From: Natronorubrum halalkaliphilum
GTDB lineage: Archaea > Halobacteriota > Halobacteria > Halobacteriales > Natrialbaceae
Direction: 5' to 3'
DNA: 64,000 nt
Assembly (NCBI RefSeq): GCF_009834785.1
Contig: NZ_WUYX01000038.1
Location: 126,947 to 190,946, forward strand
The position numbers and the translations under genes were made by a program. Below are positions 1-64,000 of the stretch, piece after piece; within the stretch, counting starts at the first letter, position 1, and every line of letters starts with the position of its first letter. Below the pieces are notes generated by a model, which saw only the letters and a program-made list of their open reading frames with translations, searched no databases and was not told the origin of the DNA.

Positions 1-150
1 GACCCCGAGGATCAGCGCCGCGAGGAAGCCGTACAGCCAGCGGCGCTGGCGGTTGAGCGCGTACGTCGCCGCGATCGGCCAACCGTGATCCGGCAGGACC
101 CCGTGGATGAACCCGATTGCGATGACCGCGAGTACGACGCCGAGTTCCAT
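1..150 (-). CDS. Partial NicO-like (nickel/cobalt exporter or related) membrane protein, N-terminus only
   Basis: Only the first 50 codons are inside the window, read leftward from an ATG at 150; the gene continues past base 1. The visible peptide is a hydrophobic N-terminal helix carrying HGVLPDH at residues 16-22. This fits the H-x4-D-H signature of the first helix of NicO/NiCoT divalent-metal transporters. A basic loop (NRQRRW) and the start of a second helix follow. Family knowledge suggests metal transport, but the HX4DH motif also occurs in related haloarchaeal membrane proteins of unknown substrate, so the substrate is inference. The neighbouring gene at 287-856 has the same orientation and is also a small membrane protein. 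Confidence 0.55.
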   Translation of the reverse strand, partial: MELGVVLAVIAIGFIHGVLPDHGWPIAATYALNRQRRWLYGFLAALILGV

Positions 151-286
151 ACCGAAATACCCGCCCTTCGAGGGTTTACAGGTTGTTATGACCTGGTTCG
201 GCGAGTCGTAATACGTCTACTAAGTATTGCTAAGACGGCGGCTACTGATGCTAACGATAAGCGAGAAAGGAGATTAAATTGTGAAC

Positions 287-856
287 TTAGTTCCCGTCAT
301 CGTACTCGTACTCCTCCTCCGGATCTTCGACACCCTCAGTCCGGGAACCGACCCACGCACCGAGCGAGAGTCCGTAGACGAGATGACCGGCGTGGAACAG
401 CGCGAGTTCGTCGGTGTCGAGTTTGATTCCGAGCAGTTCTTTCAGCATGATCTGCGATCCGAACGCCGACAGCGCCATACCGTAGATCGACCCCCAGACG
501 AGGCCGCGCTGCTCGGGTTCGATCGACCGTTCCGCATCCTGCAGCGCGAACAACGCGCCGAAAATCGCACCCGCCTGAACGCCGTAGGCGAAGTGCAAGA
601 CGAGTCCGGCGACCGGATGCTCCTCGGGATCGTCGCCGGTAACGTACTGCGACCAGAAGTTCGCCGACGGGGGCAGCGAGCGCAGGATCGGCAGCCGGAA
701 CGCGGTCATGATGATCGTGGCGACGAACCCCGCCTGGAGTCCACGGATCGCCGCGTACGTCGCGTGTTCGGCACGCGACTGCTCATCCATCGCATCGGGA
801 CCCTCCCGAGACTCGCTCGTCGCGCGCAACTGTCGTAATCGATCGGAGACGGACAT
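287..856 (-). CDS. Conserved haloarchaeal membrane protein, unknown function
   Basis: A 189-residue protein with an ATG start at 856. A charged, likely cytoplasmic N-terminus of about 35 residues is followed by roughly four hydrophobic segments, near residues 42-60, 85-105, 120-138 and 150-168. The C-terminus is very acidic (EDPEEEYEYDDGN). Histidines and glycines sit inside the membrane segments (LHFAYGVQAGAIFG, FHAGHLVYGLSLG), a pattern seen in several uncharacterised haloarchaeal membrane families. I do not recognise a functional family and assign none. It reads in the same direction as the partial metal-transporter-like gene to its left, but they are 136 bases apart and need not be an operon. 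Confidence 0.75.
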   Translation of the reverse strand: MSVSDRLRQLRATSESREGPDAMDEQSRAEHATYAAIRGLQAGFVATIIMTAFRLPILRSLPPSANFWSQYVTGDDPEEHPVAGLVLHFAYGVQAGAIFGALFALQDAERSIEPEQRGLVWGSIYGMALSAFGSQIMLKELLGIKLDTDELALFHAGHLVYGLSLGAWVGSRTEGVEDPEEEYEYDDGN

Positions 857-895
857 GATACTCTCGACGATCCTACCACGAACAGTGACTTAACA

Positions 896-1009
896 GCCCG
901 GCGTGCAGTGGACGGGTCGCTCGCGTTTCAAGCCATCTTGGACGAGGCCGGCGTCGTCGACGTGCGGGACTCGGGCCTGCTCGGCCGGGTCCACGAACAG
1001 GACGTCTGA
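896..1009 (+). pseudogene. Possible 3' remnant of an unidentified gene
   Basis: An open stretch of about 38 codons ends in TGA at 1007-1009 and reads like real protein (AFQAILDEAGVVDVRDSGL). It has no convincing start, overlaps the promoter region of the divergent gene starting at 856, and its stop codon runs into the first base of the palindromic repeat at 1009. The simplest reading is the leftover C-terminus of a gene whose 5' part was lost. The family is not recognised. Confidence 0.25.
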
Positions 1010-1191
1010 TACGGATTGCTGTAACTATAGGGATCAGCAGACTAGTTCATAGTTTCTCTCGTCGTGCGATTTTCCCAGTAGGTTGCTTTTCTCGTGAAGA
1101 CCTCCGAAGATTCACGCTGATCCCTATATGTACCGCCGATCACCGACCACGTCCCTGGTGATCGGCGGTAACTGACTACAGTAAACCGTAT
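1009..1191. repeat. Family-1 intergenic palindromic repeat, copy A, split by an insertion
   Basis: The outer arms ATACGGATTGCTGTAACTAT (1009-1028) and the sequence ending ACAGTAAACCGTAT (1191) are the imperfect inverted ends of an 82 bp element also found at 41653-41734, 50901-50982 and 62369-62449. The inner part is a perfect 13 bp hairpin stem, ACCGCCGATCACC with GGTGATCGGCGGT. In this copy the 12-base loop is inverted relative to the other copies, and about 101 extra bases sit after position 1028. Confidence 0.85.
1029..1126. mobile_element. MITE-like insertion nested inside the family-1 repeat
   Basis: Compared with the uninterrupted copies, position 1028 is followed by foreign DNA until the repeat resumes at 1130. 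The insert begins AGGGATCAGC (1029-1038) and ends GCTGATCCCT (1116-1125), so it has perfect 10 bp terminal inverted repeats, or 13 bp if the flanking TAT bases are counted. TAT on both sides is compatible with a 2 to 4 bp target duplication. It is too short to encode a transposase, so it must have been mobilised in trans. The parent IS is not in the window. Confidence 0.65.
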
Positions 1192-1242
1192 GAGGGGCCT
1201 ACCGCAGGGAAGCGATAACGATACGATTCACTCGGCAAATAG

Positions 1243-1250
1243 TTATTATA
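1243..1250 (+). promoter_or_regulatory. TATA element for the hybrid histidine kinase
   Basis: TTATTATA lies about 28 bases before the ATG at 1276. That is the usual distance for a leaderless haloarchaeal transcript and favours 1276 over the in-frame ATG at 1264. Confidence 0.45.
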
Positions 1251-1275
1251 TGGTCGCTTACGTATGGCGAGACGA

Positions 1276-2766
1276 ATGGCAGCCCAGATTCGGGTGCTGA
1301 TCGTCGCCGACGAGTTCGATGCCCTCGACCTGACGGAGTCGATCGGCAGCGACGATCAGTTCGAAGCGTCCACGACGTCCACCGCTCGCGATGCACTCGA
1401 CCGACTGGCTGAGGACCGCATCGACTGTCTCGTTTCGGCGTACCGACTCCCCGAAGGGGACGGCCTCGAGTTACTTTCGACGGTCCGCGAGCAGTATCCC
1501 GACCTCCCGTTCCTGCTCGTTACCGACGACGGCTCGGAGGCCGTCGCGAGCGAAGCGATCTCACTCGGCGTGACGGACTATCTGCGAGCGACCGAGGGGT
1601 CGGCGCTGGCGAGTCGGATAACGGACGCCGTCTCCGAACATCGGGCCCGGGAGCAACGCCGGGACGATAGCAATCTGCTGGACGAACTCTTCGACCAGAT
1701 CCCGATTCACCTGTTCGTCAAAGATACGGCGGGCCGACACGCTCGCGTGAGCACGCATCTTATCGACGAGATCGAACACGACACGAACAGACTCACCGTC
1801 GACGCGTTCACTCGATCGGAGATCATCGGCAACACCGACGTCGATATCGCCGACGGTGTGCACGAGCGAGAGGCCTACGCCGACGATATGCGCGTGATCG
1901 AAACCGGCGAGCCGATCCGCAACAAGGAGGAATACAGCCCCCTGGCCGACGAATGGAACCTGACATCGAAGGTGCCGTGGTACGACGAGGACGGCGACAT
2001 CCAGGGCCTCATCGGTGTCAGTCACCGAATTACGGAACGGAAGCGGTACCAGCAGGAACTCGAGCGGCAGAACGAGCGGCTCGACGAGTTCACTCGCCTC
2101 GTCTCACATGACCTTCGCAACCCGCTGAACGTCGCGCAGGGCCACCTCGAGCTGGCGCGGGCTGACTCCGAGAACGAGGCGCTCGACATCGTCGCCGAAT
2201 CCCACGACCGGATGGAGGCGCTGGTGGAGAACCTGCTGACGATCGCTCGAGAGGGAGAGGCGGTGACCGAACTCGAGTCCGTGCCGATCGCCGAGTTGGT
2301 CCAACGGTGCTGGCAGACCGTCGCGACGGGGACTGCAGGGCTGGCCGTCGAGACGGACGCCGTCGTTCGCGCCGATCGGCAACGGCTGGCCCAGTTGGTC
2401 GAGAACCTGCTCTGTAATGCGGTCGAACACGGCGCATCGGCCGCCCGCTCGTCGAACGCCGAGAACGCGGTGCCGAACGGCGGGACCGACGTGACGATCA
2501 CGGTCGGCATCCTCGATACCGACAACGGGTTCTACGTCGCAGACGACGGTAACGGAATCCCGGCCGCCGAGCGGGAACGCGTCCTCAAGCGCGGCTACTC
2601 GACGAACGCCGACGGAACCGGCTTCGGGCTGTCGATCGTTGCACAGATCGCTTCGGCCCACGGCTGGACGGTCAGCGTGACCGAGAGCGACGACGGCGGC
2701 GCGCGGTTCGAGTTCACGGACGTCGAGTTCGTCGACGACCGCGGCGGTACAGCGCTACCGAACTGA
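1276..2766 (+). CDS. Histidine kinase with degenerate N-terminal receiver, PAS, HisKA and HATPase_c domains
   Basis: A 496-residue cytoplasmic sensor kinase with no membrane segment. From the N-terminus: a receiver fold (about 3-120), a PAS domain (about 136-252), HisKA with the phospho-acceptor His in SHDLRNPL (H278), and an HATPase_c domain with the N box NLLCNAVEHG, G1 box DDGNGIP and G2 box GTGFGLSI. The receiver position normally holding the phosphorylated Asp reads SAYRLP (A55), and the switch Lys is also absent (DYLRATEG). The kinase half therefore looks intact while the receiver cannot be phosphorylated in the standard way and is probably a fixed sensory or dimerisation module. No response regulator is adjacent, so the partner is unknown. 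An alternative ATG lies at 1264; the TATA spacing favours 1276. Confidence 0.9.
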   Translation: MAAQIRVLIVADEFDALDLTESIGSDDQFEASTTSTARDALDRLAEDRIDCLVSAYRLPEGDGLELLSTVREQYPDLPFLLVTDDGSEAVASEAISLGVTDYLRATEGSALASRITDAVSEHRAREQRRDDSNLLDELFDQIPIHLFVKDTAGRHARVSTHLIDEIEHDTNRLTVDAFTRSEIIGNTDVDIADGVHEREAYADDMRVIETGEPIRNKEEYSPLADEWNLTSKVPWYDEDGDIQGLIGVSHRITERKRYQQELERQNERLDEFTRLVSHDLRNPLNVAQGHLELARADSENEALDIVAESHDRMEALVENLLTIAREGEAVTELESVPIAELVQRCWQTVATGTAGLAVETDAVVRADRQRLAQLVENLLCNAVEHGASAARSSNAENAVPNGGTDVTITVGILDTDNGFYVADDGNGIPAAERERVLKRGYSTNADGTGFGLSIVAQIASAHGWTVSVTESDDGGARFEFTDVEFVDDRGGTALPN

Positions 2767-2839
2767 GACCGCCGGTTACCTCTTGTACGGTCGAGTCGAC
2801 GACAACGCGCTTTTGCCCGTTCGGTGTGAACAACGGGGC

Positions 2840-3718
2840 ATGACTACGGTCGAGGCGAAACTCGAGGCCGCCCGGGCCGACCTCGCGGACCGCGACGGCG
2901 TGTTGATCGCCTTCTCCGGCGGGGTCGACTCGAGCGTCGTCGCCGCACTCGCCCACGACGCCCTCGGTGAGCACGCGGTCGCCTGTACCGCAAAGAGCGA
3001 GACCCTGCCCGAGGCCGAACTCGAGGACGCTCGAGCGGTCGCCGACGAGATCGGGATCCGTCACGAGATCGTCGCCTTCTCCGAACTGGAAAGCGAGGAG
3101 TTCGTCGAAAACGACGACGATCGCTGCTATCACTGCCGGACGATGCGGCTCGGCGAGATGCTCGAGACGGCCCGCGAGTTCGACATCGAGACGGTCTGTG
3201 ACGGCACCAACGCCGACGATCCGGGTGCAGGCCACCGGCCCGGCCTGCAGGCAGTCGAGGAACTCGAGGTCCACTCGCCGCTGCTGGCCCACGATATCTC
3301 GAAGGGAGAGGTCCGCGAAATCGCCGACCGCTACGGCCTCTCGGTCGCGGACAAACCCTCGATGGCCTGTCTCTCCTCGCGCATCCCGACCGGGTTGGAC
3401 GTCACCGAAGAGCGCCTCACGAGGGTCGAGCAGGCCGAAGCGCTGCTCCGACAGTGGGGATTCGAGCAGTTCCGCGTTCGCGATCACGACGGGCTCGCGC
3501 GCATCGAGGTCGCCCCCGACGAACTCGAGCGCGCGCTGTCCCTCGAGTTCGCCGAGACGGTGCGCGAAGAGCTCTCGCAACTTGGGTTCGATCACGTCAC
3601 GCTGGATCTGCACGGCTACAGAACCGGGAGCGTGAGTCCCGAAAGCAACCAAACGGACGGGGCGGACGACGAACCGCTCATCGATGACGTCTTCGCCGCG
3701 GAGTCACGGACCGACTGA
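2840..3718 (+). CDS. larE: ATP-dependent sacrificial sulfur transferase LarE family protein
   Basis: 292 residues; the ATG at 2840 begins directly before the conserved family N-terminus. The PP-loop motif SGGVDSS is at residues 26-32, followed by DRCYHCR (95-100) and MACLSSRIPTG (175-186). Cys177 in the last motif corresponds to the cysteine that LarE of lactobacilli sacrifices as sulfur donor when it thiolates the pyridinium dinucleotide that becomes the nickel-pincer cofactor of lactate racemase. Family membership is strong. The physiological substrate is inference, because larA, larB and larC are not in the window and archaeal homologues can occur without the racemase. The gene starts 74 bases after the kinase stop in the same direction. 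Confidence 0.85.
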   Translation: MTTVEAKLEAARADLADRDGVLIAFSGGVDSSVVAALAHDALGEHAVACTAKSETLPEAELEDARAVADEIGIRHEIVAFSELESEEFVENDDDRCYHCRTMRLGEMLETAREFDIETVCDGTNADDPGAGHRPGLQAVEELEVHSPLLAHDISKGEVREIADRYGLSVADKPSMACLSSRIPTGLDVTEERLTRVEQAEALLRQWGFEQFRVRDHDGLARIEVAPDELERALSLEFAETVREELSQLGFDHVTLDLHGYRTGSVSPESNQTDGADDEPLIDDVFAAESRTD

Positions 3719-3968
3719 TCGAACAGGTCCGTCGGCCGGCCGTCGCCGTGATGAACCAGCAGGAAATCGAGTTGGCGGCACGTCCGTCACCTCGATCCCG
3801 CCGCCGATTTCGACATTGTATCGATAGTACACGACCAGATGTACAAACGCCCACAATATAAACGAATATCGAGCGGTAAACCTACCATTGATCCAGGATA
3901 TGAATCAGCGTCCGGTAATATTGCACATTTCGATACGAACGTAGCGCCAGGGTTAGTATCAGTTGCTG

Positions 3969-4325
3969 ATGGACGCCGACGTGCCGCCCGAGTGGAGTAC
4001 GGAAGAGTGTCGGACCTACACCCCGGCCGACACCGAGCGAGAAATGCAGTATCGGACGTACCGTCACGAGTCAGGAGATCTACGGCTCAAAGTCGCTCCG
4101 GCGTCGCTCGACGGTGAAGACCACCCCGGGTACGCCCTGTCCGCGACGAGTTATCCCGGCCTCGATCTATCCGAAACGATCCGTATCAGGACCCTCCTCA
4201 CCTTCGAACGCTGCGATCGGATCGCCCGCCAGTTCATGGCCCTCTTTTCCGCCAGCTACGACGGCCCCGGCTCGCTCGAGGACGCCCTCGAGTACGCCCA
4301 TCACCGAACGCGAGAGCACCGATAA
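3969..4325 (+). CDS. Conserved haloarchaeal hypothetical protein
   Basis: 118 residues starting with MDADVPPEW at an ATG at 3969; a TTG six bases upstream is less likely. The protein is soluble, acidic and without transmembrane helices. It looks like a mixed alpha/beta domain (MQYRTYRHESGDLRLKVAP, then an aromatic-rich helix RQFMALFSASYDG). No catalytic motif is visible and the family is not recognised. The preceding 250 bases hold only AT-rich promoter-like sequence. Function unknown. Confidence 0.6.
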   Translation: MDADVPPEWSTEECRTYTPADTEREMQYRTYRHESGDLRLKVAPASLDGEDHPGYALSATSYPGLDLSETIRIRTLLTFERCDRIARQFMALFSASYDGPGSLEDALEYAHHRTREHR

Positions 4326-4453
4326 CGGCGGCCGGTCGGAAATGTGTCGTCCTCGTTCGACCGGGTTACACTGTTCCAGCGTACCACATACCGCGCGAGA
4401 GTTACACAATAACGATTTTTGATTGTTGTTCCTGTAACTTTCGTTGCGAAAAC

Positions 4454-4460
4454 GTAAATA
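4454..4460 (+). promoter_or_regulatory. TATA-like element for the 45-residue ORF
   Basis: GTAAATA lies about 26 bases upstream of the ATG at 4483, the spacing expected for a leaderless haloarchaeal transcript. It is the main support for this small gene being expressed. Confidence 0.35.
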
Positions 4461-4482
4461 GCGCGAGTTCCAAGTGGTGTGT

Positions 4483-4620
4483 ATGAGTACGATCGAACCC
4501 TCCGAATCGACAGTTGCTGAGACGACCGACCAGACCGACGTACCGATCTACCTGCCCGGAACCCCGACGCTTTCGTTTACGAGTCGCCTCGAGCGCGTCG
4601 TCGACGCACTGCGCCGATAA
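4483..4620 (+). CDS. Small 45-residue protein, unknown function
   Basis: An ATG at 4483 opens a 45-codon frame ending in TAA at 4618. The predicted peptide has a Thr/Glu-rich, likely disordered first half (MSTIEPSESTVAETTD) and a second half with VPIYLPGTPTLSF and an amphipathic helix RLERVVDALRR. It has the composition of a real haloarchaeal protein rather than an antisense shadow, and a TATA-like element is correctly spaced upstream. No family is recognised. The roughly 220 bases between its stop and the end of tatC show no convincing gene. Confidence 0.45.
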   Translation: MSTIEPSESTVAETTDQTDVPIYLPGTPTLSFTSRLERVVDALRR

Positions 4621-4842
4621 CTCGACCGAGACAGGTTCGACGATAGCGGGACGGACGAATTTTTTGAGAGTCGATATCGAGACCGACGGTTTCGCTGCGT
4701 CTGCGCTGACGGGCGAGTGCGTTGTGACTGATGAGTGACAGCACCGCGAACACTACCGTCAGTATCTGTCGGATAATTCGGAAAACACACTCCCGCAGCG
4801 CCCGCGAATACCCGGTGACCGGTTGCGGACTGCTCGCGTCGA

Positions 4843-5799
4843 CTACTCCCGACCGACCCACTTCAGGATCAACAACGTCCCTTCGAACAGTAGGATCATC
4901 GTGATCGCGACGAGGATGGGGGCCATCATCGTCGGATCGATCGTGAACATGAACGACAGGCCGAAAAAGCCCGCCCAGAAGTACAGTCGCTTCTGGGCCA
5001 GCCAGCGCCGCGTCGTCACGCCCATCATGATGGCGAGCATCATAAACAGCGGAATCTGGAAGACGATCGCGAGGAAGCCGGTCAGCGTGATGATCAGGTC
5101 GAAGGTCTCACCGAGCGCGTACGCGATATCCGCGCTCCCCTCGGCGTAGAACGTGAAGTACTCGAACAACACCGGCAACACGAGCACGTACGAAAACAGC
5201 ATGCCCAGTCCCGCGAGCACGACGCTCATCGGAACGGCCGCGAGGTAGTACTTGCGTTCGTGGGGGTACAGCCCCGGTTTCATGAACTGGTAACACTGAT
5301 AGACGAACATCGGCAGCGCGACCATGATCCCCAGCAGCGCCGAGAGCTTGATCCGTGTCAGCCACAGTTCGAGCGGGTGATAGACGTGCGGCGGCGGCAC
5401 TTCTTCAGCGCCGTAGGGGAAGACGTTAAGCCAGATGTACTCGAGTGCGTCCGAGGCGAACAACAGGCCAAACGCCGTTCCGGCAGCGCCAAACAGCAAC
5501 ACCATCGCCAGCCGGAGGATCATCTCCTCGATGTGATCGGCCAACGGCATCTCCTCGTCGTCCGGCGGCGTCGAGATGCCGCCGACGTCGTCATCGGGAT
5601 CGGGGTATGCGGGCTCGCCGCCTCCGTGTTCGGGGTGCTCACCGACGATACCCTCCCCGTCGGTTTCGACGGGCGGATTCGAATCGATATCACTCTCGGC
5701 GTCGTCGGTCGGCAGCCGCTCGTCGGCCGTCTCCTGCGGCTCCTCGGATTCTTCGACGGGGTCTTCGGCGTCCCCACCGTCCGCCGGCTCGTCCGACAT
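4843..5799 (-). CDS. tatC: Twin-arginine translocase subunit TatC (single-domain)
   Basis: 318 residues. The first 95 or so are an acidic, probably disordered cytoplasmic extension typical of haloarchaea. Six hydrophobic segments with TatC landmarks follow: DHIEEMILRLAM at the first helix, PLELWLTRIKLSALLG, and the conserved cytoplasmic loop FMKPGLYPHERKYY, whose Glu corresponds to the signal-binding Glu of bacterial TatC. Tat exports folded proteins carrying an RR signal and is the dominant secretion route in halophiles. The gene is divergent from the tandem TatC gene at 5943, an arrangement known in haloarchaea. A TATA-like CTATAACC read on the minus strand (about 5826-5833) is suitably placed upstream. 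Confidence 0.95.
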   Translation of the reverse strand: MSDEPADGGDAEDPVEESEEPQETADERLPTDDAESDIDSNPPVETDGEGIVGEHPEHGGGEPAYPDPDDDVGGISTPPDDEEMPLADHIEEMILRLAMVLLFGAAGTAFGLLFASDALEYIWLNVFPYGAEEVPPPHVYHPLELWLTRIKLSALLGIMVALPMFVYQCYQFMKPGLYPHERKYYLAAVPMSVVLAGLGMLFSYVLVLPVLFEYFTFYAEGSADIAYALGETFDLIITLTGFLAIVFQIPLFMMLAIMMGVTTRRWLAQKRLYFWAGFFGLSFMFTIDPTMMAPILVAITMILLFEGTLLILKWVGRE

Positions 5800-5942
5800 C
5801 TATCGGGATATCAAAAGGCCACCGGTTATAGGCCTTTTTCTTACGAACACTGATCGAGAGTGACAAGGCCCCCGAAATCGCTGCATTCTATGCTGCCACT
5901 CGAAAGGTTGATAACCGGATGTCAGTTAGCCACAGGCAGTAA

Positions 5943-8294
5943 ATGAGTTCTGCCGTCGGTGAGGATACGGCCAAAGCGATCACCACTGGCCGAGAGACGA
6001 TCGGCGCGATGCTCTCGAGTGCGCAGACACATCTGCAGAAGGTGTTTATCGTCTTCGTTATCGGCTTCATCGGCTCCTTCTACGCCCTGCGGATCTGGAT
6101 CTGGGACTTCCTTGAGGCGACGGCGAAAGCCGAGATGGCGCAGTTCGTGGCGGACCAGACCGACATCATCACGCGGACGCCGTTCGAGGTCATCCTCTTA
6201 CAGGCCAAGATCGGGATGTTCGTCGGCGTCATGGTGGCCATTCCCGCCTTGCTGTATTTCTCGCGAGATGCGCTTCGAGAGCGCGGCTACGATAGCGTCG
6301 TTCCCATTTCTCGGGGGTACATAGCCGCCCTCGTGACGAGTTCGATCGTCCTGTTCGTGGGCGGCGTGATTTATGCGTACACGATCTTCTTCCCCTACGC
6401 CTTCGACTTCCTCGCACACAACGCCGTCAACGCCGGCGTCAAACCCAGCTTCGGTATCACCGAGTTCACCGAGTTCATCGCGTTGCTCACGCTTTCGTTC
6501 GGGCTCGCCGCCCAACTGCCGCTGTTTATGGGCGTGCTCTCGTATACTGAAATCGTCCCCTACGAAACGTTCCGGGACAAGTGGCGCCACGCAATCGTCG
6601 GCGTCGTCGTCTTCGGTGCGCTGTTCTCCCCGCCGGACCCCTTTACCCTGATCATGTGGGCGATGCCGATGGTCGCACTCTACATCTTCAGTCTCGGACT
6701 GGCGAAAGTCGTCACGAACATTCGCCGTCGCGGTGCCGCCGAAACGAACACCAGCGGCACGGCCCATTTCAAGCGCCGCATTCTCCAGTTTACCGGTACT
6801 CTGGGGATCGTCGCCCTGCTGACTGGCGCGTTCGTCAATCAGGGCGGGTTCGACTACCTCGAGGAATCGTTCTATCCGCTCCTGCCGTCGGGGCTTCAGC
6901 CCGGTCCGAGCGGCCCGGGCGGTCTCGAGGCCCTCGCGGCCGAACACGGCCTGCTCGGTGACGCCGCGGTCGGCCTGCTCGTGGCCGGCGGCGTCGGCTT
7001 CTTCGTCCTGCTTGGCTACACGATCAAGGTCTTGCAGGCACCGGTCTACCCACGCGAAGACGATATCCGGACCGCCGACGACCCCGACGAAATCGACTTC
7101 GAGACCCTCGCGGCCGAGGATATCGAGGACGTCCCCGCGCAGGTCTTCCTCGCGATGGACGAGGAGGAGGCCCTGGACTACTCCCGCCAGGCGATGTATG
7201 ATGATAACCGGGAGAAGGCACAGGCGATCCTCAATCGATTCGATACCCTGGAAGCGGAACAGGACGGCGACGGCAGCGGCGACGGTGCATCGGCCGGAGC
7301 GAGCGCAAGTGGCGGGGACGCGGCCGCCGAAGACGCCGAAGAGGGCGGATTCTTCTCGAGTACCGCCGCGGGAATGCTCGATCCGTTCACCGAGGAGGAG
7401 ACGACCGAGGACGACATCGGCGGCTACGCCTACGACCTCGCCTTCATCTTCCAGAGTCTGACGTCGAAGATGTTCCGCATCGTGGGCGTCTTCATGATCG
7501 TCATGGGCGGGACGTTCTTCTGGCTCTACAGCGGCGGTCTCCGGACGATTTACGAGCAGTTCCTCTCGGGCGTTCCGGACTACGTGTTGGTCGAGGTCGC
7601 CGAACAAAACGACGTCTCGGGTGACCCCGCCACGATGTCGACGGGCGAACTCATCGAGCAGATGGATCTCGTGATCGCGCTCCATCCGGTCGAAGTGCTG
7701 ATCTTCGAGGTGAAGGTGAGCGTCCTGGCGGCGATCGTCACCATCTTGCCGATGGTGCTCTACTACGCCTGGCCCGCGATGAAAGAGCGCGGACTGGTCT
7801 ACGGCGATCGGCGGACGTTCATCGTCTGGGGTGGCTCGATGTTCGGCGGATTCGCGCTCGGAACCTATCTCGGGTTCTACTGGGTCGCACCGGCGATCAT
7901 CTCCTATCTCGTCACCGACGCGATCACCAACGGGATGGTCGTCTCCTACCGGATCAGCAGCTTCTTCTGGCTGGTGATCTTCACGACGATCGGTATCGGC
8001 TTCCTCATGAACATCATCGTCACGATGGCGCTGTTCCACGTCGGCGGGATCATCAGTTACCGGACGATGCTCCGTCGTTGGCGGCCCGTCGTCGTCGGTA
8101 TCTTCGCCATCGCCGCGATCGCCAGCCCCAAAGGCATCCTGACGATGTTGCTGTTTTCCATTCCGATCGCGTTGACCTACATGCTGGGGCTGGCCGTCCT
8201 CTATCTCCTCACCGGCGGCGGCCGACTGTTCGGCGGTGGCGGCGGCGAAACTGCGTCGGAACCGGAGCCCGATTCCGGTGCCGTCCCCGAGTAA
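5943..8294 (+). CDS. tatC2: Tandem TatC protein (TatCt), twin-arginine translocase component
   Basis: 783 residues, about 2.5 times a normal TatC. Two TatC-like halves (about residues 20-270 and 495-760) are joined by extra membrane segments and a hydrophilic acidic linker (about 360-480) rich in Gly, Ser, Ala and Glu. Both halves show TatC helix patterns, but the second lacks a clear copy of the HER-type loop and is more diverged. Such double TatC proteins are specific to haloarchaea and work with or beside the single TatC. The start is the ATG at 5943. Together with the divergent gene at 4843-5799 this forms the core Tat locus; no tatA is visible in the window. Confidence 0.93.
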   Translation: MSSAVGEDTAKAITTGRETIGAMLSSAQTHLQKVFIVFVIGFIGSFYALRIWIWDFLEATAKAEMAQFVADQTDIITRTPFEVILLQAKIGMFVGVMVAIPALLYFSRDALRERGYDSVVPISRGYIAALVTSSIVLFVGGVIYAYTIFFPYAFDFLAHNAVNAGVKPSFGITEFTEFIALLTLSFGLAAQLPLFMGVLSYTEIVPYETFRDKWRHAIVGVVVFGALFSPPDPFTLIMWAMPMVALYIFSLGLAKVVTNIRRRGAAETNTSGTAHFKRRILQFTGTLGIVALLTGAFVNQGGFDYLEESFYPLLPSGLQPGPSGPGGLEALAAEHGLLGDAAVGLLVAGGVGFFVLLGYTIKVLQAPVYPREDDIRTADDPDEIDFETLAAEDIEDVPAQVFLAMDEEEALDYSRQAMYDDNREKAQAILNRFDTLEAEQDGDGSGDGASAGASASGGDAAAEDAEEGGFFSSTAAGMLDPFTEEETTEDDIGGYAYDLAFIFQSLTSKMFRIVGVFMIVMGGTFFWLYSGGLRTIYEQFLSGVPDYVLVEVAEQNDVSGDPATMSTGELIEQMDLVIALHPVEVLIFEVKVSVLAAIVTILPMVLYYAWPAMKERGLVYGDRRTFIVWGGSMFGGFALGTYLGFYWVAPAIISYLVTDAITNGMVVSYRISSFFWLVIFTTIGIGFLMNIIVTMALFHVGGIISYRTMLRRWRPVVVGIFAIAAIASPKGILTMLLFSIPIALTYMLGLAVLYLLTGGGRLFGGGGGETASEPEPDSGAVPE

Positions 8295-8466
8295 TCCACC
8301 TGTTTTCTGTCTCTCGGTCTCCCGCGTTCATGCGCTCACGGTCGTCGTGCGATCACTCGCCCTCGAAGCCACAGCAACGACAGCGACCGAACTGCTCACG
8401 ACGATTGCGGAAGCGGTCCAGACACGGACTGGTGAACTACTCCACGCTCTTCGTTCGCTCGCTGAG

Positions 8467-8573
8467 ACTGTTGGACAGAACGACGTGAATCCGATCGTTT
8501 TGCTGGGGTCATCACCGTGGGCGACGATCCCGAATTCACGATCGGCTTCGTATGGGCTGCTCTCCGACAGTAT
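8467..8573 (-). repeat. Family-2 intergenic palindromic repeat, copy 1
   Basis: Read on the minus strand this matches 18812-18921 and 41771-41879 over about 107 bases. The terminal parts are inverted (ATACTGTCGGA... and ...CTGTCCAACAGT) and the inner arms CCGATCGT and ACGATCGG can form a hairpin. It lies in the 340-base space between tatC2 and the ribbon-helix-helix gene. The rest of that space (8295-8466) holds an open frame without family features, which I do not call. Confidence 0.8.
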
Positions 8574-8634
8574 GAGGATGGAGACACAGCCTGGAACAGT
8601 TAAGGGACCCCCTTCCCAACGATCACGCAGACTG

Positions 8635-8811
8635 ATGCCAAAGATCAGCGTCGAAATTCCACAGGAACTACTCGAGGATCTGGACGAACACGTCGGCGAC
8701 GACGGCAAGTTCGTCAACCGAAGCGACGCGGTCCGCGCCTCGATTCGGAAGACACTCGACATCTTAGACGAGATCGACGAGCGACACGACCGTCTCGAGG
8801 ACGAGCGCTAG
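8635..8811 (+). CDS. Ribbon-helix-helix (CopG/NikR-type) DNA-binding protein
   Basis: 58 residues from ATG 8635. MPKISVEIPQELLEDLDEHV gives the N-terminal beta strand and first helix, and FVNRSDAVRASIRKTLDIL is the second helix with the NRSDAVR signature of ribbon-helix-helix dimers. A charged C-terminal helix (DEIDERHDRLEDER) follows. Such proteins bind operators as dimers; the target here is unknown. The frame continues upstream without stop, but the sequence before 8635 overlaps the repeat and has no RHH features, so 8635 is taken as the start. It stands alone rather than beside a toxin gene. Confidence 0.85.
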   Translation: MPKISVEIPQELLEDLDEHVGDDGKFVNRSDAVRASIRKTLDILDEIDERHDRLEDER

Positions 8812-8881
8812 TCTAGGTAATAGGAATAGCCATCGGAAACTATGGAAGCTATTATGTACTGGTAGTACTCTCTCATAGCCC

Positions 8882-9148
8882 ATGGCTCCACCGAACGCAG
8901 AACAATGGGACGCCGATGCGTGCACAATCGACCTTCCCGCAACAGCGGCGACCCAGCGCGTCCTCCACGAATCGGTCGGCCACCTCTACGACGAGCTCGC
9001 GACCGTGCGCGAGGAAAGCGACGGCGATACCGGCCTCTCCGATGAACTGTTCGAGCAGATCGAGGAGCTCTACGTCGCGACGGCGGAGGAGTCGGTCGCG
9101 AGCGTCGAACTCGCCTACGAACTCGAGGAGCGGTACACCTCGGAGTAA
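8882..9148 (+). CDS. Small acidic conserved haloarchaeal protein
   Basis: 88 residues, largely helical and acidic, with no membrane segment or cysteine pair. Residues 20-45 (TAATQRVLHESVGHLYDELA) and 55-88 form two likely amphipathic helices. The start ATG at 8882 is preceded by an AT-rich stretch containing CTATTATGT. No family is recognised and no function is proposed. It is convergent with rlmE, whose stop lies 44 bases away. Confidence 0.6.
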   Translation: MAPPNAEQWDADACTIDLPATAATQRVLHESVGHLYDELATVREESDGDTGLSDELFEQIEELYVATAEESVASVELAYELEERYTSE

Positions 9149-9192
9149 GTGGTCAACATCTGGTTACCGAACCGACGGACCTCCCAGCGGGC

Positions 9193-9975
9193 TCACTCGT
9201 CGTCGATCGGCTGTGCGAAGCCGAAGTTCGGCTTGACGTCCTCGACGCGAACGGTGACGACATCCCCGGTCTCCGTCGACGGGACGAACAGCCGGTAGCC
9301 CTCGACGGACGCGATTCCGTCACCTTCCGAGCCGACGTCGACGATTTCGACCTCGAGTTCGTCGCCCGATTCGACCGGTGCGGTGAGCCGTCCCTTCCCG
9401 ATGAAGTAGATCTCGGACGATTCGTCGCGGCTCGCTTTGGGACTCGTCGCTCGGACGTACTGGAACTCGTCTTCGATGTCCGCTCGCAGGTCGTCGACGT
9501 CCGGCCCCTCGAAGACCTTCACGACGAAGTTGCCGCCGGTGTCGAGTAGCTCGAGTGCGGTCTCGAAGGCCTGACGGGCGAGATACAGGGAACGAGCCTG
9601 GTCGAGCGAGTACTCGCCGGACATGTTGGGCGCCATGTCGGAGACGACGACGTCGACGGGTCCGCCTGCAGCGTCGACCACTCGCTCGCGGGTCTTGTCC
9701 TCGGTCATGTCGCCGCGAAGCGTCTCGACCTGATCGGTCAGCGCCGGGTCCTCGAGGTCCATGATTCGCTGGAGGTCGACGCCGATGACGGTTCCCTGCG
9801 GGCCGACCCTCTCGGCGGCGACCTGCAGCCAACCGCCGGGTGCAGCACCGAGGTCGACGACGGTGTCGCGCCCGGAGATAACGTTCTCGAGATCGTCGAG
9901 CTGTTTGAGTTTGTACGCTGCTCGACTTCGATACCCCTGCTGTTTCGCTTTGTTGTAGTATTGATCTTTTGCCAT
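9193..9975 (-). CDS. rlmE: 23S rRNA 2'-O-ribose methyltransferase RlmE/FtsJ with C-terminal TRAM domain
   Basis: 260 residues from the ATG at 9975 (MAKDQYYNKAKQQGYRSRAA). The SAM-binding motif VDLGAAPGGWLQVAA is near residues 40-53. The K-D-K-E catalytic tetrad of the FtsJ family is visible: Lys in YRSRAAYKL, Asp in VVSDMAPNM, Lys in FVVKVFEG and Glu in SSEIYFIGKG. Residues from about 200 to the end form a TRAM-like beta barrel (ELEVEIVDVGSEGDGIASVEG), an RNA-binding addition typical of archaeal members. The frame runs open further upstream to 10449, but that part is basic, low-complexity and unrelated to the family, so it is excluded. Confidence 0.93.
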   Translation of the reverse strand: MAKDQYYNKAKQQGYRSRAAYKLKQLDDLENVISGRDTVVDLGAAPGGWLQVAAERVGPQGTVIGVDLQRIMDLEDPALTDQVETLRGDMTEDKTRERVVDAAGGPVDVVVSDMAPNMSGEYSLDQARSLYLARQAFETALELLDTGGNFVVKVFEGPDVDDLRADIEDEFQYVRATSPKASRDESSEIYFIGKGRLTAPVESGDELEVEIVDVGSEGDGIASVEGYRLFVPSTETGDVVTVRVEDVKPNFGFAQPIDDE

Positions 9976-10497
9976 GGTTCGTCTCACGTGGGTGTCTCGT
10001 GCCGACGGGGCAACGAGCGTTGACAGATCCGATCCGGACGACAGCGGCGAGTCGATAGCGGATCGGTCGTGTTCGTACCGTGGGTACGGGCCAGACGCGG
10101 AAAGACCTGCTGAAAACGGTCCTTGAAAACGGACCTCGAGTCGGACCGGGTCATCCGTACGCACCCACGACATCGTCCGGAACCGGGACAGCCTCGTCGG
10201 ACCGCATTCTCGCTCGAGAGGAGGCCGCGTTGGATCCGTCATCTTCGGCGCGGGTTCGACGTTTGGATCTCTGGATCCACGTGGCGATCGGTTCGATCCA
10301 TCACCGTCCGCGGTGTCGACGGGCGTTCCGATACCATCGTCGGTAACTGTCGGACACAGACTCGAGTGAATACCGGACGCAGACTCGAAGTGGCGGCCGA
10401 ACTGCGGTCGCTGAAACCGATTCGAGATCCGAGGTGAGCATAGGCACATTCAGATTCAGGGCCTACCGTTAGGCACGCAGGCAGAGTCGGAGTACGC
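9976..10497. other. Intergenic region with no recognised gene
   Basis: 522 bases between rlmE and the gene at 10498. Open frames exist on both strands but have shadow-like Arg/Ser-rich composition. A GGTTCGATCC sequence at 10290-10299 resembles a tRNA T arm but has no matching acceptor or anticodon arms around it. I see no repeat or convincing promoter apart from what must drive the flanking genes. Confidence 0.5.
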
Positions 10498-10767
10498 ATG
10501 GCCGACAGTCCAGACGTCGAGATGGTGACAACGGAAGACGACTACATTCACGTCCGGTTTCGCGACCCCGATCGATACGACGAGATTCGAACGCCCGACT
10601 GGGCCGAAAACCCGGCTGAATCGGTCTCCGAGGGCAGCGAGGTACGAACCGGGAACGTCGACGGCGACGACGACTGGGAGGTAACCAGCGTGCTGATCGA
10701 GACGCACGTCGGCGAAGACAAAGCCGAGGAACAGGCCCGTGAAATCGTCGAGAAAATCGAATCCTAA
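10498..10767 (+). CDS. Conserved haloarchaeal hypothetical protein
   Basis: 89 residues from ATG 10498. An N-terminal beta-rich half (EMVTTEDDYIHVRFRDPDRY) with conserved-looking Arg and Trp residues (RTPDWAENPAES) is followed by a strand VTSVLIETHVGED and a C-terminal helix KAEEQAREIVEKIES. The protein is soluble and acidic. Small proteins of this shape are widespread in haloarchaea, but the function is not known to me. It precedes the damaged PRC-barrel-like gene by about 90 bases on the same strand. Confidence 0.65.
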   Translation: MADSPDVEMVTTEDDYIHVRFRDPDRYDEIRTPDWAENPAESVSEGSEVRTGNVDGDDDWEVTSVLIETHVGEDKAEEQAREIVEKIES

Positions 10768-10854
10768 CGGCGTCATCGTTGCCCTCGAGCGGCCAGTTCG
10801 CGGCTAGTTGCGAACTCCGGGCCAGCAGTTATCCCCCCGAGGCGTGGACGCTCG

Positions 10855-11121
10855 ATCGCGGGCACAGAGATCACGACGGAGGACGCCGGAAAGCGCGTCA
10901 TCGACAGTAGCGGCAACGAAATCGGCGTCGTTACCGATGTCGACGCCGACGACGACCACGGGACGGGGACGGCCTACGTGGAACCGAACCAGGAGGGGCT
11001 CGGCGGCGAACTTAAAACCAGACTCGGCCGGGGAGCCGACGCCCAGAGCGAGTATCCGCTCCGAAACGACGCGATCGGCGAGGTTACCGACGGCGAGATT
11101 CGCTTACGGGACGAGTACTGA
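10855..11121 (+). pseudogene. PRC-barrel-like small protein gene lacking a normal start codon
   Basis: Frame ending in TGA at 11119-11121. The protein reads AGTEITTEDAGKRVIDSSGN, EIGVVTDVDADDD, GTAYVEPNQEGL, then YPLRNDAIGEVTDGEIRLRD. This is the layout of haloarchaeal PRC-barrel-like proteins: a short N-terminus, a beta sheet, then a final EVRL-type strand. By family pattern the start should be one codon before A-G-T-E-I, but that codon is ATC at 10855 and no in-frame ATG, GTG or TTG lies in the 50 bases above it. Possibilities are a point mutation that inactivated the gene, a rare non-canonical start, or a base error in the sequence. The remainder of the frame looks undamaged, so the loss would be recent. 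Confidence 0.55.
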
Positions 11122-11227
11122 CGACCTGCCGACGGCGATCACTGCGCCACAGCGCCGGCGCCGACCCCGCTACGGCATCCGCAAAATCGAAACGCCAACC
11201 GCAAATTTCTCAACCGTAAAGGGTGGC

Positions 11228-11234
11228 TTTTTAT
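11228..11234 (+). promoter_or_regulatory. TATA element for pcn
   Basis: TTTTTAT sits about 29 bases before the ATG at 11260, as for leaderless haloarchaeal genes. It supports that start over the in-frame ATG at 11233. Confidence 0.4.
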
Positions 11235-11259
11235 GCCGACCGTCCGTACCCCGACCTAT

Positions 11260-12003
11260 ATGTTCAAGGCCATCGTGAGCGCAGAAACGCTCACCAGCGC
11301 ACTCGACTCGGTGAGTGTGCTGGTCGACGAGTGCAAAATCCACCTCGAGGAAGACGGTCTCGAAATTCGAGCCGTCGACCCCGCCAACGTCGGGATGGTC
11401 GACCTCTCGCTCGATGCGGCTGCGTTCGAATCCTACGAAGCCGACGGCGGGCTGATCGGTGTCGACCTCTCACGACTCGAGGACATCGCAGGCATGGCCG
11501 AATCCGGCCAGCTCGTCCAGCTCGAACTCGACGAAGAGACGCGCAAACTCCACATCCAGATCGACGGGCTCGAGTACACGCTCGCGCTCATCGACCCCGA
11601 CTCCATCCGCCAGGAGCCGGACATTCCGGATCTCGACCTGCCCGCGGAGGTCGTCCTCGAGGGCAAAGACGTCAACCGATCGGTCAAAGCGGCCGACATG
11701 GTCTCCGACCACATCGCACTCGGCGTCGACGAAACTGACGAGTACTTCTACGTCAACGCGGAAGGCGACACCGACGACGTCCACCTCGAGTTGACCCAGG
11801 ACGATCTGATCGACCTGCAGGTCGGCCCGGCTCACTCGCTGTTCTCGCTGGACTACCTGAAAGACATGAACAAGGCGATCCCGAGCGATACCGAAGTCAC
11901 GCTCGACCTCGGCGAGGAGTTCCCGGTCAAGATCTACTTCGGCTTCGGAGAGGGACAGGGACAGGTCACCTACATGCTCGCACCGCGCATCCAGAGCGAC
12001 TAA
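11260..12003 (+). CDS. pcn: DNA polymerase sliding clamp PCNA
   Basis: 247 residues starting [20 protein letters not shown], the normal archaeal PCNA N-terminus and length. Two clamp domains of about 120 residues are joined by the interdomain connecting loop [20 protein letters not shown] (about residues 112-131), where PIP-box partners bind. The C-terminus is [14 protein letters not shown] forms a homotrimeric ring loaded by RFC and tethers DNA polymerases, Fen1, ligase and Hjc-type nucleases. The RFC small subunit is encoded at 55596-58679 and the primase large subunit at 20661-21749 in the same window. Confidence 0.97.
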
Positions 12004-12390
12004 TACTGTCGACTCGAGCACCGTTTTTCTCGCGTACTGATTACCGTAGAACACCGCTGGTTATCGTCGCGCGATACTACTCGCAGGTTACGCAGTTCCT
12101 GAATGAAGTCATCGGCCTCTCTGTTCTGTCACGTGACTATAGCCTTGATGAGATATATTACTGTTACACGCGTGTGCGCTGAGTGATGGTCACAGCACAT
12201 GGGTTCCGTCGATTATCAGTGATCGAGCAGTATCGTCAAAAGTAGACATTCGTCTCCTAACCTAGCGTAGTCTCTGACACTCAGATACGCATCAGCTGTA
12301 GCAGTGGAATTCCAGTTTCAAGTTTCGTGTATATTTCCGTCGGCAATAACTTTATTACCTATTAATATCTGTATGTGACTGTCACGTTCA
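12004..12390. other. AT-richer intergenic region before the protease gene
   Basis: 387 bases with clearly lower GC than the flanks. An open frame of about 37 codons near 12067-12182 has unusually protein-like hydrophobic content (QVTQFLNEVIGLSVLS) but no start and no family match, so it could be a gene remnant. The last 60 bases before ATG 12391 contain CTTTATTA and TTAATATCTG, plausible core promoter elements for the protease. Confidence 0.35.
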
Positions 12391-15300
12391 ATGATACGTA
12401 AGCTCAGTTTATCAGCCGCATTCGTCGTGCTCATGGCAGTGATGATGGTAACGTCACCGATTGCCATGGCCGCGGGCGGCACGGCGGGCGCAGACGACGC
12501 AGACAGAACACAGGATTTCACAGTCGACGACGTCCAGACCCAATCCGGTGAGGACGTCTACATCGAATCGGAACTCGAGCAAGCAGCAGCCGAGGAGGAC
12601 ACCGTTGAGGTGTTCGTCCGCATGGATGCTGCTGAGTCGGAGACGTACGCTCAGGTGACTGGTGACGCTCAGTCAATGGGCGATTCACAAACGGCACTGA
12701 AACAGGAAGCCGAAATCACGCAGTCGCAACTCGAGCTCCATGCTGAGGAACTTGGCGATGATCTCGAGATCGTCAACGAGTTCTGGATTACCAACGCTGC
12801 GTTGGTCGAAGTCGACGCCGACCGCGTCGACGAACTCACTCGTATCGACGGTGTGAGCGAACTGCACCCGAACTACGAGGTCGAGATGGCACAGCCGGTT
12901 GCAACCGACGAACAAGCGTCTGACGACGTCGGACCAGCCGACCACGGCGAGACGACATACGGTCTGGACCAGGTCAACGCGCCGCACGTCTGGGACGAAT
13001 TCGACACGACGGGTGAAGGCGTCACGGCCGCCGTCATCGACACAGGCGTCGATGCGGATCACCCCGAGTTCGAGGACTACGACGAGAATAACTGGGCCGA
13101 GTTCGACTTCGACGGCTCAGAAATCGACAGCGAGCCGTACGACGTGAACGGTCACGGTACTCACGTGGCCGGAACGGTTCTGGGCGGTAACGCGAGCGGA
13201 CCGCACATCGGTGTCGCACCTGACGCCGAACTGTTGGCAATCAACGTCTTCCCGGGAATGCCCGAGGAGGGTAGTACCACGCTCTCGGCGATCGTCGCCG
13301 GTATGGAACACGCCGTCGAAGAGGGTGCTGACGTCGCCAACCTCAGCCTCGGCGGTGGCGGCTACGCCGGAATCTACATCGACGTAATCAAGAACGCAAA
13401 GGAGTCCGGCACCCACATCGTATCTTCCTCCGGAAACGACGGCCCTGGTAGCGAAGGCACACCCGCAAACGTCTACAACGGAACCGCCGTCGGAGCCAGC
13501 GATGTCGATCGCGATATCGCTGACTTCTCGACCGGTACCGAGATCGACACCCACGAGGAGTGGGGCTTCATCGCTCCGGAATCGTGGCCTGACGAGTACG
13601 CGACGCCCGACGTCTCCGCACCTGGTGTCGATGTCTACAGCGCCGTGCCGGGCGGTGGCTACAGTGATACGTACAGCGGAACCAGCATGGCAGCACCCCA
13701 CGTCGCTGGGACAGTTGCCCTGTTGATGGCTCAAGACGATGAGCTCTCGCCGAGCGAAGCTAAGCCCGTCCTCGAAGAGACGGCTACGAAGCCGTACCAC
13801 GAGGACATCAGCGGCAATGTAATCGCTGACGCTGGCGAGAACAATGAAAGTCTGTACGACGACGACGTCCGCGACATTCGCTACGGATACGGTATCATCG
13901 ACGCCTACGCAGCGTCCGCAGCGATCGACGCTCAGTCGAGCGAGATTACGGGTAATGTCGTCGACGACGAGGGAGAAACTGTCTCGGAGCCGACTCGAGT
14001 AACCCTCGAGGAAGTCGACCGGGAGGTGACCTCTCAATACGACGGTTACGCGTTCGATGTCACATCGGGCGAGTACGAACTCACCGCGGCCGATGCGTTC
14101 GGATACAGCGACGGAAATGCTACCGTCTCCGTCGGCGAAGACGAGTCCGTTGAAGAAAATATCAGCGTCGAGCGCGAGCTTGACGTGGAACAACTTGGCT
14201 TCCAGCCCGATGAAGTCGAAGCCGAGGAACCCTTCGCTCTCGGGGTTCACGTCGCTCACCTCGAGAACCTGACCGTCGATCTCACTGACGAGTCGACGGT
14301 TGCCGAAGAAAACGTCGACATCTTCCTACTGGACGAAATGGATGACGCGGACCCCACAGAACTCGATCTCGGCGAAGTGAACGAGTTCGAGGAGCCGGTG
14401 TCCGGTCTCGTTAGCATCCACGTCGACGGTGAAGCGGGCGACATGTTCGCGTTTGAACACACCTTTGACGGCGTCAACAACGAACCGATCGACATCGAAA
14501 CTGGCCCAATCACCGTCGTCGACGAGATGGAAGACCCCGAATCACTCGTGATTGGCGAACACGACCAGCTCGAGGAAGATCTCATCAGCAACCAGATGCG
14601 GACCGGTAACGTCACGATCGAGAATCCGGCCAACGAAACTCGGAACGGGACGTTGATGTGGGACCTCGAAGGTGTTGGCGTATTCGGAGACGAATTTGAG
14701 GTTGAACCGAACGGCGAACACGTTACTGAGATCGATCTGCATCTCGGTGACGACCCTGCACCATGGTCGTTCGCCTTCGGAGCAGGAGACACCGCCGAAC
14801 AAGAGCTAACGCTAGTAGATGACACCGGTGAAGCCGATCACAAGGAATTCGAAACTGAACTCGTCACTGGATCCCTGAACGGGACCGTGACCGACGCCGA
14901 GACTGGCGATCCAGTCAGCGGCGTCACCGTCATGGCCTCTGACGGCTTCAACCTGATCGAAACTACTACTGACAGTGCCGGGGAGTACCACCTGCAACCA
15001 GACGCCCCCGGTGAGTGGCAAGTGATGGCCGAATCCGGAAGCTACGGTCCGATCCAAGACACTGTGACGATCAGCGAGGATCTCGATCCGGTCGAGCAGA
15101 ACCTCGAGATCGGCACTACGCCTGAGTTTACCTTCACTGTTGACGAAGGTGAAGCGGCCTCGATTGGCCTCCCGGCCGACGTCGAGGGAGGTACGGTCGA
15201 TGACGTCGTCCCGGCTGAAGCGAATGTCATCGTCTGGGCGTACGATACCGAATCGAACGAATGGGCATCCGTTAACGGAACCCACGAAGTCAGTGCGCTC

Positions 15301-16317
15301 GACGCACTGGTCGTGAGTGCCGCCGAAGAGACCGAACTGACGGTCGAGTTCGCCGGAACGCCGACTGCGGACGACACCGCGACACCAGTCGAACGGACCG
15401 TCGATGAAGGCTGGAACTTCGTCGCCCCGTCGACGTTCGACGATCCCGAAGCGGCCTTCACTAGCACGGAGGAAGTCCTCCGCGTTCAGCAGGTCCAAGA
15501 CGAACCGCAGTCGGAAATGGTTCCTGACGGAAGCTTCAGCGGCGTAGAAACGTTCGACTCGAGTGGAGAGGTCAATCCGTTCGCCGGCTACTTCGTGTTC
15601 GTTGAGGATGACGGGACGATGGCCGGAGCGACCAACGACGGCATGACGCTCCGACAGGCGTACGACAACCTCAACTACAGCGACGACTCCTTCGACTCGA
15701 TCGAAGGTACCGTGACTAGTACGGTGACCAATGAACCGATCGAAGGTGCCGAAGTGTCTGTCGAGGGAACGTCGCTCAGCGCGACGACCGACGAGGACGG
15801 ACACTACACGATCCCGGCAGTGTTCGAAAGCGATGACCGACACGTGACGATCGACGCCGAAGGCTACGAAGCGAAGACGCTCGAGCCGTCCGCTGGCGAA
15901 CTCGACGCCGAACTGCAGGACAAGGTCCACTTCACTGTCAATGACTTCAGCGTGGACGAGACCGATCTCGAGATCGGTGACGAGTTCGAAGTCACGTACA
16001 CGATCGAAAACGAGGGTAGTCAGGACGCCTGGCAGATCGTCTCGACCGAGTTCGGTGACGCCGTCTCGGATGCCCGAATGAACGAAAGTACGTGGCAGGT
16101 CGACTCCTCAGGTATCGAACTCGAGGCAGGCAACTCGACCGAGGTCACCGTAACCGGTGAGGTCGGCGAGTTCATCGTGACCGAACCTCAGGAACCTCAG
16201 GAGATCGGCGTGTTCACCGACGATGACTCTGCAACGGTAGACATCACCGTCAGCGAATCGAGCGAATCGACGAGTGGAGAGACAGCCGCTGTAAGCGCAG
16301 CGCCGGTTGGAGCCTAA
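12391..16317 (+). CDS. Large secreted subtilisin-like serine protease (S8) with C-terminal beta domains
   Basis: 1308 residues. MIRKLSLSAAFVVLMAVMMV is a Sec-type signal peptide ending near AMAAGG (no twin arginine). An inhibitor_I9-like propeptide follows (about 50-165), then the S8 catalytic domain (about 190-510). The catalytic triad is in VIDTGVDADHPE (Asp), NGHGTHVAGT (His) and GTSMAAPHVAG (Ser), with SSSGNDGPG supplying the oxyanion Asn. The C-terminal 780 residues contain three carboxypeptidase-regulatory-like repeats (starts ITGNVVDDEGETV, LNGTVTDAETGDP and IEGTVTSTVTNEP) and a CARDB-like last domain (HFTVNDFSVDETDLEIGDEF). There is no PGF-CTERM tail or terminal helix, so it is probably released or held by other contacts. 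A PGF-CTERM CARDB protein is encoded 69 bases downstream and may share its promoter. Confidence 0.92.
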   Translation: MIRKLSLSAAFVVLMAVMMVTSPIAMAAGGTAGADDADRTQDFTVDDVQTQSGEDVYIESELEQAAAEEDTVEVFVRMDAAESETYAQVTGDAQSMGDSQTALKQEAEITQSQLELHAEELGDDLEIVNEFWITNAALVEVDADRVDELTRIDGVSELHPNYEVEMAQPVATDEQASDDVGPADHGETTYGLDQVNAPHVWDEFDTTGEGVTAAVIDTGVDADHPEFEDYDENNWAEFDFDGSEIDSEPYDVNGHGTHVAGTVLGGNASGPHIGVAPDAELLAINVFPGMPEEGSTTLSAIVAGMEHAVEEGADVANLSLGGGGYAGIYIDVIKNAKESGTHIVSSSGNDGPGSEGTPANVYNGTAVGASDVDRDIADFSTGTEIDTHEEWGFIAPESWPDEYATPDVSAPGVDVYSAVPGGGYSDTYSGTSMAAPHVAGTVALLMAQDDELSPSEAKPVLEETATKPYHEDISGNVIADAGENNESLYDDDVRDIRYGYGIIDAYAASAAIDAQSSEITGNVVDDEGETVSEPTRVTLEEVDREVTSQYDGYAFDVTSGEYELTAADAFGYSDGNATVSVGEDESVEENISVERELDVEQLGFQPDEVEAEEPFALGVHVAHLENLTVDLTDESTVAEENVDIFLLDEMDDADPTELDLGEVNEFEEPVSGLVSIHVDGEAGDMFAFEHTFDGVNNEPIDIETGPITVVDEMEDPESLVIGEHDQLEEDLISNQMRTGNVTIENPANETRNGTLMWDLEGVGVFGDEFEVEPNGEHVTEIDLHLGDDPAPWSFAFGAGDTAEQELTLVDDTGEADHKEFETELVTGSLNGTVTDAETGDPVSGVTVMASDGFNLIETTTDSAGEYHLQPDAPGEWQVMAESGSYGPIQDTVTISEDLDPVEQNLEIGTTPEFTFTVDEGEAASIGLPADVEGGTVDDVVPAEANVIVWAYDTESNEWASVNGTHEVSALDALVVSAAEETELTVEFAGTPTADDTATPVERTVDEGWNFVAPSTFDDPEAAFTSTEEVLRVQQVQDEPQSEMVPDGSFSGVETFDSSGEVNPFAGYFVFVEDDGTMAGATNDGMTLRQAYDNLNYSDDSFDSIEGTVTSTVTNEPIEGAEVSVEGTSLSATTDEDGHYTIPAVFESDDRHVTIDAEGYEAKTLEPSAGELDAELQDKVHFTVNDFSVDETDLEIGDEFEVTYTIENEGSQDAWQIVSTEFGDAVSDARMNESTWQVDSSGIELEAGNSTEVTVTGEVGEFIVTEPQEPQEIGVFTDDDSATVDITVSESSESTSGETAAVSAAPVGA

Positions 16318-16386
16318 GCACCGACGGGATACTCTCCACGATCTCAACTAATCAATGATACAACAGACAACTGCGAGGTGTTCGGA

Positions 16387-17769
16387 ATGAGCGGCACGCG
16401 GGGACGAGTGAGTGCCATCGCACTCGCGATAGTGATGGTACTCTCCGTCGTCGCCGTCGGTGCCGCTGCTCCGGCACTCGCGGACGAAGAGGTACCCGCC
16501 GCGTACTACGGTGAGGTGACAATTGACGGCGACCCGGCCCCCGAAGGCACGACCGTGACCGCCATCGTTGACGGTGAACAGCGCGGTTCCGTCGTTGTCG
16601 ATGAAGCGGGACAGTACGGCGACACGACCCGCGATGCCGAGCGCCTCGAGGTGCCCGGCTCATCGGGCGATGGCGAGGTCACCTTCCTCGTTAACGGCGA
16701 GGAAGTCGAGACCGATCCGTCCACCGTCGAGTGGAGCTCCGGCGATCTTCAACAAGTCGATCTCGAGGCCGAAGACATCGGAACACCATCGTTCACCGTC
16801 GAAATCGACGAGGACGCATCGAACACGTCCGTCGAACCGAACGCGACCGCAACCGTCGTCGCCGACGTCGAGAACACCGGCGACGGACTCGGGAAACAGC
16901 CGGTCGAGTTCGCGGTCAACGACACCCTCGAGGACACCGTCGACGGCGTCCAACTCGAGCCGGGCGAAACCGAAACCGTCGCGTTCGACACCGAACTCGA
17001 GGGCGAGACGACGGTCGAGGCGACCGTGTCGACGCTCGACGACGAGGCGGCGGTAACGCTCAGTTCGGAGGACGATCCGGGAACGGGGCCGGGACTTCCG
17101 GTACCCGATCCGGATCCCGAGCCTGACCGACCCGACTTCGAGGTTATCGATGGCGAACTGAGCCAGAACGAAGTCGGAGTCGGTGAAACTGTCGAGGTAA
17201 CCGCGACGGTCGAGAACGTCGGCGAAAGCGGAACCGACACCGTCGAACTGCTCGTCGATGGCGAGGTAGAGACACAGCAAAAGGCCACGATCGACGCGTC
17301 CGGTACCGCGGACGTGACGTTCGAGCTCACCCTCGAACAGGCGGGAACGTACGACGTCGCAGTCGGTGAACACACCGTCGGCACGCTCACCGTGCTCGAG
17401 GACGACCCCGACGCGTTCGACGTGTCCGATGTCCAGGTCGACGACACTGACCTCGAGGTCGGCGAGTCGACCGACGTCTCCGCGACGGTCGAGAACGTCG
17501 GCGACGAGGCGGGGACGTTCACCGCCGAACTGCTCGTCGACGGCGAGGTCACCGACGAGACGGACATCGCCCTCGAGGCCGGCGAAACCGAAACCGTGAC
17601 GTTCACCGCGTCGTTCGACGACCCCGGTGAGTACGAGGTTACCGTCAGCGATGCCGACGGCGTGACGGTTTCGGTCGAAGACGACGATACTGACACCGTC
17701 CCCGGCTTCGGCGTCACTGCGGCGATCGTCGCCCTGCTGTCGGCTGCGATCATCGCGCGTCGACGGTAG
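16387..17769 (+). CDS. Secreted CARDB-repeat protein with PGF-CTERM surface anchor
   Basis: 460 residues from ATG 16387, preceded by GAGGTG six bases away, which favours this ATG over the in-frame GTG at 16378. An N-terminal signal (ALAIVMVLSVVAVGAAAPAL) is followed by a carboxypeptidase-regulatory-like beta domain (about 30-125). Three CARDB domains follow (about 135-225, 250-340 and 350-430), each with NVGESGT/NVGDEAGTF-type strands and a GETETVTF strand. A Pro/Asp linker (PVPDPDPEPDRPD) separates the first two. The C-terminus VPGFGVTAAIVALLSAAIIA plus RRR is a PGF-CTERM signal, processed by archaeosortase A and replaced by a lipid anchor. It follows the subtilase on the same strand, suggesting a cell-surface pair. 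The ligand is unknown. Confidence 0.9.
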   Translation: MSGTRGRVSAIALAIVMVLSVVAVGAAAPALADEEVPAAYYGEVTIDGDPAPEGTTVTAIVDGEQRGSVVVDEAGQYGDTTRDAERLEVPGSSGDGEVTFLVNGEEVETDPSTVEWSSGDLQQVDLEAEDIGTPSFTVEIDEDASNTSVEPNATATVVADVENTGDGLGKQPVEFAVNDTLEDTVDGVQLEPGETETVAFDTELEGETTVEATVSTLDDEAAVTLSSEDDPGTGPGLPVPDPDPEPDRPDFEVIDGELSQNEVGVGETVEVTATVENVGESGTDTVELLVDGEVETQQKATIDASGTADVTFELTLEQAGTYDVAVGEHTVGTLTVLEDDPDAFDVSDVQVDDTDLEVGESTDVSATVENVGDEAGTFTAELLVDGEVTDETDIALEAGETETVTFTASFDDPGEYEVTVSDADGVTVSVEDDDTDTVPGFGVTAAIVALLSAAIIARRR

Positions 17770-18109
17770 CGCTACCGTCGCCGACGCACTTCGAAGACGG
17801 CTTTTCTTTCGAGAACTCGCGCCATCCGAGCAGTCTCGCCGATCTTCGGTGGGGACTCGGCAGCGACCGCGTCGTCAGATTGCGATCGGCTGATTCGCGA
17901 TTCGTGATCCGTTATTCGTGATTCGACTGCAGAAGTCCCCGTCAGTGATTACCGTCGGCTCCGAGGACAAAACGTATCGATGCGGCGAATCCCGGCACTA
18001 GAGTGGCGCTGCACTCGAGGCTCGGGTAAACCGTCGTTACGCCGAGAGGGTTAATATTCCCAACCTGTGCCCTCGTATTTATTTGGGATGGTCTCGTCAG
18101 CCTGTGCAG
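17770..18109. other. Intergenic region with short direct repeats and promoter
   Basis: 340 bases without a gene. Around 17890-17930 the words GATTCG, CGATTCGTGAT and TTATTCGTGATTCG recur, giving a short irregular direct repeat of unknown meaning. TATTTATTT at 18076-18084, about 28 bases before ATG 18110, is a good TATA element for the regulator that follows. Confidence 0.45.
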
Positions 18110-18790
18110 ATGGCAACACTGATCGAGTTTTCGGTGTCGGCCGAGGAGTTTCCGCTCGGTCAACTGTTCACGGCGATTCCGGAGGCCACTGTCGAACTCG
18201 AGCGCATCGTTCCGACGGACGGATCGGTGTTTCCGTACCTCTGGATCGGCGGCGCAACCCGGAGCGAGGTTGCGACGGCACTCGAGACGTCGACGGCGGC
18301 GGAGACGTTCACGCTAATCGACGAGGTCGCGGGCAGAGGGCACCTCGTTCGAGCGACGTGGGATCCGACGGTAAACGGGATCATCGGAGCGATCATCGAA
18401 TCGGCCGTGACAGTGCTGTCGGCGACCGGGAAACGCCGACGGTGGCGGTTCACCCTTCGAGCAGATGATCACGCCGCAATCGGACGGTTTCAGGATTCCT
18501 GTCGGGAGCACGGCGTTCGAATCGACGTCTTGCGACTCCAGCCTCTCGAGTATTGTGACGGGGACGCCGAACTCACGGCGGCACAACTCGAGGCGCTCGA
18601 GTTGGCGTTCGAACAGGGGTACTTCGATGATCCTCGCCGGGCGACGTTAGACGAGTTAGCGACCGAACTCGAGATTACACGTCAGTCGCTGGCGGGCCGA
18701 CTTCGGCGCGGGCACCGAAACCTGCTCGCTCGACAGTTCGGATTCAGCGAGCGGTCGATCGACGGGATTTCGTCGTCGGTCGCCAGATGA
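18110..18790 (+). CDS. HTH_10 (bacterio-opsin-activator family) transcriptional regulator
   Basis: 226 residues from ATG 18110, at leaderless distance from a TATA element. The N-terminal 150 residues form a small-molecule or protein-sensing domain of the BAT type (MATLIEFSVSAEEFPLGQLF, with VRATWDPTVNGIIGAIIESA in the middle). The last 70 contain HTH_10: LTAAQLEALELAFEQGYFD, then LDELATELEITRQSLAGRL and a basic end HRNLLARQFG. These regulators bind DNA in haloarchaea and are often tied to light, oxygen or redox responses. The effector here is unknown. A HalOD1 protein is encoded 330 bases downstream on the same strand, beyond a family-2 repeat. Confidence 0.9.
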   Translation: MATLIEFSVSAEEFPLGQLFTAIPEATVELERIVPTDGSVFPYLWIGGATRSEVATALETSTAAETFTLIDEVAGRGHLVRATWDPTVNGIIGAIIESAVTVLSATGKRRRWRFTLRADDHAAIGRFQDSCREHGVRIDVLRLQPLEYCDGDAELTAAQLEALELAFEQGYFDDPRRATLDELATELEITRQSLAGRLRRGHRNLLARQFGFSERSIDGISSSVAR

Positions 18791-18811
18791 TCGTGGCTGT
18801 AACTGGAGGTG

Positions 18812-18921
18812 ATACTGTCGGACAGCAGTCAATACGATGTCGGTCGCGGATTCGCGGCCGTCACCGTCTGAGACGGCCGCAGTAGCGCGACCGATCTTCA
18901 CGTCGTTCTGTTCGACAGTAT
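18812..18921 (+). repeat. Family-2 intergenic palindromic repeat, copy 2 (with compensatory changes)
   Basis: 110 bases beginning ATACTGTCGGACAGCAGTCA and ending GTTCTGTTCGACAGTAT, matching copies at 8467-8573 (inverted) and 41771-41879. The inner arms are TCGGTCGCG and CGCGACCGA instead of CCGATCGT and ACGATCGG. The arms therefore differ in sequence from the other copies but still pair, with changes on both sides. Confidence 0.8.
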
Positions 18922-19002
18922 GAGGACAATAGCCGTCGGCCACGTTATCCGGTAACTATCCACGATCATGACTCAGCGGACGGCTACTCGTCCGGCGAAC
19001 GC

Positions 19003-19045
19003 TCTACCAGCTGGTGTGTGGCGGACGATCTATCAGCTGGCGTGT
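19003..19045. promoter_or_regulatory. Tandem operator-like direct repeat upstream of the HalOD1 gene
   Basis: TCTACCAGCTGGTGTGT (19003-19019) is repeated as TCTATCAGCTGGCGTGT (19029-19045), 26 bases apart start to start. Each contains the dyad CAGCTG; the first is the perfect 10 bp palindrome ACCAGCTGGT. An AT-rich stretch, TTATTTAAGAATATT, follows at about 19059. Two sites in the same phase before a gene suggest a dimeric regulator, but which protein binds is unknown. Confidence 0.35.
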
Positions 19046-19120
19046 AGTATATGCACCATTATTTAAGAATATTACATAGTAAGGACACGACCTACCGGTC
19101 TCTCCACAGTAACACAGAGT

Positions 19121-19444
19121 ATGCCCTCCGCGAACGACCCTGCAGACGCGGCAGAGACGCACGAGCCGAGTTACGTCGCGACGTTCGATCCGGACGCCGG
19201 CGAACGGGCGAGCGAAGCCGTCGTGACGGCAGTCGCAGCGCTCGTCGGCGCGAAACCGATCGAACTCGAACCGCTGTACGACGCGGTGGATCCGGACGCG
19301 CTCGATTCGTTGGTCGATCACGCACGACGTGTCGACGACGCCGGAACCCACGAACTCCGGTTTACCTACGAAGGGTTCGATATCGGCGTCCAGAGCGACG
19401 GCCAGGTCCGAATCCAGGACGCTTCTCTCGCGTCGAATTCGTAA
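19121..19444 (+). CDS. HalOD1 (halobacterial output domain 1) protein
   Basis: 107 residues. Residues 25-100 match the HalOD1 pattern: an N-terminal helix VVTAVAALVGAKPIELEPLY, then DAVDPDALDSLV, and a beta hairpin LRFTYEGFDIGVQSDGQVRI. HalOD1 is found alone or fused to sensor and receiver modules in haloarchaea and is thought to act as a signalling output. Its biochemical activity is not established. The motif ELEPLYDAVDPDALDSL is closely shared with the second copy at 34257-34514. It lies downstream of the HTH_10 regulator at 18110-18790. Confidence 0.85.
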   Translation: MPSANDPADAAETHEPSYVATFDPDAGERASEAVVTAVAALVGAKPIELEPLYDAVDPDALDSLVDHARRVDDAGTHELRFTYEGFDIGVQSDGQVRIQDASLASNS

Positions 19445-19524
19445 CTCGAGTAAGCGCTCGGTTCTCGGCTCGAGTCTCGTACTGTCGTCGAGGTGCTCCG
19501 TTTTAGACGGGGCGGAGTCGGGCG

Positions 19525-19554
19525 TTTTCAGTTTCAGTTTCAGTTTCAGTTTCA
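19525..19554. repeat. Short tandem repeat, GTTTCA unit
   Basis: Four perfect GTTTCA hexamers (19531-19554) follow an imperfect GTTTTCA. They lie between the stop of the HalOD1 gene and the convergent end of the hydrolase gene. A slippage-prone tract with no evident coding or terminator role; the surrounding bases show no stem. Confidence 0.8.
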
Positions 19555-19622
19555 ATCCCCCCGCGCCCGCTCTTCCTACCGCCCGCTCGCGTCCCCTTCC
19601 GATCGCCCTCGGACCGCGACCG

Positions 19623-20486
19623 TCAATCGTGTTCCTCGAGAAAGCCGAGCAGTTCGTCGTTCACCGTGTCCGCGTTCTCGATGAAAAAGCAGTGAGAGCC
19701 TCCTTCGAAGCGTTCGAGTCTGGCGTTCGGGATCGCTTCCTCGAGCAGCCGTGCGTTTCCGGCGGGGACGACTCGATCCTCGGTTCCGTGCATGATCAGC
19801 GTCGGGACCCGAATCCCGTCGAGTCGATCGCTGACGTCGAAGTTCAGGACGGCGGCGGCCTGGGCCTCCCGGGCCGGGTCGCCGGCGTCCTGCTCGAGTC
19901 GCCACTCGATGATCCGGTCCATCAAGTGTGGGTTCCGGTTCGTAAAGCGTTCGGTGAACGCGGGTCGCATCCGGTGGCGAATCGTCTCCCGTTCGCTCGC
20001 TCTCTTCGGGACGTCGAAGATGAACTCCTGGGTTTCCTCCGGGACGGGCATCGAGTCGGGGCCGCCGTGGCTGGTACAACAGAGGGTGAGCGTCTTCGCC
20101 CGGGTGTACTCAATCGCGTAGCGCTGGGCGATCATCCCGCCCATGCTCGCACCGACGATGTGGGCCTCGCGGATCCCGGCGTCCTCGAGGACGGCCTCGA
20201 GGTCGGCCGCCAGCCCGCCGATGGAGTAGCCGGCCAACTTGAAGATCAGCGGGGCGCGGAGCTTTCGCGGGAGTCGCGGAAGCAGCGGTGGCAGTCCGGC
20301 GTCGGACCGGCCCGTCCCGCGGTTGTCGGGTGCGACCACGCGATAGTGGTCCCTGACGGCCTCGCGCTGCCAGCGCCACATCCATCGGCCGTAGCCCAGT
20401 CCCTGCACGAAGACGACCGGCGTTCCGTCGCCACCGTCGTCGGTCTCGTAATAAATCGACACGCCGTCTCGTATCGCCCGTGGCAT
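19623..20486 (-). CDS. Alpha/beta hydrolase-fold protein
   Basis: 287 residues from ATG 20486 (MPRAIRDGVSIYYETDDGGD). Fold landmarks: the oxyanion region VVFVQGLGYGRW, DNRGTGRSD, the nucleophile elbow VGASMGGM with its Ser, Asp in HGTEDRVVP, and His in GGSHCFFIE. It therefore has a full Ser-Asp-His triad and is probably an active esterase, lactonase or C-C hydrolase of the MenH/BioH type. The substrate cannot be read from sequence. A paralogue with the same C-terminal pattern (TVNDxxLGFLE) but no nucleophile Ser is at 47471-48295. The frame extends upstream to 20621 without family features. It is divergent from priL. Confidence 0.88.
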   Translation of the reverse strand: MPRAIRDGVSIYYETDDGGDGTPVVFVQGLGYGRWMWRWQREAVRDHYRVVAPDNRGTGRSDAGLPPLLPRLPRKLRAPLIFKLAGYSIGGLAADLEAVLEDAGIREAHIVGASMGGMIAQRYAIEYTRAKTLTLCCTSHGGPDSMPVPEETQEFIFDVPKRASERETIRHRMRPAFTERFTNRNPHLMDRIIEWRLEQDAGDPAREAQAAAVLNFDVSDRLDGIRVPTLIMHGTEDRVVPAGNARLLEEAIPNARLERFEGGSHCFFIENADTVNDELLGFLEEHD

Positions 20487-20660
20487 ACTCGGACTGACGT
20501 ATCGGACTCCCTTGAAATCGACCCTCGCTTCTCGATCGGCGATTCCCGAGAACGGGCGCTGGCAACCCGACGACGGAACGATCCAATCCCGGCTTACCCC
20601 CGACCCCGACCCGACGAACAATCAGCGGGTTTAACCCGGCGCAGTAATATCCAATTACCG

Positions 20661-21749
20661 ATGCAGCGACTGCACGCCCGGTACCCGTTTCTCGAGACAG
20701 CCCGCGACGCCGTGGCGACGGAGGCCGTCGATCTGGCCACCGTCGTCGAGCAAGATCGGGCGGTCGTCGACCGCGCCCGCGAGCGCGTGGTGGCGGCACT
20801 CGAGGACGGCGAAACCGGCGAGCCACGACGCGAGCCTCGGACCGAGTTGCTCTCCTATCCCGTCGCGCGCGTCCTCGTTTCGATGGTCGACGAACGCGTC
20901 CTCGTGCGCAAGTACGCCCGCGCCGAATCCACGACCGCCTACGACCGATTTACCGCGGACTTCGAGGAAACGACCGAACTCAAGAGCGTCGACTCGACGG
21001 GACTGGATCTCGAGACGCTCCTCGCGGAGTTCGACCTCGAGGAGGTAGTCCGGGAGACGGCCGCCGGCTATCGGATCGACGTGGGCACCTACGTCCCACT
21101 GGCCGAGGACCTCTGGGACGACGAGTGGCGACTCGTCAATCGCGCGCTGGCCGACGGCGAGGTCCCCGTCACGGAGGCCGAACTCCTCACCCTGCTACAG
21201 GAGGCGATCCGAACCCGGATCGAGGACGGCCTCCCGTTCGACGTTCCTCAGGTCATCGAGACGGCGCTCGAAGACGACGCCGCCGAGATTCGGGAGGTGC
21301 TCGCGGATCTCGAGTTGACCCGCGAGATCGACACCGTCGTTCCGGATCTCTTCCCGCCGTGTATGAAGGCCCTGCTGGACCAGATTCAGAAGGGCGAACA
21401 CCTGCCACACCACTCCCGGTTTGCGATCACGGCCTTCCTGACGAGCATCGGGATGTCGACCGACGAGATCGTCGACCTCTACCGAGTCAACTCCGCTTTC
21501 GGCGAAGAGATGACGCGCTATCAGACCGACCACATCCGCGGTGACTCCTCGCCGACGGAGTACTCGCCACCCTCGTGTGCGACGATGCAGTCCTACGGCG
21601 ACTGCGTCAACAAAGACGACCTCTGTGAGCGCATCCCGCATCCGATGGCGTACTACGAGAACCGGATCGACGACGCCGACGACGAGGAGATCGAAGACTG
21701 GCGCGAGAACGAGAGCGACGGCGAAAGCGAGTCGGCCAGCGGCGATTGA
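20661..21749 (+). CDS. priL: DNA primase large subunit PriL
   Basis: 362 residues from ATG 20661 (MQRLHARYPFLETARDAVAT). The helical N-terminal region carries YPVARVLVSMVDERVLVRKY, and the C-terminal Fe-S domain holds the four conserved cysteines: LFPPCMKAL, PPSCATMQSYGDC and DDLCERI. Together they bind one [4Fe-4S] cluster. PriL with catalytic PriS makes RNA or DNA primers for replication. priS is not in the window. The last 25 residues are an acidic tail (DEEIEDWRENESDGESESA). The frame is open for a long way upstream but that part is antisense to the hydrolase gene and is excluded. Confidence 0.95.
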   Translation: MQRLHARYPFLETARDAVATEAVDLATVVEQDRAVVDRARERVVAALEDGETGEPRREPRTELLSYPVARVLVSMVDERVLVRKYARAESTTAYDRFTADFEETTELKSVDSTGLDLETLLAEFDLEEVVRETAAGYRIDVGTYVPLAEDLWDDEWRLVNRALADGEVPVTEAELLTLLQEAIRTRIEDGLPFDVPQVIETALEDDAAEIREVLADLELTREIDTVVPDLFPPCMKALLDQIQKGEHLPHHSRFAITAFLTSIGMSTDEIVDLYRVNSAFGEEMTRYQTDHIRGDSSPTEYSPPSCATMQSYGDCVNKDDLCERIPHPMAYYENRIDDADDEEIEDWRENESDGESESASGD

Positions 21750-21827
21750 GCGCGAGATTGAAACACTCGAGTGATCGTCGAGACCACGGCCGATATTATC
21801 GAGGCCGAAGCTTCGACGTCTCGCCGA

Positions 21828-22229
21828 TTACTTTCGCGACGGATCGTCCGCGAGTTCGTCGGCCTGCCGTTGGATATCCTGAAGCGCTTGCTCTTGCTCG
21901 CCGCGGCTCAGCCCGCCCGACTCGACGTGTCGGCCGGAGTACTGTCGGGACGGGATCGCGTTCCAGACGTTCGACTCATCCGACTCGCTCGAGTCAGCGT
22001 CGGAGTCCCCGTCGGCCGCCCCCGCGGATCGAGACCGTCGGCGTCGAACCAACAGGAACCCACCGCCCGCGAGGAACGCGAGGACACCGATAGCAACGCC
22101 GGGACTCACGCCGACCGTTCGGACGAGAACCGACGAACCGAGCAAGATCGCCGCGGCCATGATCGCGGTCCGTTGGGTGCCGGAAAACCGTTTCTCGTCC
22201 GAACAGGATCGAGCGTTGGGACTACCCAT
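21828..22229 (-). CDS. Small two-helix membrane protein, unknown function
   Basis: 133 residues from ATG 22229. Two hydrophobic helices (TAIMAAAILLGSSVLVRTVG and GVAIGVLAFLAGGGFLLV) end in RRRRS, a positive-inside anchor. A hydrophilic C-terminal half rich in Ser, Asp and Glu follows, with WNAIPSRQYSGRHVESGGLS and a predicted helix RGEQEQALQDIQRQADELAD. Haloarchaea have many SHOCT-like or two-helix proteins with such a C-terminal short helix; the GGLSRGEQEQAL segment resembles that kind of motif but I do not claim the family. Convergent with priL. Confidence 0.6.
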   Translation of the reverse strand: MGSPNARSCSDEKRFSGTQRTAIMAAAILLGSSVLVRTVGVSPGVAIGVLAFLAGGGFLLVRRRRSRSAGAADGDSDADSSESDESNVWNAIPSRQYSGRHVESGGLSRGEQEQALQDIQRQADELADDPSRK

Positions 22230-22275
22230 ACGAACCGGTCATTTCGCCACCCACGAAAAGTCACCGACGAAACAA

Positions 22276-22539
22276 TTAGGCCGCGTTCTTTGCGTCCGCG
22301 TCGTCGTCCGCCTCGAGTCCGTCGCCGGGTTCGTTCATGACGTACGCGAGGCCGATGCCGACGACAGTCAACAGCAAGATAAAGCCGACGATAGCGCCGA
22401 CGAGCAACTCGGCACCGTCGGGCGTAAGACCGCCGTTGGCGCTGCCGTATTCGGCCCCGATATTCATCATGACGCCGAGCATCAGCAAGACCGAAGAGAC
22501 GGCGACGACGATTTCGATGATCTGGTCGCGATCGAGCAT
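22276..22539 (-). CDS. Small membrane protein with two transmembrane helices
   Basis: 87 residues from ATG 22539 (MLDRDQIIEIVVAVSSVLLM). Two hydrophobic helices (about 8-27 and 48-70, GAIVGFILLLTVVGIGLAYV) flank an extracellular-type loop (NIGAEYGSANGGLTPDGAEL). The tail is acidic (GDGLEADDDADAKNAA). It belongs to the common class of small haloarchaeal membrane proteins without known function. It is 46 bases upstream of, and co-directional with, the other small membrane protein at 21828-22229, so the two may be co-transcribed. Confidence 0.65.
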   Translation of the reverse strand: MLDRDQIIEIVVAVSSVLLMLGVMMNIGAEYGSANGGLTPDGAELLVGAIVGFILLLTVVGIGLAYVMNEPGDGLEADDDADAKNAA

Positions 22540-22944
22540 TGGTACATCGGTTTCGGCGGCCCGGCCAAAAGCGCTTCGAAGGGCGTGTACCGAGCGATCG
22601 GTGTGTCGGTTCAGATGTCGGTGTGGAGTGTCTGCGTCTCGGCTGCACGAGTATCGACGATCCGATTCCGGGATGGCCCGGCCGAGTCGCAAGGGGATCA
22701 AACGGTACGCGAACCGCCCGACAGGCGAGCAGTTCGGTATAAAACCCACACCGGCGGTTGCAGGCGCACCCGTTATTTTACTCGAGCGACTACCGTATAC
22801 GAATAGCCAGTCGACCACCACTCGTACGGACTGCTGTACCGAGTTACCGGTGCGACCACGGCGGCTGTGGTTGGGCCGGCATCGACGTACAGGAGACCGT
22901 CTCAGTCGATCAGCCAGTCGCTGATCGCATCACTTGACGCACCT
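22540..22944. other. Intergenic region, no recognised gene
   Basis: 405 bases between two divergent genes. GGTATAAAACC near 22736 is a plausible TATA-type element. The open frames here have shadow-like Arg/Ser composition. No repeat or RNA gene was recognised. Confidence 0.4.
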
Positions 22945-23568
22945 ATGAACACAACAGCGTCACCGAAAACACCGCTTCCAGTACCGTCACAGAGCCGCCT
23001 CGGAAAGCGCTCGCGCCGCGCCCGCACCGAACCGATGTCGGTGCTAGCACTCGGCGACGGGCTCTACGAGATCGAATCGGCCAGCGAACACACCTACCTC
23101 GTCGACCTCGAGGCCGGCCGCTGTACGTGTCCGGATCACGTCTTTCGAACGGCCCGCTGTAAGCACATTCGCCGGGTCGCCATCGAGATCACGGAGGGAC
23201 GAACCCCGCCGCCGGGCGAAATCGCCGTCGAGTGCCACGACTGTGGCGAGACGGAGTTCGTCGGCGAAGACGAGAGTTCGCCCTTCTACTGCGAGAACGA
23301 CGCGATCTGGCCGGGCGATGTGGTCATCGACCGCGAAACGGGCGATCGGCTCACCGTCGTCAATGTCTCCGATCTGCGAGCCGACGCCGTCGATATCGGC
23401 GCGGCCGACAGCACGGTCGCCGAGTACGCGACGAACGAGAACTACGAACCCGACGTCCCCGTCGTCGGCGCGGTCTACCCGCACGCTACCGTCGCCACGA
23501 ACGGCGTCGTTCCCGGCTCGCTGAAGGTCTACGTCTTCCCGCGAACGCGACTCGAAAAGGCGTCTTGA
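22945..23568 (+). CDS. SWIM zinc-finger protein
   Basis: 207 residues from ATG 22945. After a basic N-terminus (SRLGKRSRRARTE), residues 36-75 carry the SWIM signature C-x-C-xn-C-x-H: RCTCPDHVFRTARCKHI. A second Cys pair set follows (ECHDCGETEF and FYCENDAIW), then a beta-rich C-terminal half of unknown role (GDVVIDRETGDRLTVVNVSD). SWIM domains bind DNA or protein; in haloarchaea they occur in small stand-alone proteins of unknown role. The stop at 23566-23568 lies six bases from the terminal hairpin of the adjacent insertion element, so the element landed exactly at the end of this gene and its hairpin may act as terminator. Confidence 0.85.
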   Translation: MNTTASPKTPLPVPSQSRLGKRSRRARTEPMSVLALGDGLYEIESASEHTYLVDLEAGRCTCPDHVFRTARCKHIRRVAIEITEGRTPPPGEIAVECHDCGETEFVGEDESSPFYCENDAIWPGDVVIDRETGDRLTVVNVSDLRADAVDIGAADSTVAEYATNENYEPDVPVVGAVYPHATVATNGVVPGSLKVYVFPRTRLEKAS

Positions 23569-23569
23569 C

Positions 23570-25070
23570 GTCCTCCCCGCGCTGAAGCGCGAGGATTCCT
23601 CTCGCTGGAGTCTCAGTCGGTCTGAGTCTCCACGGAGGCAACTTTCCCCGTGCAGGTACTCTGGTTTGTACGTTCCTCGTTGGCCGTTGTCCCTCGATTA
23701 GGGAGCGAGCTATGATGTTCCCGCCATTCATGTTTGGTCCACTTGAGGCGTACAGGCCGCGCCATCGGCCTTACTTCTCTCCTGACTTGCCTCTCCAAGA
23801 ACGTCCGCGAAGCTGTGAGATCAGCGTGCCCTTCGAATCCACACGAACACGTGAGCGTGTCTTCGTGGCGAATAGTCTTATCACGTGAACCGCAATCGGG
23901 GCATTCTTGACTCGTCCATGCTTCCGACGTCTCAGCCACATCAATCCCGTATTCTTCACAAACGGATTCCAGCCGTCCAATGAATCGGCGATATGCCCAG
24001 AAGTTGTGAGTCTTCTCATTCACACGGCACGACCAATGCGTTGAAAGCACATCAGCGAGGTCACCGACATATACTGTACTGATCCCTTCATCAGCTAATT
24101 GTTCGACGAGATCTCGCACAAGCGCATCTTGTGCGTGATTTCGTTGCCGTGTTCGTTTCCGGTACAGTCGATCGATGCGCTTACTGGTTCGACGCTGATC
24201 GTCTAGTTTCGACTGGTAGTGCGCGATCTTCTCGGTTGCTTCACGGAATTCGGCGAACAAGTCTCGGCCTTCGTAGAGGTACTGTTGACCGGTTGTGGTT
24301 GTGCAGGCGATGAGGTTGTTTGCGCCGATGTCCAGAGCGGCCGCCTCGTCCGAGGAGGCCAATGGTGTATCCAGTCGAGAATCATCGATCGTGACTGGTT
24401 GGAAAGCTCTGAACGTGCCGTCAACCTCATCGTACACGATTTCCAGCCGGCCGTGTTCACCGCTCCACTTCGGCTCACCGCTCACTTCGAGACGGAGTCG
24501 CTCTCGATACCCGAGTCCGAACTCGTCTTTCAACTTTGTTCCAACTGGGATTTCGAGTCTGGATCGTTCACCCCATTTGAGTGTGTACTGATCGCCTCGA
24601 ATGTACGTGCGGAGTTCCCGACCATCGTCTTCGTTCCCCCAGTATCCTGGTGGCCGTGCATCTTGATCAGGATCTTCAAGGCATTTGAAGAACGATCGCC
24701 ACGCTTCGGTGTTCTTCCGGATGATCTGTTGTGCAGTCGCTGATCCAACGACATCCTTGTACTGACCTTCGAGTGTGCCGGTATCAGCATCCCACACGTT
24801 GCCGTCATCACCGAAGAAGCGTTCACGGCGAGCGTACGTGGTTTCGTTCCATAGAGAGGCAGAAGCGTCCAACAAACGTCGAAGTAGCTGCTCATCCTCT
24901 TCGGAACGAGGGCGGACTTCGAACGTGTTGGAACGCCTCACCACCCCACGGAACTTCACTGAATCACTTTAAAACTGGGAAAGTTGCGTGTGAGACTCGG
25001 GTAGGGCTTGGGAGTGCAGCGGGCTCATTCCGTGACGGCGCGTATCCCCGCCGTGAACGGCGAGGCTTTG
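23570..25070 (-). mobile_element. IS1341-type (IS200/IS605 superfamily) element carrying tnpB only
   Basis: The ends are marked by two near-identical 20 nt hairpins: CCCCGCGCTGAAGCGCGAGG at 23575-23594 (right end, downstream of tnpB) and CCCCGCCGTGAACGGCGAGG at 25046-25065 (left end). Both have a TGAA loop, as expected for subterminal hairpins recognised by HUH transposases. No tnpA is present, so movement would need one in trans. GC is visibly lower than in the flanks, supporting horizontal origin. Exact ends are uncertain by about ten bases. The region between tnpB and the left hairpin (24960-25045) is non-coding. Confidence 0.8.
23613..24959 (-). CDS. tnpB: TnpB-family RNA-guided nuclease-like protein
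   Basis: 448 residues from GTG 24959. The N-terminal WED/REC-like region (1-200) is followed by a RuvC fold with [13 protein letters not shown] (Asp210), [10 protein letters not shown] (299-300) and [12 protein letters not shown] (Asp380). A zinc ribbon [10 protein letters not shown]...CSCG lies between. TnpB proteins use an RNA from the element's right end to cut DNA. Here the second RuvC acidic residue is shifted: the usual E-D-L reads G-D-L, so Gly299 occupies the Glu position and Asp300 follows. Related haloarchaeal elements probably share this, but activity is uncertain. The C-terminal 60 residues after RuvC III are basic and rich in Arg/Thr, longer than in compact TnpBs. The transcript's 3' end across 23570-23650 is the likely guide RNA scaffold. 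Confidence 0.9.
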
Positions 25071-25189
25071 CGCCTGTTCATCGGTAACCCCTTGCGGACC
25101 GTATCGGACTCGAGTCCGTAAACGAACGAAAACGCAAGCGCCGTTGACTCTCGCCCATTTTATTGGTACTCGTCAACAACCACCAGCAC

Positions 25190-27064
25190 ATGAGTTCGAG
25201 CATCGACTACGGCCAGTTCGAGGAGGGACGAGCGGTCAACTACTGGGCCCTCGATCGCACCATCAGGCGCGAACTGCGCCGAATCTACACCGACGAGGAG
25301 TTCGAGTGGGCCGAGCCCCGCCTCGCCGAGTTCGGCGAGTGCGTCGGTCACACCATCGCGGACAACGCGGACTTCGTCGACGACCACGGGCCGGAACTCG
25401 AACCCTACGACAAACACGGCGACATCCAGAACTGCGTCCGGTATCCGGCCGAACAGCTCGAGAACGAGCGGTTGGCCTACGAACAGGGGATCGTCGCGGA
25501 CGCGTTCGAAGCGCCGCCGGGTCGCGACGAGCCGATGCCGCTGTCGCACAACCTCGCGATGCAGTACCTGCTGTGTTACGCCGACGCGGGCTTTGACTGT
25601 CCGGTCGCGATGACCGCGGGCGTCGCACTCGTCCTCGAGAAGTTCGACGACGGCGCGCTCGAGGAGTACTACGACGGCCTCACGGCCCGAAACTACGAGG
25701 ACGTGATCGAGGGGGCAATGTTCCTCACGGAAAAGCAGGGCGGCAGCGACGTCGGCGCGAACGAGACCCGCGCCGAGTACGATCAGGACGCGGGATACTG
25801 GCGGCTGTACGGCGAGAAGTGGTTCTGTTCGAACATCGACGCCGAGGGGACGCTCGCGCTCGCCCGGACCGAGGACGCACCGTCGGGTACCGACGGGCTC
25901 TCGATGTTCCTCGTTCCCCACGCGGACCCCGACGGGAGCGAGGGCCCGCTCACCAAGGGCGACCGACTCGAGGACGGCCCGCTCTCCCCCGACGCGGTGA
26001 ACGACCAACTGTACCGTCGGCTGAAGGACAAACTCGGCACTATCGCGGTCCCGACGGGCGAGGTCGAGTTCACCGGCGCGAAGGCCGTCCTCGTCGGCGA
26101 AGAAGAGAACGGCTTCAAGCAGATGACGGAGATGCTCAACCTCGAGCGGCTCTCGAACGCCGCCGCCTCCTGTGGCATCATCGGCCGGGTGTTGCTCGAG
26201 AGCAAGATCTACGCCGCGAATCGGGAAGCCTTCGGCGAGACGATCGATCAGTACCCCCTGATGCGTGCGGACCTGGTCGACATGGCCGTCGACCACGAGG
26301 CCGCGACCGCGTTTACCTTCGAAGCGGCGCGGCTGTTCGCCGAGCGCGAGCGGGCGGGGCGTCGCTCCGCGGACTCCACGAGCGCGGCTGACGACGGCGA
26401 TGGCGACACCTACCGCCTGATGCGACTGCTGATCCCGATCGCCAAGGCTCGAACGGCACGGATGGCCGTCGACACCGCCTCCTACGGGATGGAGGTCCAC
26501 GGCGGCAACGGCTACGTGAACGACTTCGTCACCAACCGGCTGCTCCGGGACGCACAGGTCCTGCCGATCTGGGAGGGGACAGAGAACATCCTCTCGCTGG
26601 ACGTGTTGCGAGCCCTCGAGCGCGAGGACGCCCACGAACCGTTGCTCGAGACTATCGAAGAGCGACTCGAGGAGGTCTCGCATCCGGCACTCGAGGACGC
26701 CGCGGAGACGGTCGAGGACGAGTATCACGACCTCGCGGCTGCCCTCGCGGCGCTTGCCGCCGAAGACGCCGAGTACGCACAACTGTCGGCCAAGCGGCTC
26801 GCCCACTATATCTTCGACGTCTTCACCGCGGCGCTGTTGCTCGAGGAAGCTCAGACCGAACTCGAGGGCGAGGGAGAAAGTGGCGACGAAAACGGCCGAC
26901 TGGCGCTGGTCGCCAAACGGTTCGTCGCGAACGAACTCGAGACCGACGACGCGCGGGGCATCGCGAGCGGCGACCGGTTCGCGCTCGAGGCGTTCGAGTC
27001 GATCGTCAGAAACGAGTCGGTCAATCCGGACGCGCTCTCGGAAACGGTGGTCGCGGACGATTGA
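25190..27064 (+). CDS. Acyl-CoA dehydrogenase, long AidB-like type
   Basis: 624 residues from ATG 25190. It is longer than ordinary acyl-CoA dehydrogenases (about 380) and fits the AidB/DmdC-like group. FAD and substrate landmarks: FLTEKQGGSDVGANET, WRLYGEKWFCSNIDA, TGAKAVLVGEEENGFKQM, and VHGGNGYVNDFVTNRLLRDA with PIWEGTENI near residues 455-470. An insertion rich in Ser/Asp (about 397-408) lies within the helical domain, and a 130-residue helical C-terminal extension follows. It oxidises an acyl-CoA thioester and passes electrons to ETF, or acts on a related substrate. The membrane oxidoreductase at 42652-44877 is a candidate downstream acceptor. Genes for beta-oxidation partners are not adjacent. 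Confidence 0.9.
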   Translation: MSSSIDYGQFEEGRAVNYWALDRTIRRELRRIYTDEEFEWAEPRLAEFGECVGHTIADNADFVDDHGPELEPYDKHGDIQNCVRYPAEQLENERLAYEQGIVADAFEAPPGRDEPMPLSHNLAMQYLLCYADAGFDCPVAMTAGVALVLEKFDDGALEEYYDGLTARNYEDVIEGAMFLTEKQGGSDVGANETRAEYDQDAGYWRLYGEKWFCSNIDAEGTLALARTEDAPSGTDGLSMFLVPHADPDGSEGPLTKGDRLEDGPLSPDAVNDQLYRRLKDKLGTIAVPTGEVEFTGAKAVLVGEEENGFKQMTEMLNLERLSNAAASCGIIGRVLLESKIYAANREAFGETIDQYPLMRADLVDMAVDHEAATAFTFEAARLFAERERAGRRSADSTSAADDGDGDTYRLMRLLIPIAKARTARMAVDTASYGMEVHGGNGYVNDFVTNRLLRDAQVLPIWEGTENILSLDVLRALEREDAHEPLLETIEERLEEVSHPALEDAAETVEDEYHDLAAALAALAAEDAEYAQLSAKRLAHYIFDVFTAALLLEEAQTELEGEGESGDENGRLALVAKRFVANELETDDARGIASGDRFALEAFESIVRNESVNPDALSETVVADD

Positions 27065-27311
27065 CCGCCTGTGCCGAGCGCGCTCACGAGAGTTGGCGGA
27101 AGTCGGTCGCCCCGCAGGGACAGTTTTTCGGCGAACCGATTGGCCGGATCCGTCCGTCCGGCCAGATTCGAACCGCGAATATCGACCCGCAGTGTTCACA
27201 CGCCGCCGTTCCGCGTGAGATCGCCGTCGAGTCGCTCATGGACAGGGAACGTACGCCGTCGAATGGATACGAATTATCCCCAACTAGTTGGGTTCGCCAC
27301 AGCCGAATCGC

Positions 27312-27833
27312 TCACTCGAGAATTTGGGCCGCCTCCTCAACGTCCATCACGCCCTGTTCGACGGCGTTCAAGACCCGGAGGATCTCCTCGTCCGGCCCGT
27401 CGTCGGCGTCGTTACCGACTTCGTCGAGGGTGACTTTCTCGGACGTTCCGACGAACTCGGCGAAATCGGTGCCGTCGGCGATGGCGGTCTCCTTCTTGAC
27501 GCGGTAGTTGCCGCCGTCGGTCACGTAGAGATCGCCGGGGTGGAAAAAGTACCAGTCCTCGCGGTCGAATCGGACGCCGATGCGGGGTTTCGCCCCGAAG
27601 TTCTGCGAGAAGTAGATCAGGGCTTCGACCTCCTCGCCGGTGAGATAGATCGGGTCTCCGGAACTCGATTTGGCTTCGATCGCGTAGAACTGCTCGCCGT
27701 CGCCGGCGAGGACGTCGGGGAGTTCGCGTTCTGTCGCGGAGCCGCTTGCGGGTGCACGCATCACCGCGAAGCCGGACTCGTCGAGTTCGTTGACGAGTTC
27801 GCGTTCGCGGCGGTCACCCTTCGCCTGAGACAT
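27312..27833 (-). CDS. hjc: Holliday junction resolvase Hjc
   Basis: 173 residues from ATG 27833 ([20 protein letters not shown]). Archaeal Hjc is a dimeric endonuclease of the PD-(D/E)xK superfamily that cuts four-way junctions in recombination and repair. Visible landmarks: Glu in RERELVNEL, the [10 protein letters not shown] loop, Asp in LPDVLAGDG and the E-x-K motif in [15 protein letters not shown], then [21 protein letters not shown]. The C-terminal 45 residues ([20 protein letters not shown]) form an acidic extension absent from short Hjc proteins and could contact partners such as PCNA. A GTG 12 bases upstream is a weaker alternative start. Confidence 0.93.
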
Positions 27834-27893
27834 ACACCCTCTCACCCGCGGGCGATAATAAAAGGACGGACAGCGGGGTGAAACTGGTCTCGG

Positions 27894-28778
27894 TTACAGC
27901 GGAATCATAGCGACGGCGTCGAGCAGCATCGACGGTGCGGGTTCACCCTGTTCGATGTCGTACTCGATGGCGATGTACAGCATGGCAAACTGGAAGGCGT
28001 TGAGCACGGCGTGGGCAATCGTCGGCACAAGGAGGTTGTCCGTCTTCGCGTAGACGTAGCCGAAGATGACCGAGCCGCCAAACATGATGCTCAGCGAGGC
28101 GAGGGTCGCGATCGTCGTTTCGGCGATGAGGTACATCGGCAGATGGACGGCAGCGAAGATAACACTCGTAACCAGAATCGCCTGTACTCGCGTAAAGGCC
28201 GCGTAGAGGCGCTTCTGGATGACGTTCCGAAAGAGGAACTCCTCGGCCGGCGCGTTGAAGAAGAAGACGATAAAGATCATGATCAGAATCATCGTCTGGT
28301 TCTCGCCGACGATTTCGATGACCTGGCTCTCCGCGGCGGGCACGTCGAGGAGCATGAAGAGAATGCTGACGAGGTACAGGAAGACGATACTCCCGATACT
28401 GCCGGCGATCAGGTACTTCCAGTCCGTTTTCGTCGGTACCCGAAGGTCGATCCACGACAGCCCCCGCCCGGTCGCGAGGAGATAGATCAGGCCGGCAGAC
28501 GCCATCCCGACGAAGTTCAGAATCAACAGCAGCGTCCGACCCTCCATCGAGGCCTCGCCCAGCGACCCGCCTTCCATCGCCACCTCGAGCAACACGGGAT
28601 CGAAGAGAAAGGCGGGCAGCGTCGCGAATTCGGCCGCAATAAGTCCAAAGACCGTCAAGCCGATAGCGACGAGCGTCGATCGAAGCGGCGCACCGTCACG
28701 GTCGGTGTCGGTAGAACGCGAGGGCGTTTCCATGCGGCGGTCTACGAGTGCCCGGTCCTTGGGTGTTCCTTCTTCCAT
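27894..28778 (-). CDS. CPBP-family intramembrane protease (type II CAAX endopeptidase-like)
   Basis: 294 residues from ATG 28778; a second candidate is the internal ATG of METPSRSTD at 28733. About eight membrane segments. The glutamate-dependent protease motifs are present: NAPAEEFLFRNVIQKRL (EExxxR, motif 1), FAAVHLPMYL (motif 2 His) and TIAHAVLNAFQF (motif 3 HxxxN). Eukaryotic relatives cleave prenylated CAAX proteins; archaeal members are ABI-type membrane proteases of unknown substrate. It lies 37 bases from the large PAS regulator on the same strand, with 60 bases to hjc, so it may be transcribed with either. Confidence 0.9.
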   Translation of the reverse strand: MEEGTPKDRALVDRRMETPSRSTDTDRDGAPLRSTLVAIGLTVFGLIAAEFATLPAFLFDPVLLEVAMEGGSLGEASMEGRTLLLILNFVGMASAGLIYLLATGRGLSWIDLRVPTKTDWKYLIAGSIGSIVFLYLVSILFMLLDVPAAESQVIEIVGENQTMILIMIFIVFFFNAPAEEFLFRNVIQKRLYAAFTRVQAILVTSVIFAAVHLPMYLIAETTIATLASLSIMFGGSVIFGYVYAKTDNLLVPTIAHAVLNAFQFAMLYIAIEYDIEQGEPAPSMLLDAVAMIPL

Positions 28779-28814
28779 CACGCAGTGGCCACGACGGGGT
28801 CGGGGACCGAACGA

Positions 28815-31800
28815 TCACGAGGCGTCGGCGATCGACAGCGTCTCACCGCCGAACAGTTGAGCGAGCAGCCGTTGCTGGCCGATTCGGAGGTGACGATTGA
28901 CCGTCGGCTGGGTCACCGCGAGCATCTCGGCGATCTCCTCGCCGGTGCTCTCGCGCGGCCACTCGAAGAAGCCGGCCAGATACGCCGTTCGAAGGACCTC
29001 GAGTTGACGGTCGGTCAGGTCGTCGAACAGCGACGTGACCAGTTCCTGTCTCGTGTGCATCGCCCGCTGGACGTGCTGTCGAGCGCTGAGATCGACGCGT
29101 TCGTACTGATCCGCCAGCATCTCGACGAACTCGCGGACGTCGGTCGTCGTCGGGACGTCGACGGTGACGTCGATCCCCGTTCCGTCCGCACGGATCGACC
29201 GCGGACTGCCGCCGTGACGGACCAGCCGCGAGGCGACGATCTCACCGGTAACGGTCGCTTCGAAGAGACAGCCGTCGTCCGACTCGGTGATGAGCCGGGA
29301 GTCCGTGACGGAAACGAGGTCCGCGAGCGTCTCCCGAACCTCCTCCGGCGACACGTCCCTGGTCTCGAAGAACAGCACGGTCTCCGATCCCGACTGGGTT
29401 CCGAGCCCCTCGTAGGTTACCGTCGCCCCGGTCATCGTCGCGATCCGCGAGAGGATATCATCGTCCGCCTCGAGTCGAAGCGTGAGTTCGACGAGCGTTT
29501 CGGCGTGTAACGCCTCCCTGGTCTCCGTCGCGTTGATCGCGTTCGCGATCCCTTCGCCCAGTTCCGCGAACACCGACCGCTCGAGATCGGTAAACGCGTC
29601 CGGTTCGTCGGCGTAGACCGACAGAACGCCGTAGCCGTACTCCTCGAAGGAGAGGGGAACGGACACCACCGACTGGAACCCGGCATCGAGCGCGTTCGTT
29701 CGCCACGGCTCGGCTTTGAGCCCCTCGACGGGGTTTTCGACGACCGTCGCCGTCTCTGCCCGGGCGGTACGGACCGACGGCTCCGGCCGGTCGACATCGA
29801 GATCGAGCGACACCGCGTCGAGGTACTCCGGATCGGAGCCGGCCCAGGTTCGGGGCTCGAGTACCGTCCCGCTCGCGTCGACGTCGCCGATCCAGGCGAA
29901 CGCGACGTTGTCGGCCTCGACCAGCCGGTCGAGGACCGTCCGCTCGATCTCCTCGCGGCTGTCGGCACCGATGAGCGAGCGATCGATCCCCCGAATGATC
30001 TCGGTGACCTGAATCTGTCGGCGGAGTCGTCGGTTCTGTGCTTCCAGTTCCGCGTCGCGTTCTCGCAGGCTCGCCTCGCTCTCGAGGCGGTCGAACGCGG
30101 CTTCGGTCGTCGCGACGAGCGTCTCGAGCAGTTGTCGGGTCCCCTCGCCGATCGTCTCCGGTTGGGCAACCAGCGCGAAAACGCCGTGGTCGCCGATCGG
30201 CACCAGGAGTCCGCCCGGAACGTCGCCGCCGAACAGCGGCGATCGGGAGCCGATTTCGGCGTCGTCGACGACCGTCTGCGTCCCCGTCACGTAGGTGTTC
30301 CAGAGCACGGAGTCCGCGTCGCCGACGGCGATCGACGGCGGACCGCCGGTCCGATCGACGAACGTGGGCGTCGCCGCCGTCGGTTCGAATCGGTTCGCCT
30401 CGGTGTCGAGCAGGTAAACGCTGGCTCCGGTCGACTCGAGTAAGTCTTCGGCCGTCTCGACGACCAGTTCGGCGATGGCCGACTCCGTTTCGGCGTTGAG
30501 CAGGTCCCGAGCCGTCTCGTGGAGCGACTCGAGGCGCAGTTCCCGACGCTTCCGGTCGGAGATATCCTCGACAGCGCCACGGTACTTGATCACCGAGCCG
30601 TCGTCGAAAATCGGTTCGCCGATCGCGCGCACCCATCGGTGATCGCCGTCGTCGACCTCCAGTCTCGCCTCGAGGTCGTACCCCGTCTCGGTCTCGACCG
30701 CGCGCTCGAGGCGCTCGCGAACGAACGGCCGATCCTCGGGGAGATAACAGTTGACCGTGGTTTCGAGGGTCGGGGTCACGCGCTCCGACAGATCGTGCAA
30801 TCGGTACATCTCCTCGGTCCAGGTCGCTTCCGGCGGTTCGGTCCGGACGTCCAGTTCCCAGCCGCCGACCGCCGCCAGCCGCTGGACGCGCTCTAGGAGG
30901 TCCGTCGTTCGCTCGAGATCGCGTTCCCGCTCCTTGCGCTCGGTGATGTCGCGGACGACGCCCGCGACGCCCGCGAACCCGCCCTCCTCGGCCGGCAACA
31001 GCGCCATGTGGTTTTCCGCCTCGAGAACGTCGCCGTCCGCGGTCTCGAGTTCCATCTCGAAGGTCCCGTCGGTCTCCTCGTCCCGCCGGAGCGCTCGGAC
31101 CAGCTCTCGAGCCGTCTCGAGATCATCCGGCCGCAATACCTCGCTGATATTGGTCCCGATCAGCGTCTCCGGATCGTAGCCGGCGAGCGATTCGATGGCG
31201 TCGTTCACGAAGTGAAAGTCGCCCGACGCGTCGAGCGTGTAGACCGGATCGCCGATCGCCTGGATGATCGTCTCGTAGCGCTCGAGATCGCGTTCGCGCC
31301 GCTTGCGCTCGGTGATGTCCTGTAACGAGCCGTAGATCTTGACGACCTCGCCGTTCTCCTGGACGGGGTTGCCGATCGTTCGCACCCAGCGCGTATCGCC
31401 GCCGTCGGCCGGAACCAGCCGCAGTTCGAGGTCGTACGCCTCGCCCGCGTTGACGGCTCGATCGACCGCTCGCCGGACTCTCGCTCGATTCTCGGGATGG
31501 TAGTACTCGAGCGCCGTCTCCAGATCGATCTCGGCGTCGGGCGAGAGGCCGTGGATTCGCGCGACTTCGTCCGTCCACTGGAGTTCGCTCGGCTCCGTCC
31601 GGACGTCGATCACCCAAGCACCGACGTTCGCGAGTTGCTCGGCCTGCTCGAGCAGCCGAGTCGTCTGTTCGAGTTCCCGCTCGTTGTCGACGCGATCGGT
31701 GACGTCGGTAATGACTCCCTCGAGCGCCTCGACGGAGCCGTCAGCGCCGTAGACGCCGCGACCGCGTTCGCTGAGCCAGCGTCGCTCGCCGTCGGCGGTT

Positions 31801-34007
31801 TCGATCGGATAGGTGACCTGGAACGAGTCCCGCTCGGTCAGGGCCTCCTGTACCGTCTCCCAGAGTTCGTCGTGGTCCTCGAGCAGTACGTCGTCGGCCC
31901 AGTTCACGTCGCCGTCGACCAGCGCCTCGGGATCGTAGCCGGTCACCTCGGCGCTGCCCTCGCTGACGAACTCGAACGGCCAGTCCGGCTCGTTCTGAGA
32001 CCGATACACCATGCCGGGGACGTTGCTCATCAGCGTCGAGAGCTGTCGTTCCCGTTCGCGAAGTTCGGTCTCCCGCTCCTTGCGGTCGGAGATATCCCGC
32101 CCGATGCCGACTTCGACCAGCGTTCCGTCGGGGTCCTCGAGGACCGTGGCCACGAACTCGTAGGGGATCCGCTCGCCCGCTTTGGTGAGATACTCCGCCT
32201 CGACCTGCGTGGTTCCGGTCTCGAACGCCTCCTCGATCGACCGGCGGATCGCCGGCTGTTCGTCCTCGGGGAAGAAGTCCGCGGCGTTCATCGACGCGAT
32301 TTCCTCGTCGGTGTAGCCCGACACCGCGGGAACGGTCTCGTTCCACCTGATCATCTCGCCGTCCGCTCCGAGCACGTAGAACATGTCGTCGATCGCGTCG
32401 AGCACGTCGTCGGTGAACTCCCGGTATCGCTCGAGTTCGCGCTCTCTCGCTCTGCGTTCGGAGATATCCCGTCCGATACCGGCGACCACCGAGTTCCCCT
32501 CGAGGTCCTCGAGCCGAGTCGCGACGAACTCGTAGGGGATTCGGTCGCCGTCCGACGTCGCCATCTGCGCTTCGACGCGCGACTCCCCTCCCTCGAAAAC
32601 CTCCTGTATCGCGGCCTCGACCACCGCCTGATCCCCGCCTTCGAAGAACTCGAGGGCGTTCATCGACGCGATCTCCGCGTCAGTGTAGCCGGTTACCGCG
32701 CTGAGCGTCTCGTTCCATCGCTGAAGGCCGCCGTCCCGGTCGAAGACGTAGAACACGTCGTCGATGGCGTCTAACACGTCGTCGGTGTACGCCCTGTACC
32801 GCTGTAGCTCCCGCTCGCGCTCTCGAAGCTCCCGTTCGCGCTCGTCCTGCTCGGTGATATCGCGACTGATCGCCACGTAGCGGTTCTCGCCGTCGATATC
32901 GAGTCGGATCAGGTGGATCTCGACGGGAAACGTCGAGTCGTCGGCACGCCGATACTCTCCTTCGAACCGGCGTCGTTCGCCGACCGCCATTCCCTCGAGC
33001 AGCGTCGCGACGGCCGCCGCGTCGACCCGCTGATCGTAGATCCAGATTTTCGTCCCGATCAGTTCCTCCTTTTCGTGACCCAGTTTCTCACACAACCGGC
33101 TGTTCGCGTCCAGAATCGTTCCGTTCTCGTCGAGCACGTCGATCATGTCCGGCGAGTGCTCGTACAGCGCCTCGAGTCGGGCGGCCGTCGTTTCCAGCCG
33201 CCGTTCGCGTTCCTTGCGGTCGGTGATATCGCGGCCGGAGACGACGATCGAGTCGACTTCGCCGTCCTCGGTCCTGACCGGACGGAAGGTGCCGGTAACC
33301 CACGCTCGAGTCCCGTCCGGATCGTCGAGGGAGGCTTCGTACTCGACGTACTCGCCGTCGGCCGCGCGCGCGATCCACTCCCGAACGGCCGCGGTCGACG
33401 TATTCACCCACCAGGGCGTTTCCTCGAACCGCTCGCCGATTACCGACTCGCGGTCGGCATCGACGTAGTCGAACGCAGCCTCGTTAACCCGTCGAACCGT
33501 ACCGTCCGGCTCGAGCAGGGCACCCAGCATTTTCGGATCGTCGAAGACCGCCGCGAACCGACGCTCGCTCCGGCGTAGCTCCCGTTCGCGCTCGGCGAGG
33601 CGATCCTCGCGCGCCTCGCACGTTCGCGCCAGTTCGTCTACCGCCGTCGCGAGTCGACCCACGTCGTCGTCTCGCTCGAGGTCGAACCGACTCGTTCGCT
33701 CGGACCCGTCTCCGTCCGACTCCGTAGGGCAGTGATCCGAGACGAACGCCTCGAGGTCGGCCGCGAGGCGCTCGAGGTCGGCGTCCCGGTCGTGGCCGCC
33801 GGAAGCGGCGAGGCCGAGGAGTAGGGGGAGCGGTCCGATCTCTGCCGGAAGGCTCGCGCCCGCTACAGGTAGAGCCACCGTCGAGGATACTGCGTCGGGC
33901 CAGCGGATCACTGCCAACACCAGCACCACCATCGCGAACGCGATCAGCGGGAGTCGTCGGTCGGCGACTCGCCCCACTGATGGTCCGCGAACCGAAGGAG
34001 CAGCCAT
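28815..34007 (-). CDS. Giant multi-PAS/GAF regulator with C-terminal HTH_10 (bacterio-opsin-activator type)
   Basis: 1730 residues from ATG 34007. The N-terminus has one or two hydrophobic stretches (LIAFAMVVLVLAVIRW and a second to about 75), then a coil. About eight PAS domains follow between residues 150 and 1135, each ending with a DITxRKERE-type linker; domains 3 and 4 are close internal duplicates (both begin TDDVLDAIDD), as are 6 and 8 (VGxWxxDVRTEP). Two GAF domains lie at about 1140-1300 and 1310-1480, then a BAT-associated domain and HTH_10 at the end (LTDRQLEVLRTAYLAGFFEW, EIAEMLAVTQPTVNRHL). No HisKA or ATPase is present, so it is a one-component sensor-regulator rather than a kinase. 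Ligands are unknown. A HalOD1 gene and a receiver-PAS gene are divergent from its start. Confidence 0.92.
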   Translation of the reverse strand: MAAPSVRGPSVGRVADRRLPLIAFAMVVLVLAVIRWPDAVSSTVALPVAGASLPAEIGPLPLLLGLAASGGHDRDADLERLAADLEAFVSDHCPTESDGDGSERTSRFDLERDDDVGRLATAVDELARTCEAREDRLAERERELRRSERRFAAVFDDPKMLGALLEPDGTVRRVNEAAFDYVDADRESVIGERFEETPWWVNTSTAAVREWIARAADGEYVEYEASLDDPDGTRAWVTGTFRPVRTEDGEVDSIVVSGRDITDRKERERRLETTAARLEALYEHSPDMIDVLDENGTILDANSRLCEKLGHEKEELIGTKIWIYDQRVDAAAVATLLEGMAVGERRRFEGEYRRADDSTFPVEIHLIRLDIDGENRYVAISRDITEQDERERELRERERELQRYRAYTDDVLDAIDDVFYVFDRDGGLQRWNETLSAVTGYTDAEIASMNALEFFEGGDQAVVEAAIQEVFEGGESRVEAQMATSDGDRIPYEFVATRLEDLEGNSVVAGIGRDISERRARERELERYREFTDDVLDAIDDMFYVLGADGEMIRWNETVPAVSGYTDEEIASMNAADFFPEDEQPAIRRSIEEAFETGTTQVEAEYLTKAGERIPYEFVATVLEDPDGTLVEVGIGRDISDRKERETELRERERQLSTLMSNVPGMVYRSQNEPDWPFEFVSEGSAEVTGYDPEALVDGDVNWADDVLLEDHDELWETVQEALTERDSFQVTYPIETADGERRWLSERGRGVYGADGSVEALEGVITDVTDRVDNERELEQTTRLLEQAEQLANVGAWVIDVRTEPSELQWTDEVARIHGLSPDAEIDLETALEYYHPENRARVRRAVDRAVNAGEAYDLELRLVPADGGDTRWVRTIGNPVQENGEVVKIYGSLQDITERKRRERDLERYETIIQAIGDPVYTLDASGDFHFVNDAIESLAGYDPETLIGTNISEVLRPDDLETARELVRALRRDEETDGTFEMELETADGDVLEAENHMALLPAEEGGFAGVAGVVRDITERKERERDLERTTDLLERVQRLAAVGGWELDVRTEPPEATWTEEMYRLHDLSERVTPTLETTVNCYLPEDRPFVRERLERAVETETGYDLEARLEVDDGDHRWVRAIGEPIFDDGSVIKYRGAVEDISDRKRRELRLESLHETARDLLNAETESAIAELVVETAEDLLESTGASVYLLDTEANRFEPTAATPTFVDRTGGPPSIAVGDADSVLWNTYVTGTQTVVDDAEIGSRSPLFGGDVPGGLLVPIGDHGVFALVAQPETIGEGTRQLLETLVATTEAAFDRLESEASLRERDAELEAQNRRLRRQIQVTEIIRGIDRSLIGADSREEIERTVLDRLVEADNVAFAWIGDVDASGTVLEPRTWAGSDPEYLDAVSLDLDVDRPEPSVRTARAETATVVENPVEGLKAEPWRTNALDAGFQSVVSVPLSFEEYGYGVLSVYADEPDAFTDLERSVFAELGEGIANAINATETREALHAETLVELTLRLEADDDILSRIATMTGATVTYEGLGTQSGSETVLFFETRDVSPEEVRETLADLVSVTDSRLITESDDGCLFEATVTGEIVASRLVRHGGSPRSIRADGTGIDVTVDVPTTTDVREFVEMLADQYERVDLSARQHVQRAMHTRQELVTSLFDDLTDRQLEVLRTAYLAGFFEWPRESTGEEIAEMLAVTQPTVNRHLRIGQQRLLAQLFGGETLSIADAS

Positions 34008-34256
34008 ACGACCGATACGTGACGATGACCAATGATAGACGCGGTTTATGACCGCTGTGTTTCATTAAATGCATGATAGGTGTGGAGTCACAGAATGCAG
34101 TATCGTCCCGACAGCCACGCTCGCTCGCCGGCAAGAATGCAGCCGCGCAGTCGTGCGATTCGAACGCCCCTTCTATACACGTAGTGTCCCATCCGGAGTC
34201 GGATTATGCATATAACGAACAGGGAAATACCCATCGTTCGCCTGTAGTCAGATGAA

Positions 34257-34514
34257 ATGTCCGGAACGACGCTCGACTATCACAACGATTCGCTCAGTCT
34301 CTCTGTTATCGAAGCTCTCGCCGACGAACTCGAGGCCGACCCCGTCGACCTCGAACCGCTGTATCACGCCGTCGATCCCGAAGCGCTCGACCAACTCTTC
34401 CAGCGGGGTTCGACGGGCGAGGCGCGAGTCACGTTCACCTACGAAGCCCACGAAGTCGAGGTCCGAAGCGATGGCACCGTCCTGATCGACGGAGCGGTCC
34501 ATGACCGATCGTAA
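34257..34514 (+). CDS. HalOD1 (halobacterial output domain 1) protein, second copy
   Basis: 85 residues from ATG 34257, essentially a bare HalOD1 domain: LSVIEALADELEADPVDLEP, LYHAVDPEALDQLF, then the hairpin VTFTYEAHEVEVRSDGTVLI. It shares the LEPLYxAVDPxALDxL core and hairpin with the copy at 19121-19444. It sits between the giant HTH_10 regulator (divergent, 250 bases away) and the receiver-PAS gene, which could even start from a GTG at the base after its TAA stop. That packing implies co-transcription with the receiver protein. TGCATATAAC at about 34207-34216 is an upstream TATA-like element. Confidence 0.85.
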   Translation: MSGTTLDYHNDSLSLSVIEALADELEADPVDLEPLYHAVDPEALDQLFQRGSTGEARVTFTYEAHEVEVRSDGTVLIDGAVHDRS

Positions 34515-34607
34515 GTGCTGGGATCGAGCAGCGACGGCGATGAACCCTCCCGAGCCAACCGATCATCCCGCGCACCCGGATCCATCAGGACGGGTAGTCG
34601 AAACGCG

Positions 34608-35405
34608 ATGACCGAACCCCGAACCGCGATCGAACCCGAGTCGGCCCGACCGTGTTCCGACACCCTCTCCGTCCTCGTGATCACGGCCGACGAGCAGTAC
34701 GCCGACAAACTCGAGACGGCCGTCGATACCGGATTCACGGTCCGAACGACGTCGTCGATAACGGCCGGGGGAACCGCTCTCGACGATGTCGACTGCCTCG
34801 TCGTCGACTACGGGCTGGCGGGCCAACGCGACGCCGACCTCCTCGACCTCCTCGAGCGGGTCAGACGGCGGGCACCCGATCTGCCGGTACTCCTCGTTAC
34901 GGCTCGTCCCGCAGCGTCGACGGCCATCGATGCCGCCCACGCACACCGGCGGGTCGACTGGCTGGAACTCGACGATCCGGACGCAGGCCTCGAGCGTGCC
35001 GAGTCCCGGATTACCGCCCTCGTCGAGCGACAGCGCCTCGAGGCGCTGTCGCGGCGGTCGCTCGCCAGCGTCGAACTCGCTAGCGACGCGATCGCGATCG
35101 TCGCGCCGGACGGCGAGATCGAGTTTGCAAACCGGTCGTTCGCGATGCAGTTCGGCTACGATCCCGACGACCTTCCCGGAACGTCGTGGCAAACCCTGTT
35201 CACCGACGACAGTGTCGAGCGACTCGAGACAACGGCGATCCCGACCGTCGACGACGGCTGGCGTTGGACCGGCAGCTGTACCGGACGGCGACAGTCGGGC
35301 GCGACGTTTACCGTCAAACTCCGACTCGGGGGTCCCGACGACGGCGGGTTAGTGTTCGTCGTGGAGACGCCGGTCGACGGCGACGACCCCGAAAAATCAC
35401 AGTAG
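34608..35405 (+). CDS. Response-regulator receiver plus PAS protein without effector domain
   Basis: 265 residues from ATG 34608; a GTG at 34515, abutting the HalOD1 stop, is an alternative start that adds 31 low-complexity residues. A receiver domain (about 15-135) keeps the phospho-acceptor Asp in CLVVDYGLAG and the Thr of LLVTARPA. The conserved switch Lys near DWLELDD is missing. A PAS domain follows (about 145-245: DAIAIVAPDGEIEFANRSFA). There is no kinase or DNA-binding part, so it probably relays a signal to a separate protein. The HalOD1 protein immediately upstream and the giant HTH_10 regulator are natural candidates. Confidence 0.85.
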   Translation: MTEPRTAIEPESARPCSDTLSVLVITADEQYADKLETAVDTGFTVRTTSSITAGGTALDDVDCLVVDYGLAGQRDADLLDLLERVRRRAPDLPVLLVTARPAASTAIDAAHAHRRVDWLELDDPDAGLERAESRITALVERQRLEALSRRSLASVELASDAIAIVAPDGEIEFANRSFAMQFGYDPDDLPGTSWQTLFTDDSVERLETTAIPTVDDGWRWTGSCTGRRQSGATFTVKLRLGGPDDGGLVFVVETPVDGDDPEKSQ

Positions 35406-35452
35406 GCTCTGCCCGGGGACTGGCAGGGAACGGCCTCGGACTACTCCGCGGA

Positions 35453-36736
35453 TTACGTTCCGTGATCCCAGCTCCCCATATAGTCGCGCTGGGTATCCGT
35501 CAGCGAGTCGAAGTCGACGCCCTCGGCCTCGAGTTTGATCTCGGCGATCTCCGTGTCGAGTTCGTCGGGGACGTCGTGGACGCCGGCCTCGTACTGATCG
35601 CCGTTTTCGAGCATCTCTCGCACACAGACGGCCTGGATGCCGAAGCTCTGGTCCATCACTTCGACGGGGTGGCCGAGCGAGACGGGCGCGGCGAGGTTGA
35701 CGAGTCGGCCCTCGGCGATGACGTTGAGTCGGCGGCCGTCCTCGAGTTCGTACGCTTCGACGCCGTCGCGGGCTTCGTAGCGGTCGACCGCCAGGTCATC
35801 GAGCGCCTCGAGGTCGATCTCGATGTCGAAGTGGCCCGCGTTGGCGAGCAGGACGCCGTCCTGCATCACTTCGAAGTGCTCCTCGACGACGACGTCCCGG
35901 TTGCCCGTCGTCGTCAGGAAGACGTCGCCGACCTCGGCGGCCTCGGCCATCGGCATGACCTCGTAGCCCTCCATGTGAGCCTCGAGCGCGCGTCGAGGCT
36001 CGACTTCGGTGACGATGACGTTCGCGTTCTGGCCCGCGGCCTTTCGGGCGACGCCCTTGCCGCAGTAGCCGAAGCCGGCGACGACGACGTTCTTGCCGGC
36101 CCACGAGAGGTTTGTGGTCATGGCGATGGAGGCCAGCGAGGACTCGCCGGTGCCGTGGACGTTGTCGAAGAGGCGCTTCATGGGCGTGTCGTTGACCGCG
36201 AAGACGGGATAGTCGAGCGCCCCGTCCGCGTCCATCGCGCGCAGGCGGTGGACGCCGGTGGTGGTCTCCTCGGCCCCGCCGACGATGCCGTCGATCAGTT
36301 CGGGGTAGTCCTCGTGGATCGCCGCGACGAGGTCCATCCCGTCGTCGACGGTGACCGTCGGTTCGTGGGCGATGACAGCCTCGATGGCGTCGTAGTACTC
36401 CTCGTCGTCGACGCCGCGTTTGGCGTAGCTCGTGATGTTCTCGTGGGTGTCGAGCGCCGCGCTTACGTCGTCGTGGGTCGACAGCGGGTTGCAGCCCGTT
36501 ACCGCGACCTCCGCGCCGCCGTCGGCGAGCGTCTCGACGAGAATCGCCGTCTTCGCTTCGACGTGCATCGCCATTCCGATGCGTTCGCCCTCGAAGGGCT
36601 GCTCGTCTACGAACTCCTCGCGGACGTGCTCGAGAATCGGCATGTGCTGGGTCGCCCAGTCCATCTTCCGACGACCCTCCTCCCGTGCGGACTCGAGGTC
36701 GTCCAGCTGTTCGCTGATCGGCGGATACGCAGTCAT
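35453..36736 (-). CDS. ahcY: Adenosylhomocysteinase (S-adenosyl-L-homocysteine hydrolase)
   Basis: 427 residues from ATG 36736. It hydrolyses S-adenosylhomocysteine to adenosine and homocysteine, removing the product inhibitor of SAM-dependent methyltransferases such as the RlmE encoded here. Landmarks: MAMHVEAKTAILVETL, VTGCNPLSTHDDV, AVNDTPMKRLFDN, the NAD-binding loop VVAGFGYCGKGVAR, and LLANAGHFDIEI with LAAPVSLGHPVEVMDQSF. The length fits the compact archaeal form, which lacks the insertion found in some bacterial enzymes. Monocistronic by position: 47 bases separate its stop from the convergent receiver-PAS gene and about 250 bases precede its start. Confidence 0.96.
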   Translation of the reverse strand: MTAYPPISEQLDDLESAREEGRRKMDWATQHMPILEHVREEFVDEQPFEGERIGMAMHVEAKTAILVETLADGGAEVAVTGCNPLSTHDDVSAALDTHENITSYAKRGVDDEEYYDAIEAVIAHEPTVTVDDGMDLVAAIHEDYPELIDGIVGGAEETTTGVHRLRAMDADGALDYPVFAVNDTPMKRLFDNVHGTGESSLASIAMTTNLSWAGKNVVVAGFGYCGKGVARKAAGQNANVIVTEVEPRRALEAHMEGYEVMPMAEAAEVGDVFLTTTGNRDVVVEEHFEVMQDGVLLANAGHFDIEIDLEALDDLAVDRYEARDGVEAYELEDGRRLNVIAEGRLVNLAAPVSLGHPVEVMDQSFGIQAVCVREMLENGDQYEAGVHDVPDELDTEIAEIKLEAEGVDFDSLTDTQRDYMGSWDHGT

Positions 36737-36984
36737 ACCTCACTCGAGGGGGAGGCCGGGGAAAACGCTACCGAAGTCGGCGGAATGCTGGCAGGAGTCA
36801 ACGCGCACTGTTTCGATCATCCCGATTAGCGTTCGGCGGGGAAACGAACCCTGATACACCCGGCGATTTGCGAATCCGTGGGCGAGTGGGTTCCGTCTCC
36901 GCAGATGTCCATCACCGGCTCCGAGAACCCACCGAGCCTCTCGAGTCAGTACCGAACAGCCGCGAGAGAGACGCCGACCCGCCC

Positions 36985-37491
36985 TCACTCGAGCACCGAT
37001 GACGGGTGCTTGAGGTAGACGTCCTGCTCGGTCACTCGCTGATAGAGGTCGTACAGCGTCTCCACGGCCGCCTCGTCGGGATCGAAGCGAACGTGGGGCG
37101 TGGCGTGATAGCCGCGGCAACTGACCAGGAAGAAGTACAGCGTCCGGTGGTGGGCCGGCGTCGCGTCGACGACGCCCAGCGAGTCGCTCCCGAGGTCGTC
37201 CGAGAAGTCGTTGAGCAGCGCCGAGATATCGTCCTGTAACTGCTCGTCCGGTCGGTACTGCGGAATGCCGAAGCTCTGTTGCATGAACGTCGTCGCCGCC
37301 TCGAGAAACGGGTTCGAGTCCAGCCCGGTCGGATCGACGGTCTGAAACGTCTCGTACAGGTCGAGAACCGTCGCGAGTTCCTCGCGGGTGATCGCGATCG
37401 GCAACACGGGCTCGCCGCGGGGCAGCGAGTAGTCGGGAAACGTGTGCGAACGGGGGTCCGGAAGCCGGGCGAACACCTGTTCGAGAGACAT
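36985..37491 (-). CDS. Conserved haloarchaeal hypothetical protein
   Basis: 168 residues from ATG 37491 (MSLEQVFARLPDPRSHTFPD). The protein is soluble and mixed alpha/beta, without cysteine clusters or membrane helices. A Pro-rich segment (YSLPRGEPVLPIAITREELA) precedes a helical region, and the C-terminal part has HHRTLYFFLVSCRGYHATPH and a final helix ETLYDLYQRVTEQDVYLKHP. No family is recognised. The longer frame to 37518 starts with a segment that does not look conserved. It lies between ahcY and another uncharacterised gene, all on the minus strand. Confidence 0.6.
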   Translation of the reverse strand: MSLEQVFARLPDPRSHTFPDYSLPRGEPVLPIAITREELATVLDLYETFQTVDPTGLDSNPFLEAATTFMQQSFGIPQYRPDEQLQDDISALLNDFSDDLGSDSLGVVDATPAHHRTLYFFLVSCRGYHATPHVRFDPDEAAVETLYDLYQRVTEQDVYLKHPSSVLE

Positions 37492-37545
37492 GTGTGGTAA
37501 CACGGTACAGAAGACCAAACGGTTACCGGTGACCCGAACCCGGAA

Positions 37546-38064
37546 CTACCTGATTCGGATCGTCGTCGCGTCGCTGGGTTGGTACCGGTCGCCGTCGGTC
37601 GCGATGAAGACGCGGAGTTCGTACTCGCCGGGGCTGGGGACGACGGACTCGTCCATACCTCTCTCGGCGGTGCGCTCGAAGCGGCCGTTCCAGGTGAACG
37701 AGACCTGTTTGCGCTCGCCGCCGCTGAAGCGAAACGCCGAGGGTCGCGAGCGGGTGTACCGGCGTTCGTCGCTGGCCTCGAGTTCGCCGTCGATCGTCCA
37801 CCCCCAGCGGCGCTGTCGGGGGGTCGGAATCGAGACGGGCAACGGGAACCGGTTCTTGAAATCGACGGTGACCTCGACGGGTTCGTCGCGCTCGTAGACG
37901 TCCCGATCGGTCTCGAGCGAGACGCTGACGACTCGTCGGGCGAGCGCCGTCGGCACGAGCGCTGCCAGGAACGTGGCGACGCTGTAGCGCGAGTCGTCCG
38001 CTTCGGTCTCGAAGTCGTCGTAACCGTTGGTCTCGGTATCGTGTGGCGGCTGTGGGCCGACCAT
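37546..38064 (-). CDS. Conserved haloarchaeal protein with immunoglobulin-like domain
   Basis: 172 residues from ATG 38064; a TTG five codons upstream is less likely. After an acidic N-terminus and a weakly hydrophobic stretch (YSVATFLAALVPTALARRVV), residues 50-170 look like an Ig-like beta sandwich: VSLETDRDVYERDEPVEVTV, DFKNRFPLPVSIPTPR, RKQVSFTWNGRF and PGEYELRVFIATDGDRY. This is the usual pattern of proteins binding carbohydrate or acting as structural modules, but the role is not known. The short hydrophobic segment is not a clear signal peptide. It is 54 bases upstream of the gene at 36985-37491 and may be co-transcribed. Confidence 0.6.
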   Translation of the reverse strand: MVGPQPPHDTETNGYDDFETEADDSRYSVATFLAALVPTALARRVVSVSLETDRDVYERDEPVEVTVDFKNRFPLPVSIPTPRQRRWGWTIDGELEASDERRYTRSRPSAFRFSGGERKQVSFTWNGRFERTAERGMDESVVPSPGEYELRVFIATDGDRYQPSDATTIRIR

Positions 38065-38256
38065 CGACTGACGACTCAACGTTTGGCTACTAAACTGTAG
38101 GGCCGCTCGAGCGGTGCCGTCACGACCCTCGATATCGCTGAGAAGACGAGTCGATCGACCCGATTGTCCACGTTAGCGGCGATAACACGACCCTTACCAG
38201 GGGAATTCGATGTCCAAGAACGGCCGTAACAGTTCGGTTTCTCACCAGGTTACACA

Positions 38257-38526
38257 ATGTTACTAGCGATCGAAACGCTGCCGTTCCAGACCTTCGACGG
38301 GCTCCTCGCGGACGTACTGTTCCTCGCCGCATGCGTCCTCTTCGGCGGCATTCTCGCATTCATGGGCCTGAATCACTTCCACGACCTCGAGAACATGGCG
38401 GGCTACGCCGAGCTGAAGGGCGTTCCGGTGCCGACGGTTTCGGTGGCCCTCTTCGCCGCGACGCTCGCCCTGCTCGCCGTCAGCACGCTCGGGTGGCCGT
38501 ACGCGATCGGGATGAGCGTCTTCTGA
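38257..38526 (+). CDS. DoxX-like membrane protein, possibly C-terminally shortened
   Basis: 89 residues from ATG 38257. Helices at about 16-36 (LLADVLFLAACVLFGGILAF), 59-77 and perhaps a short third. The DoxX landmark GLNHFHDLENMAGYAELKGV is present with VPVPTVSVALFAATLALL after it. Family members are usually 120 residues or longer with four helices; this one stops soon after the second full helix at IGMSVF. No continuation is visible in other frames downstream, so it may be a naturally short variant or have been truncated. DoxX proteins are associated with redox balance in membranes. Its specific function is unknown. Confidence 0.7.
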   Translation: MLLAIETLPFQTFDGLLADVLFLAACVLFGGILAFMGLNHFHDLENMAGYAELKGVPVPTVSVALFAATLALLAVSTLGWPYAIGMSVF

Positions 38527-38640
38527 GCGGTTTCACGGACGAGTCACACCGATAGCTCACACTGGATCTAGTCCATCAGGTTCGAATCGAAAACCAGCAG
38601 AAACCGCGTCGAAACCGTTTCCGCTCCAATCCCACCCCAC

Positions 38641-38802
38641 TTATCGCCAGGCCGGAAGTGTCGGCGCGTCCGCTGCTTCCATCGAAAGCCAGGCGCCATC
38701 GGCCGAGATATCGGCGATGACGTATTCCTCGTTGGAGTTACTCGAGTCGATCGAACCGACGATCGTCTCGTCGGACGTCATGGCGTGGGGGTTCGTCGCC
38801 AT
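38641..38802 (-). CDS. Small conserved haloarchaeal protein (53 residues)
   Basis: Starts at ATG 38802 (MATNPHAMTSDETIVGSIDS) and ends LSMEAADAPTLPAWR. Two beta strands (EEYVIADISADGAWLSM) suggest a tiny beta fold. The start is supported by a TATA element on the minus strand, TTTATATG at about 38826-38833, at leaderless distance. A 25-base palindrome lies between that TATA and the ATG, which implies tight regulation. No family name is assigned. Confidence 0.65.
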   Translation of the reverse strand: MATNPHAMTSDETIVGSIDSSNSNEEYVIADISADGAWLSMEAADAPTLPAWR

Positions 38803-38803
38803 G

Positions 38804-38828
38804 TATGTGAGTGACACCCACTCACATA
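38804..38828. promoter_or_regulatory. Perfect inverted repeat (operator candidate) at the start of the 53-residue gene
   Basis: TATGTGAGTG (38804-38813) and CACTCACATA (38819-38828) are exact reverse complements with a 5-base spacer (ACACC). The dyad starts one base beyond the ATG of the minus-strand gene and overlaps its TATA box, so a bound dimer would block TBP/TFB access. The divergent CBS gene starts about 100 bases to the right and might also be affected. The regulator is unknown; a ribbon-helix-helix or Lrp-type dimer is possible. Confidence 0.6.
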
Positions 38829-38903
38829 TAAACTCGTCGAATCGGACTATCTTCCAAGAGTACATGTCAGCGTACCATCATCGCGAGCGCACGAAACATG
38901 GGG

Positions 38904-38918
38904 TTTATACTTATTTTA
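38904..38918 (+). promoter_or_regulatory. TATA region for the CBS-glyS operon
   Basis: TTTATACTTATTTTA is centred about 25 bases before the ATG at 38935, matching a leaderless haloarchaeal promoter. Confidence 0.55.
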
Positions 38919-38934
38919 GCCGTACGCTGCGGAC

Positions 38935-39786
38935 ATGAACGTAGCCGACGCTATGACGCCTCGCGAGGACGTGGTCACCGTCGAACTCCCGGGCACCCGC
39001 TCGGACGTACTCGAGTACCTGCAGGAACGGGCCTTTTCGTCCGTGCCGGTCGTCAAACCGACCGATAACGGGCCCGAGTACCGAGGTCTTGTCTCGCGGG
39101 ACGTCCTGATCGAACAGCCCGACGAGGACCAGCTCGTCATGCTGATGGACGACGTGCCGACGACGACCGCGGACACCACGCTCGAGGACGTCGCGCGGAC
39201 GATGGTCGACGAAGGTGCGCGCCGCGTTCCCGTAGTCGACGGCGAGTTCGAGGGAATCATCACGGTGACTGACGTCATCCACGCGATCGCGACCGGCGAC
39301 CAGGAGACCGACGGGGCCGTCGAGTCCCACGCGAGCGAGAACGTGAACACGACCTACGAGGGAGCGCCGTTGCCGGTCGCCGAGCGCGAACTCTCCTACG
39401 CGAACGTGCCCTACACCGTTGCCCTGGACGACAGCGGCGAGATGAGCGGCGTCCTCACGGAGGTCGACATCATCGACGTCGCCCGCATCGTCGAGGGCGA
39501 AGAGGAGACCGGGGACAACTTCCCCGATCAGGACTCGGACTGGTCCTGGGAAGGCGTCAAAGGCGTCGGAAGCCGCTATCTCCCGACTCGAGACATCGAG
39601 ATTCCCAACGGCCCGGTCAGCGAGTTCATGAGCGGCGACGTGGTGACGGTCTCGGCCCAGACGTCGATCCAGGACGCCGCACAGCAGATGATCAGCAACG
39701 ATATCGAGCAGATTCCGATGGTCACGGGCGAGCAGCTCGTCGGCATCGTCTGTGACGTCGATATTCTGGAGGCACTCTATGAGTGA
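38935..39786 (+). CDS. Protein with four CBS domains
   Basis: 283 residues made of four CBS motifs (starting about residues 1, 65, 125 and 218) in two Bateman pairs. Typical strands and loops are seen: VADAMTPREDVVTVELPGTR, DEGARRVPVVDGEFEGIITV, VSEFMSGDVVTVSAQTSIQD and IEQIPMVTGEQLVGIVCDVD. CBS pairs bind adenosine ligands such as AMP, ATP or SAM and sense energy status. No catalytic domain is attached. The stop overlaps the start of glyS by 8 bases, so the two are translationally coupled. The coupling hints at a regulatory link with tRNA charging, which is inference. Confidence 0.92.
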   Translation: MNVADAMTPREDVVTVELPGTRSDVLEYLQERAFSSVPVVKPTDNGPEYRGLVSRDVLIEQPDEDQLVMLMDDVPTTTADTTLEDVARTMVDEGARRVPVVDGEFEGIITVTDVIHAIATGDQETDGAVESHASENVNTTYEGAPLPVAERELSYANVPYTVALDDSGEMSGVLTEVDIIDVARIVEGEEETGDNFPDQDSDWSWEGVKGVGSRYLPTRDIEIPNGPVSEFMSGDVVTVSAQTSIQDAAQQMISNDIEQIPMVTGEQLVGIVCDVDILEALYE

Positions 39787-41557
39787 ACAAGCACAGACAG
39801 CGACGAACGACGCGGAATCGACGAGCGAGAAACTGGTCGAACTGGCAAAGCGCCGGGGCTACTTCTTCCAGTCGTCGGGCGCGTACGGCGGCGTCGGCGG
39901 CTTCTACACGTTCGGTCCGCAGGGGGCATCGCTGAAGGGCAACGTCGAGGACGCCTGGCGCGACCGCTTTGCCGTCGCGGAGGGCAACATGGAGATCGAC
40001 GCGCCGACGATCATGCCCGAACCCGTCTTCGAAGCCTCGGGTCACCTCGACGGCTTCGACGACATGCTGGTCGAGTGCGACGAGTGCGGCGAGAGCCACC
40101 GCGCGGATCACGTCGTCGAGGACAACACCGAGTACGAGGACGCCGAGAGTCTCCCGATTCCCGAAGTGGAAGAGGTCATCGCCGAACACCAGCTCGTCTG
40201 TCCCTCCTGTGGCGCGGGACTCGCGGGCCAGGCCGTCGAGACGTTCAACCTGATGTTCGCGACGAACATCGGCCCCGGCGACTCCGATCCGGGCTACCTT
40301 CGTCCCGAGACGGCCCAGGGAATCTTTGTCGAGTTCCCCCGCCTGAAGGAGTACGCGCGCAACCAGCTTCCGTTCGGCGTCACCCAGATTGGCCGCGCCT
40401 ACCGCAACGAGATCAGCCCGCGCCGCTCGATCATCCGGACCCGCGAGTTTACCCAGGCCGAACTCGAGTACTTCGTCGATCCCGAGACGGACGAACCGGA
40501 CCTCGAGTCGGTCGCAGACGTCGACGTGACGCTCTATCCCGCCAGCGAGCAGAACAAAGACGACGGCGACGAAATTCGGACGACGATTGGCGACGCCGTC
40601 GAGGAGGGCGTCATCTCGAGTCCGTGGGTCGCCTACTTCCTCGGCGTCGCCAAGCCGTGGTACGACGCCGTTGGCGTCGATATGGACCGGTTCCGATTCC
40701 GCCAGCATCTTTCGGGCGAGCGAGCCCACTACGCGGCGGACTGCTGGGATGCAGAAAGCGAGATCGACGGTAACTGGATCGAGATGGCCGGCTTCGCCTA
40801 CCGCAGCGATTACGACCTCTCGAAACACGCCGAACACTCCGGCGACCGCTTTACCGTCTTCAAGCAGTACGACGAACCCAAGACCGTCGAGCGTGCGACG
40901 GTTGACCCCGACATGAGCTATCTTGGGCCGGAGTTCGGCGGCGACGCGCAAGCGGTGGTCGAGGAACTCGAGGATCTAGCCGCTCGAGACCGCGCCGCGT
41001 TCGACGGGGATGTCGTGGAGATCGAACTCGAGGACGATACCCACGATATCCCCGTCGAGAAAACCGGGTTCGCGGTCGAAGAACAGACCGAAGCCGGCGA
41101 GCACATCACGCCCCACGTCGTCGAACCCTCGTTCGGGGTGGACCGGTTGGTCTACACCGTCCTCCACCACGCCTACCGCGAGGACGAGGTTGACGGCGAG
41201 GAGCGGACGTATCTGGAGCTCGATCCCGAGGTAGCCCCCACGTTCGTCGGCGTCTTCCCGCTACAGAACGACGACGAACTCGAGGCCGAGGCGCAGGAAA
41301 TCGTCGCTGACCTGCGCGCGGAAGGCCTCTCGGTCACCTACGACGATTCGGGCAACATCGGCCGGCGCTACCGCCGCCAGGACGAGGTCGGCACGCCGTT
41401 TTGCGTGACGGTGGACTACGAGACGATCGAGGACAAGGAGACGACCGTCACGGTCCGCGAACGGGATACGACTGACCAGACGCGACTGCCCGTCGATGAT
41501 CTGGTGGAAGCCCTGGCCGAGATTCGGGAGGGCGACCTTGAGTTCGAGGAGTTGTAG
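39779..41557 (+). CDS. glyS: Glycine--tRNA ligase (archaeal homodimeric type)
   Basis: 592 residues from ATG 39779, inside the end of the CBS gene, with a GGAGG ribosome-binding sequence about 10 bases before it. It charges tRNA-Gly with glycine. Class II motifs: KLVELAKRRGYFFQSSGAYG and GFYTFGPQGASLKGNV at the N-terminus, RPETAQGIFVEFPRL (motif 2 region), TQIGRAYRNEISPRR, and ITPHVVEPSFGVDRLVYTVL (motif 3). The C-terminal anticodon-binding domain begins near LDPEVAPTFVGVFPLQNDDE. Two Cys pairs (ECDECGESHR and LVCPSCGAGL) in the N-terminal insertion suggest a structural zinc. A family-1 and a family-2 repeat lie downstream. Confidence 0.96.
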   Translation: MSEQAQTATNDAESTSEKLVELAKRRGYFFQSSGAYGGVGGFYTFGPQGASLKGNVEDAWRDRFAVAEGNMEIDAPTIMPEPVFEASGHLDGFDDMLVECDECGESHRADHVVEDNTEYEDAESLPIPEVEEVIAEHQLVCPSCGAGLAGQAVETFNLMFATNIGPGDSDPGYLRPETAQGIFVEFPRLKEYARNQLPFGVTQIGRAYRNEISPRRSIIRTREFTQAELEYFVDPETDEPDLESVADVDVTLYPASEQNKDDGDEIRTTIGDAVEEGVISSPWVAYFLGVAKPWYDAVGVDMDRFRFRQHLSGERAHYAADCWDAESEIDGNWIEMAGFAYRSDYDLSKHAEHSGDRFTVFKQYDEPKTVERATVDPDMSYLGPEFGGDAQAVVEELEDLAARDRAAFDGDVVEIELEDDTHDIPVEKTGFAVEEQTEAGEHITPHVVEPSFGVDRLVYTVLHHAYREDEVDGEERTYLELDPEVAPTFVGVFPLQNDDELEAEAQEIVADLRAEGLSVTYDDSGNIGRRYRRQDEVGTPFCVTVDYETIEDKETTVTVRERDTTDQTRLPVDDLVEALAEIREGDLEFEEL

Positions 41558-41652
41558 CGGTTCGGATTCAGTTTCTGCGTTCGATTCGATTTTCGAGATG
41601 AGTTCGGACGGAATGCTGTCTAGCCGTACCGACACAATCCTAAACGGAACTC

Positions 41653-41734
41653 ATACGGATTGCTGTGACTATGTACCGCCGATCACCAGGGACGGGGTCG
41701 GTGATCGGCGGTAATTGACTACAGTAAACCGTAT
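41653..41734 (+). repeat. Family-1 intergenic palindromic repeat, copy B
   Basis: Uninterrupted 82 bp copy: ATACGGATTGCTGTGACTAT at the left and ACTACAGTAAACCGTAT at the right, with the inner stem ACCGCCGATCACC / GGTGATCGGCGGT around the loop AGGGACGGGGTC. It is only 36 bases from a family-2 repeat, so the space after glyS holds both families in tandem. Confidence 0.88.
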
Positions 41735-41770
41735 CAGTCGTATCGGCAACGACGCACGACAGTCCGCCTC

Positions 41771-41879
41771 ATACTGTCAGAAAGCAGTCAATACGAAGCC
41801 GATCGTGAATTCGAGGTCGTCGCCGACCGTGACGGCTCCAGCAGAACGATCGGTTTCACGTCGTTCTGTCCAACAGTAT
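41771..41879 (+). repeat. Family-2 intergenic palindromic repeat, copy 3
   Basis: 109 bases beginning ATACTGTCAGAAAGCAGTCA and ending CTGTCCAACAGTAT. Inner arms CCGATCGT and ACGATCGG. Its last base is the first base of the minus-strand stop codon (TTA at 41879-41881) of the neighbouring gene, so the element ends exactly where that gene ends. Confidence 0.85.
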
Positions 41880-42469
41880 TAGAACTCCACGTCCGTTTCC
41901 ATCCCTTCGGTCGCGTCCTCGAGACCGTCTTCGCGAACGTCGGTCGTCATTTGCTCGGAGAGTTCCGAGTCCGCGAGGATGCTGTCGAACTCGTCCCGGT
42001 ACCGGTCGTTCGCCGCTCGAGACTCGTCCTCGGCCGCGGCGACGCGCCGGTAGCGGCGGATCCGTTCCTCGCTGACGTCGTACTCGTCGGCCAGCGTCGC
42101 GTCGTCTTCCTCGCGGTTACGGATCGCTGCGAGGTCGACTTCGTCGGCGTCGTCGTCACCGACGAGGTGCAACGACATTCGAGCCTCGAAGACGTCGTCC
42201 GGTTCGACGCCGAGTTCGTCGGCGATTTCGGCGTCGCTCTCGCCGTCGTAGAAGGCCTCGGCGACCGCGATGAGTTCGTCGTCCGATAACGACGTCTCGA
42301 ACTCGTACCGTTCGCGCATCTGCGTGACGACGCTCTCGAGGCGCTCTGCAGTCGTTCGTTCGTCTCGCTCGAGGGAGCCGCGGGTGTCCTGCTGGGATTC
42401 GGTGACGGTTCCCTCGCCGTCGGTGACGTCGGTGAAGATATCTCGGAGCTCCTCAGTTTTTTCGTTCAT
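41879..42469 (-). CDS. Acidic haloarchaeal protein with HTH-like segments (possibly conditioned-medium-induced type)
   Basis: 196 residues from ATG 42469, strongly acidic and helical. Two helix-turn-helix-like units are visible: LSDDELIAVAEAFYDGESDA with EIADELGVEPDDVFEARMSL (about 78-118), and EEDDATLADEYDVSEERIRR (about 130-150). These suggest a DNA- or RNA-binding regulator. Haloarchaea have a protein family annotated as conditioned-medium-induced (Cmi4) with this general make-up, and I mention that only as a possibility from memory. The stop codon overlaps the end of the family-2 repeat, so the C-terminus could have been set by the repeat. Confidence 0.7.
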   Translation of the reverse strand: MNEKTEELRDIFTDVTDGEGTVTESQQDTRGSLERDERTTAERLESVVTQMRERYEFETSLSDDELIAVAEAFYDGESDAEIADELGVEPDDVFEARMSLHLVGDDDADEVDLAAIRNREEDDATLADEYDVSEERIRRYRRVAAAEDESRAANDRYRDEFDSILADSELSEQMTTDVREDGLEDATEGMETDVEF

Positions 42470-42651
42470 GGGTGCACACTCCCGATGGGCGGCTATTTAA
42501 GCCTGTTGCCAGCTAGGATTGGGGACGGCGGGTCGGACATGAACGAACATTATAAACTCGGAATGAGGGGAAAATTTTCGCAAGACGGCACTGCGATGGT
42601 CTCCGGGGCGGTGTGACAAGAATTAAGTCACAGCCCTGCACGTGGTTGAAC

Positions 42652-44877
42652 ATGAACGTGAACGGCCAGATGGTGAACGCCATAGCCCAAACTGAGGTTA
42701 GCAGAGAGACCTATCTGGGGATCGGCGAGGTCGGGTATGCGATCTTCTATCTTCTCGTCGTTATCACTCTCGCCGTCTTCGCTTACGGCGTCTACCAACG
42801 GTTCAGCCGGTATGCGAGGGGAGACGACGATCCGTTCGCTCGGCTCGACGATCTGCCGAGTCGGATCACCGGCGCAGCGAAGACCGTCATCACCAACGAG
42901 AAAAACTTCAACAGGGACCTCTACGGCGGTCTGATGCACTCGTTTATTCTCTGGGGATTCCTGACGCTGCTCATTGCGACCACGATCATCGGCTTCGAAC
43001 AGTACACGACGGAACTGCTGTTCGGCATCGTGTTCTGGGAGGGCGACTTCTATCTCTCCTACCAGTTCATGGTCGACGCGATGGGGCTGCTGTTCGTCGT
43101 CGGGATCGGAATGGCCCTCTACCGACGCTACTGGGTTCAGAACCACCGGCTCTGGGGCCGCCACACCTCTAACGAGGACGATATCTTCATCTGGACGCTG
43201 TTCGGCCTCGGCGTGGGCGGCTTCCTCCTCGAGGGGGCTCGGATCTACATCACCGGCATGCCCGAACACGAAATCGTCAGCTTCGTCGGCTACGGGCTGG
43301 CGATGGCGTTCGACGCGATCAACCTGCCGACGACCGGCGCGGCGATGGCGGGCGGCGCCGACTATTCCGCGTTCGCCCACCTCGGCTTCAACGCCGAGAC
43401 GCTCCACTGGCTGGTCTGGTGGAAACACTCGCTGCTCGCGCTCTTTTTCATCGCCTGGATCCCCTACGCCAAGCCGTTCCACATGATCTCCTCGTTCGCG
43501 AACGTCGTCACGGCCGACGAGAAGGCCGGAGCACGGCTGCCGAACGTTCCGTCCGATCTGGACGCGACGAACGCCGAATCCATCGACGACTTCACCTGGA
43601 AGGAGATCCTCGACCAGGACGCCTGTACCAAGTGCGGTCGCTGTTCCTCCGTCTGTCCGGCGAAAGCCTCCGATCGGCCGCTCGACCCGCGGAACGTTAT
43701 CCTCGACCTCAAGAAGTACCGTGAGGAACTCGACGCCGGCGGCGAGGAGAAGCCGATCATCGCCGACGGCGGCACGAGCGTCATCAACACGGAGACGATG
43801 GAGTCCTGTATGGCCTGTATGGCCTGTATGGACGCCTGTCCGGTCGAGATCGAGCACCTCCAGTCGTTCACCCGGCTCCAGCGCCAGATGACCGATCAGG
43901 GCGACATCTCCTCGTCCATGCAGGACGTCTTCCAGAACGTCATGCAGAACGGCAACACGTTCGGTGACAGTCCCAGAAACCGCGGCGACTGGGCCGACGA
44001 ACTCGACTACGAGATCGCCGACGCCCGTGAGGAGGAAGTCGACTACCTCTGGTACGTCGGCGACTTCCCGAGCTACGACGAGCGGAACAAGAAGGTCGCT
44101 CGCTCGCTGGCGACGATCCTCAAAGCGGCCGACGTGAGCTTCGGCATCCTCTTCGACGACGAAAAGTACGACGGCAACGACATCCGTCGCGTCGGCGAGG
44201 AGTTCCTCTACGTCGAACTCGCCGGCCACCACGTCGAGACGTGGGAGGACTGCGAGTTCGACAAAATCGTCTGTACGGACCCACACTCCTACAACACGTT
44301 CGAAAACGAGTATCCGGAGGTCGACTTCGAGGAGTTCGCGGACGACCCGATGATGCCCTTCGACTACGAAGACCAGTGGAACGCAGACGGCGAGATCGAC
44401 GTGCTTCACTGGACCCAGGCTGTCGAGGAGTTAGTCAACGACGGCAAACTCGACCTCTCGGGAACCGAACTCGATTACACGGTCACCTACCACGATCCGT
44501 GTCACCTCGGCCGGTACAACGACGAGTACGAGGCCCCGCGTGAACTCATCCGCGCCACCGGCTGTACGCTCGACGAAATGCCGCGCAACCGCGACAACTC
44601 CTTCTGTTGTGGCGGCGGCGGTGGCGGCCTCTGGATGGACTTCGAAGAGGAACCGAAGCCGAGCGAGGAGCGGATTCGAGAGGCGCTCGAGGACACCGAC
44701 GCCGGCGCTGGCGTCGAGAAGTTCGTCGTCGCCTGTCCGATGTGCATGACGATGTACGAGGACGGCCGCAAGACCGGCGGCTACGAGGACGAGATCGAAA
44801 TCGTCGACGTCGCCGAACTGATCGTCGAGGCAATCGGCGCGGAAGAAGAGGCCAAGATCGAAGCCGCGGCCGACTGA
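42652..44877 (+). CDS. Membrane-bound Fe-S oxidoreductase, HdrD/NarI-like fusion (ETF:menaquinone oxidoreductase-like)
   Basis: 741 residues from ATG 42652 (a GTG at 42613 and the ATG at 42670 are alternatives). The N-terminal 270 residues have about six helices with His residues fitting a NarI-type cytochrome b domain (DLYGGLMHSFILWGF, TLHWLVWWKHSLLALF, KPFHMISSFANVV). A double ferredoxin domain follows (CTKCGRCSSVCPAKA and CMACMACMDACPVEI), then two CCG-type domains. The second is complete (DPCHLGRYNDEYEAP, FCCGGGGGGLW, CPMCMTMY). The first is degenerate: EKYDGNDIRRVGEE and DPHSYNTFENEYP replace the usual Cys motifs. The overall plan matches the DUF224 proteins shown in other prokaryotes to move electrons from ETF to menaquinone. 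It would complement the acyl-CoA dehydrogenase at 25190. Confidence 0.88.
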   Translation: MNVNGQMVNAIAQTEVSRETYLGIGEVGYAIFYLLVVITLAVFAYGVYQRFSRYARGDDDPFARLDDLPSRITGAAKTVITNEKNFNRDLYGGLMHSFILWGFLTLLIATTIIGFEQYTTELLFGIVFWEGDFYLSYQFMVDAMGLLFVVGIGMALYRRYWVQNHRLWGRHTSNEDDIFIWTLFGLGVGGFLLEGARIYITGMPEHEIVSFVGYGLAMAFDAINLPTTGAAMAGGADYSAFAHLGFNAETLHWLVWWKHSLLALFFIAWIPYAKPFHMISSFANVVTADEKAGARLPNVPSDLDATNAESIDDFTWKEILDQDACTKCGRCSSVCPAKASDRPLDPRNVILDLKKYREELDAGGEEKPIIADGGTSVINTETMESCMACMACMDACPVEIEHLQSFTRLQRQMTDQGDISSSMQDVFQNVMQNGNTFGDSPRNRGDWADELDYEIADAREEEVDYLWYVGDFPSYDERNKKVARSLATILKAADVSFGILFDDEKYDGNDIRRVGEEFLYVELAGHHVETWEDCEFDKIVCTDPHSYNTFENEYPEVDFEEFADDPMMPFDYEDQWNADGEIDVLHWTQAVEELVNDGKLDLSGTELDYTVTYHDPCHLGRYNDEYEAPRELIRATGCTLDEMPRNRDNSFCCGGGGGGLWMDFEEEPKPSEERIREALEDTDAGAGVEKFVVACPMCMTMYEDGRKTGGYEDEIEIVDVAELIVEAIGAEEEAKIEAAAD

Positions 44878-44939
44878 CGAAACGCGTCTTCGGCGGGTCT
44901 GTCTTCGAGTTGCGTGAGAGAACGCGACGCTACGACAAC

Positions 44940-45260
44940 TCAGGTTCGGGAGTGTGAGACAGCGAAACCGAACTCAAGCGACGCAAGATCGATTCGTTCA
45001 ACGAATCCGTCACAGTCGTCGTCGAACACTCGTACCGGAGAACGCCGTCGATGTCTTTGGACGTTGGACTCGTACGGTTCAGTGACCATCCGCTCGAGTA
45101 GTTTCTGTTCTATCACCTTCTTGCCAGTCTCGAGTCGGGTTTCGACCCGTAATTCCTCGAGACGGGACTTCGTTTGATCGGTGACGAAGAAAAAGAAAAC
45201 GGGCGGAGCAATCAGTCCGAACAGCCCAGCGAGGCCGATACGTCGCCGCTTGTCTCGGCG
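44940..45260 (-). pseudogene. Possible degraded reading frame downstream of the GATase gene
   Basis: Read leftward, an open frame partly overlapping the 3' end of the GATase gene gives a hydrophobic helix (GLAGLFGLIAPPVFFFFV) and a charged helix (KSRLEELRVETRLETGKKVI), then loses protein-like character before TGA at 44940-44942. No start codon was found in the short open stretch above it. It may be a gene remnant or chance. The rest of the 334-base space (44878-45211) holds nothing else I recognise. Confidence 0.2.
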
Positions 45261-45949
45261 GTGACCTCGACCGCCTGCAGTTCTTCGACGAACTCGAGGA
45301 AGTTATCGAAGACCAACTTCGCCTCGCAGGCTCGCCGGTAGTTCGCGTCGGTGATCTCGCCGAGGATCGAGTCGAGGCGCTCGTCGGAGAGTTCCTTCCG
45401 ATGGACGAGTTCGCGGGCAGTCTTCATATCGTACTCGGGATGGAACTGCACGCCGAAGACCCGGTCCTTGCGGAAGCCGTGGTTGGAGTAGCGGTTCTCG
45501 GCGAGGGGATCGGCCCCGGGCGGGAGTTCCGAGACCTCGTCGGAGTGGCTGGTAAAGGCGGTGAACTGTTCGCCGATACCGTCGAACAGTCGCGAGTCGC
45601 CGTGGTGTTCGATATCGCTGTAGCCGACCTCGTAGGCACCCATATCCTCGACGGTGCCGCCGAGGACGTCCGCGAGCAGTTGGTGGCCCCAACAGACGCC
45701 CAGGAACGGCATCCCGTGATCGATCGCGTCTGCGACCCACGCTTTCGTGGGCACCATCCAGTCTTCGTCCCAGTAGACCGACGATCGTGACCCAGTGACG
45801 ACCGCGCCGTCGTAGTCGAAGTCGTCGGGCACCTCGCCCGCGGTGGCGTCGAATTCGGAGAGGGAGGCGTCGAGTTCGCGTCGGAAGTTTCGTGTCGTGT
45901 TCTCGTCCCGGTGAGCCGCGTTCAGGACGGCAATACGGACCTGACTCAT
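45212..45949 (-). CDS. Class I glutamine amidotransferase-like protein (GMP synthase GATase-like)
   Basis: 245 residues from ATG 45949 (MSQVRIAVLNAAHRDENTTR). Glutaminase landmarks: the oxyanion and strand VVTGSRSSVYWDED, the nucleophile elbow FLGVCWGHQLLADVLGG (Cys), SHSDEVSELPPGA and the catalytic FGVQFHPEYD (His and Glu positions). Stand-alone GATases of this size release ammonia from glutamine for a separate synthetase, or act as gamma-glutamyl peptidases. The partner is not adjacent, so the substrate is not known. The gene is not guaA itself, which has an additional large synthetase domain or subunit. Confidence 0.88.
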   Translation of the reverse strand: MSQVRIAVLNAAHRDENTTRNFRRELDASLSEFDATAGEVPDDFDYDGAVVTGSRSSVYWDEDWMVPTKAWVADAIDHGMPFLGVCWGHQLLADVLGGTVEDMGAYEVGYSDIEHHGDSRLFDGIGEQFTAFTSHSDEVSELPPGADPLAENRYSNHGFRKDRVFGVQFHPEYDMKTARELVHRKELSDERLDSILGEITDANYRRACEAKLVFDNFLEFVEELQAVEVTAETSGDVSASLGCSD

Positions 45950-46079
45950 TGTCCCGTATTGGCTACTCCGAAGACATAGGCTTTCCGCCCGGCACCGGCG
46001 TTGCCGCAACCGCTCACGGCTAGATATTTGCCGGTCTCGAGTGCTGTGACGGAAATTCGGTTACGTCGATAATGGTGGA

Positions 46080-47348
46080 TTACCGGGGCAGATACACGCC
46101 GTTAGCGGTTCGGGTAAATCGGTCACCGGTATCGAACCAGCCCTCCTCGAACCGGCCGCGATCGTCCGTATCGGAACACTCCTCGCGCTGAATGTCCGCG
46201 GACTCGTCCCAATTTTCGTCGTCGGTTCCGGCAGCGTTTACGTAGCCGTCGGCGACAACCGGTCCCGACAGTTCGAGTCGGCCTTCGCTCTCGCCCTCGA
46301 GGACGGCCCCCTCCTCGTCGATCAGCCGAGCGCGACAGTCGGGAATCGGCCGCCCGACGCCGGGTTCGTCGGCGGTCCTCTCGCTTGCGTCGACGTCCGT
46401 CGCGAACGGCTGACTGAACGCGGTCGGACACTCGAGGCGGCCGGCGGCGCGAGCGACCGGGACGTCGGCCTCGCGGTACTGCTCGCGAACGTCGTCGCTC
46501 ATCGGCCCCTCGACGACGGCCCGCTCGAGCGAGTCGACGGTGTCCGAAAACGCCGCTTCGGCGGTCAGATCCGACAGCGCCTGATTTCGACCCGCGAGAA
46601 ACGTCGCGTCCGCCGTATCGATGGCGGCCAGCGTATCGCCGGGGTCGAACGCCCTGTCGAGGAGGAGGGTCGCGCCGACGTACAACGCCGACAGCGCGGT
46701 TCGAACGAGCCCGTCGGCCGCGGAAAGCGGCGTCACCAGGGGAACCGTGTCCCGTCCCGACAGCCCCCACGCGACGGCGCTCGAGATGCAGTTCCACTCG
46801 ATCGTTCGCGTCGAGTAGCCGACGACCGGACGGCCGTCGTCGCCGTGTACGCAGAGAAGCGGCGCATCGGAATCGCGGTCGTGGCCGGAGCCGTCGGGAA
46901 CCGACTCGCGGTCGGACTCGGCCAGTTCCTCGAGCGTCACCGACCGATCGAACGGAATCGAGCGTACGAGGTCGCGCTGGGCGGCTTCCGAAACTACGAG
47001 GTCGGGCTCGAGAAGGTCGAACGGGCGTTCGACGGAAACCGGCGTCAGCCAGTGAGAGATCGGCGCGAGCGTCGCGCCCAGTCGACGGCAGGCGAACAGG
47101 ACCGCGAGCGAGGCGACCCGGTTTCGGGTGACGAGACAGACGGTGTCGCCGGATTCGACGCCGAGTGCGGCGAGGTGTTCAGCGGTTCGGTCCGCCATCC
47201 CCGCGAGTTCCGCGTAGGAGACGCGGTTCTCGTGGATCGTCTCCGCGGGGGCGTACAACCGCTCTTCGGAGACGTCGACAACCGCCGTCCGATCCGGGAA
47301 ACGGTCGGCCCGACGAGCCAGCGAGAGAGTCACGACTCCGAGTTCCAC
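46080..47348 (-). CDS. Degenerate AMP-binding (acyl-CoA synthetase-like) protein without C-terminal domain
   Basis: 422 residues from GTG 47348. The N-terminal ANL fold is recognisable: FPDRTAVVD, VSYAELAGMADRTAEHLAAL, GDTVCLVTRNRVASLAVLFA and LGATLAPISHWL. The phosphate loop, normally S-S-G-T-T-G-x-P-K, reads VHGDDGRPVVGYS, so its Thr and Lys are gone. The protein stops at EGWFDTGDRFTRTANGVYLP, just where the mobile C-terminal domain with the catalytic Lys should begin. It is therefore unlikely to adenylate a substrate and may be a scaffold, a binding protein or a gene in decay. The gene is intact as a reading frame. The co-directional hydrolase upstream (47471-48295) has also lost its nucleophile. 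Confidence 0.75.
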   Translation of the reverse strand: MELGVVTLSLARRADRFPDRTAVVDVSEERLYAPAETIHENRVSYAELAGMADRTAEHLAALGVESGDTVCLVTRNRVASLAVLFACRRLGATLAPISHWLTPVSVERPFDLLEPDLVVSEAAQRDLVRSIPFDRSVTLEELAESDRESVPDGSGHDRDSDAPLLCVHGDDGRPVVGYSTRTIEWNCISSAVAWGLSGRDTVPLVTPLSAADGLVRTALSALYVGATLLLDRAFDPGDTLAAIDTADATFLAGRNQALSDLTAEAAFSDTVDSLERAVVEGPMSDDVREQYREADVPVARAAGRLECPTAFSQPFATDVDASERTADEPGVGRPIPDCRARLIDEEGAVLEGESEGRLELSGPVVADGYVNAAGTDDENWDESADIQREECSDTDDRGRFEEGWFDTGDRFTRTANGVYLPR

Positions 47349-47470
47349 GCTGAAACCCGTAGTAGATAGGGGCTCAAGCGCAAGCAGCCGCTTCGGAGAG
47401 AACGGAGCAACCCTCGATATCGAAGATCAGTTTCCGAATTTCGTCGGCGTACGCCCTCGGGACGGGTGCA

Positions 47471-48295
47471 TCAGTCGTCCGCAGCCCAGGACTCGAGAAA
47501 GCCCAGAATCCGGTCGTTGACCGTCCGCGAGCGCTCGATCTGGCACAGATGGCCTGCACCCTCGAGGCCGACGAACTTCCCGCGAGGCAGCCCTCGAGCG
47601 AGGGTCTCACCGGCCGAGACCGGGACCAGTTCGTCCGCGCCGCCGTGGAACACCCGCGTAGGTTGAGTGACGTCGACGAGCCAGTCGTCCGCGTCGAATC
47701 CCTCGAGCGCAGCGACCTGCGCCTCCCAACCCTCGCGGGTGGCGTCGCCGTCGGCCCGCCAGTCGGCGATCCCCTCGCAGACCTCGGGCTGGGCCTCGCG
47801 GAACTCGTCGGAAAGGCCCGCAGCGAGCGACTCCCGAAGCGCGTCTCGATCGCCCGGCGGCGCGAACAGTGGTTCGATATCGAACGCCTCGCCCCGAGCG
47901 GCCGTCCCGAACAGCGTCAGCGTCTCGACTCGGGTGGAGTCTCGCGCGGCCTGCAAAGCGATCGCGCCGCCGAGGCCGCAGCCGACGAGGTGTGCCTTGC
48001 GGATCGAACAGGCTTCGAGGACGGCCTCGAGATCGTCAGCGAGGGTCTCGAGGGCGTACGGTCCTGCCGGCGCGTCCGAGCGGCCGGTGCCGCGGAGGTC
48101 CCAGACGACGACCTCGCGGGGGCCGGCCAGCGCGGCGTGTTGCCAGCCCCACGACCAGCCACCGAGACCGGCTTCGGAGACGAAGACGACGGGGGCGCGA
48201 TCGTCCCCGATTTCGGTTTCAGCTTTGGTTTCGGTCTCGCCCTCACCCTCGCGGTCGTAGTACAGCGAGACGTCCCCGTTCGACGCAGTTGGCAT
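47471..48295 (-). CDS. Alpha/beta hydrolase-fold protein lacking the nucleophile serine
   Basis: 274 residues from ATG 48295. The fold is clear: APVVFVSEAGLGGWSWGWQH, WDLRGTGRSDAPAG, Asp in FHGGADELVPVSAG and His in EGAGHLCQIE, with the family C-terminus TVNDRILGFLESW. The nucleophile elbow reads LVGCGLGGA, placing Gly107 where the paralogue at 19623-20486 has Ser (VGASMGG). Cys106 sits one position early. Without a nucleophile, ordinary esterase activity is not expected; such pseudo-hydrolases can act as receptors or partners. Residues 18-33 are a Glu/Thr-rich insertion. It shares orientation with the defective AMP-binding gene, so the two may form one unit. Confidence 0.85.
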   Translation of the reverse strand: MPTASNGDVSLYYDREGEGETETKAETEIGDDRAPVVFVSEAGLGGWSWGWQHAALAGPREVVVWDLRGTGRSDAPAGPYALETLADDLEAVLEACSIRKAHLVGCGLGGAIALQAARDSTRVETLTLFGTAARGEAFDIEPLFAPPGDRDALRESLAAGLSDEFREAQPEVCEGIADWRADGDATREGWEAQVAALEGFDADDWLVDVTQPTRVFHGGADELVPVSAGETLARGLPRGKFVGLEGAGHLCQIERSRTVNDRILGFLESWAADD

Positions 48296-48374
48296 ACGGG
48301 AACTGACCGGCCGAGCAAGGCGATAGTTTCGGTTCGGAACGACCGGGCGACCGCAGCGCGCGGTGGCTCGAGCG

Positions 48375-49724
48375 TTAGCCCGACAGAAATACGCCTGCTG
48401 CCGTCGCGAGCGTCTCACTCGCCGTCAGCACCTCGTCCCACTCGATCGACTCCTCGGGGAAGTGCGCCTGCTGGATATCCCCCGGACCGAACAGCACCGT
48501 CGGAATGCCCGCGCGTACGTAGTGTCGGCTGTCCGCGCCGTAGGTCGCGCCGCGAGGCTCGGTCGCCGTCAGCCCGTTCGAGAGCATCGCCTCCTGTACC
48601 GCCCGAACCACCGGTTCGTCCGCGTCGATCTCGGCGGGTTCGAACTGGATCGAGAACCGTTCGAATTCGGGTGGGTTCGAGTCGAAGAAGGGGTCGTCGG
48701 CGACGACGTCCGAGAGTTGCCGCTCGAACTCCCGCTCGACCGCCTCGACCGTTTCGCCCGGCGCGACCCCGATCCGAAGCTCCGCGGTGAGTTCGTCGGG
48801 AACCGACGACGCCCAGTTCCCTGCCTCCACCCGGCCGACGCAGACGGGCCACGGGATCGGAAACTCCTCGTAGAGCGGATGGCTTACCCGCTCGCCGCGT
48901 TCGGTCTCGAGGTCCTCGAACGCCCGACGGATCCGCTCGAACGCGGGCAGGACCGACTCGCCGTGCCAGCGCGTCGCCGCGTGGGCGGACCGGCCCTCGA
49001 GACGGAGCCGTTTCATCAGACTCCCCTCCGTCGCGACCACTGGTCGACACTGGGTGGGTTCGGCGATGATCGCCACGTCTCGCGAGAACGGATACGGGTT
49101 CTCGAGGGCCGCGGCCGCCGCCCCGATGCCGCCTTCCTCCTCGCCGACGACGCTCTCGACGACGAGTCGGCCGTCGAGGTCGAGGTCGAGGTCGATGGCG
49201 GTGTCGGTATCGATGTCAGTATCGCTATCCGTACCGCTGTCCTCGTGGTCGTCGACCATCGATTCGAGATGGCGTGCCGCGAACACGCAAGCCGCCACTC
49301 CGCACTTCATATCCGTCGCGCCGCGAGCCGTAAGCGTCGTCCCCGGCGCGCTATCGCCATCGCCATCGGACCACCGCGGTTCGAACGGCTCACCCTCCCA
49401 GCCGTTCCCCGCCGGAACGACATCGATGTGTCCGTTCAACACCAGCGTCTTTCCCGCGTCGGGATCGCCGAACTCGAGGACGCCGCCCACGCTCGGTCGG
49501 GTTGCGGTCTCGATGTCGTCCGGGTTGTCGGGAAACGACGGGTGCTCGGCGAGCGCCTCGGGATCGGCCTCCCACCGATAGGTCTCGAAGCCCCACTCCT
49601 CGAGCGCGTCGGCGACCCATCGCTGGGCCGCCGCCTCGTCGTCGTTTCCGGCGGTCGTCTCGAATTGACACAGTTCGTCGGCGAACGACCGGAGTTCGTC
49701 GTCCCACGCCGTCGCGAAGTCCAT
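48375..49724 (-). CDS. M20 family metallopeptidase / deacylase (ArgE/DapE type)
   Basis: 449 residues from ATG 49724. The dinuclear zinc ligands and general base are visible: LNGHIDVVP (His, Asp), GATDMKCG (Asp), VVGEEEGGIG (Glu-Glu) and IIAEPTQCRP. The dimerisation domain includes GRSAHAATRWHGESVLP and VGRVEAGNWASSVPDEL. The C-terminal histidine ligand seems to be in ADSRHYVRAG or a neighbouring residue. These enzymes cut the amide of N-acyl amino acids or dipeptides; the exact substrate is unknown. An acidic insertion (residues 158-178, DSDTDIDTDTAIDLDLDLD) looks like a slippage-derived Asp tract. A truncated copy of a related gene lies at 50330-50848. Confidence 0.9.
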   Translation of the reverse strand: MDFATAWDDELRSFADELCQFETTAGNDDEAAAQRWVADALEEWGFETYRWEADPEALAEHPSFPDNPDDIETATRPSVGGVLEFGDPDAGKTLVLNGHIDVVPAGNGWEGEPFEPRWSDGDGDSAPGTTLTARGATDMKCGVAACVFAARHLESMVDDHEDSGTDSDTDIDTDTAIDLDLDLDGRLVVESVVGEEEGGIGAAAAALENPYPFSRDVAIIAEPTQCRPVVATEGSLMKRLRLEGRSAHAATRWHGESVLPAFERIRRAFEDLETERGERVSHPLYEEFPIPWPVCVGRVEAGNWASSVPDELTAELRIGVAPGETVEAVEREFERQLSDVVADDPFFDSNPPEFERFSIQFEPAEIDADEPVVRAVQEAMLSNGLTATEPRGATYGADSRHYVRAGIPTVLFGPGDIQQAHFPEESIEWDEVLTASETLATAAGVFLSG

Positions 49725-49866
49725 AGCGAAGGCAGAACTGGAACTATCAAAGCTACACGGGTTTGACCGACGAGAGACCGCGGCATCGATTCGGTCTCGA
49801 CCGACGGAGAAAACGGAGTGGAAACCCACAGCACGGCAGTTCGGCCGGAAAAGAGTCGGATGCAGA

Positions 49867-50325
49867 TCAGGCCGATGATGTCGACGATCCTCTGTTCGCC
49901 CACCATCGTTTCACGAACGGTCCGAAGATGAGGGCGATGATGATGATCGACAGCACGAACGAGAGCCAGCGACCGTATTCGAGCGGGTTAATGAAGATCA
50001 TGTACGACCCGTCGGAAAGCTGGAGTGACGTGTAGAGATTCTCTTCGGCGATATCTCCGAGCACGACGCCGAGAACGAAGGCGATCACCGAGTAGTTGTA
50101 CCGGACCATGTAGAACCCGATCACACCGAAGACGATGACCGTCAGAATGTCGATCGGATTGATCCGGAGCGCGTACGTCCCGAGGAACGAGAGGACGACG
50201 ACCATTGGAATGATGTAATCCGTATCGATCTTCGACAAGTAGCCAAGCTGAGTCACCATCGTCAGCCCGAAGACGAGAATAATAACGTTTCCGACCAGCA
50301 ATGCCAGCAACATCGTGTACGTTAA
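49867..50325 (-). pseudogene. 3' fragment of a TctA-family tricarboxylate transporter membrane subunit
   Basis: About 150 C-terminal codons remain, ending in TGA at 49867. Helices such as MLLALLVGNVIILVFGLTMV, DYIIPMVVVLSFLGTYALRI and ILTVIVFGVIGFYMVRYNYS, and the loop VLGDIAEENLYTSL, match the last third of TctA, the 12-helix subunit of tripartite tricarboxylate transporters. The 5' two thirds are missing: upstream of about 50325 the frame turns into antisense of an M20 peptidase fragment. No tctB or tctC is present. The fragment must be non-functional. Confidence 0.8.
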
Positions 50326-50329
50326 CTGG

Positions 50330-50848
50330 AGTTCGCCCGAAGACCCCTCGCTCGAGGGCCACGTGACCAACATCAACATCGGCGTCGTCGAGGGCGGCGA
50401 TTGGCCCGCCTCGGTTCCGGCGGAGATGACGATGAAGGGACGCGTCGGCTGGCCACCGGGCGAGAGCCGTGCCGACGTGCGCGAGGCGATCGAAGGCGCG
50501 ATCGAAGCGGCCGCAAGCGAAGACGAATGGCTCGCCGAGAACCCGCCGACTGTCGAGTGGACCGGCTGGAACGCGGCGCCCCACGAGGTGGCCCGCAACG
50601 CCGACATCGTCGAGATCGTCAAAGGCAACGCCGAGTCGATCATCGGCGAAGAGGGGACGTTCGTCGGCGGCAACGCCGCGCTCGACGAGCGATTCTACCA
50701 GCGCTACTACGACGTTCCCGTCGTTACGGCCGGTCCCTACGGCCCGAACCTCCACGGCGTCGACGAGTATACGACCGTCACGTCGCTGCTCGAGACCGCA
50801 CGGACGATCGCAACCTCGGCGATCGATTACTGCGGCATCGCCGAGTAA
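50330..50848 (+). pseudogene. 3' fragment of a second M20 family peptidase
   Basis: About 170 codons ending in TAA. GHVTNINIGVVEGGDWPASV is the start of the dimerisation lobe strand common to ArgE/DapE-like enzymes, GRVGWPPGESRADVREAIEG follows, and the C-terminal catalytic region carries NAALDERFYQRYYDVPVVTA, GPYGPNLHGVDEYTTV. The N-terminal metal-binding half is absent: left of about 50330 the DNA is antisense TctA. An ATG inside the junction (50315) begins a frame, but a protein lacking most zinc ligands cannot be a working peptidase. Confidence 0.8.
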
Positions 50849-50900
50849 GGACTGTCGGGTTGGCGTCTGTCGGCCGGCAAAAAGCGGTCGACCTCGGCTC

Positions 50901-50982
50901 ATACGGATTACTGTAACTATGTACCGCCGATCACCAGGAACGGGGTCGGTGATCGGCGGTAATTGACTACAGTAAACCGTAT
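50901..50982 (+). repeat. Family-1 intergenic palindromic repeat, copy C
   Basis: 82 bp, nearly identical to copy B (ATACGGATTACTGTAACTAT at the left end, loop AGGAACGGGGTC). It lies between the M20 fragment and the 3' end of alaS, 12 bases from the alaS stop, so it could form the terminator-like hairpin of that gene. Confidence 0.88.
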
Positions 50983-50994
50983 CAGTGCCGCCGT

Positions 50995-53769
50995 TCAGGC
51001 GTCCTGAATCTGGCGCAACACGTTCGGCGCGTCCTCGAGCGCCTCGTCCAGGTCCTCGACGTTGGGACCGCCGCCCTGTGCGAAGTCCGGCGGACCGCCG
51101 CCGCCGCCGCCGACTCTCGAGGCGAGTTCGCCGACGACGTCGCCGGCGTTGACGCCCGACTCGTCCGGGACGGCCACGACGAACTGGGCGCCGCTTTCGC
51201 CGCTGCCCAGGACGGCGATTTTGCCCTCCTCGACGAGTGCGTTCGCGGTCGCGCGCAGTTCGCCCATATCGGCGTCGATCCGATCGACAACGGCCGTCGT
51301 CTCGCCGACCGCGACCTCCTCGCCGCCGCCTCCGCCGCCGGCGCGGGCCGCAGCGAGCTGTTCTTTCAGATCCTCGATCTCCTTGCCGCGGCCCTTCCAC
51401 TCCTCGAAGAAGCGTTCGGCCGTCTCCGGCACGTCTTCGGGCGAGACGTCGAGAATCTCGGCGGCCTCGTAGAGGGCGTCCTCTTTCCGCTGGGTCGACT
51501 CGAGTGCGGCCTCGCCGGCGGCGAACGTGATCCGCTCGACGCCGTCCTGGACCCGCTCCGTGTTCAGGACCTTGATCGAGCCGATGTCGCCGGTGCGGGC
51601 AACGTGGGTCCCGCCGCAGGCCTGAACGTCGTCGTCGACGTGGATCAGGCGGATCTGTTCGCCCGGCGGGATGCCGCCCTGGTAGAGATCGAAGCCGTGT
51701 TCGGTCTCCGCGTCGTGACGGTCGGGCCACTCCTGAGTGACCGCGGTGTTTTCCATCACGATTTCGTTGGCCAGCGACTCGATCCGCTTGACGTCGTCGC
51801 GGCTGATGCGGTCGTAATGGCGCATGTCGATCCGGGAGGAATCGACGCCCTTCTGCGCGCCGGCCTGCCGGATGTGCTCGCCGAGGATCTGCCGGGCCGC
51901 GTGGATGACGATGTGCGTCGCCGTGTGGTGGCGCATAAGCTGCCGGCGGCGGGTCGCATCGACCTGTCCGTTGACGAACTCGCCTTTGCCGGGCGTCTCG
52001 TCGGTTCGGTGGAGGATGACGCCGTCTTCGATCTGGACGTCGTCGACCTCGACCGTCGCGTCGTCGGTCGAGAGCGTCCCCGTATCCGCCGGCTGTCCGC
52101 CGCCTTCGGGGTAGAACATCGTCTGATCCAAGACGACGTCGTAGCCGTCCTCGCGTTCGAAGACGTCGAGCACGACGGCCTCGAACTGGGTTCGCTGCTG
52201 GTCGTCGTAGTACAGCTTCTCCGTCTCCGGGAGGTCCTCGAAGCGCTCGTCCTCCTCGTCGTCGACCGCCTCGGCGGTCTCGGGGGTGTCGTGGCGCTTC
52301 GCGACGAGACTGTAGAAGTCGTCCGGCACGGCGACTTCGGCACCCGCGTCCGCCGCGATCTCGGCGACCATATCGGGCTGGATACCGTGGGAATCGTAGA
52401 GTTCGATCAGTTCGTCGGTCGGGATCGGCTCGCCCTTCTCGGCGTACTCCTCGGCGAGCGTCTCGACGCGGCGACCGCCGCGCTCGAGGGTCTCCCGGTA
52501 CTTCTCGACCTCGGTGCGGACGATGTCGCGAATCGTGTCGCGGTTTTCGTAGCCGAGCCGTTCGGCCTGCATGTCGACGAGTTCGTCCAGCGGCGCGTCG
52601 ACGCCGACGGTGTCACACAGGCGCTTGGTGCGTCGAAGCACCATCCGGGCGAGATAGCCCGTGCCGACGTTCGAGGGGACGATGCCGTCGCCGAGCATGT
52701 AGGCGAGCGTTCGGCAGTGGTCCGCGATGGCGTAGATATCCTCGAGGGGCTCCATCAGCTCGGTGAGCTCGTCGACATCGACGCCGAGTTCGGCCGCGAT
52801 TTCGCCGCGAGCGGTCTCCATGTCCTCGGCCTCGTCGATGTCCATATGGCCCGCGAGCTTGGCGGCGCGGTGGACGAGTTCCTCCTGTTCGTCGGTGTGC
52901 TCGAGCCCCGCGTTGTCCTTCAGGAAAGCGATCATATCGGGGTAGACCGCCTCGTAGACCGTCGGCGTGCCCTGGGAGACCCAGGTCCAGCGCTCGAGGC
53001 CGTACCCCGTATCGACGATGTAGGTGTCCATCGGGGTGTAGCGGTTCCCGTCTTTCATCTCGTACTCGCCGTCGGAGTCCTGTTCCATCGACATGAAGAC
53101 GAGCGTGGCGAGTTCGACGCCGCGGAAGATGACCTCGATGGCGGGCCCGGCGTTGCCGCCGCCGACCCACGGGTCCTCGATGTAGATGACCTCGTCAAGA
53201 TCGACGCCCATCGACTCAAAGAAGCCGTCACAGAGTTCGACGGTCTGATCCTTCCAGTAGACCTCGCCCTCGTAGGCGTACTCGTCCGGGGCGTCCTCCC
53301 GCGTGTTGAACGCGTGGTGGGCCATCATCTCGAAGGCCATCGTGTGTCGGCCCGTCTTGCCGACGTTGTCGATGTCCTGCATCCGGATACAGGGCTGGGA
53401 GATGGTCAACGGGTTGGCCGGCGGCGGCGTTTCCCCGCTCGTCACGAGCGGCTGGAAGTCGTAAATCGACGCCTGGGTCAGCAAAACGTCGTCGCGCCAG
53501 CGGTTGGCCGCGACCGGATAGGGCTCGATCCGTTCGTGGTCGTTGTCTTCGAAGTACGAGAGGAACGTCTCTCGCATCTCCTCGAGACTGTACTCCTCGT
53601 CGAAGCCGGCGTTCTCGATGAAGCCGTACTCCTCGCAGGGCGGCTCACCGCATGTCACCCGGTCGTGATCGCGGGTCCAGAAGTGAGCGCCACACTCCGG
53701 GCACTCCTTGCGCTCGAATCCTTCCTCCTCGAAGTACTCGAGGCGGTATGCGTCCGCCAATTCGCTCAT
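50995..53769 (-). CDS. alaS: Alanine--tRNA ligase (archaeal type)
   Basis: 924 residues from ATG 53769. It charges tRNA-Ala. An N-terminal archaeal zinc motif ([20 protein letters not shown]) is followed by the class II catalytic core ([40 protein letters not shown]). The editing domain carries the HxxxH and CxxxH zinc motifs ([12 protein letters not shown] and [11 protein letters not shown]) used to clear mischarged Ser and Gly. A C-Ala-like domain follows with a coiled coil ([20 protein letters not shown]) and Gly-rich stretches ([21 protein letters not shown]). The stop is 12 bases from a family-1 repeat. Confidence 0.97.
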
Positions 53770-53901
53770 TACACGTGTGTTGGCGAGCCAGCGCCTAAAA
53801 CTGTTCCGCAACGTTCATTCCGAAAATATCGCAAGACGTGATCCGGCGCGCTCGCTCGAGCGACGACCACGTTGCGTTCGTGTGAGTAACTTCAGCGAAA
53901 A

Positions 53902-53909
53902 GATATATA
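53902..53909 (+). promoter_or_regulatory. TATA element upstream of the Tat-signal protein pair
   Basis: GATATATA lies in the 290-base space after alaS. A 37-codon frame (ATG 53947, stop 54058-54060 overlapping the next ATG as TGATG) runs from this promoter into the gene at 54060. Its peptide is Arg/Pro-rich and may be only a leader; I do not call it a gene. Confidence 0.35.
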
Positions 53910-54059
53910 GGGGCCAGGAATAGTTGTATTTCCAAGTAGTTACAGCATGGCGAGTATCGGACGCAATCCACGAAGTACGCGGCTGGGGCCACCTCGAGTA
54001 CGGACGGCAGGGCCGACAGTACCGCTGGCTCGGTCACCGAACCCGCGCGGAGGCGACTG

Positions 54060-54746
54060 ATGCCGACGAGACGATCGCTGCTCCGAACGGGCGGGCTGGC
54101 CGGCATCGGCACACTGGCCGCCATCGCCGCGTTGCCGTCGCCACCCGACGCAACGCCGATCGATCGGACTGTCGAGGGCGCGGAACCGCCCGATCGAGTC
54201 ACGCGGTGGAGCGACGAACCGATCACGACCGAAGCCGAGACCTCGATCGCCCGCTATCAGTACCGGCCGATGAGCGCTCGCGTCGATAGAACCGACGCCG
54301 ACGCGTTCGTCGCGACGGCCCCGATCAACGTCGTCGTCCTCCCCGATCCGGCGACCGGAACTGACGGCGAGGCCCTCGAGCACGTCATGAGCGTCCTCGA
54401 GGACGAGGGGTGGCTGCGCCAACCCGAGGAATACACCCGATACGCGTGGGATCGCACCGAAGGCGCATTCGTCCGCCAGCAGGCGACGGCCGCCGAGACG
54501 TACTACGGCACCAGCGGCCGCCTCCACGTCCGCTGTTGGTCGTTCGACGGCGTCGTTTCCGTCCAGGCCCACGAGGATACGGGCGCCCGACCGAAACACG
54601 GAATCGCCTCCTACAAACGCGGCCGGAAGGCAATGGCGGCCATCTACGCCGAGGCCGGCTGGGACGTTTCACCGACCGCGATCGACCTCGACAACGCCCG
54701 ACGCGACTACGACGGGATGGCGACGGTTATCACGGAGGCATCATGA
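54060..54746 (+). CDS. Secreted protein with twin-arginine signal, unknown function
   Basis: 228 residues from ATG 54060. MPTRRSLLRTGGLAGIGTLA is a Tat signal (RRSLL) followed by a hydrophobic stretch to about residue 27, so the protein is probably exported folded by the TatC machinery encoded at 4.8-8.3 kb. The mature part has a mixed alpha/beta pattern (DAFVATAPINVVVLPDPATG, YYGTSGRLHVRCWSFDGVVS, VQAHEDTGARPKHGIASYKR). No catalytic signature is recognised. It overlaps the next gene by four bases (ATGA), so the two are co-translated and probably work together at the membrane. Confidence 0.8.
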   Translation: MPTRRSLLRTGGLAGIGTLAAIAALPSPPDATPIDRTVEGAEPPDRVTRWSDEPITTEAETSIARYQYRPMSARVDRTDADAFVATAPINVVVLPDPATGTDGEALEHVMSVLEDEGWLRQPEEYTRYAWDRTEGAFVRQQATAAETYYGTSGRLHVRCWSFDGVVSVQAHEDTGARPKHGIASYKRGRKAMAAIYAEAGWDVSPTAIDLDNARRDYDGMATVITEAS

Positions 54747-55432
54747 GCACCGACAGCCACCGCGTGTTCGGCCGCCGACCCGCCGTCCGAGACGTGCTCG
54801 AACATCCGCTCCTCGGTCTCGACCCCCGGCGAACGGCGATCGCCGTCGGCTATCTCGCCGTCCTCGGCGGACTGTTCGCCGTCAGCTACGCGGGCACGGC
54901 GATCACGATCGACGGCGCGGCGCTGGAGACCCTGACGCCGCGATTCGACACGGTCAGTACGGTGCTGATCGCGCTCGCGACGGCGACGATCGCGATCGTC
55001 CCGTTCCTGTACGCGGCCTGGAACGGCGGCCCGGTGCTGTCGTTCGCCATGCCGCTGGTCCCGGTGGCCTTCGGCACCCTCGCGACGGGGCAGTACGTGC
55101 TCGGGCTCGACGCGGCAATCGCCCTGACCGTCGGCGGAGCGGCGAGTACGCTCGCTCTCTTCGCGACCGGCGTCCGCCGAACGGGGTCGCTCCGCCCCTG
55201 GCGAACCGCCGATCTCGACGGGACCCACCTGCTGGTGGTGACGATGCTCGCGGTCGTCGCCGCCGTCAGCGTCGGCCGGTTCGTCGCCGGATCCCCGCCG
55301 CGCAATCTCGAGTGGTACGCGCCGTTTGCCGCGCTCTGGCTCGTCCCGGTCGCGGTGGTCGGCGTCTACTGGCAGGCCGCGATGCGAACCGCGATCGCGA
55401 CGCGAACCGAACGCCCGGATTCGGAGCCCTGA
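54743..55432 (+). CDS. Polytopic membrane protein, partner of the Tat-signal protein
   Basis: 229 residues from ATG 54743, overlapping the preceding stop (ATGA) with GGAGG just upstream. About six hydrophobic helices: AIAVGYLAVLGGLFAVSYAG, STVLIALATATIAIVPFLYA, LVPVAFGTLATGQYVLGLDA, IALTVGGAASTLALFATGV, LLVVTMLAVVAAVSVGRFV and WYAPFAALWLVPVAVVGVYW. No transport or catalytic motif is visible. The tight coupling suggests it anchors or serves the exported protein. Function unknown. Confidence 0.75.
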   Translation: MSTDSHRVFGRRPAVRDVLEHPLLGLDPRRTAIAVGYLAVLGGLFAVSYAGTAITIDGAALETLTPRFDTVSTVLIALATATIAIVPFLYAAWNGGPVLSFAMPLVPVAFGTLATGQYVLGLDAAIALTVGGAASTLALFATGVRRTGSLRPWRTADLDGTHLLVVTMLAVVAAVSVGRFVAGSPPRNLEWYAPFAALWLVPVAVVGVYWQAAMRTAIATRTERPDSEP

Positions 55433-55595
55433 TCCTGTCGTGTTCAGTTCTGACCTAGGCCAGTCACTTCCGGGCAATTCCGGGTCGGCGACGGATCGTT
55501 GCTGCGGTTCCGGCAGTCAATAGTCGTAGCCAGCAATCACAGCCAACACCCAGCAACCGAACCGAAACCGCTCCACAAAACAAACCTGACAGGAA

Positions 55596-58500
55596 CTACT
55601 CGTTCTCGAGGGCCAGCGACGCCAGCATCGCCTCGAGTTGCAGCCGTTCGTTCGCCCCCTCGGTGATCCGGTAGTCGACCTCGCCGAGTCGCTCGAGCAA
55701 GCGAACCGTGGCCTGCTCCGGAATGTCGAACTGCCAGGCGGAGCGATGAAGCTGGTCGATGACGTCGCCGCCGGCGAGGCCGCGGTCCATGAGCAGGTCC
55801 TCGAGTGCGGCGCGGGCGGCGGTGAAGTCGCCGTCGATGGCGTGTTCGACCATCTCCTCGACCTCCTCGGGGCGGGCGGTCGAGGTAATCGCGAAGACCG
55901 TCTCCTCGTCGACGGTTTCGCCCATGACGGCGGCCGCCTGCAGCCCGTTGATCGCCTTTCGCATGTCGCCGTCGGCAGCGTAGACTAAGGCGTCGACGCC
56001 GTCGTCCGTGACCTCGATGCCCTCGTTGGCCGCGATTTCGCGGATCTGTGCCTCGATAGCGTTCTCGGTGAGTTCGGTGAAGCGGAAGACGGCACAGCGA
56101 GACTGGATCGGATCGATGATCTGACTCGAGTAGTTACACGAGAGGATAAACCGCGTGTTGTTGGAGAACTGCTCCATCGTCCGACGCAGGGCGGACTGGG
56201 CGTCGGAGGTCAGCGCGTCTGCCTCGTCCAGGAAGATGATGCGGTGGTCGTAGCCGCCGAAGGAAGACCGCGCGAAGTCCTTGATCCGGTCGCGGACGAC
56301 GTCGATCCCGCGCTGGTCGGAAGCGTTGAGTTCGAGGAAGTTCTCGCGCCAGTCGCCGTCGTAGACTTCACGGGCGATGGCCTGTGCAGCCGTGGTGTTG
56401 TGCATGACCGTTGGAACGTCACCGGCGACGTAGTTTCGTGTTCCAGGGACCGTGAGGTCGTAGACTCGACGATCCTCTTCTACGCGCTCGACGTTCGACA
56501 CGCGGTCGAAGTAAAGTGTCCCTCGAGAGAGTCGATCGAGTGCGACCAACTGTTCGACGACTTCCATCGAACACATTTCGTCGGCGACATCGAGAATACG
56601 GCCGGCGACGGTTTCGAACCGCGGCAGCGACGCAAGGTCGTGGTCGTCGTTTTCGAGAAGGTTTCGAACGTCAGTCCCGAGTAGCTCAGTCCCTTTCGCG
56701 ATCCGATTGTCCGAGACGCCGAGTACGTCGATTGCGTTTCGAAGGGATTCCTGCAGGGCAGCGGTGTCAGGTGTTTCGGTTCGCGACCCGAGTGTGACGA
56801 GCAGTTCACTGGCGCGGCTCGCAACCGGTGTTCGTCGACCGTCGGCGTACTCGAGTAGCCGGTCCGTTCGGATCCCGGTCGTCGCTTCGACTTCTTTCCG
56901 CGTCTCGATCGGTTCCAGGACGTCTCGCTGGCCGATCCACGTCGTCGGAACGGAACTCATCGAACGGATATCGGACTGAACCTGCTCGATTTCGCGTTCG
57001 ACCTGCTGTGCGGCCTCGATCCGATCCGATGCAGCCTCGATAACGCGGTCGATATCTTCGAGATACGATTCCCGACCGGGGTTTTCGGGATTCAGTGTCT
57101 CGGTCACCAGTGGTTCTTTTTTCAACGAGAGCGTCTGACACAGATCGTCGACGGCAGTCTGGGCGGGCATCGTGTCGTAATTCGGATTTCCGGTTCCTGC
57201 CGTCGAATCGGAGAGTCGGTCTTGTTTGTAGTCGATGGTAAACCCGATAGCGTCTTCGAAACGAGAGAGTGCTGACACACCTGAGAGATACAACGTATGG
57301 TACTCGGAGTCCGATCCTGTACCGTTCGTCGCCGCCTTCTTGACTCGCTTTCGTCGAGTTGGAATACCGAACGAGGCAAGGAGATACGAACAGAGCGTTA
57401 TCACTGATTCGTCCTTCTGTGTCAACTCGATCGTTCCCTGATCCGCAACGGACGCTTCCGAATCGAAGACTGCCTGCAGAAACACCGAACGGACGTCCTC
57501 GGGAGCGTGGACGAGCGTCGAACCGATAGTCGAGGACGAACTGCCGAACACCCCGAAGCAAGACTCGAGGAAGTGATGGAGGGACTTCGTTCGGAGTTCA
57601 ACGTACGGAACGTCCTTCTGGGTGCCGCGAGTCGTTTCTACGTCGAACAGTTGTTGGGCGATCTGGTCGAACGACTCACGGAGCGCATCGTCGGTGTTAA
57701 AGAACTTGATACGGCCGTTCGAAATTTGTGCCTCACTGATTGCGAGACCGACGAACCGTGCCAGATCGGACGTGAGTTCCCACGGCGGAGTAATCGGGCT
57801 GGACCGCCTGTTGTACGCGGTCACGTACTGAATCGATTCGACGTGGGATCGAAGTTCAGATTCGCTGACGTCGAGCGATCGGAGATAGCCGAGCGAGCAC
57901 GTCGTCGACGGTTCATCGAGGTCGATCGAGATGTTCCGGGCGTAATTCGCAGCCGTTTTACGAGTGATATCGTGTTCGGAGACGATCTCGTCGAGGGAGT
58001 AGCCGCGGCGAAGACAGCCGAGGATGGTCTTCTTCTGACCAACGTAGTTCTCTTCTGCCGGAATTTCGTATCGGCGGGCGAACGACTCCGAAACGTTCAC
58101 GAAGGTCCTGTCGCCGTCCATCGACGAAATCCAGTCGAGTGAGGCGGACGAGTCGTCAGCGATAGGCGTCTCCAGTGGTCGAACGATCCGCTCCCCGCCC
58201 GAAAGCGTCCCGGCCTGTCGCCACTCCAGACCCGATTCGTCCGCAACGAGGAGTTTGTGTTCTGGTGTAACCGTGAACTCGTTTCCGTCTCGAGTCTCGA
58301 TCGAGACAAGATCGGACGCTTCCGTGGAAAAGACGTGAGACGGGGCGACGTATTCGAAAGAGCCATCGCTATCGTACGTCAGTATCTCGAGCTCATCGCC
58401 CGGAGTGTCAAACCCGTCAACGTCGCCGACGACGCTCGAGATGGGGACGACGCCCTCGTTGGTCAGAACCGGCGTCTCACCAGTAACGCACTTTCCAGTA

Positions 58501-58679
58501 CCCGCCGGCCCCGCAAACATGAGATGGGGCAGGTCGTCCTGGTCGACGTAGTTCTGCAGTCTCGGAACGATGTTCTCGTGGCCCTTGATCTCGTCGAGCC
58601 GTTCCGGCCGATACTTCTCGATCCAGACTTCGGTCTTGCCGGGTGTCGGCTCCGCCGCCTCGGCGTCGGCCTCGCTCAT
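55596..58679 (-). CDS. rfcS: Replication factor C small subunit with a 698-residue intein in the Walker A loop
   Basis: 1027 residues; extein length 329, normal for archaeal RfcS. N-extein 1-63 ends [13 protein letters not shown], then the intein (64-761) begins at Cys64, and the C-extein restarts with [16 protein letters not shown]. After splicing the P-loop reads GPAGTGKTT. Further clamp-loader motifs: [20 protein letters not shown] (Walker B), the sensor 1 segment [20 protein letters not shown] with the SRC arginine finger, and [13 protein letters not shown] (sensor 2). RfcS with RfcL loads the PCNA ring encoded at 11260-12003. Because the intein splits the ATP-binding loop, the protein is inactive until spliced. 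Confidence 0.96.
56397..58490 (-). other. Intein (698 residues) with LAGLIDADG-type endonuclease, inserted in rfcS
   Basis: Starts at Cys codon 58488-58490 ([15 protein letters not shown], block A) and ends ...[13 protein letters not shown] at 56397-56399; the +1 extein residue is Thr. Block B is [18 protein letters not shown]-like motifs lie at intein residues 243-254 ([12 protein letters not shown]) and 337-347 ([11 protein letters not shown]), each with a Glu in the catalytic place. A helix-turn-helix-like segment ([20 protein letters not shown]) precedes the first, and a coiled coil (about residues 475-510) follows the endonuclease. GC is lower than in the exteins. At 698 residues it is large for this class, and the region after the endonuclease (about 420-640) is not explained by known parts. 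Confidence 0.93.
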
Positions 58680-58783
58680 ACCACTCGGAAGGGAGGGGCG
58701 AAAGATAAAACGACCGAACGCGCTGTCGGTCTCGAGGCCGATCCTCGAGCCAGCCGAGACGGTGAGAACGCCGCTCCGAAGCC

Positions 58784-59206
58784 CTACTCCCTCCGGAGAA
58801 CCGTCACCGGCCGTTCCGACTCGAGGATCACGCCCTGAATGACGCTGCCGAACAGGACTTTTCCCGTCGCCGAACGGTCCCGGCCAGCCATCGCGATCGT
58901 ATCGGCGTCGATTTCCGCGGCGACGCGGTGGATTTCTTCGACCGGATCGCCGTGTTCGCGCCGGACCGTGACGTCGATGCCGTGCTCCTCGAGCGTCCGC
59001 GCGACCTCGAGGACGTCGGCGGGCAGATCGGTTTCCTCGTAGAGGTCGTCCGAGCGCACCACGCTCGCTTCGTCGGCCGCTTCGAACTCCTCGAAGACGC
59101 TGACGAGAACGACCTCGACCGTCGACTCGCTTTCGGGAAGTGCCGCGGCGTACTCGGCCGCCGCGAGGCTTCGTTCGGTCTTGACCGGCACGAGAACCGT
59201 ATACAT
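58784..59206 (-). CDS. Universal stress protein UspA family
   Basis: 140 residues from ATG 59206 ([20 protein letters not shown]), the normal Usp beginning. An in-frame ATG at 59233 would add nine residues. The fold is Rossmann-like; the ATP-binding motif G-2x-G-9x-G-S/T is represented by [20 protein letters not shown], where one G of the canonical motif is replaced, so nucleotide binding is uncertain. Usp proteins help cells survive stress by mechanisms that vary. It lies downstream of rfcS's start, in the same direction (about 105 bases before it). Confidence 0.85.
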
Positions 59207-59440
59207 ATTTTCATCGTCGAACCGGACGCCCATAGTAGCTGCTGAAAGTCACTGCACACCCGATCACACGACGGCTCTGCGATCAGTGTGTCAGTTTTTC
59301 AGCAGTTTCTTTGGGGTTCTAAAGGGGTATCCCCGTCAGAGCGAGCCGTAACCGGCGACTGACGGTCATACGGGACGGACAGTCCGCAGTACTGACGGCA
59401 CAGTACCACGTTTTTCTCGGCGGTCGGCGTACGATCGGCC

Positions 59441-60529
59441 ATGAACGTCAACGGTCGAACACGAACGACTATCGTCGTCGCCCTGCTCGTCGTCCTCGTC
59501 GTCGGAACCGTGCCGGCGACGGTCGCCGCCCAGGCGGAGACGAGAACCGGCGGTACGGTCGTCGTCGAAGAAGGCGAAACGATCGACAGCCTCGAGGCGT
59601 TCGCGGGAACCGTCATCGTCGAGGGAACCGTCACTGGCGACGTCAGCGCCGTCGCGGGAGATATCCGAATCGCGGGCGACGTCGGCGGCGACCTCGAGGC
59701 CGCCGGCGGGAGTCTCACAATCGACGGCACCGTCGACGGCGACGTCGAGGCCGCGGCGGGCAGCGTGACGATCACCGACGGCGCGACCATCAGCGGCGAC
59801 GTCGCGGCGGGTGCCGGAACGGTCACCGTCGACGGCACGCTCGAAGGCGATGCGACGATCGGTGCCGAAACGATCCAGCTCGGCGACGACGCCGCGGTCG
59901 CGGGCGACCTGCGCTACGGCGGGACCCTCGAGGGCAACACCGGTGCCGTCGCGGGCGAGATCCAGCAGGACTCCTCGATCGGATTCGATCTCACGCCGAC
60001 GGTGCAGCCGATCGCCTCGTGGCTGTTTTCGGCGTACGTGCTCGCGTTGAATTTGGTTCTGGGAGCCGCGCTACTCGCCCTGTTTCCGCGGTTTTCCGAC
60101 GGCGTCGCGAATCGAGTCGCGACCGACCCCGTTCGTTCCGGGCTGGCCGGACTCGGCGTACTCGTGGGAATCCCGATACTGCTGGTCGCGACGGCGATTA
60201 CGGTCGTCGGCATTCCGTTCTCGGTCATCGGCGCGTTCGCATTCGCGCTCGTCGTCTGGATCGGGATCGTTTACGGCCGGTTCGCCGTCGCGGCGTGGCT
60301 GCTCTCCGCTGTCGACGTGGAGAATCGGTGGCTCGCGCTCGTAGTCGGGCTGGTCGGCGGTGCACTCCTCGCACAGGTACCCTACCTCGGGGGGCTGCTC
60401 AACCTGCTCGTCTTCCTGCTGGGTCTTGGCGCGCTCGCGGTCGGCCTGTACAGCCACCGGCGATCCCTCCGGGACCGAGAGCGGGAGCCGCGAGGGGGTA
60501 TCGGCCCCGACGAGCCGGCGAGCGACTAA
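59441..60529 (+). CDS. Bactofilin-like (polymer-forming) beta-helix membrane protein
   Basis: 362 residues from ATG 59441. A signal peptide or first helix (TIVVALLVVLVVGTVPATVA) is followed by a right-handed beta-helix made of about ten short repeats ending GDV (EGTVTGDVSAVAGDIRIAGD, VGGDLEAAGGSLTIDGTVDG, GDVEAAAGSVTITDGATISG), typical of DUF583/bactofilin proteins. From about residue 185 there are five or six membrane helices. Bactofilins polymerise without nucleotide. With the helix repeats outside or inside the membrane and the TM part at the C-terminus, this is the membrane-tethered archaeal variant. Its role in shape or surface structure is inferred. Confidence 0.85.
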   Translation: MNVNGRTRTTIVVALLVVLVVGTVPATVAAQAETRTGGTVVVEEGETIDSLEAFAGTVIVEGTVTGDVSAVAGDIRIAGDVGGDLEAAGGSLTIDGTVDGDVEAAAGSVTITDGATISGDVAAGAGTVTVDGTLEGDATIGAETIQLGDDAAVAGDLRYGGTLEGNTGAVAGEIQQDSSIGFDLTPTVQPIASWLFSAYVLALNLVLGAALLALFPRFSDGVANRVATDPVRSGLAGLGVLVGIPILLVATAITVVGIPFSVIGAFAFALVVWIGIVYGRFAVAAWLLSAVDVENRWLALVVGLVGGALLAQVPYLGGLLNLLVFLLGLGALAVGLYSHRRSLRDREREPRGGIGPDEPASD

Positions 60530-60625
60530 CGATCGGCGACGACCCGCCGCCACGGACGCGACGACTCCCCGGCTTCGCGCCGCGGAGAGCGACGCGCTCA
60601 AGTCCGCGCCCTCGTAACGACAACT

Positions 60626-60850
60626 ATGCACGTCACCGTCGACGTCAAGGGCGAGGACACCCACGAGATCGATCTCGAGGCCGCGTCGGGGGCGACCGCC
60701 GACACGGCACCGACCTACCGGGACCTGCTTCGTGAGATCGATCTCAGCCCCCACGAGGTGAGCGTCCTCGTCGACGGTCGTCCCGTGCCCGAGGATCAGC
60801 CGGTCGAAAGCGACCACGTGACGGTCCTGCGGCTGATCAAGGGCGGGTAG
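60626..60850 (+). CDS. samp2: Ubiquitin-like small archaeal modifier protein (SAMP2/Urm1-like)
   Basis: 74 residues from ATG 60626. A beta-grasp fold ending VTVLRLIKGG; the terminal Gly-Gly is what is activated by an E1-like enzyme and either attached to lysines of target proteins or used as sulfur carrier for tRNA thiolation. The segment LSPHEVSVLVDGRPVPEDQP matches Haloferax SAMP2 as I remember it. An 8 to 10-residue insertion (ASGATADTAP) lies in the first loop. Processing is not needed, as the frame ends at GG. The E1 (UbaA) gene is not in the window. Confidence 0.9.
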   Translation: MHVTVDVKGEDTHEIDLEAASGATADTAPTYRDLLREIDLSPHEVSVLVDGRPVPEDQPVESDHVTVLRLIKGG

Positions 60851-60900
60851 CGTCTGCGGCGGATCCGGCTCGAGTGGCGAAATTCCCGGCCGCCCACACG

Positions 60901-62136
60901 TCACGCGTTGACGTGTCGGACCTCGTGGCCGTGATCGCGTATCGAACGGATGATCGCGCGAGACTGGCCCGCACCGCTGGTTTCGATCCGGAAGACGAGG
61001 TGGGCCTCGCCGACGTCGAGTTCCGGAGCCGATCGATCGTGGCGGACATTCTGGATGTTCGCACCGTGATCGGCGATGAGTCCCGAAATCGTCTCCATCT
61101 TCCCGGGTTGGTCATCGATCCTCACGCGCAGTCGCAGGAGTTGCTCGCGGTCGCTCAGCGCGTGGACGAGCACCGTCTGGAGCATCGTCATGTCGAGATT
61201 ACCGCCACACAGCAACGGCATAACCGTCTCGCCCGAGACGTCCAGTTCGTCGCTGATGACGGCCGCAACCGAGGCCGCACCGGCCCCTTCGACGACCTGT
61301 TTCGCCCGCTCGAGCAACAGCAAGATTGCGCGGGCGATTTCGCCGTCGGTCACCGTCACCACCTCGTCGACGTGGGCTTCGATGTGCGAGAGCGTCAAGT
61401 CGGAGATGCCGCCCGTCGCGATCCCGTCGGCGATGGTTTTGACCGACTCGAGGGAGACGGGATCACCCTTCTGGAGGCTATCGGCGACGGTCGCCGCTCC
61501 CGTGGCCTGCACGCCGACGACGCGCGTCTCCGGCGAGAGTTCGTCGAAGGCGGTCGCGATTCCGGAGATGAGCCCCCCGCCGCCGATCGGGACGACGACC
61601 GTGTCAACCGACGGCAGATCCTCGTACATCTCGAGGCCGAGCGTTCCCTGTCCGGCGACGATGGCGGGATCGTCGTAGGCGTGGACGAACGTCGTGGCCT
61701 CGTCGTCGACCAGCCCTCGTGCGTGTCCCATCGCCTCCTGGAAGTCTTCCCCGACGAGTTCGACGTCGGCACCGTAGCTTCGGGTCGCGTCGACTTTCGC
61801 CTGGGGTGCTCCCTTCGGCATCACGATCGTCGAGTCGATACCCAGTTTCGTCGCCGCGAGGGCGACGCCCTGTGCGTGATTGCCGGCGCTGGCCGCGACG
61901 ATCCGTTCCGTCCCGCCGTCGGCGCTACACTGTGCGATCTTGTTGTACGCGCCGCGGGTCTTGAACGAGCCAGTCCACTGCAGGTGCTCCATCTTGAGGT
62001 GGATCTCGCCGCCGGTCAGTTCGTCGAGCGAGGTGCTCCGCTCGATCGGCGTATGTTTGACGACGGATTCGTCGTCGAGCCGATCGCGGGCAGCCTCGAT
62101 ATCTGCAAAATCAACAGTCGCGGAACCATGAGCCAT
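60901..62136 (-). CDS. ilvA: Threonine ammonia-lyase (threonine deaminase)
   Basis: 411 residues from ATG 62136. PLP-dependent enzyme turning threonine into 2-oxobutanoate, the first step of isoleucine synthesis, or a catabolic version. Landmarks: the PLP lysine in WTGSFKTRGAYNK, SAGNHAQGVALAA, VPIGGGGLISGIA (phosphate loop) and PLLCGGNLDMTM. A C-terminal ACT domain (LLRLRVRIDDQPGKMETISG) suggests allosteric control by an amino acid. The length is close to the family norm for the single-ACT form. It is convergent with the SAMP2 gene. Confidence 0.94.
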   Translation of the reverse strand: MAHGSATVDFADIEAARDRLDDESVVKHTPIERSTSLDELTGGEIHLKMEHLQWTGSFKTRGAYNKIAQCSADGGTERIVAASAGNHAQGVALAATKLGIDSTIVMPKGAPQAKVDATRSYGADVELVGEDFQEAMGHARGLVDDEATTFVHAYDDPAIVAGQGTLGLEMYEDLPSVDTVVVPIGGGGLISGIATAFDELSPETRVVGVQATGAATVADSLQKGDPVSLESVKTIADGIATGGISDLTLSHIEAHVDEVVTVTDGEIARAILLLLERAKQVVEGAGAASVAAVISDELDVSGETVMPLLCGGNLDMTMLQTVLVHALSDREQLLRLRVRIDDQPGKMETISGLIADHGANIQNVRHDRSAPELDVGEAHLVFRIETSGAGQSRAIIRSIRDHGHEVRHVNA

Positions 62137-62368
62137 TGTCGGTCAGTACGAAATCTCCTTTTCGACGGGGGTGAATAATTGTTCCTCTCAGCCGATCACG
62201 GCCGCCCGGATCGGAAACGGACGCCCGCGGACCCCAAAGCGGCGTCGAAACCCCCACAGCACGCGATTGCGGGCGATTTACTCGATATGTTCGGGCGCCT
62301 GGGGAGCCGAGTCCGCGCGGTTCTCGAGTCCCCGGGTACCGGAGACCGCGAGAACGGGGTGGGTGCTG

Positions 62369-62449
62369 ATACGGTTTTCTGTAGTCAATTACCGCCGATT
62401 ACCGACCACGTCCCTGGTAATGGCGGTATATAGTTACAGCAATCCGTAT
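62369..62449 (-). repeat. Family-1 intergenic palindromic repeat, copy D
   Basis: 81 bp, inverted relative to copies A to C. Its inner stem is changed on both sides: ATTACC and GGTAAT replace the GATCACC / GGTGATC of the other copies, a compensatory pair that keeps the hairpin. It lies directly upstream of the redoxin gene (42 bases before its ATG), so it could influence that promoter. Confidence 0.85.
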
Positions 62450-62491
62450 GAAAGCCCGACCGTTTTCAGGGCACCCGTCGTAGCCGCGCAC

Positions 62492-63028
62492 ATGAACAGC
62501 AACCCCGCCGAGGTCACGCTCCCCAACGTCGGCCCGGGTCCGGATCCGCTCACGCTCGCCGAACTGGCCGCGCCGGTCGCGCCGGCGGATCCGACGACGA
62601 CCGACGACGTCGAGCCGGCTCACGACGCCATCCTCCTGTTGCTCCACCGCGATCATCACGCGGGGCAGTGTCGCCGGCAGGTCCGGGCCGTCGCCGACCG
62701 CTACGAGGAGTTTCGCGAACGGGGCTGTCAGGTCGTCTCCGTCGTTCCCGAACCCCGCGAACGGGTCCGGCGATGGCAGGAGCGATACGACCTCCCGTAT
62801 CCGCTCTGTGCGGACCCGGAGACCGACGCGGGCGAGGCGTTCGACCAGCCGGTTCGACTCGGCACGCTCGGCGAGCACTTCGACGTTATCGGCCGAATGC
62901 CCGCCGCCATCGTCTTAGACATCGACGACGACGGCGATATCAGCGTCGTCGCGACCTATCGCGGCCAGACCAATCTCGACCGACCCGAGATCGACGAGTT
63001 GTTAGCCGCCGTCGACCGACGAACCTGA
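62492..63028 (+). CDS. Redoxin (AhpC/TSA-like) domain protein
   Basis: 178 residues from ATG 62492. Thioredoxin-fold pattern with the active-site helix DHHAGQCRRQVRAVADRYEE, VVSVVPEPRERVRRWQERYD, LPYPLCADPETDAGEAFDQP and PAAIVLDIDDDGDISVVATY. In related proteins the motif is Y-C-x-x-C-R-R-Q; here only the second Cys remains (HHAGQC), so it may be a one-Cys redoxin using an external thiol or may have changed role. It is followed after 3 bases by the acetyltransferase, so the two are co-transcribed. Confidence 0.82.
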   Translation: MNSNPAEVTLPNVGPGPDPLTLAELAAPVAPADPTTTDDVEPAHDAILLLLHRDHHAGQCRRQVRAVADRYEEFRERGCQVVSVVPEPRERVRRWQERYDLPYPLCADPETDAGEAFDQPVRLGTLGEHFDVIGRMPAAIVLDIDDDGDISVVATYRGQTNLDRPEIDELLAAVDRRT

Positions 63029-63031
63029 CGC

Positions 63032-63457
63032 ATGCAGGGCCACGTTCGCACCGCCGTTCCCGACGACGCCCTCGACGTCCGGCGCATCCTCGATGCGGCC
63101 ATGCTCGAGCCGGGCGACGTCGAAGCGCGGATCGAACAGGGGAACGTACTCGTCGCCGGCGACCACCGCGGCGGGACGGACGCGTCGGGAGGCTCCGAAC
63201 GCATCCTCGGCACGGCCGTCCTCGAGGCCGACGAGAGCGGATCGGGTGCCCACATCTCGGCGATCGGCGTCCGCCGTCGTCACCGGGACCAGGGCATCGG
63301 CCGCGCGCTGGTCGAACACGCACTCGAACGCGAGGGGCGGCTGACGGCGCGGTTCGACGACGGCGTTCGCCCGTTCTACGAGACGCTCGGCTTTTCGATC
63401 GAGCCGATCGACGAGCGGCGACATCGCGGCGTCGCGGTGGCGATCGAGCGCACGTGA
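63032..63457 (+). CDS. GNAT family N-acetyltransferase
   Basis: 141 residues from ATG 63032. N-terminal VRTAVPDDALDVRRILDAAM is a typical GNAT first helix. The acetyl-CoA-binding motif A is HISAIGVRRRHRDQGIGRAL (R/Q-x-x-G-x-G/A as RDQGIG), followed by VEHALEREG and FYETLGFSIEP. It transfers an acetyl group from acetyl-CoA to an unknown amine. A small Gly/Ser loop (GGTDASGGSERI) is inserted between two strands. It begins 3 bases after the redoxin stop. Confidence 0.88.
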   Translation: MQGHVRTAVPDDALDVRRILDAAMLEPGDVEARIEQGNVLVAGDHRGGTDASGGSERILGTAVLEADESGSGAHISAIGVRRRHRDQGIGRALVEHALEREGRLTARFDDGVRPFYETLGFSIEPIDERRHRGVAVAIERT

Positions 63458-63592
63458 CTCCTCGGCACGCGGCACGACGGAATCTCGGTCGCCGTTTCTC
63501 GAGCGATCAAACCGTCCGAACCGATGAATATTCGGCCATGCCGGCGTGTTCCGGCGGAACTTTATCCCGAAGAACGTGGTACGTCGCGTCGC

Positions 63593-63961
63593 ATGGCGCT
63601 CAAAGGGATACTCAGCGGCGACCCATCGAAGAGCTCGAAACTCTACCTCGCGATCGGCGGCATCTCGCTCGTCAAGGCGATCGCGGTACGCAACGATCAG
63701 GAACGGTTCCGTCGGGAACTGATCGACGCCGGCCTGTTCCTCGGCGTCGGTCTCGCGCTCCGGAAGTACAGCCAACTCAAGGCCGAGAAGCGCTCGGAGA
63801 TCGAATCGCAGATCCCCGACTGGGCGATCGGCATGGCGACCTCCGAACCCGCAAAACAGGGCGTTCGAAACCTCGCAAAACAGCGACTGGGAGGTCGATC
63901 CGAGCCGGAACCCGAGGAGAGCCTGCGAGATCGAGCGATGAATACGTTCTCGAGCCGGTAA
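63593..63961 (+). CDS. Small conserved haloarchaeal protein with one or two hydrophobic helices
   Basis: 122 residues from ATG 63593 (MALKGILSGDPSKSSKLYLA). A hydrophobic segment YLAIGGISLVKAIAV (17-32) and a second, DAGLFLGVGLALRKYS (45-61), suggest peripheral membrane association. A helical charged region and a Glu/Pro-rich tail (GGRSEPEPEESLRDRAMNTF) follow. No family is recognised. The upstream in-frame extension from 63524 is not convincing. The stop is followed after 3 bases by a 9-base tandem repeat. Confidence 0.6.
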   Translation: MALKGILSGDPSKSSKLYLAIGGISLVKAIAVRNDQERFRRELIDAGLFLGVGLALRKYSQLKAEKRSEIESQIPDWAIGMATSEPAKQGVRNLAKQRLGGRSEPEPEESLRDRAMNTFSSR

Positions 63962-63964
63962 CTC

Positions 63965-64000
63965 CCCGGTTCACCCGGTTCTCCCGGTTCTCCCGGTTCT
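63965..64000. repeat. 9-bp tandem repeat running off the window end
   Basis: CCCGGTTCA followed by three CCCGGTTCT units up to base 64000. The array may continue beyond the window. No stem or coding frame is implied. Confidence 0.8.

Follow-up and report, generated by a model that had tools for sequence, protein, structure and literature searches.

Do two adjacent haloarchaeal genes, whose products have lost the residues on which catalysis in their families depends, still encode working proteins, or are they genes in decay? The question is raised by a locus of Natronorubrum halalkaliphilum, analysed here within a stretch of 64,000 nucleotides (the window), in which an initial annotation had described a ligase-like protein (ANL) beside a hydrolase-like protein (HYD), both lacking catalytic essentials, and had proposed that they form a pair of pseudoenzymes. 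Because the losses are common to relatives across many genera, HYD and ANL are probably working proteins rather than decaying genes, and we consider it probable that they are two functional pseudoenzymes with a binding or regulatory role in an acyl-CoA-linked cluster.

The comparison covered 183 loci. HYD proteins of 230-420 aa and ANL proteins of 330-620 aa, the latter lying clear of sequence ends, were retained, and incomplete frames were dropped. Distinct sequences were obtained by exact-identity reduction only, some genomes were entered twice (e.g. L035 and L171), and the totals of 125 HYD proteins, 91 ANL proteins, 129 HYD loci and 113 amidotransferases (GAT) used below are not counts of independent genomes. 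ANL orthologues were called at E <= 1e-60, with G029 and G033 added after their loci had been read; weaker matches, where read, were full-length paralogues. A3, A4, A5, A7, A8 and A10 are used as motif names for ANL.

Both genes were recovered as open frames on the minus strand (Table 1). The conserved starts of relatives favour the GTG start of ANL and the ATG start of HYD over the longer choices. The normal codon use that had been reported for both is borne out by GC contents at third codon positions of 0.81 (ANL) and 0.80 (HYD), similar to those of their neighbours as delimited by an ad hoc gene caller. Pfam matches identify ANL as AMP-binding (E 4e-34), HYD as Abhydrolase_1 (7e-20) and GAT as GATase class I (1e-23); for neither ANL nor HYD did any of the NCBIfam models listed reach its cut-off. 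The interval 49867-50973, which separates the M20 peptidase gene from alaS, holds probable gene remnants on both strands: a minus-strand frame whose match to the TctA transporter profile is confined to the final 90 profile positions, and a plus-strand frame at 50315-50848 that by eye resembles the C-terminal portion of an M20-type deacylase.

Table 1. Features of the HYD-ANL locus and its surroundings, in window positions.
Feature	Position	Strand	Remarks
GAT, class I glutamine amidotransferase	45212..46009	-	active-site Cys and HPE motif retained; third in the order HYD>ANL>GAT
ANL, N-terminal-domain-only pseudo adenylate-forming ligase	46080..47333	-	GTG start at 47333, 417 aa; alternative GTG at 47348, 422 aa
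End of ANL (GWFDTGDRFTRTANGVYLPR, stop)	46080..46142	-	terminus at the N/C domain boundary
Degenerate P-loop (A3) of ANL, HGDDGRPVV	46821..46847	-	residues 163-171; Thr/Lys lost, loop shortened; coordinates derived
HYD, alpha/beta-hydrolase-fold pseudo-hydrolase	47471..48295	-	ATG start at 48295, 274 aa; alternative start at 48418, 315 aa
Gly107 codon, nucleophile position of HYD, elbow GCGLGG	47975..47977	-	coordinates derived
M20-family peptidase gene	48375-49829		upstream of HYD
alaS	50995..53811	-	marks the locus on its upstream side in many relatives

The reported absence from ANL of the phosphate-loop Thr/Lys and of the C-terminal domain was confirmed: the loop reads HGDDGRPVVGY, with no Lys after its Pro, and the stop codon falls just before the hinge. 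These losses are general. The P-loop Lys occurs in none of 91 pseudo-ANL proteins, and the complete motif [ST]GT[ST]GxPK, absent from them, is present in all 24 intact comparators. The P-loop Gly, Pro and Lys together with the A4 His and A5 Thr are likewise found in 24/24 intact ligases, as against at most 2 of 31 pseudo forms for any of these residues; for the A4 His, and for the A5 Thr, with which the motif YGxTE is lost, the count is 0/31. Among truncated proteins 67 of 78 have kept the A5 Glu but only 31 of 78 the A7 Asp (counts out of 78 omit one truncated protein, L179, of 402 aa; the true totals are 79 truncated and 12 full-length forms), from which we take the old site to be partly eroding. 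The C-terminal domain is gone from all 79 truncated forms, and none of the 12 full-length pseudo forms has the A10 Lys, which is Glu in 11 and Asp in one. Conversely, six residues are fixed in the pseudo clade (P104, A118, Q119, R120, S204 and A228): every one of them occurs in 30 or more of the 31 pseudo forms and in no more than 2 of the 24 intact ligases.

What remains of ANL is a recognizable domain. A confident AlphaFold model (pLDDT 85.1) aligns over residues 1-417 with the N-terminal domain of FACL13 (5zrn, residues 2-395; Z 44.5, rmsd 2.5 over 373), which indicates that ANL ends at the domain boundary. With FACL13, feruloyl-CoA synthetase and MenE (5zrn, 8wev, 5bus) it shares the N-terminal domain fold, the A5 position and often the A5 Glu; unlike them, it is without P-loop Lys, A4 His, A5 Thr, hinge, C-terminal domain and A10 Lys. 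A split ligase with its C-terminal domain encoded elsewhere was considered and rejected. A tblastn search of the window with ten C-terminal domains gave no match below E 0.05, and no remnant of this domain was found beside 78 truncated ANL genes, the single similar match (L066, 13793-13999) lying about 6.6 kb away. Nine matches in the genome to which the window belongs all fall inside open frames of at least 543 aa, that is, in full-length frames, with no stand-alone copy.

Relatives that still carry the C-terminal domain offer a view of the order of these losses. A scan of named genomes gave 55 ANL loci in Natrialbaceae genera as well as in Halorussus, Haladaptatus and Halomicrococcus. The truncated relatives keep an open frame of 378-455 aa in many genera, and an alignment of 30 loci contained the same truncated form throughout. 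In Halorussus, Haladaptatus and Halomicrococcus, ANL (450-526 aa) has kept the C-terminal domain and lost the P-loop Lys, and its A10 region reads TGELDR (Lys replaced by Glu or Asp) where intact paralogues have PGKIDR; GAT adjoins ANL in these three genera, and HYD lies outside the stretch examined at L184. In the tree, all 31 pseudo-ANL proteins form one clade (100/100), next to which stand four intact paralogues (L064, L065, L068 and L198); within the pseudo-ANL clade, the 20 truncated proteins form one clade (100/100), and the full-length pseudo forms group weakly (86/58). As judged from the aligned sequences, ANL has descended once from an enzyme of the acyl/aryl-CoA-ligase type. Its line would have lost the P-loop Lys, A4 His, A5 Thr and A10 Lys while still of full length, the C-terminal domain being lost later in Natrialbaceae. 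Since full-length forms without P-loop and A10 Lys still carry the domain, the loss of catalysis seems to have come first, although this order is a reading of character states and tree, short of proof. The intact sisters L064 and L068 adjoin genes for branched-chain-type ABC transporters (families confirmed for L068, sequence likeness for L064), which hints at an ancestral role of the line in acid uptake and CoA activation.

A simple pseudogene was rejected as an explanation, since the frames are open and the losses are shared. No relative with intact catalytic residues was found at this locus among those examined, and the internal TGA codons flagged in two ANL matches (G095 and G098) disappeared on re-reading: the stop flagged at L052 precedes the conserved ANL start, the G098 stretch contains no stop in the alignment, and both genes are uninterrupted. 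Pooled dN/dS ratios were well below 1 for both genes, at 0.375 for ANL (18 pairs) and 0.249 for HYD (18), compared with 0.227 for GAT (14) and 0.138 for AlaRS (11); these are Nei-Gojobori estimates from independent close pairs in which codon bias is ignored, and in GC-rich genomes the ratio may be inflated. Full-length pseudo-ANL gave 0.409 (six pairs). Along ANL the ratio ranged from 0.20 (residues 61-120) to 0.65 (residues 361-390), with 0.45 in the old P-loop block. Both genes are under purifying selection, moderate in the case of ANL, with no sign of neutral decay.

Among the observations that count against functional pseudoenzymes are the partly eroding old site of ANL, a dN/dS that is higher for ANL than for its neighbours, and the absence of ANL, found in 88 of 125 family genomes, from 37 (hand count). 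The last two would be expected if ANL were what is left of a dispensable ligase that first died, was then truncated and is now slowly disappearing, as would the peak near residues 361-390 and the variable A7 Asp. Such a relic would, however, hardly keep an open frame across many genera with both stop-flagged genes intact, nor would it have stretches with ratios of only 0.20-0.22 and six newly fixed positions, and we regard this explanation as very doubtful.

HYD has lost its nucleophile uniformly. It had been stated that Gly replaces the nucleophile Ser of HYD while Asp and His persist, and this holds in the window protein (Asp221 and His249) and well beyond: the nucleophile position is Gly in 125/125 distinct complete relatives, none having GxSxG, whereas Ser is kept in all seven other hydrolases matched by the HYD query in the window genome. 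The closest paralogue, 36% identical and intact with a Ser nucleophile, is encoded by the minus strand of this window (19623-20621); a plus-strand frame of 806 aa antisense to it (19329-21749) is probably spurious. The AlphaFold model of HYD, likewise confident (pLDDT 84.9), matches 6eb3 (Z 32.2, rmsd 1.9 over 254) and 2xua (Z 31.5, rmsd 2.1 over 245), so that the whole-length fold is common to HYD and to PcaD-type enol-lactonase and related esterases (2xua, 6eb3, 5egn), as are the acid Asp and mostly the His. In contrast to these enzymes, HYD has Gly in place of Ser and its HG oxyanion motif is replaced, and it scores 109.6 bits against the PcaD equivalog, far under the cut-off of 255.85. On sequence grounds, HYD is assigned to an old haloarchaeal branch of 3-oxoadipate-enol-lactonase-like alpha/beta hydrolases. 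Hydrolase-fold families without catalysis are already known: NDRG3 is described as a non-enzymatic member of the fold with all three triad residues substituted (PMC7022630). As in the NDRG family of that account, the fold is conserved in HYD with catalysis lost; unlike NDRG3 as characterized there, HYD keeps the Asp and mostly the His.

Most HYD proteins still have both Asp and His, so that non-classical chemistry is conceivable, with only ANL being dead and HYD still an enzyme that employs the pair as acid and base. Within the hydrolase fold, His-Asp pairs serve as acid/base in cofactor-free dioxygenases and in some lyases. The conservation of Asp (125/125) and His (120/125) is consistent with this, and so are G45 and W47, which are strictly conserved close to the former oxyanion side; yet the His is replaced by Arg in five proteins (four Halorussus loci and L119), whereas Gly107 is invariant throughout, and the replaced oxyanion motif also argues against it. 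On balance we find retained chemistry rather unlikely. Cys106 was rejected as a substitute nucleophile because Cys occurs at this position in only 63/125.

The neighbourhood of the two genes bears on whether they belong together. Of 129 HYD loci, 91 also have ANL, in every case 3' of HYD and on the same strand. The most constant neighbour of HYD is an intact GAT, found 3' of it on the same strand in 110/129; GAT has kept its active-site Cys in 113/113 and the HPE motif in 112/113, so that it is HYD and ANL specifically that have lost catalytic residues. Some HYD match, paralogues included, occurs in 283 of 293 genomes of the order, and HYD>GAT without ANL is seen order-wide. In 63 family genomes searched for both, all 45 with ANL have HYD, and HYD is also present in at least 17 of the 18 that lack ANL (hand counts). 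Because HYD occurs order-wide and ANL in fewer lineages, HYD is the more widespread of the two pseudoenzymes and probably also the older. The proposal of a pseudoenzyme pair therefore needs qualification: both proteins are conserved, with dN/dS below 1 and, in ANL, new residues fixed, but with HYD widespread in the absence of ANL the association is nested, not obligate. In L073 (1393-6284), L039, L037 and L047 some 2 to 4.9 kb lie between the two genes, with order and strand unchanged; at up to about 4.9 kb apart (L073), they are not always co-transcribed. At L110, which lacks ANL, a gene between HYD and GAT (7380-7955) encodes a TM2-domain protein that also matches a zinc ribbon weakly.

The order-wide HYD>GAT arrangement, the presence of HYD in nearly all family genomes lacking ANL, and one genome (G122; L055 and L128) in which HYD is far from ANL would all fit a different unit, made up of HYD and GAT, with ANL a neighbour that is independent of them and has been retained for some unrelated reason. 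The invariant position of ANL 3' of HYD speaks against this, as does the covariation of ANL and HYD protein distances given GAT (r 0.83, 23 pairs), although with a second control gene the partial correlation is 0.60 (p 0.09, 11 pairs). We consider independence of ANL unlikely. The same covariation was not accepted as proof of interaction, given the p value with the further control and the fact that ANL, as the fastest gene, is also the best clock; it fits the idea that HYD and ANL are partners and is suggestive only.

An acyl-CoA dehydrogenase gene is next on the same strand in 30/129 HYD loci, and such neighbours suggest an acyl-CoA theme for the cluster. In several haloarchaeal families the gene follows GAT (L101, 8227-9399; L105, 9466-10653; about 30 further loci), its copies being 71-88% identical to that of L105, with the exception of L066 (28%). 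In the window genome the dehydrogenase is located elsewhere (86% identity).

If HYD and ANL are functional pseudoenzymes, HYD would not perform classical hydrolysis nor ANL adenylation. The N-terminal domain that ANL has kept, with the newly fixed residues near 104, 118-120, 204 and 228, would make it a module for binding or scaffolding, and HYD could be either its older partner or a parallel module. The ligand of the two together would probably be of acyl or aryl type, or else they would bind each other and GAT; either way they may regulate the small acyl-CoA-linked cluster by modulating its intact enzymes. A more specific proposal, which we consider distinctly unlikely, is that the dead HYD and ANL hold and gate the free-standing glutaminase GAT, sensing an acyl or aryl ligand and coupling nitrogen supply to acyl-CoA metabolism, both having replaced a synthetase partner; if true, haloarchaea would have a signalling complex for which two pseudoenzymes were recruited in succession.

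Studies of pseudoenzymes are mostly eukaryotic and dominated by kinases. In a limited search of the open-access literature, no paper was found on a conserved pseudo-ligase consisting of the N-terminal domain only or on the HYD-ANL family. Annotation of ANL as an acyl-CoA synthetase and of HYD as a hydrolase calls for caution. The ANL line would provide an ordered archaeal path from an intact ligase, through a full-length protein without ATP and Lys motifs, to a bare N-terminal domain, with all stages present in living genera; since these stages sit beside an older pseudo-hydrolase and an intact GAT, the route from enzyme to non-enzyme, and the purpose for which such a protein is retained, may be tested directly.
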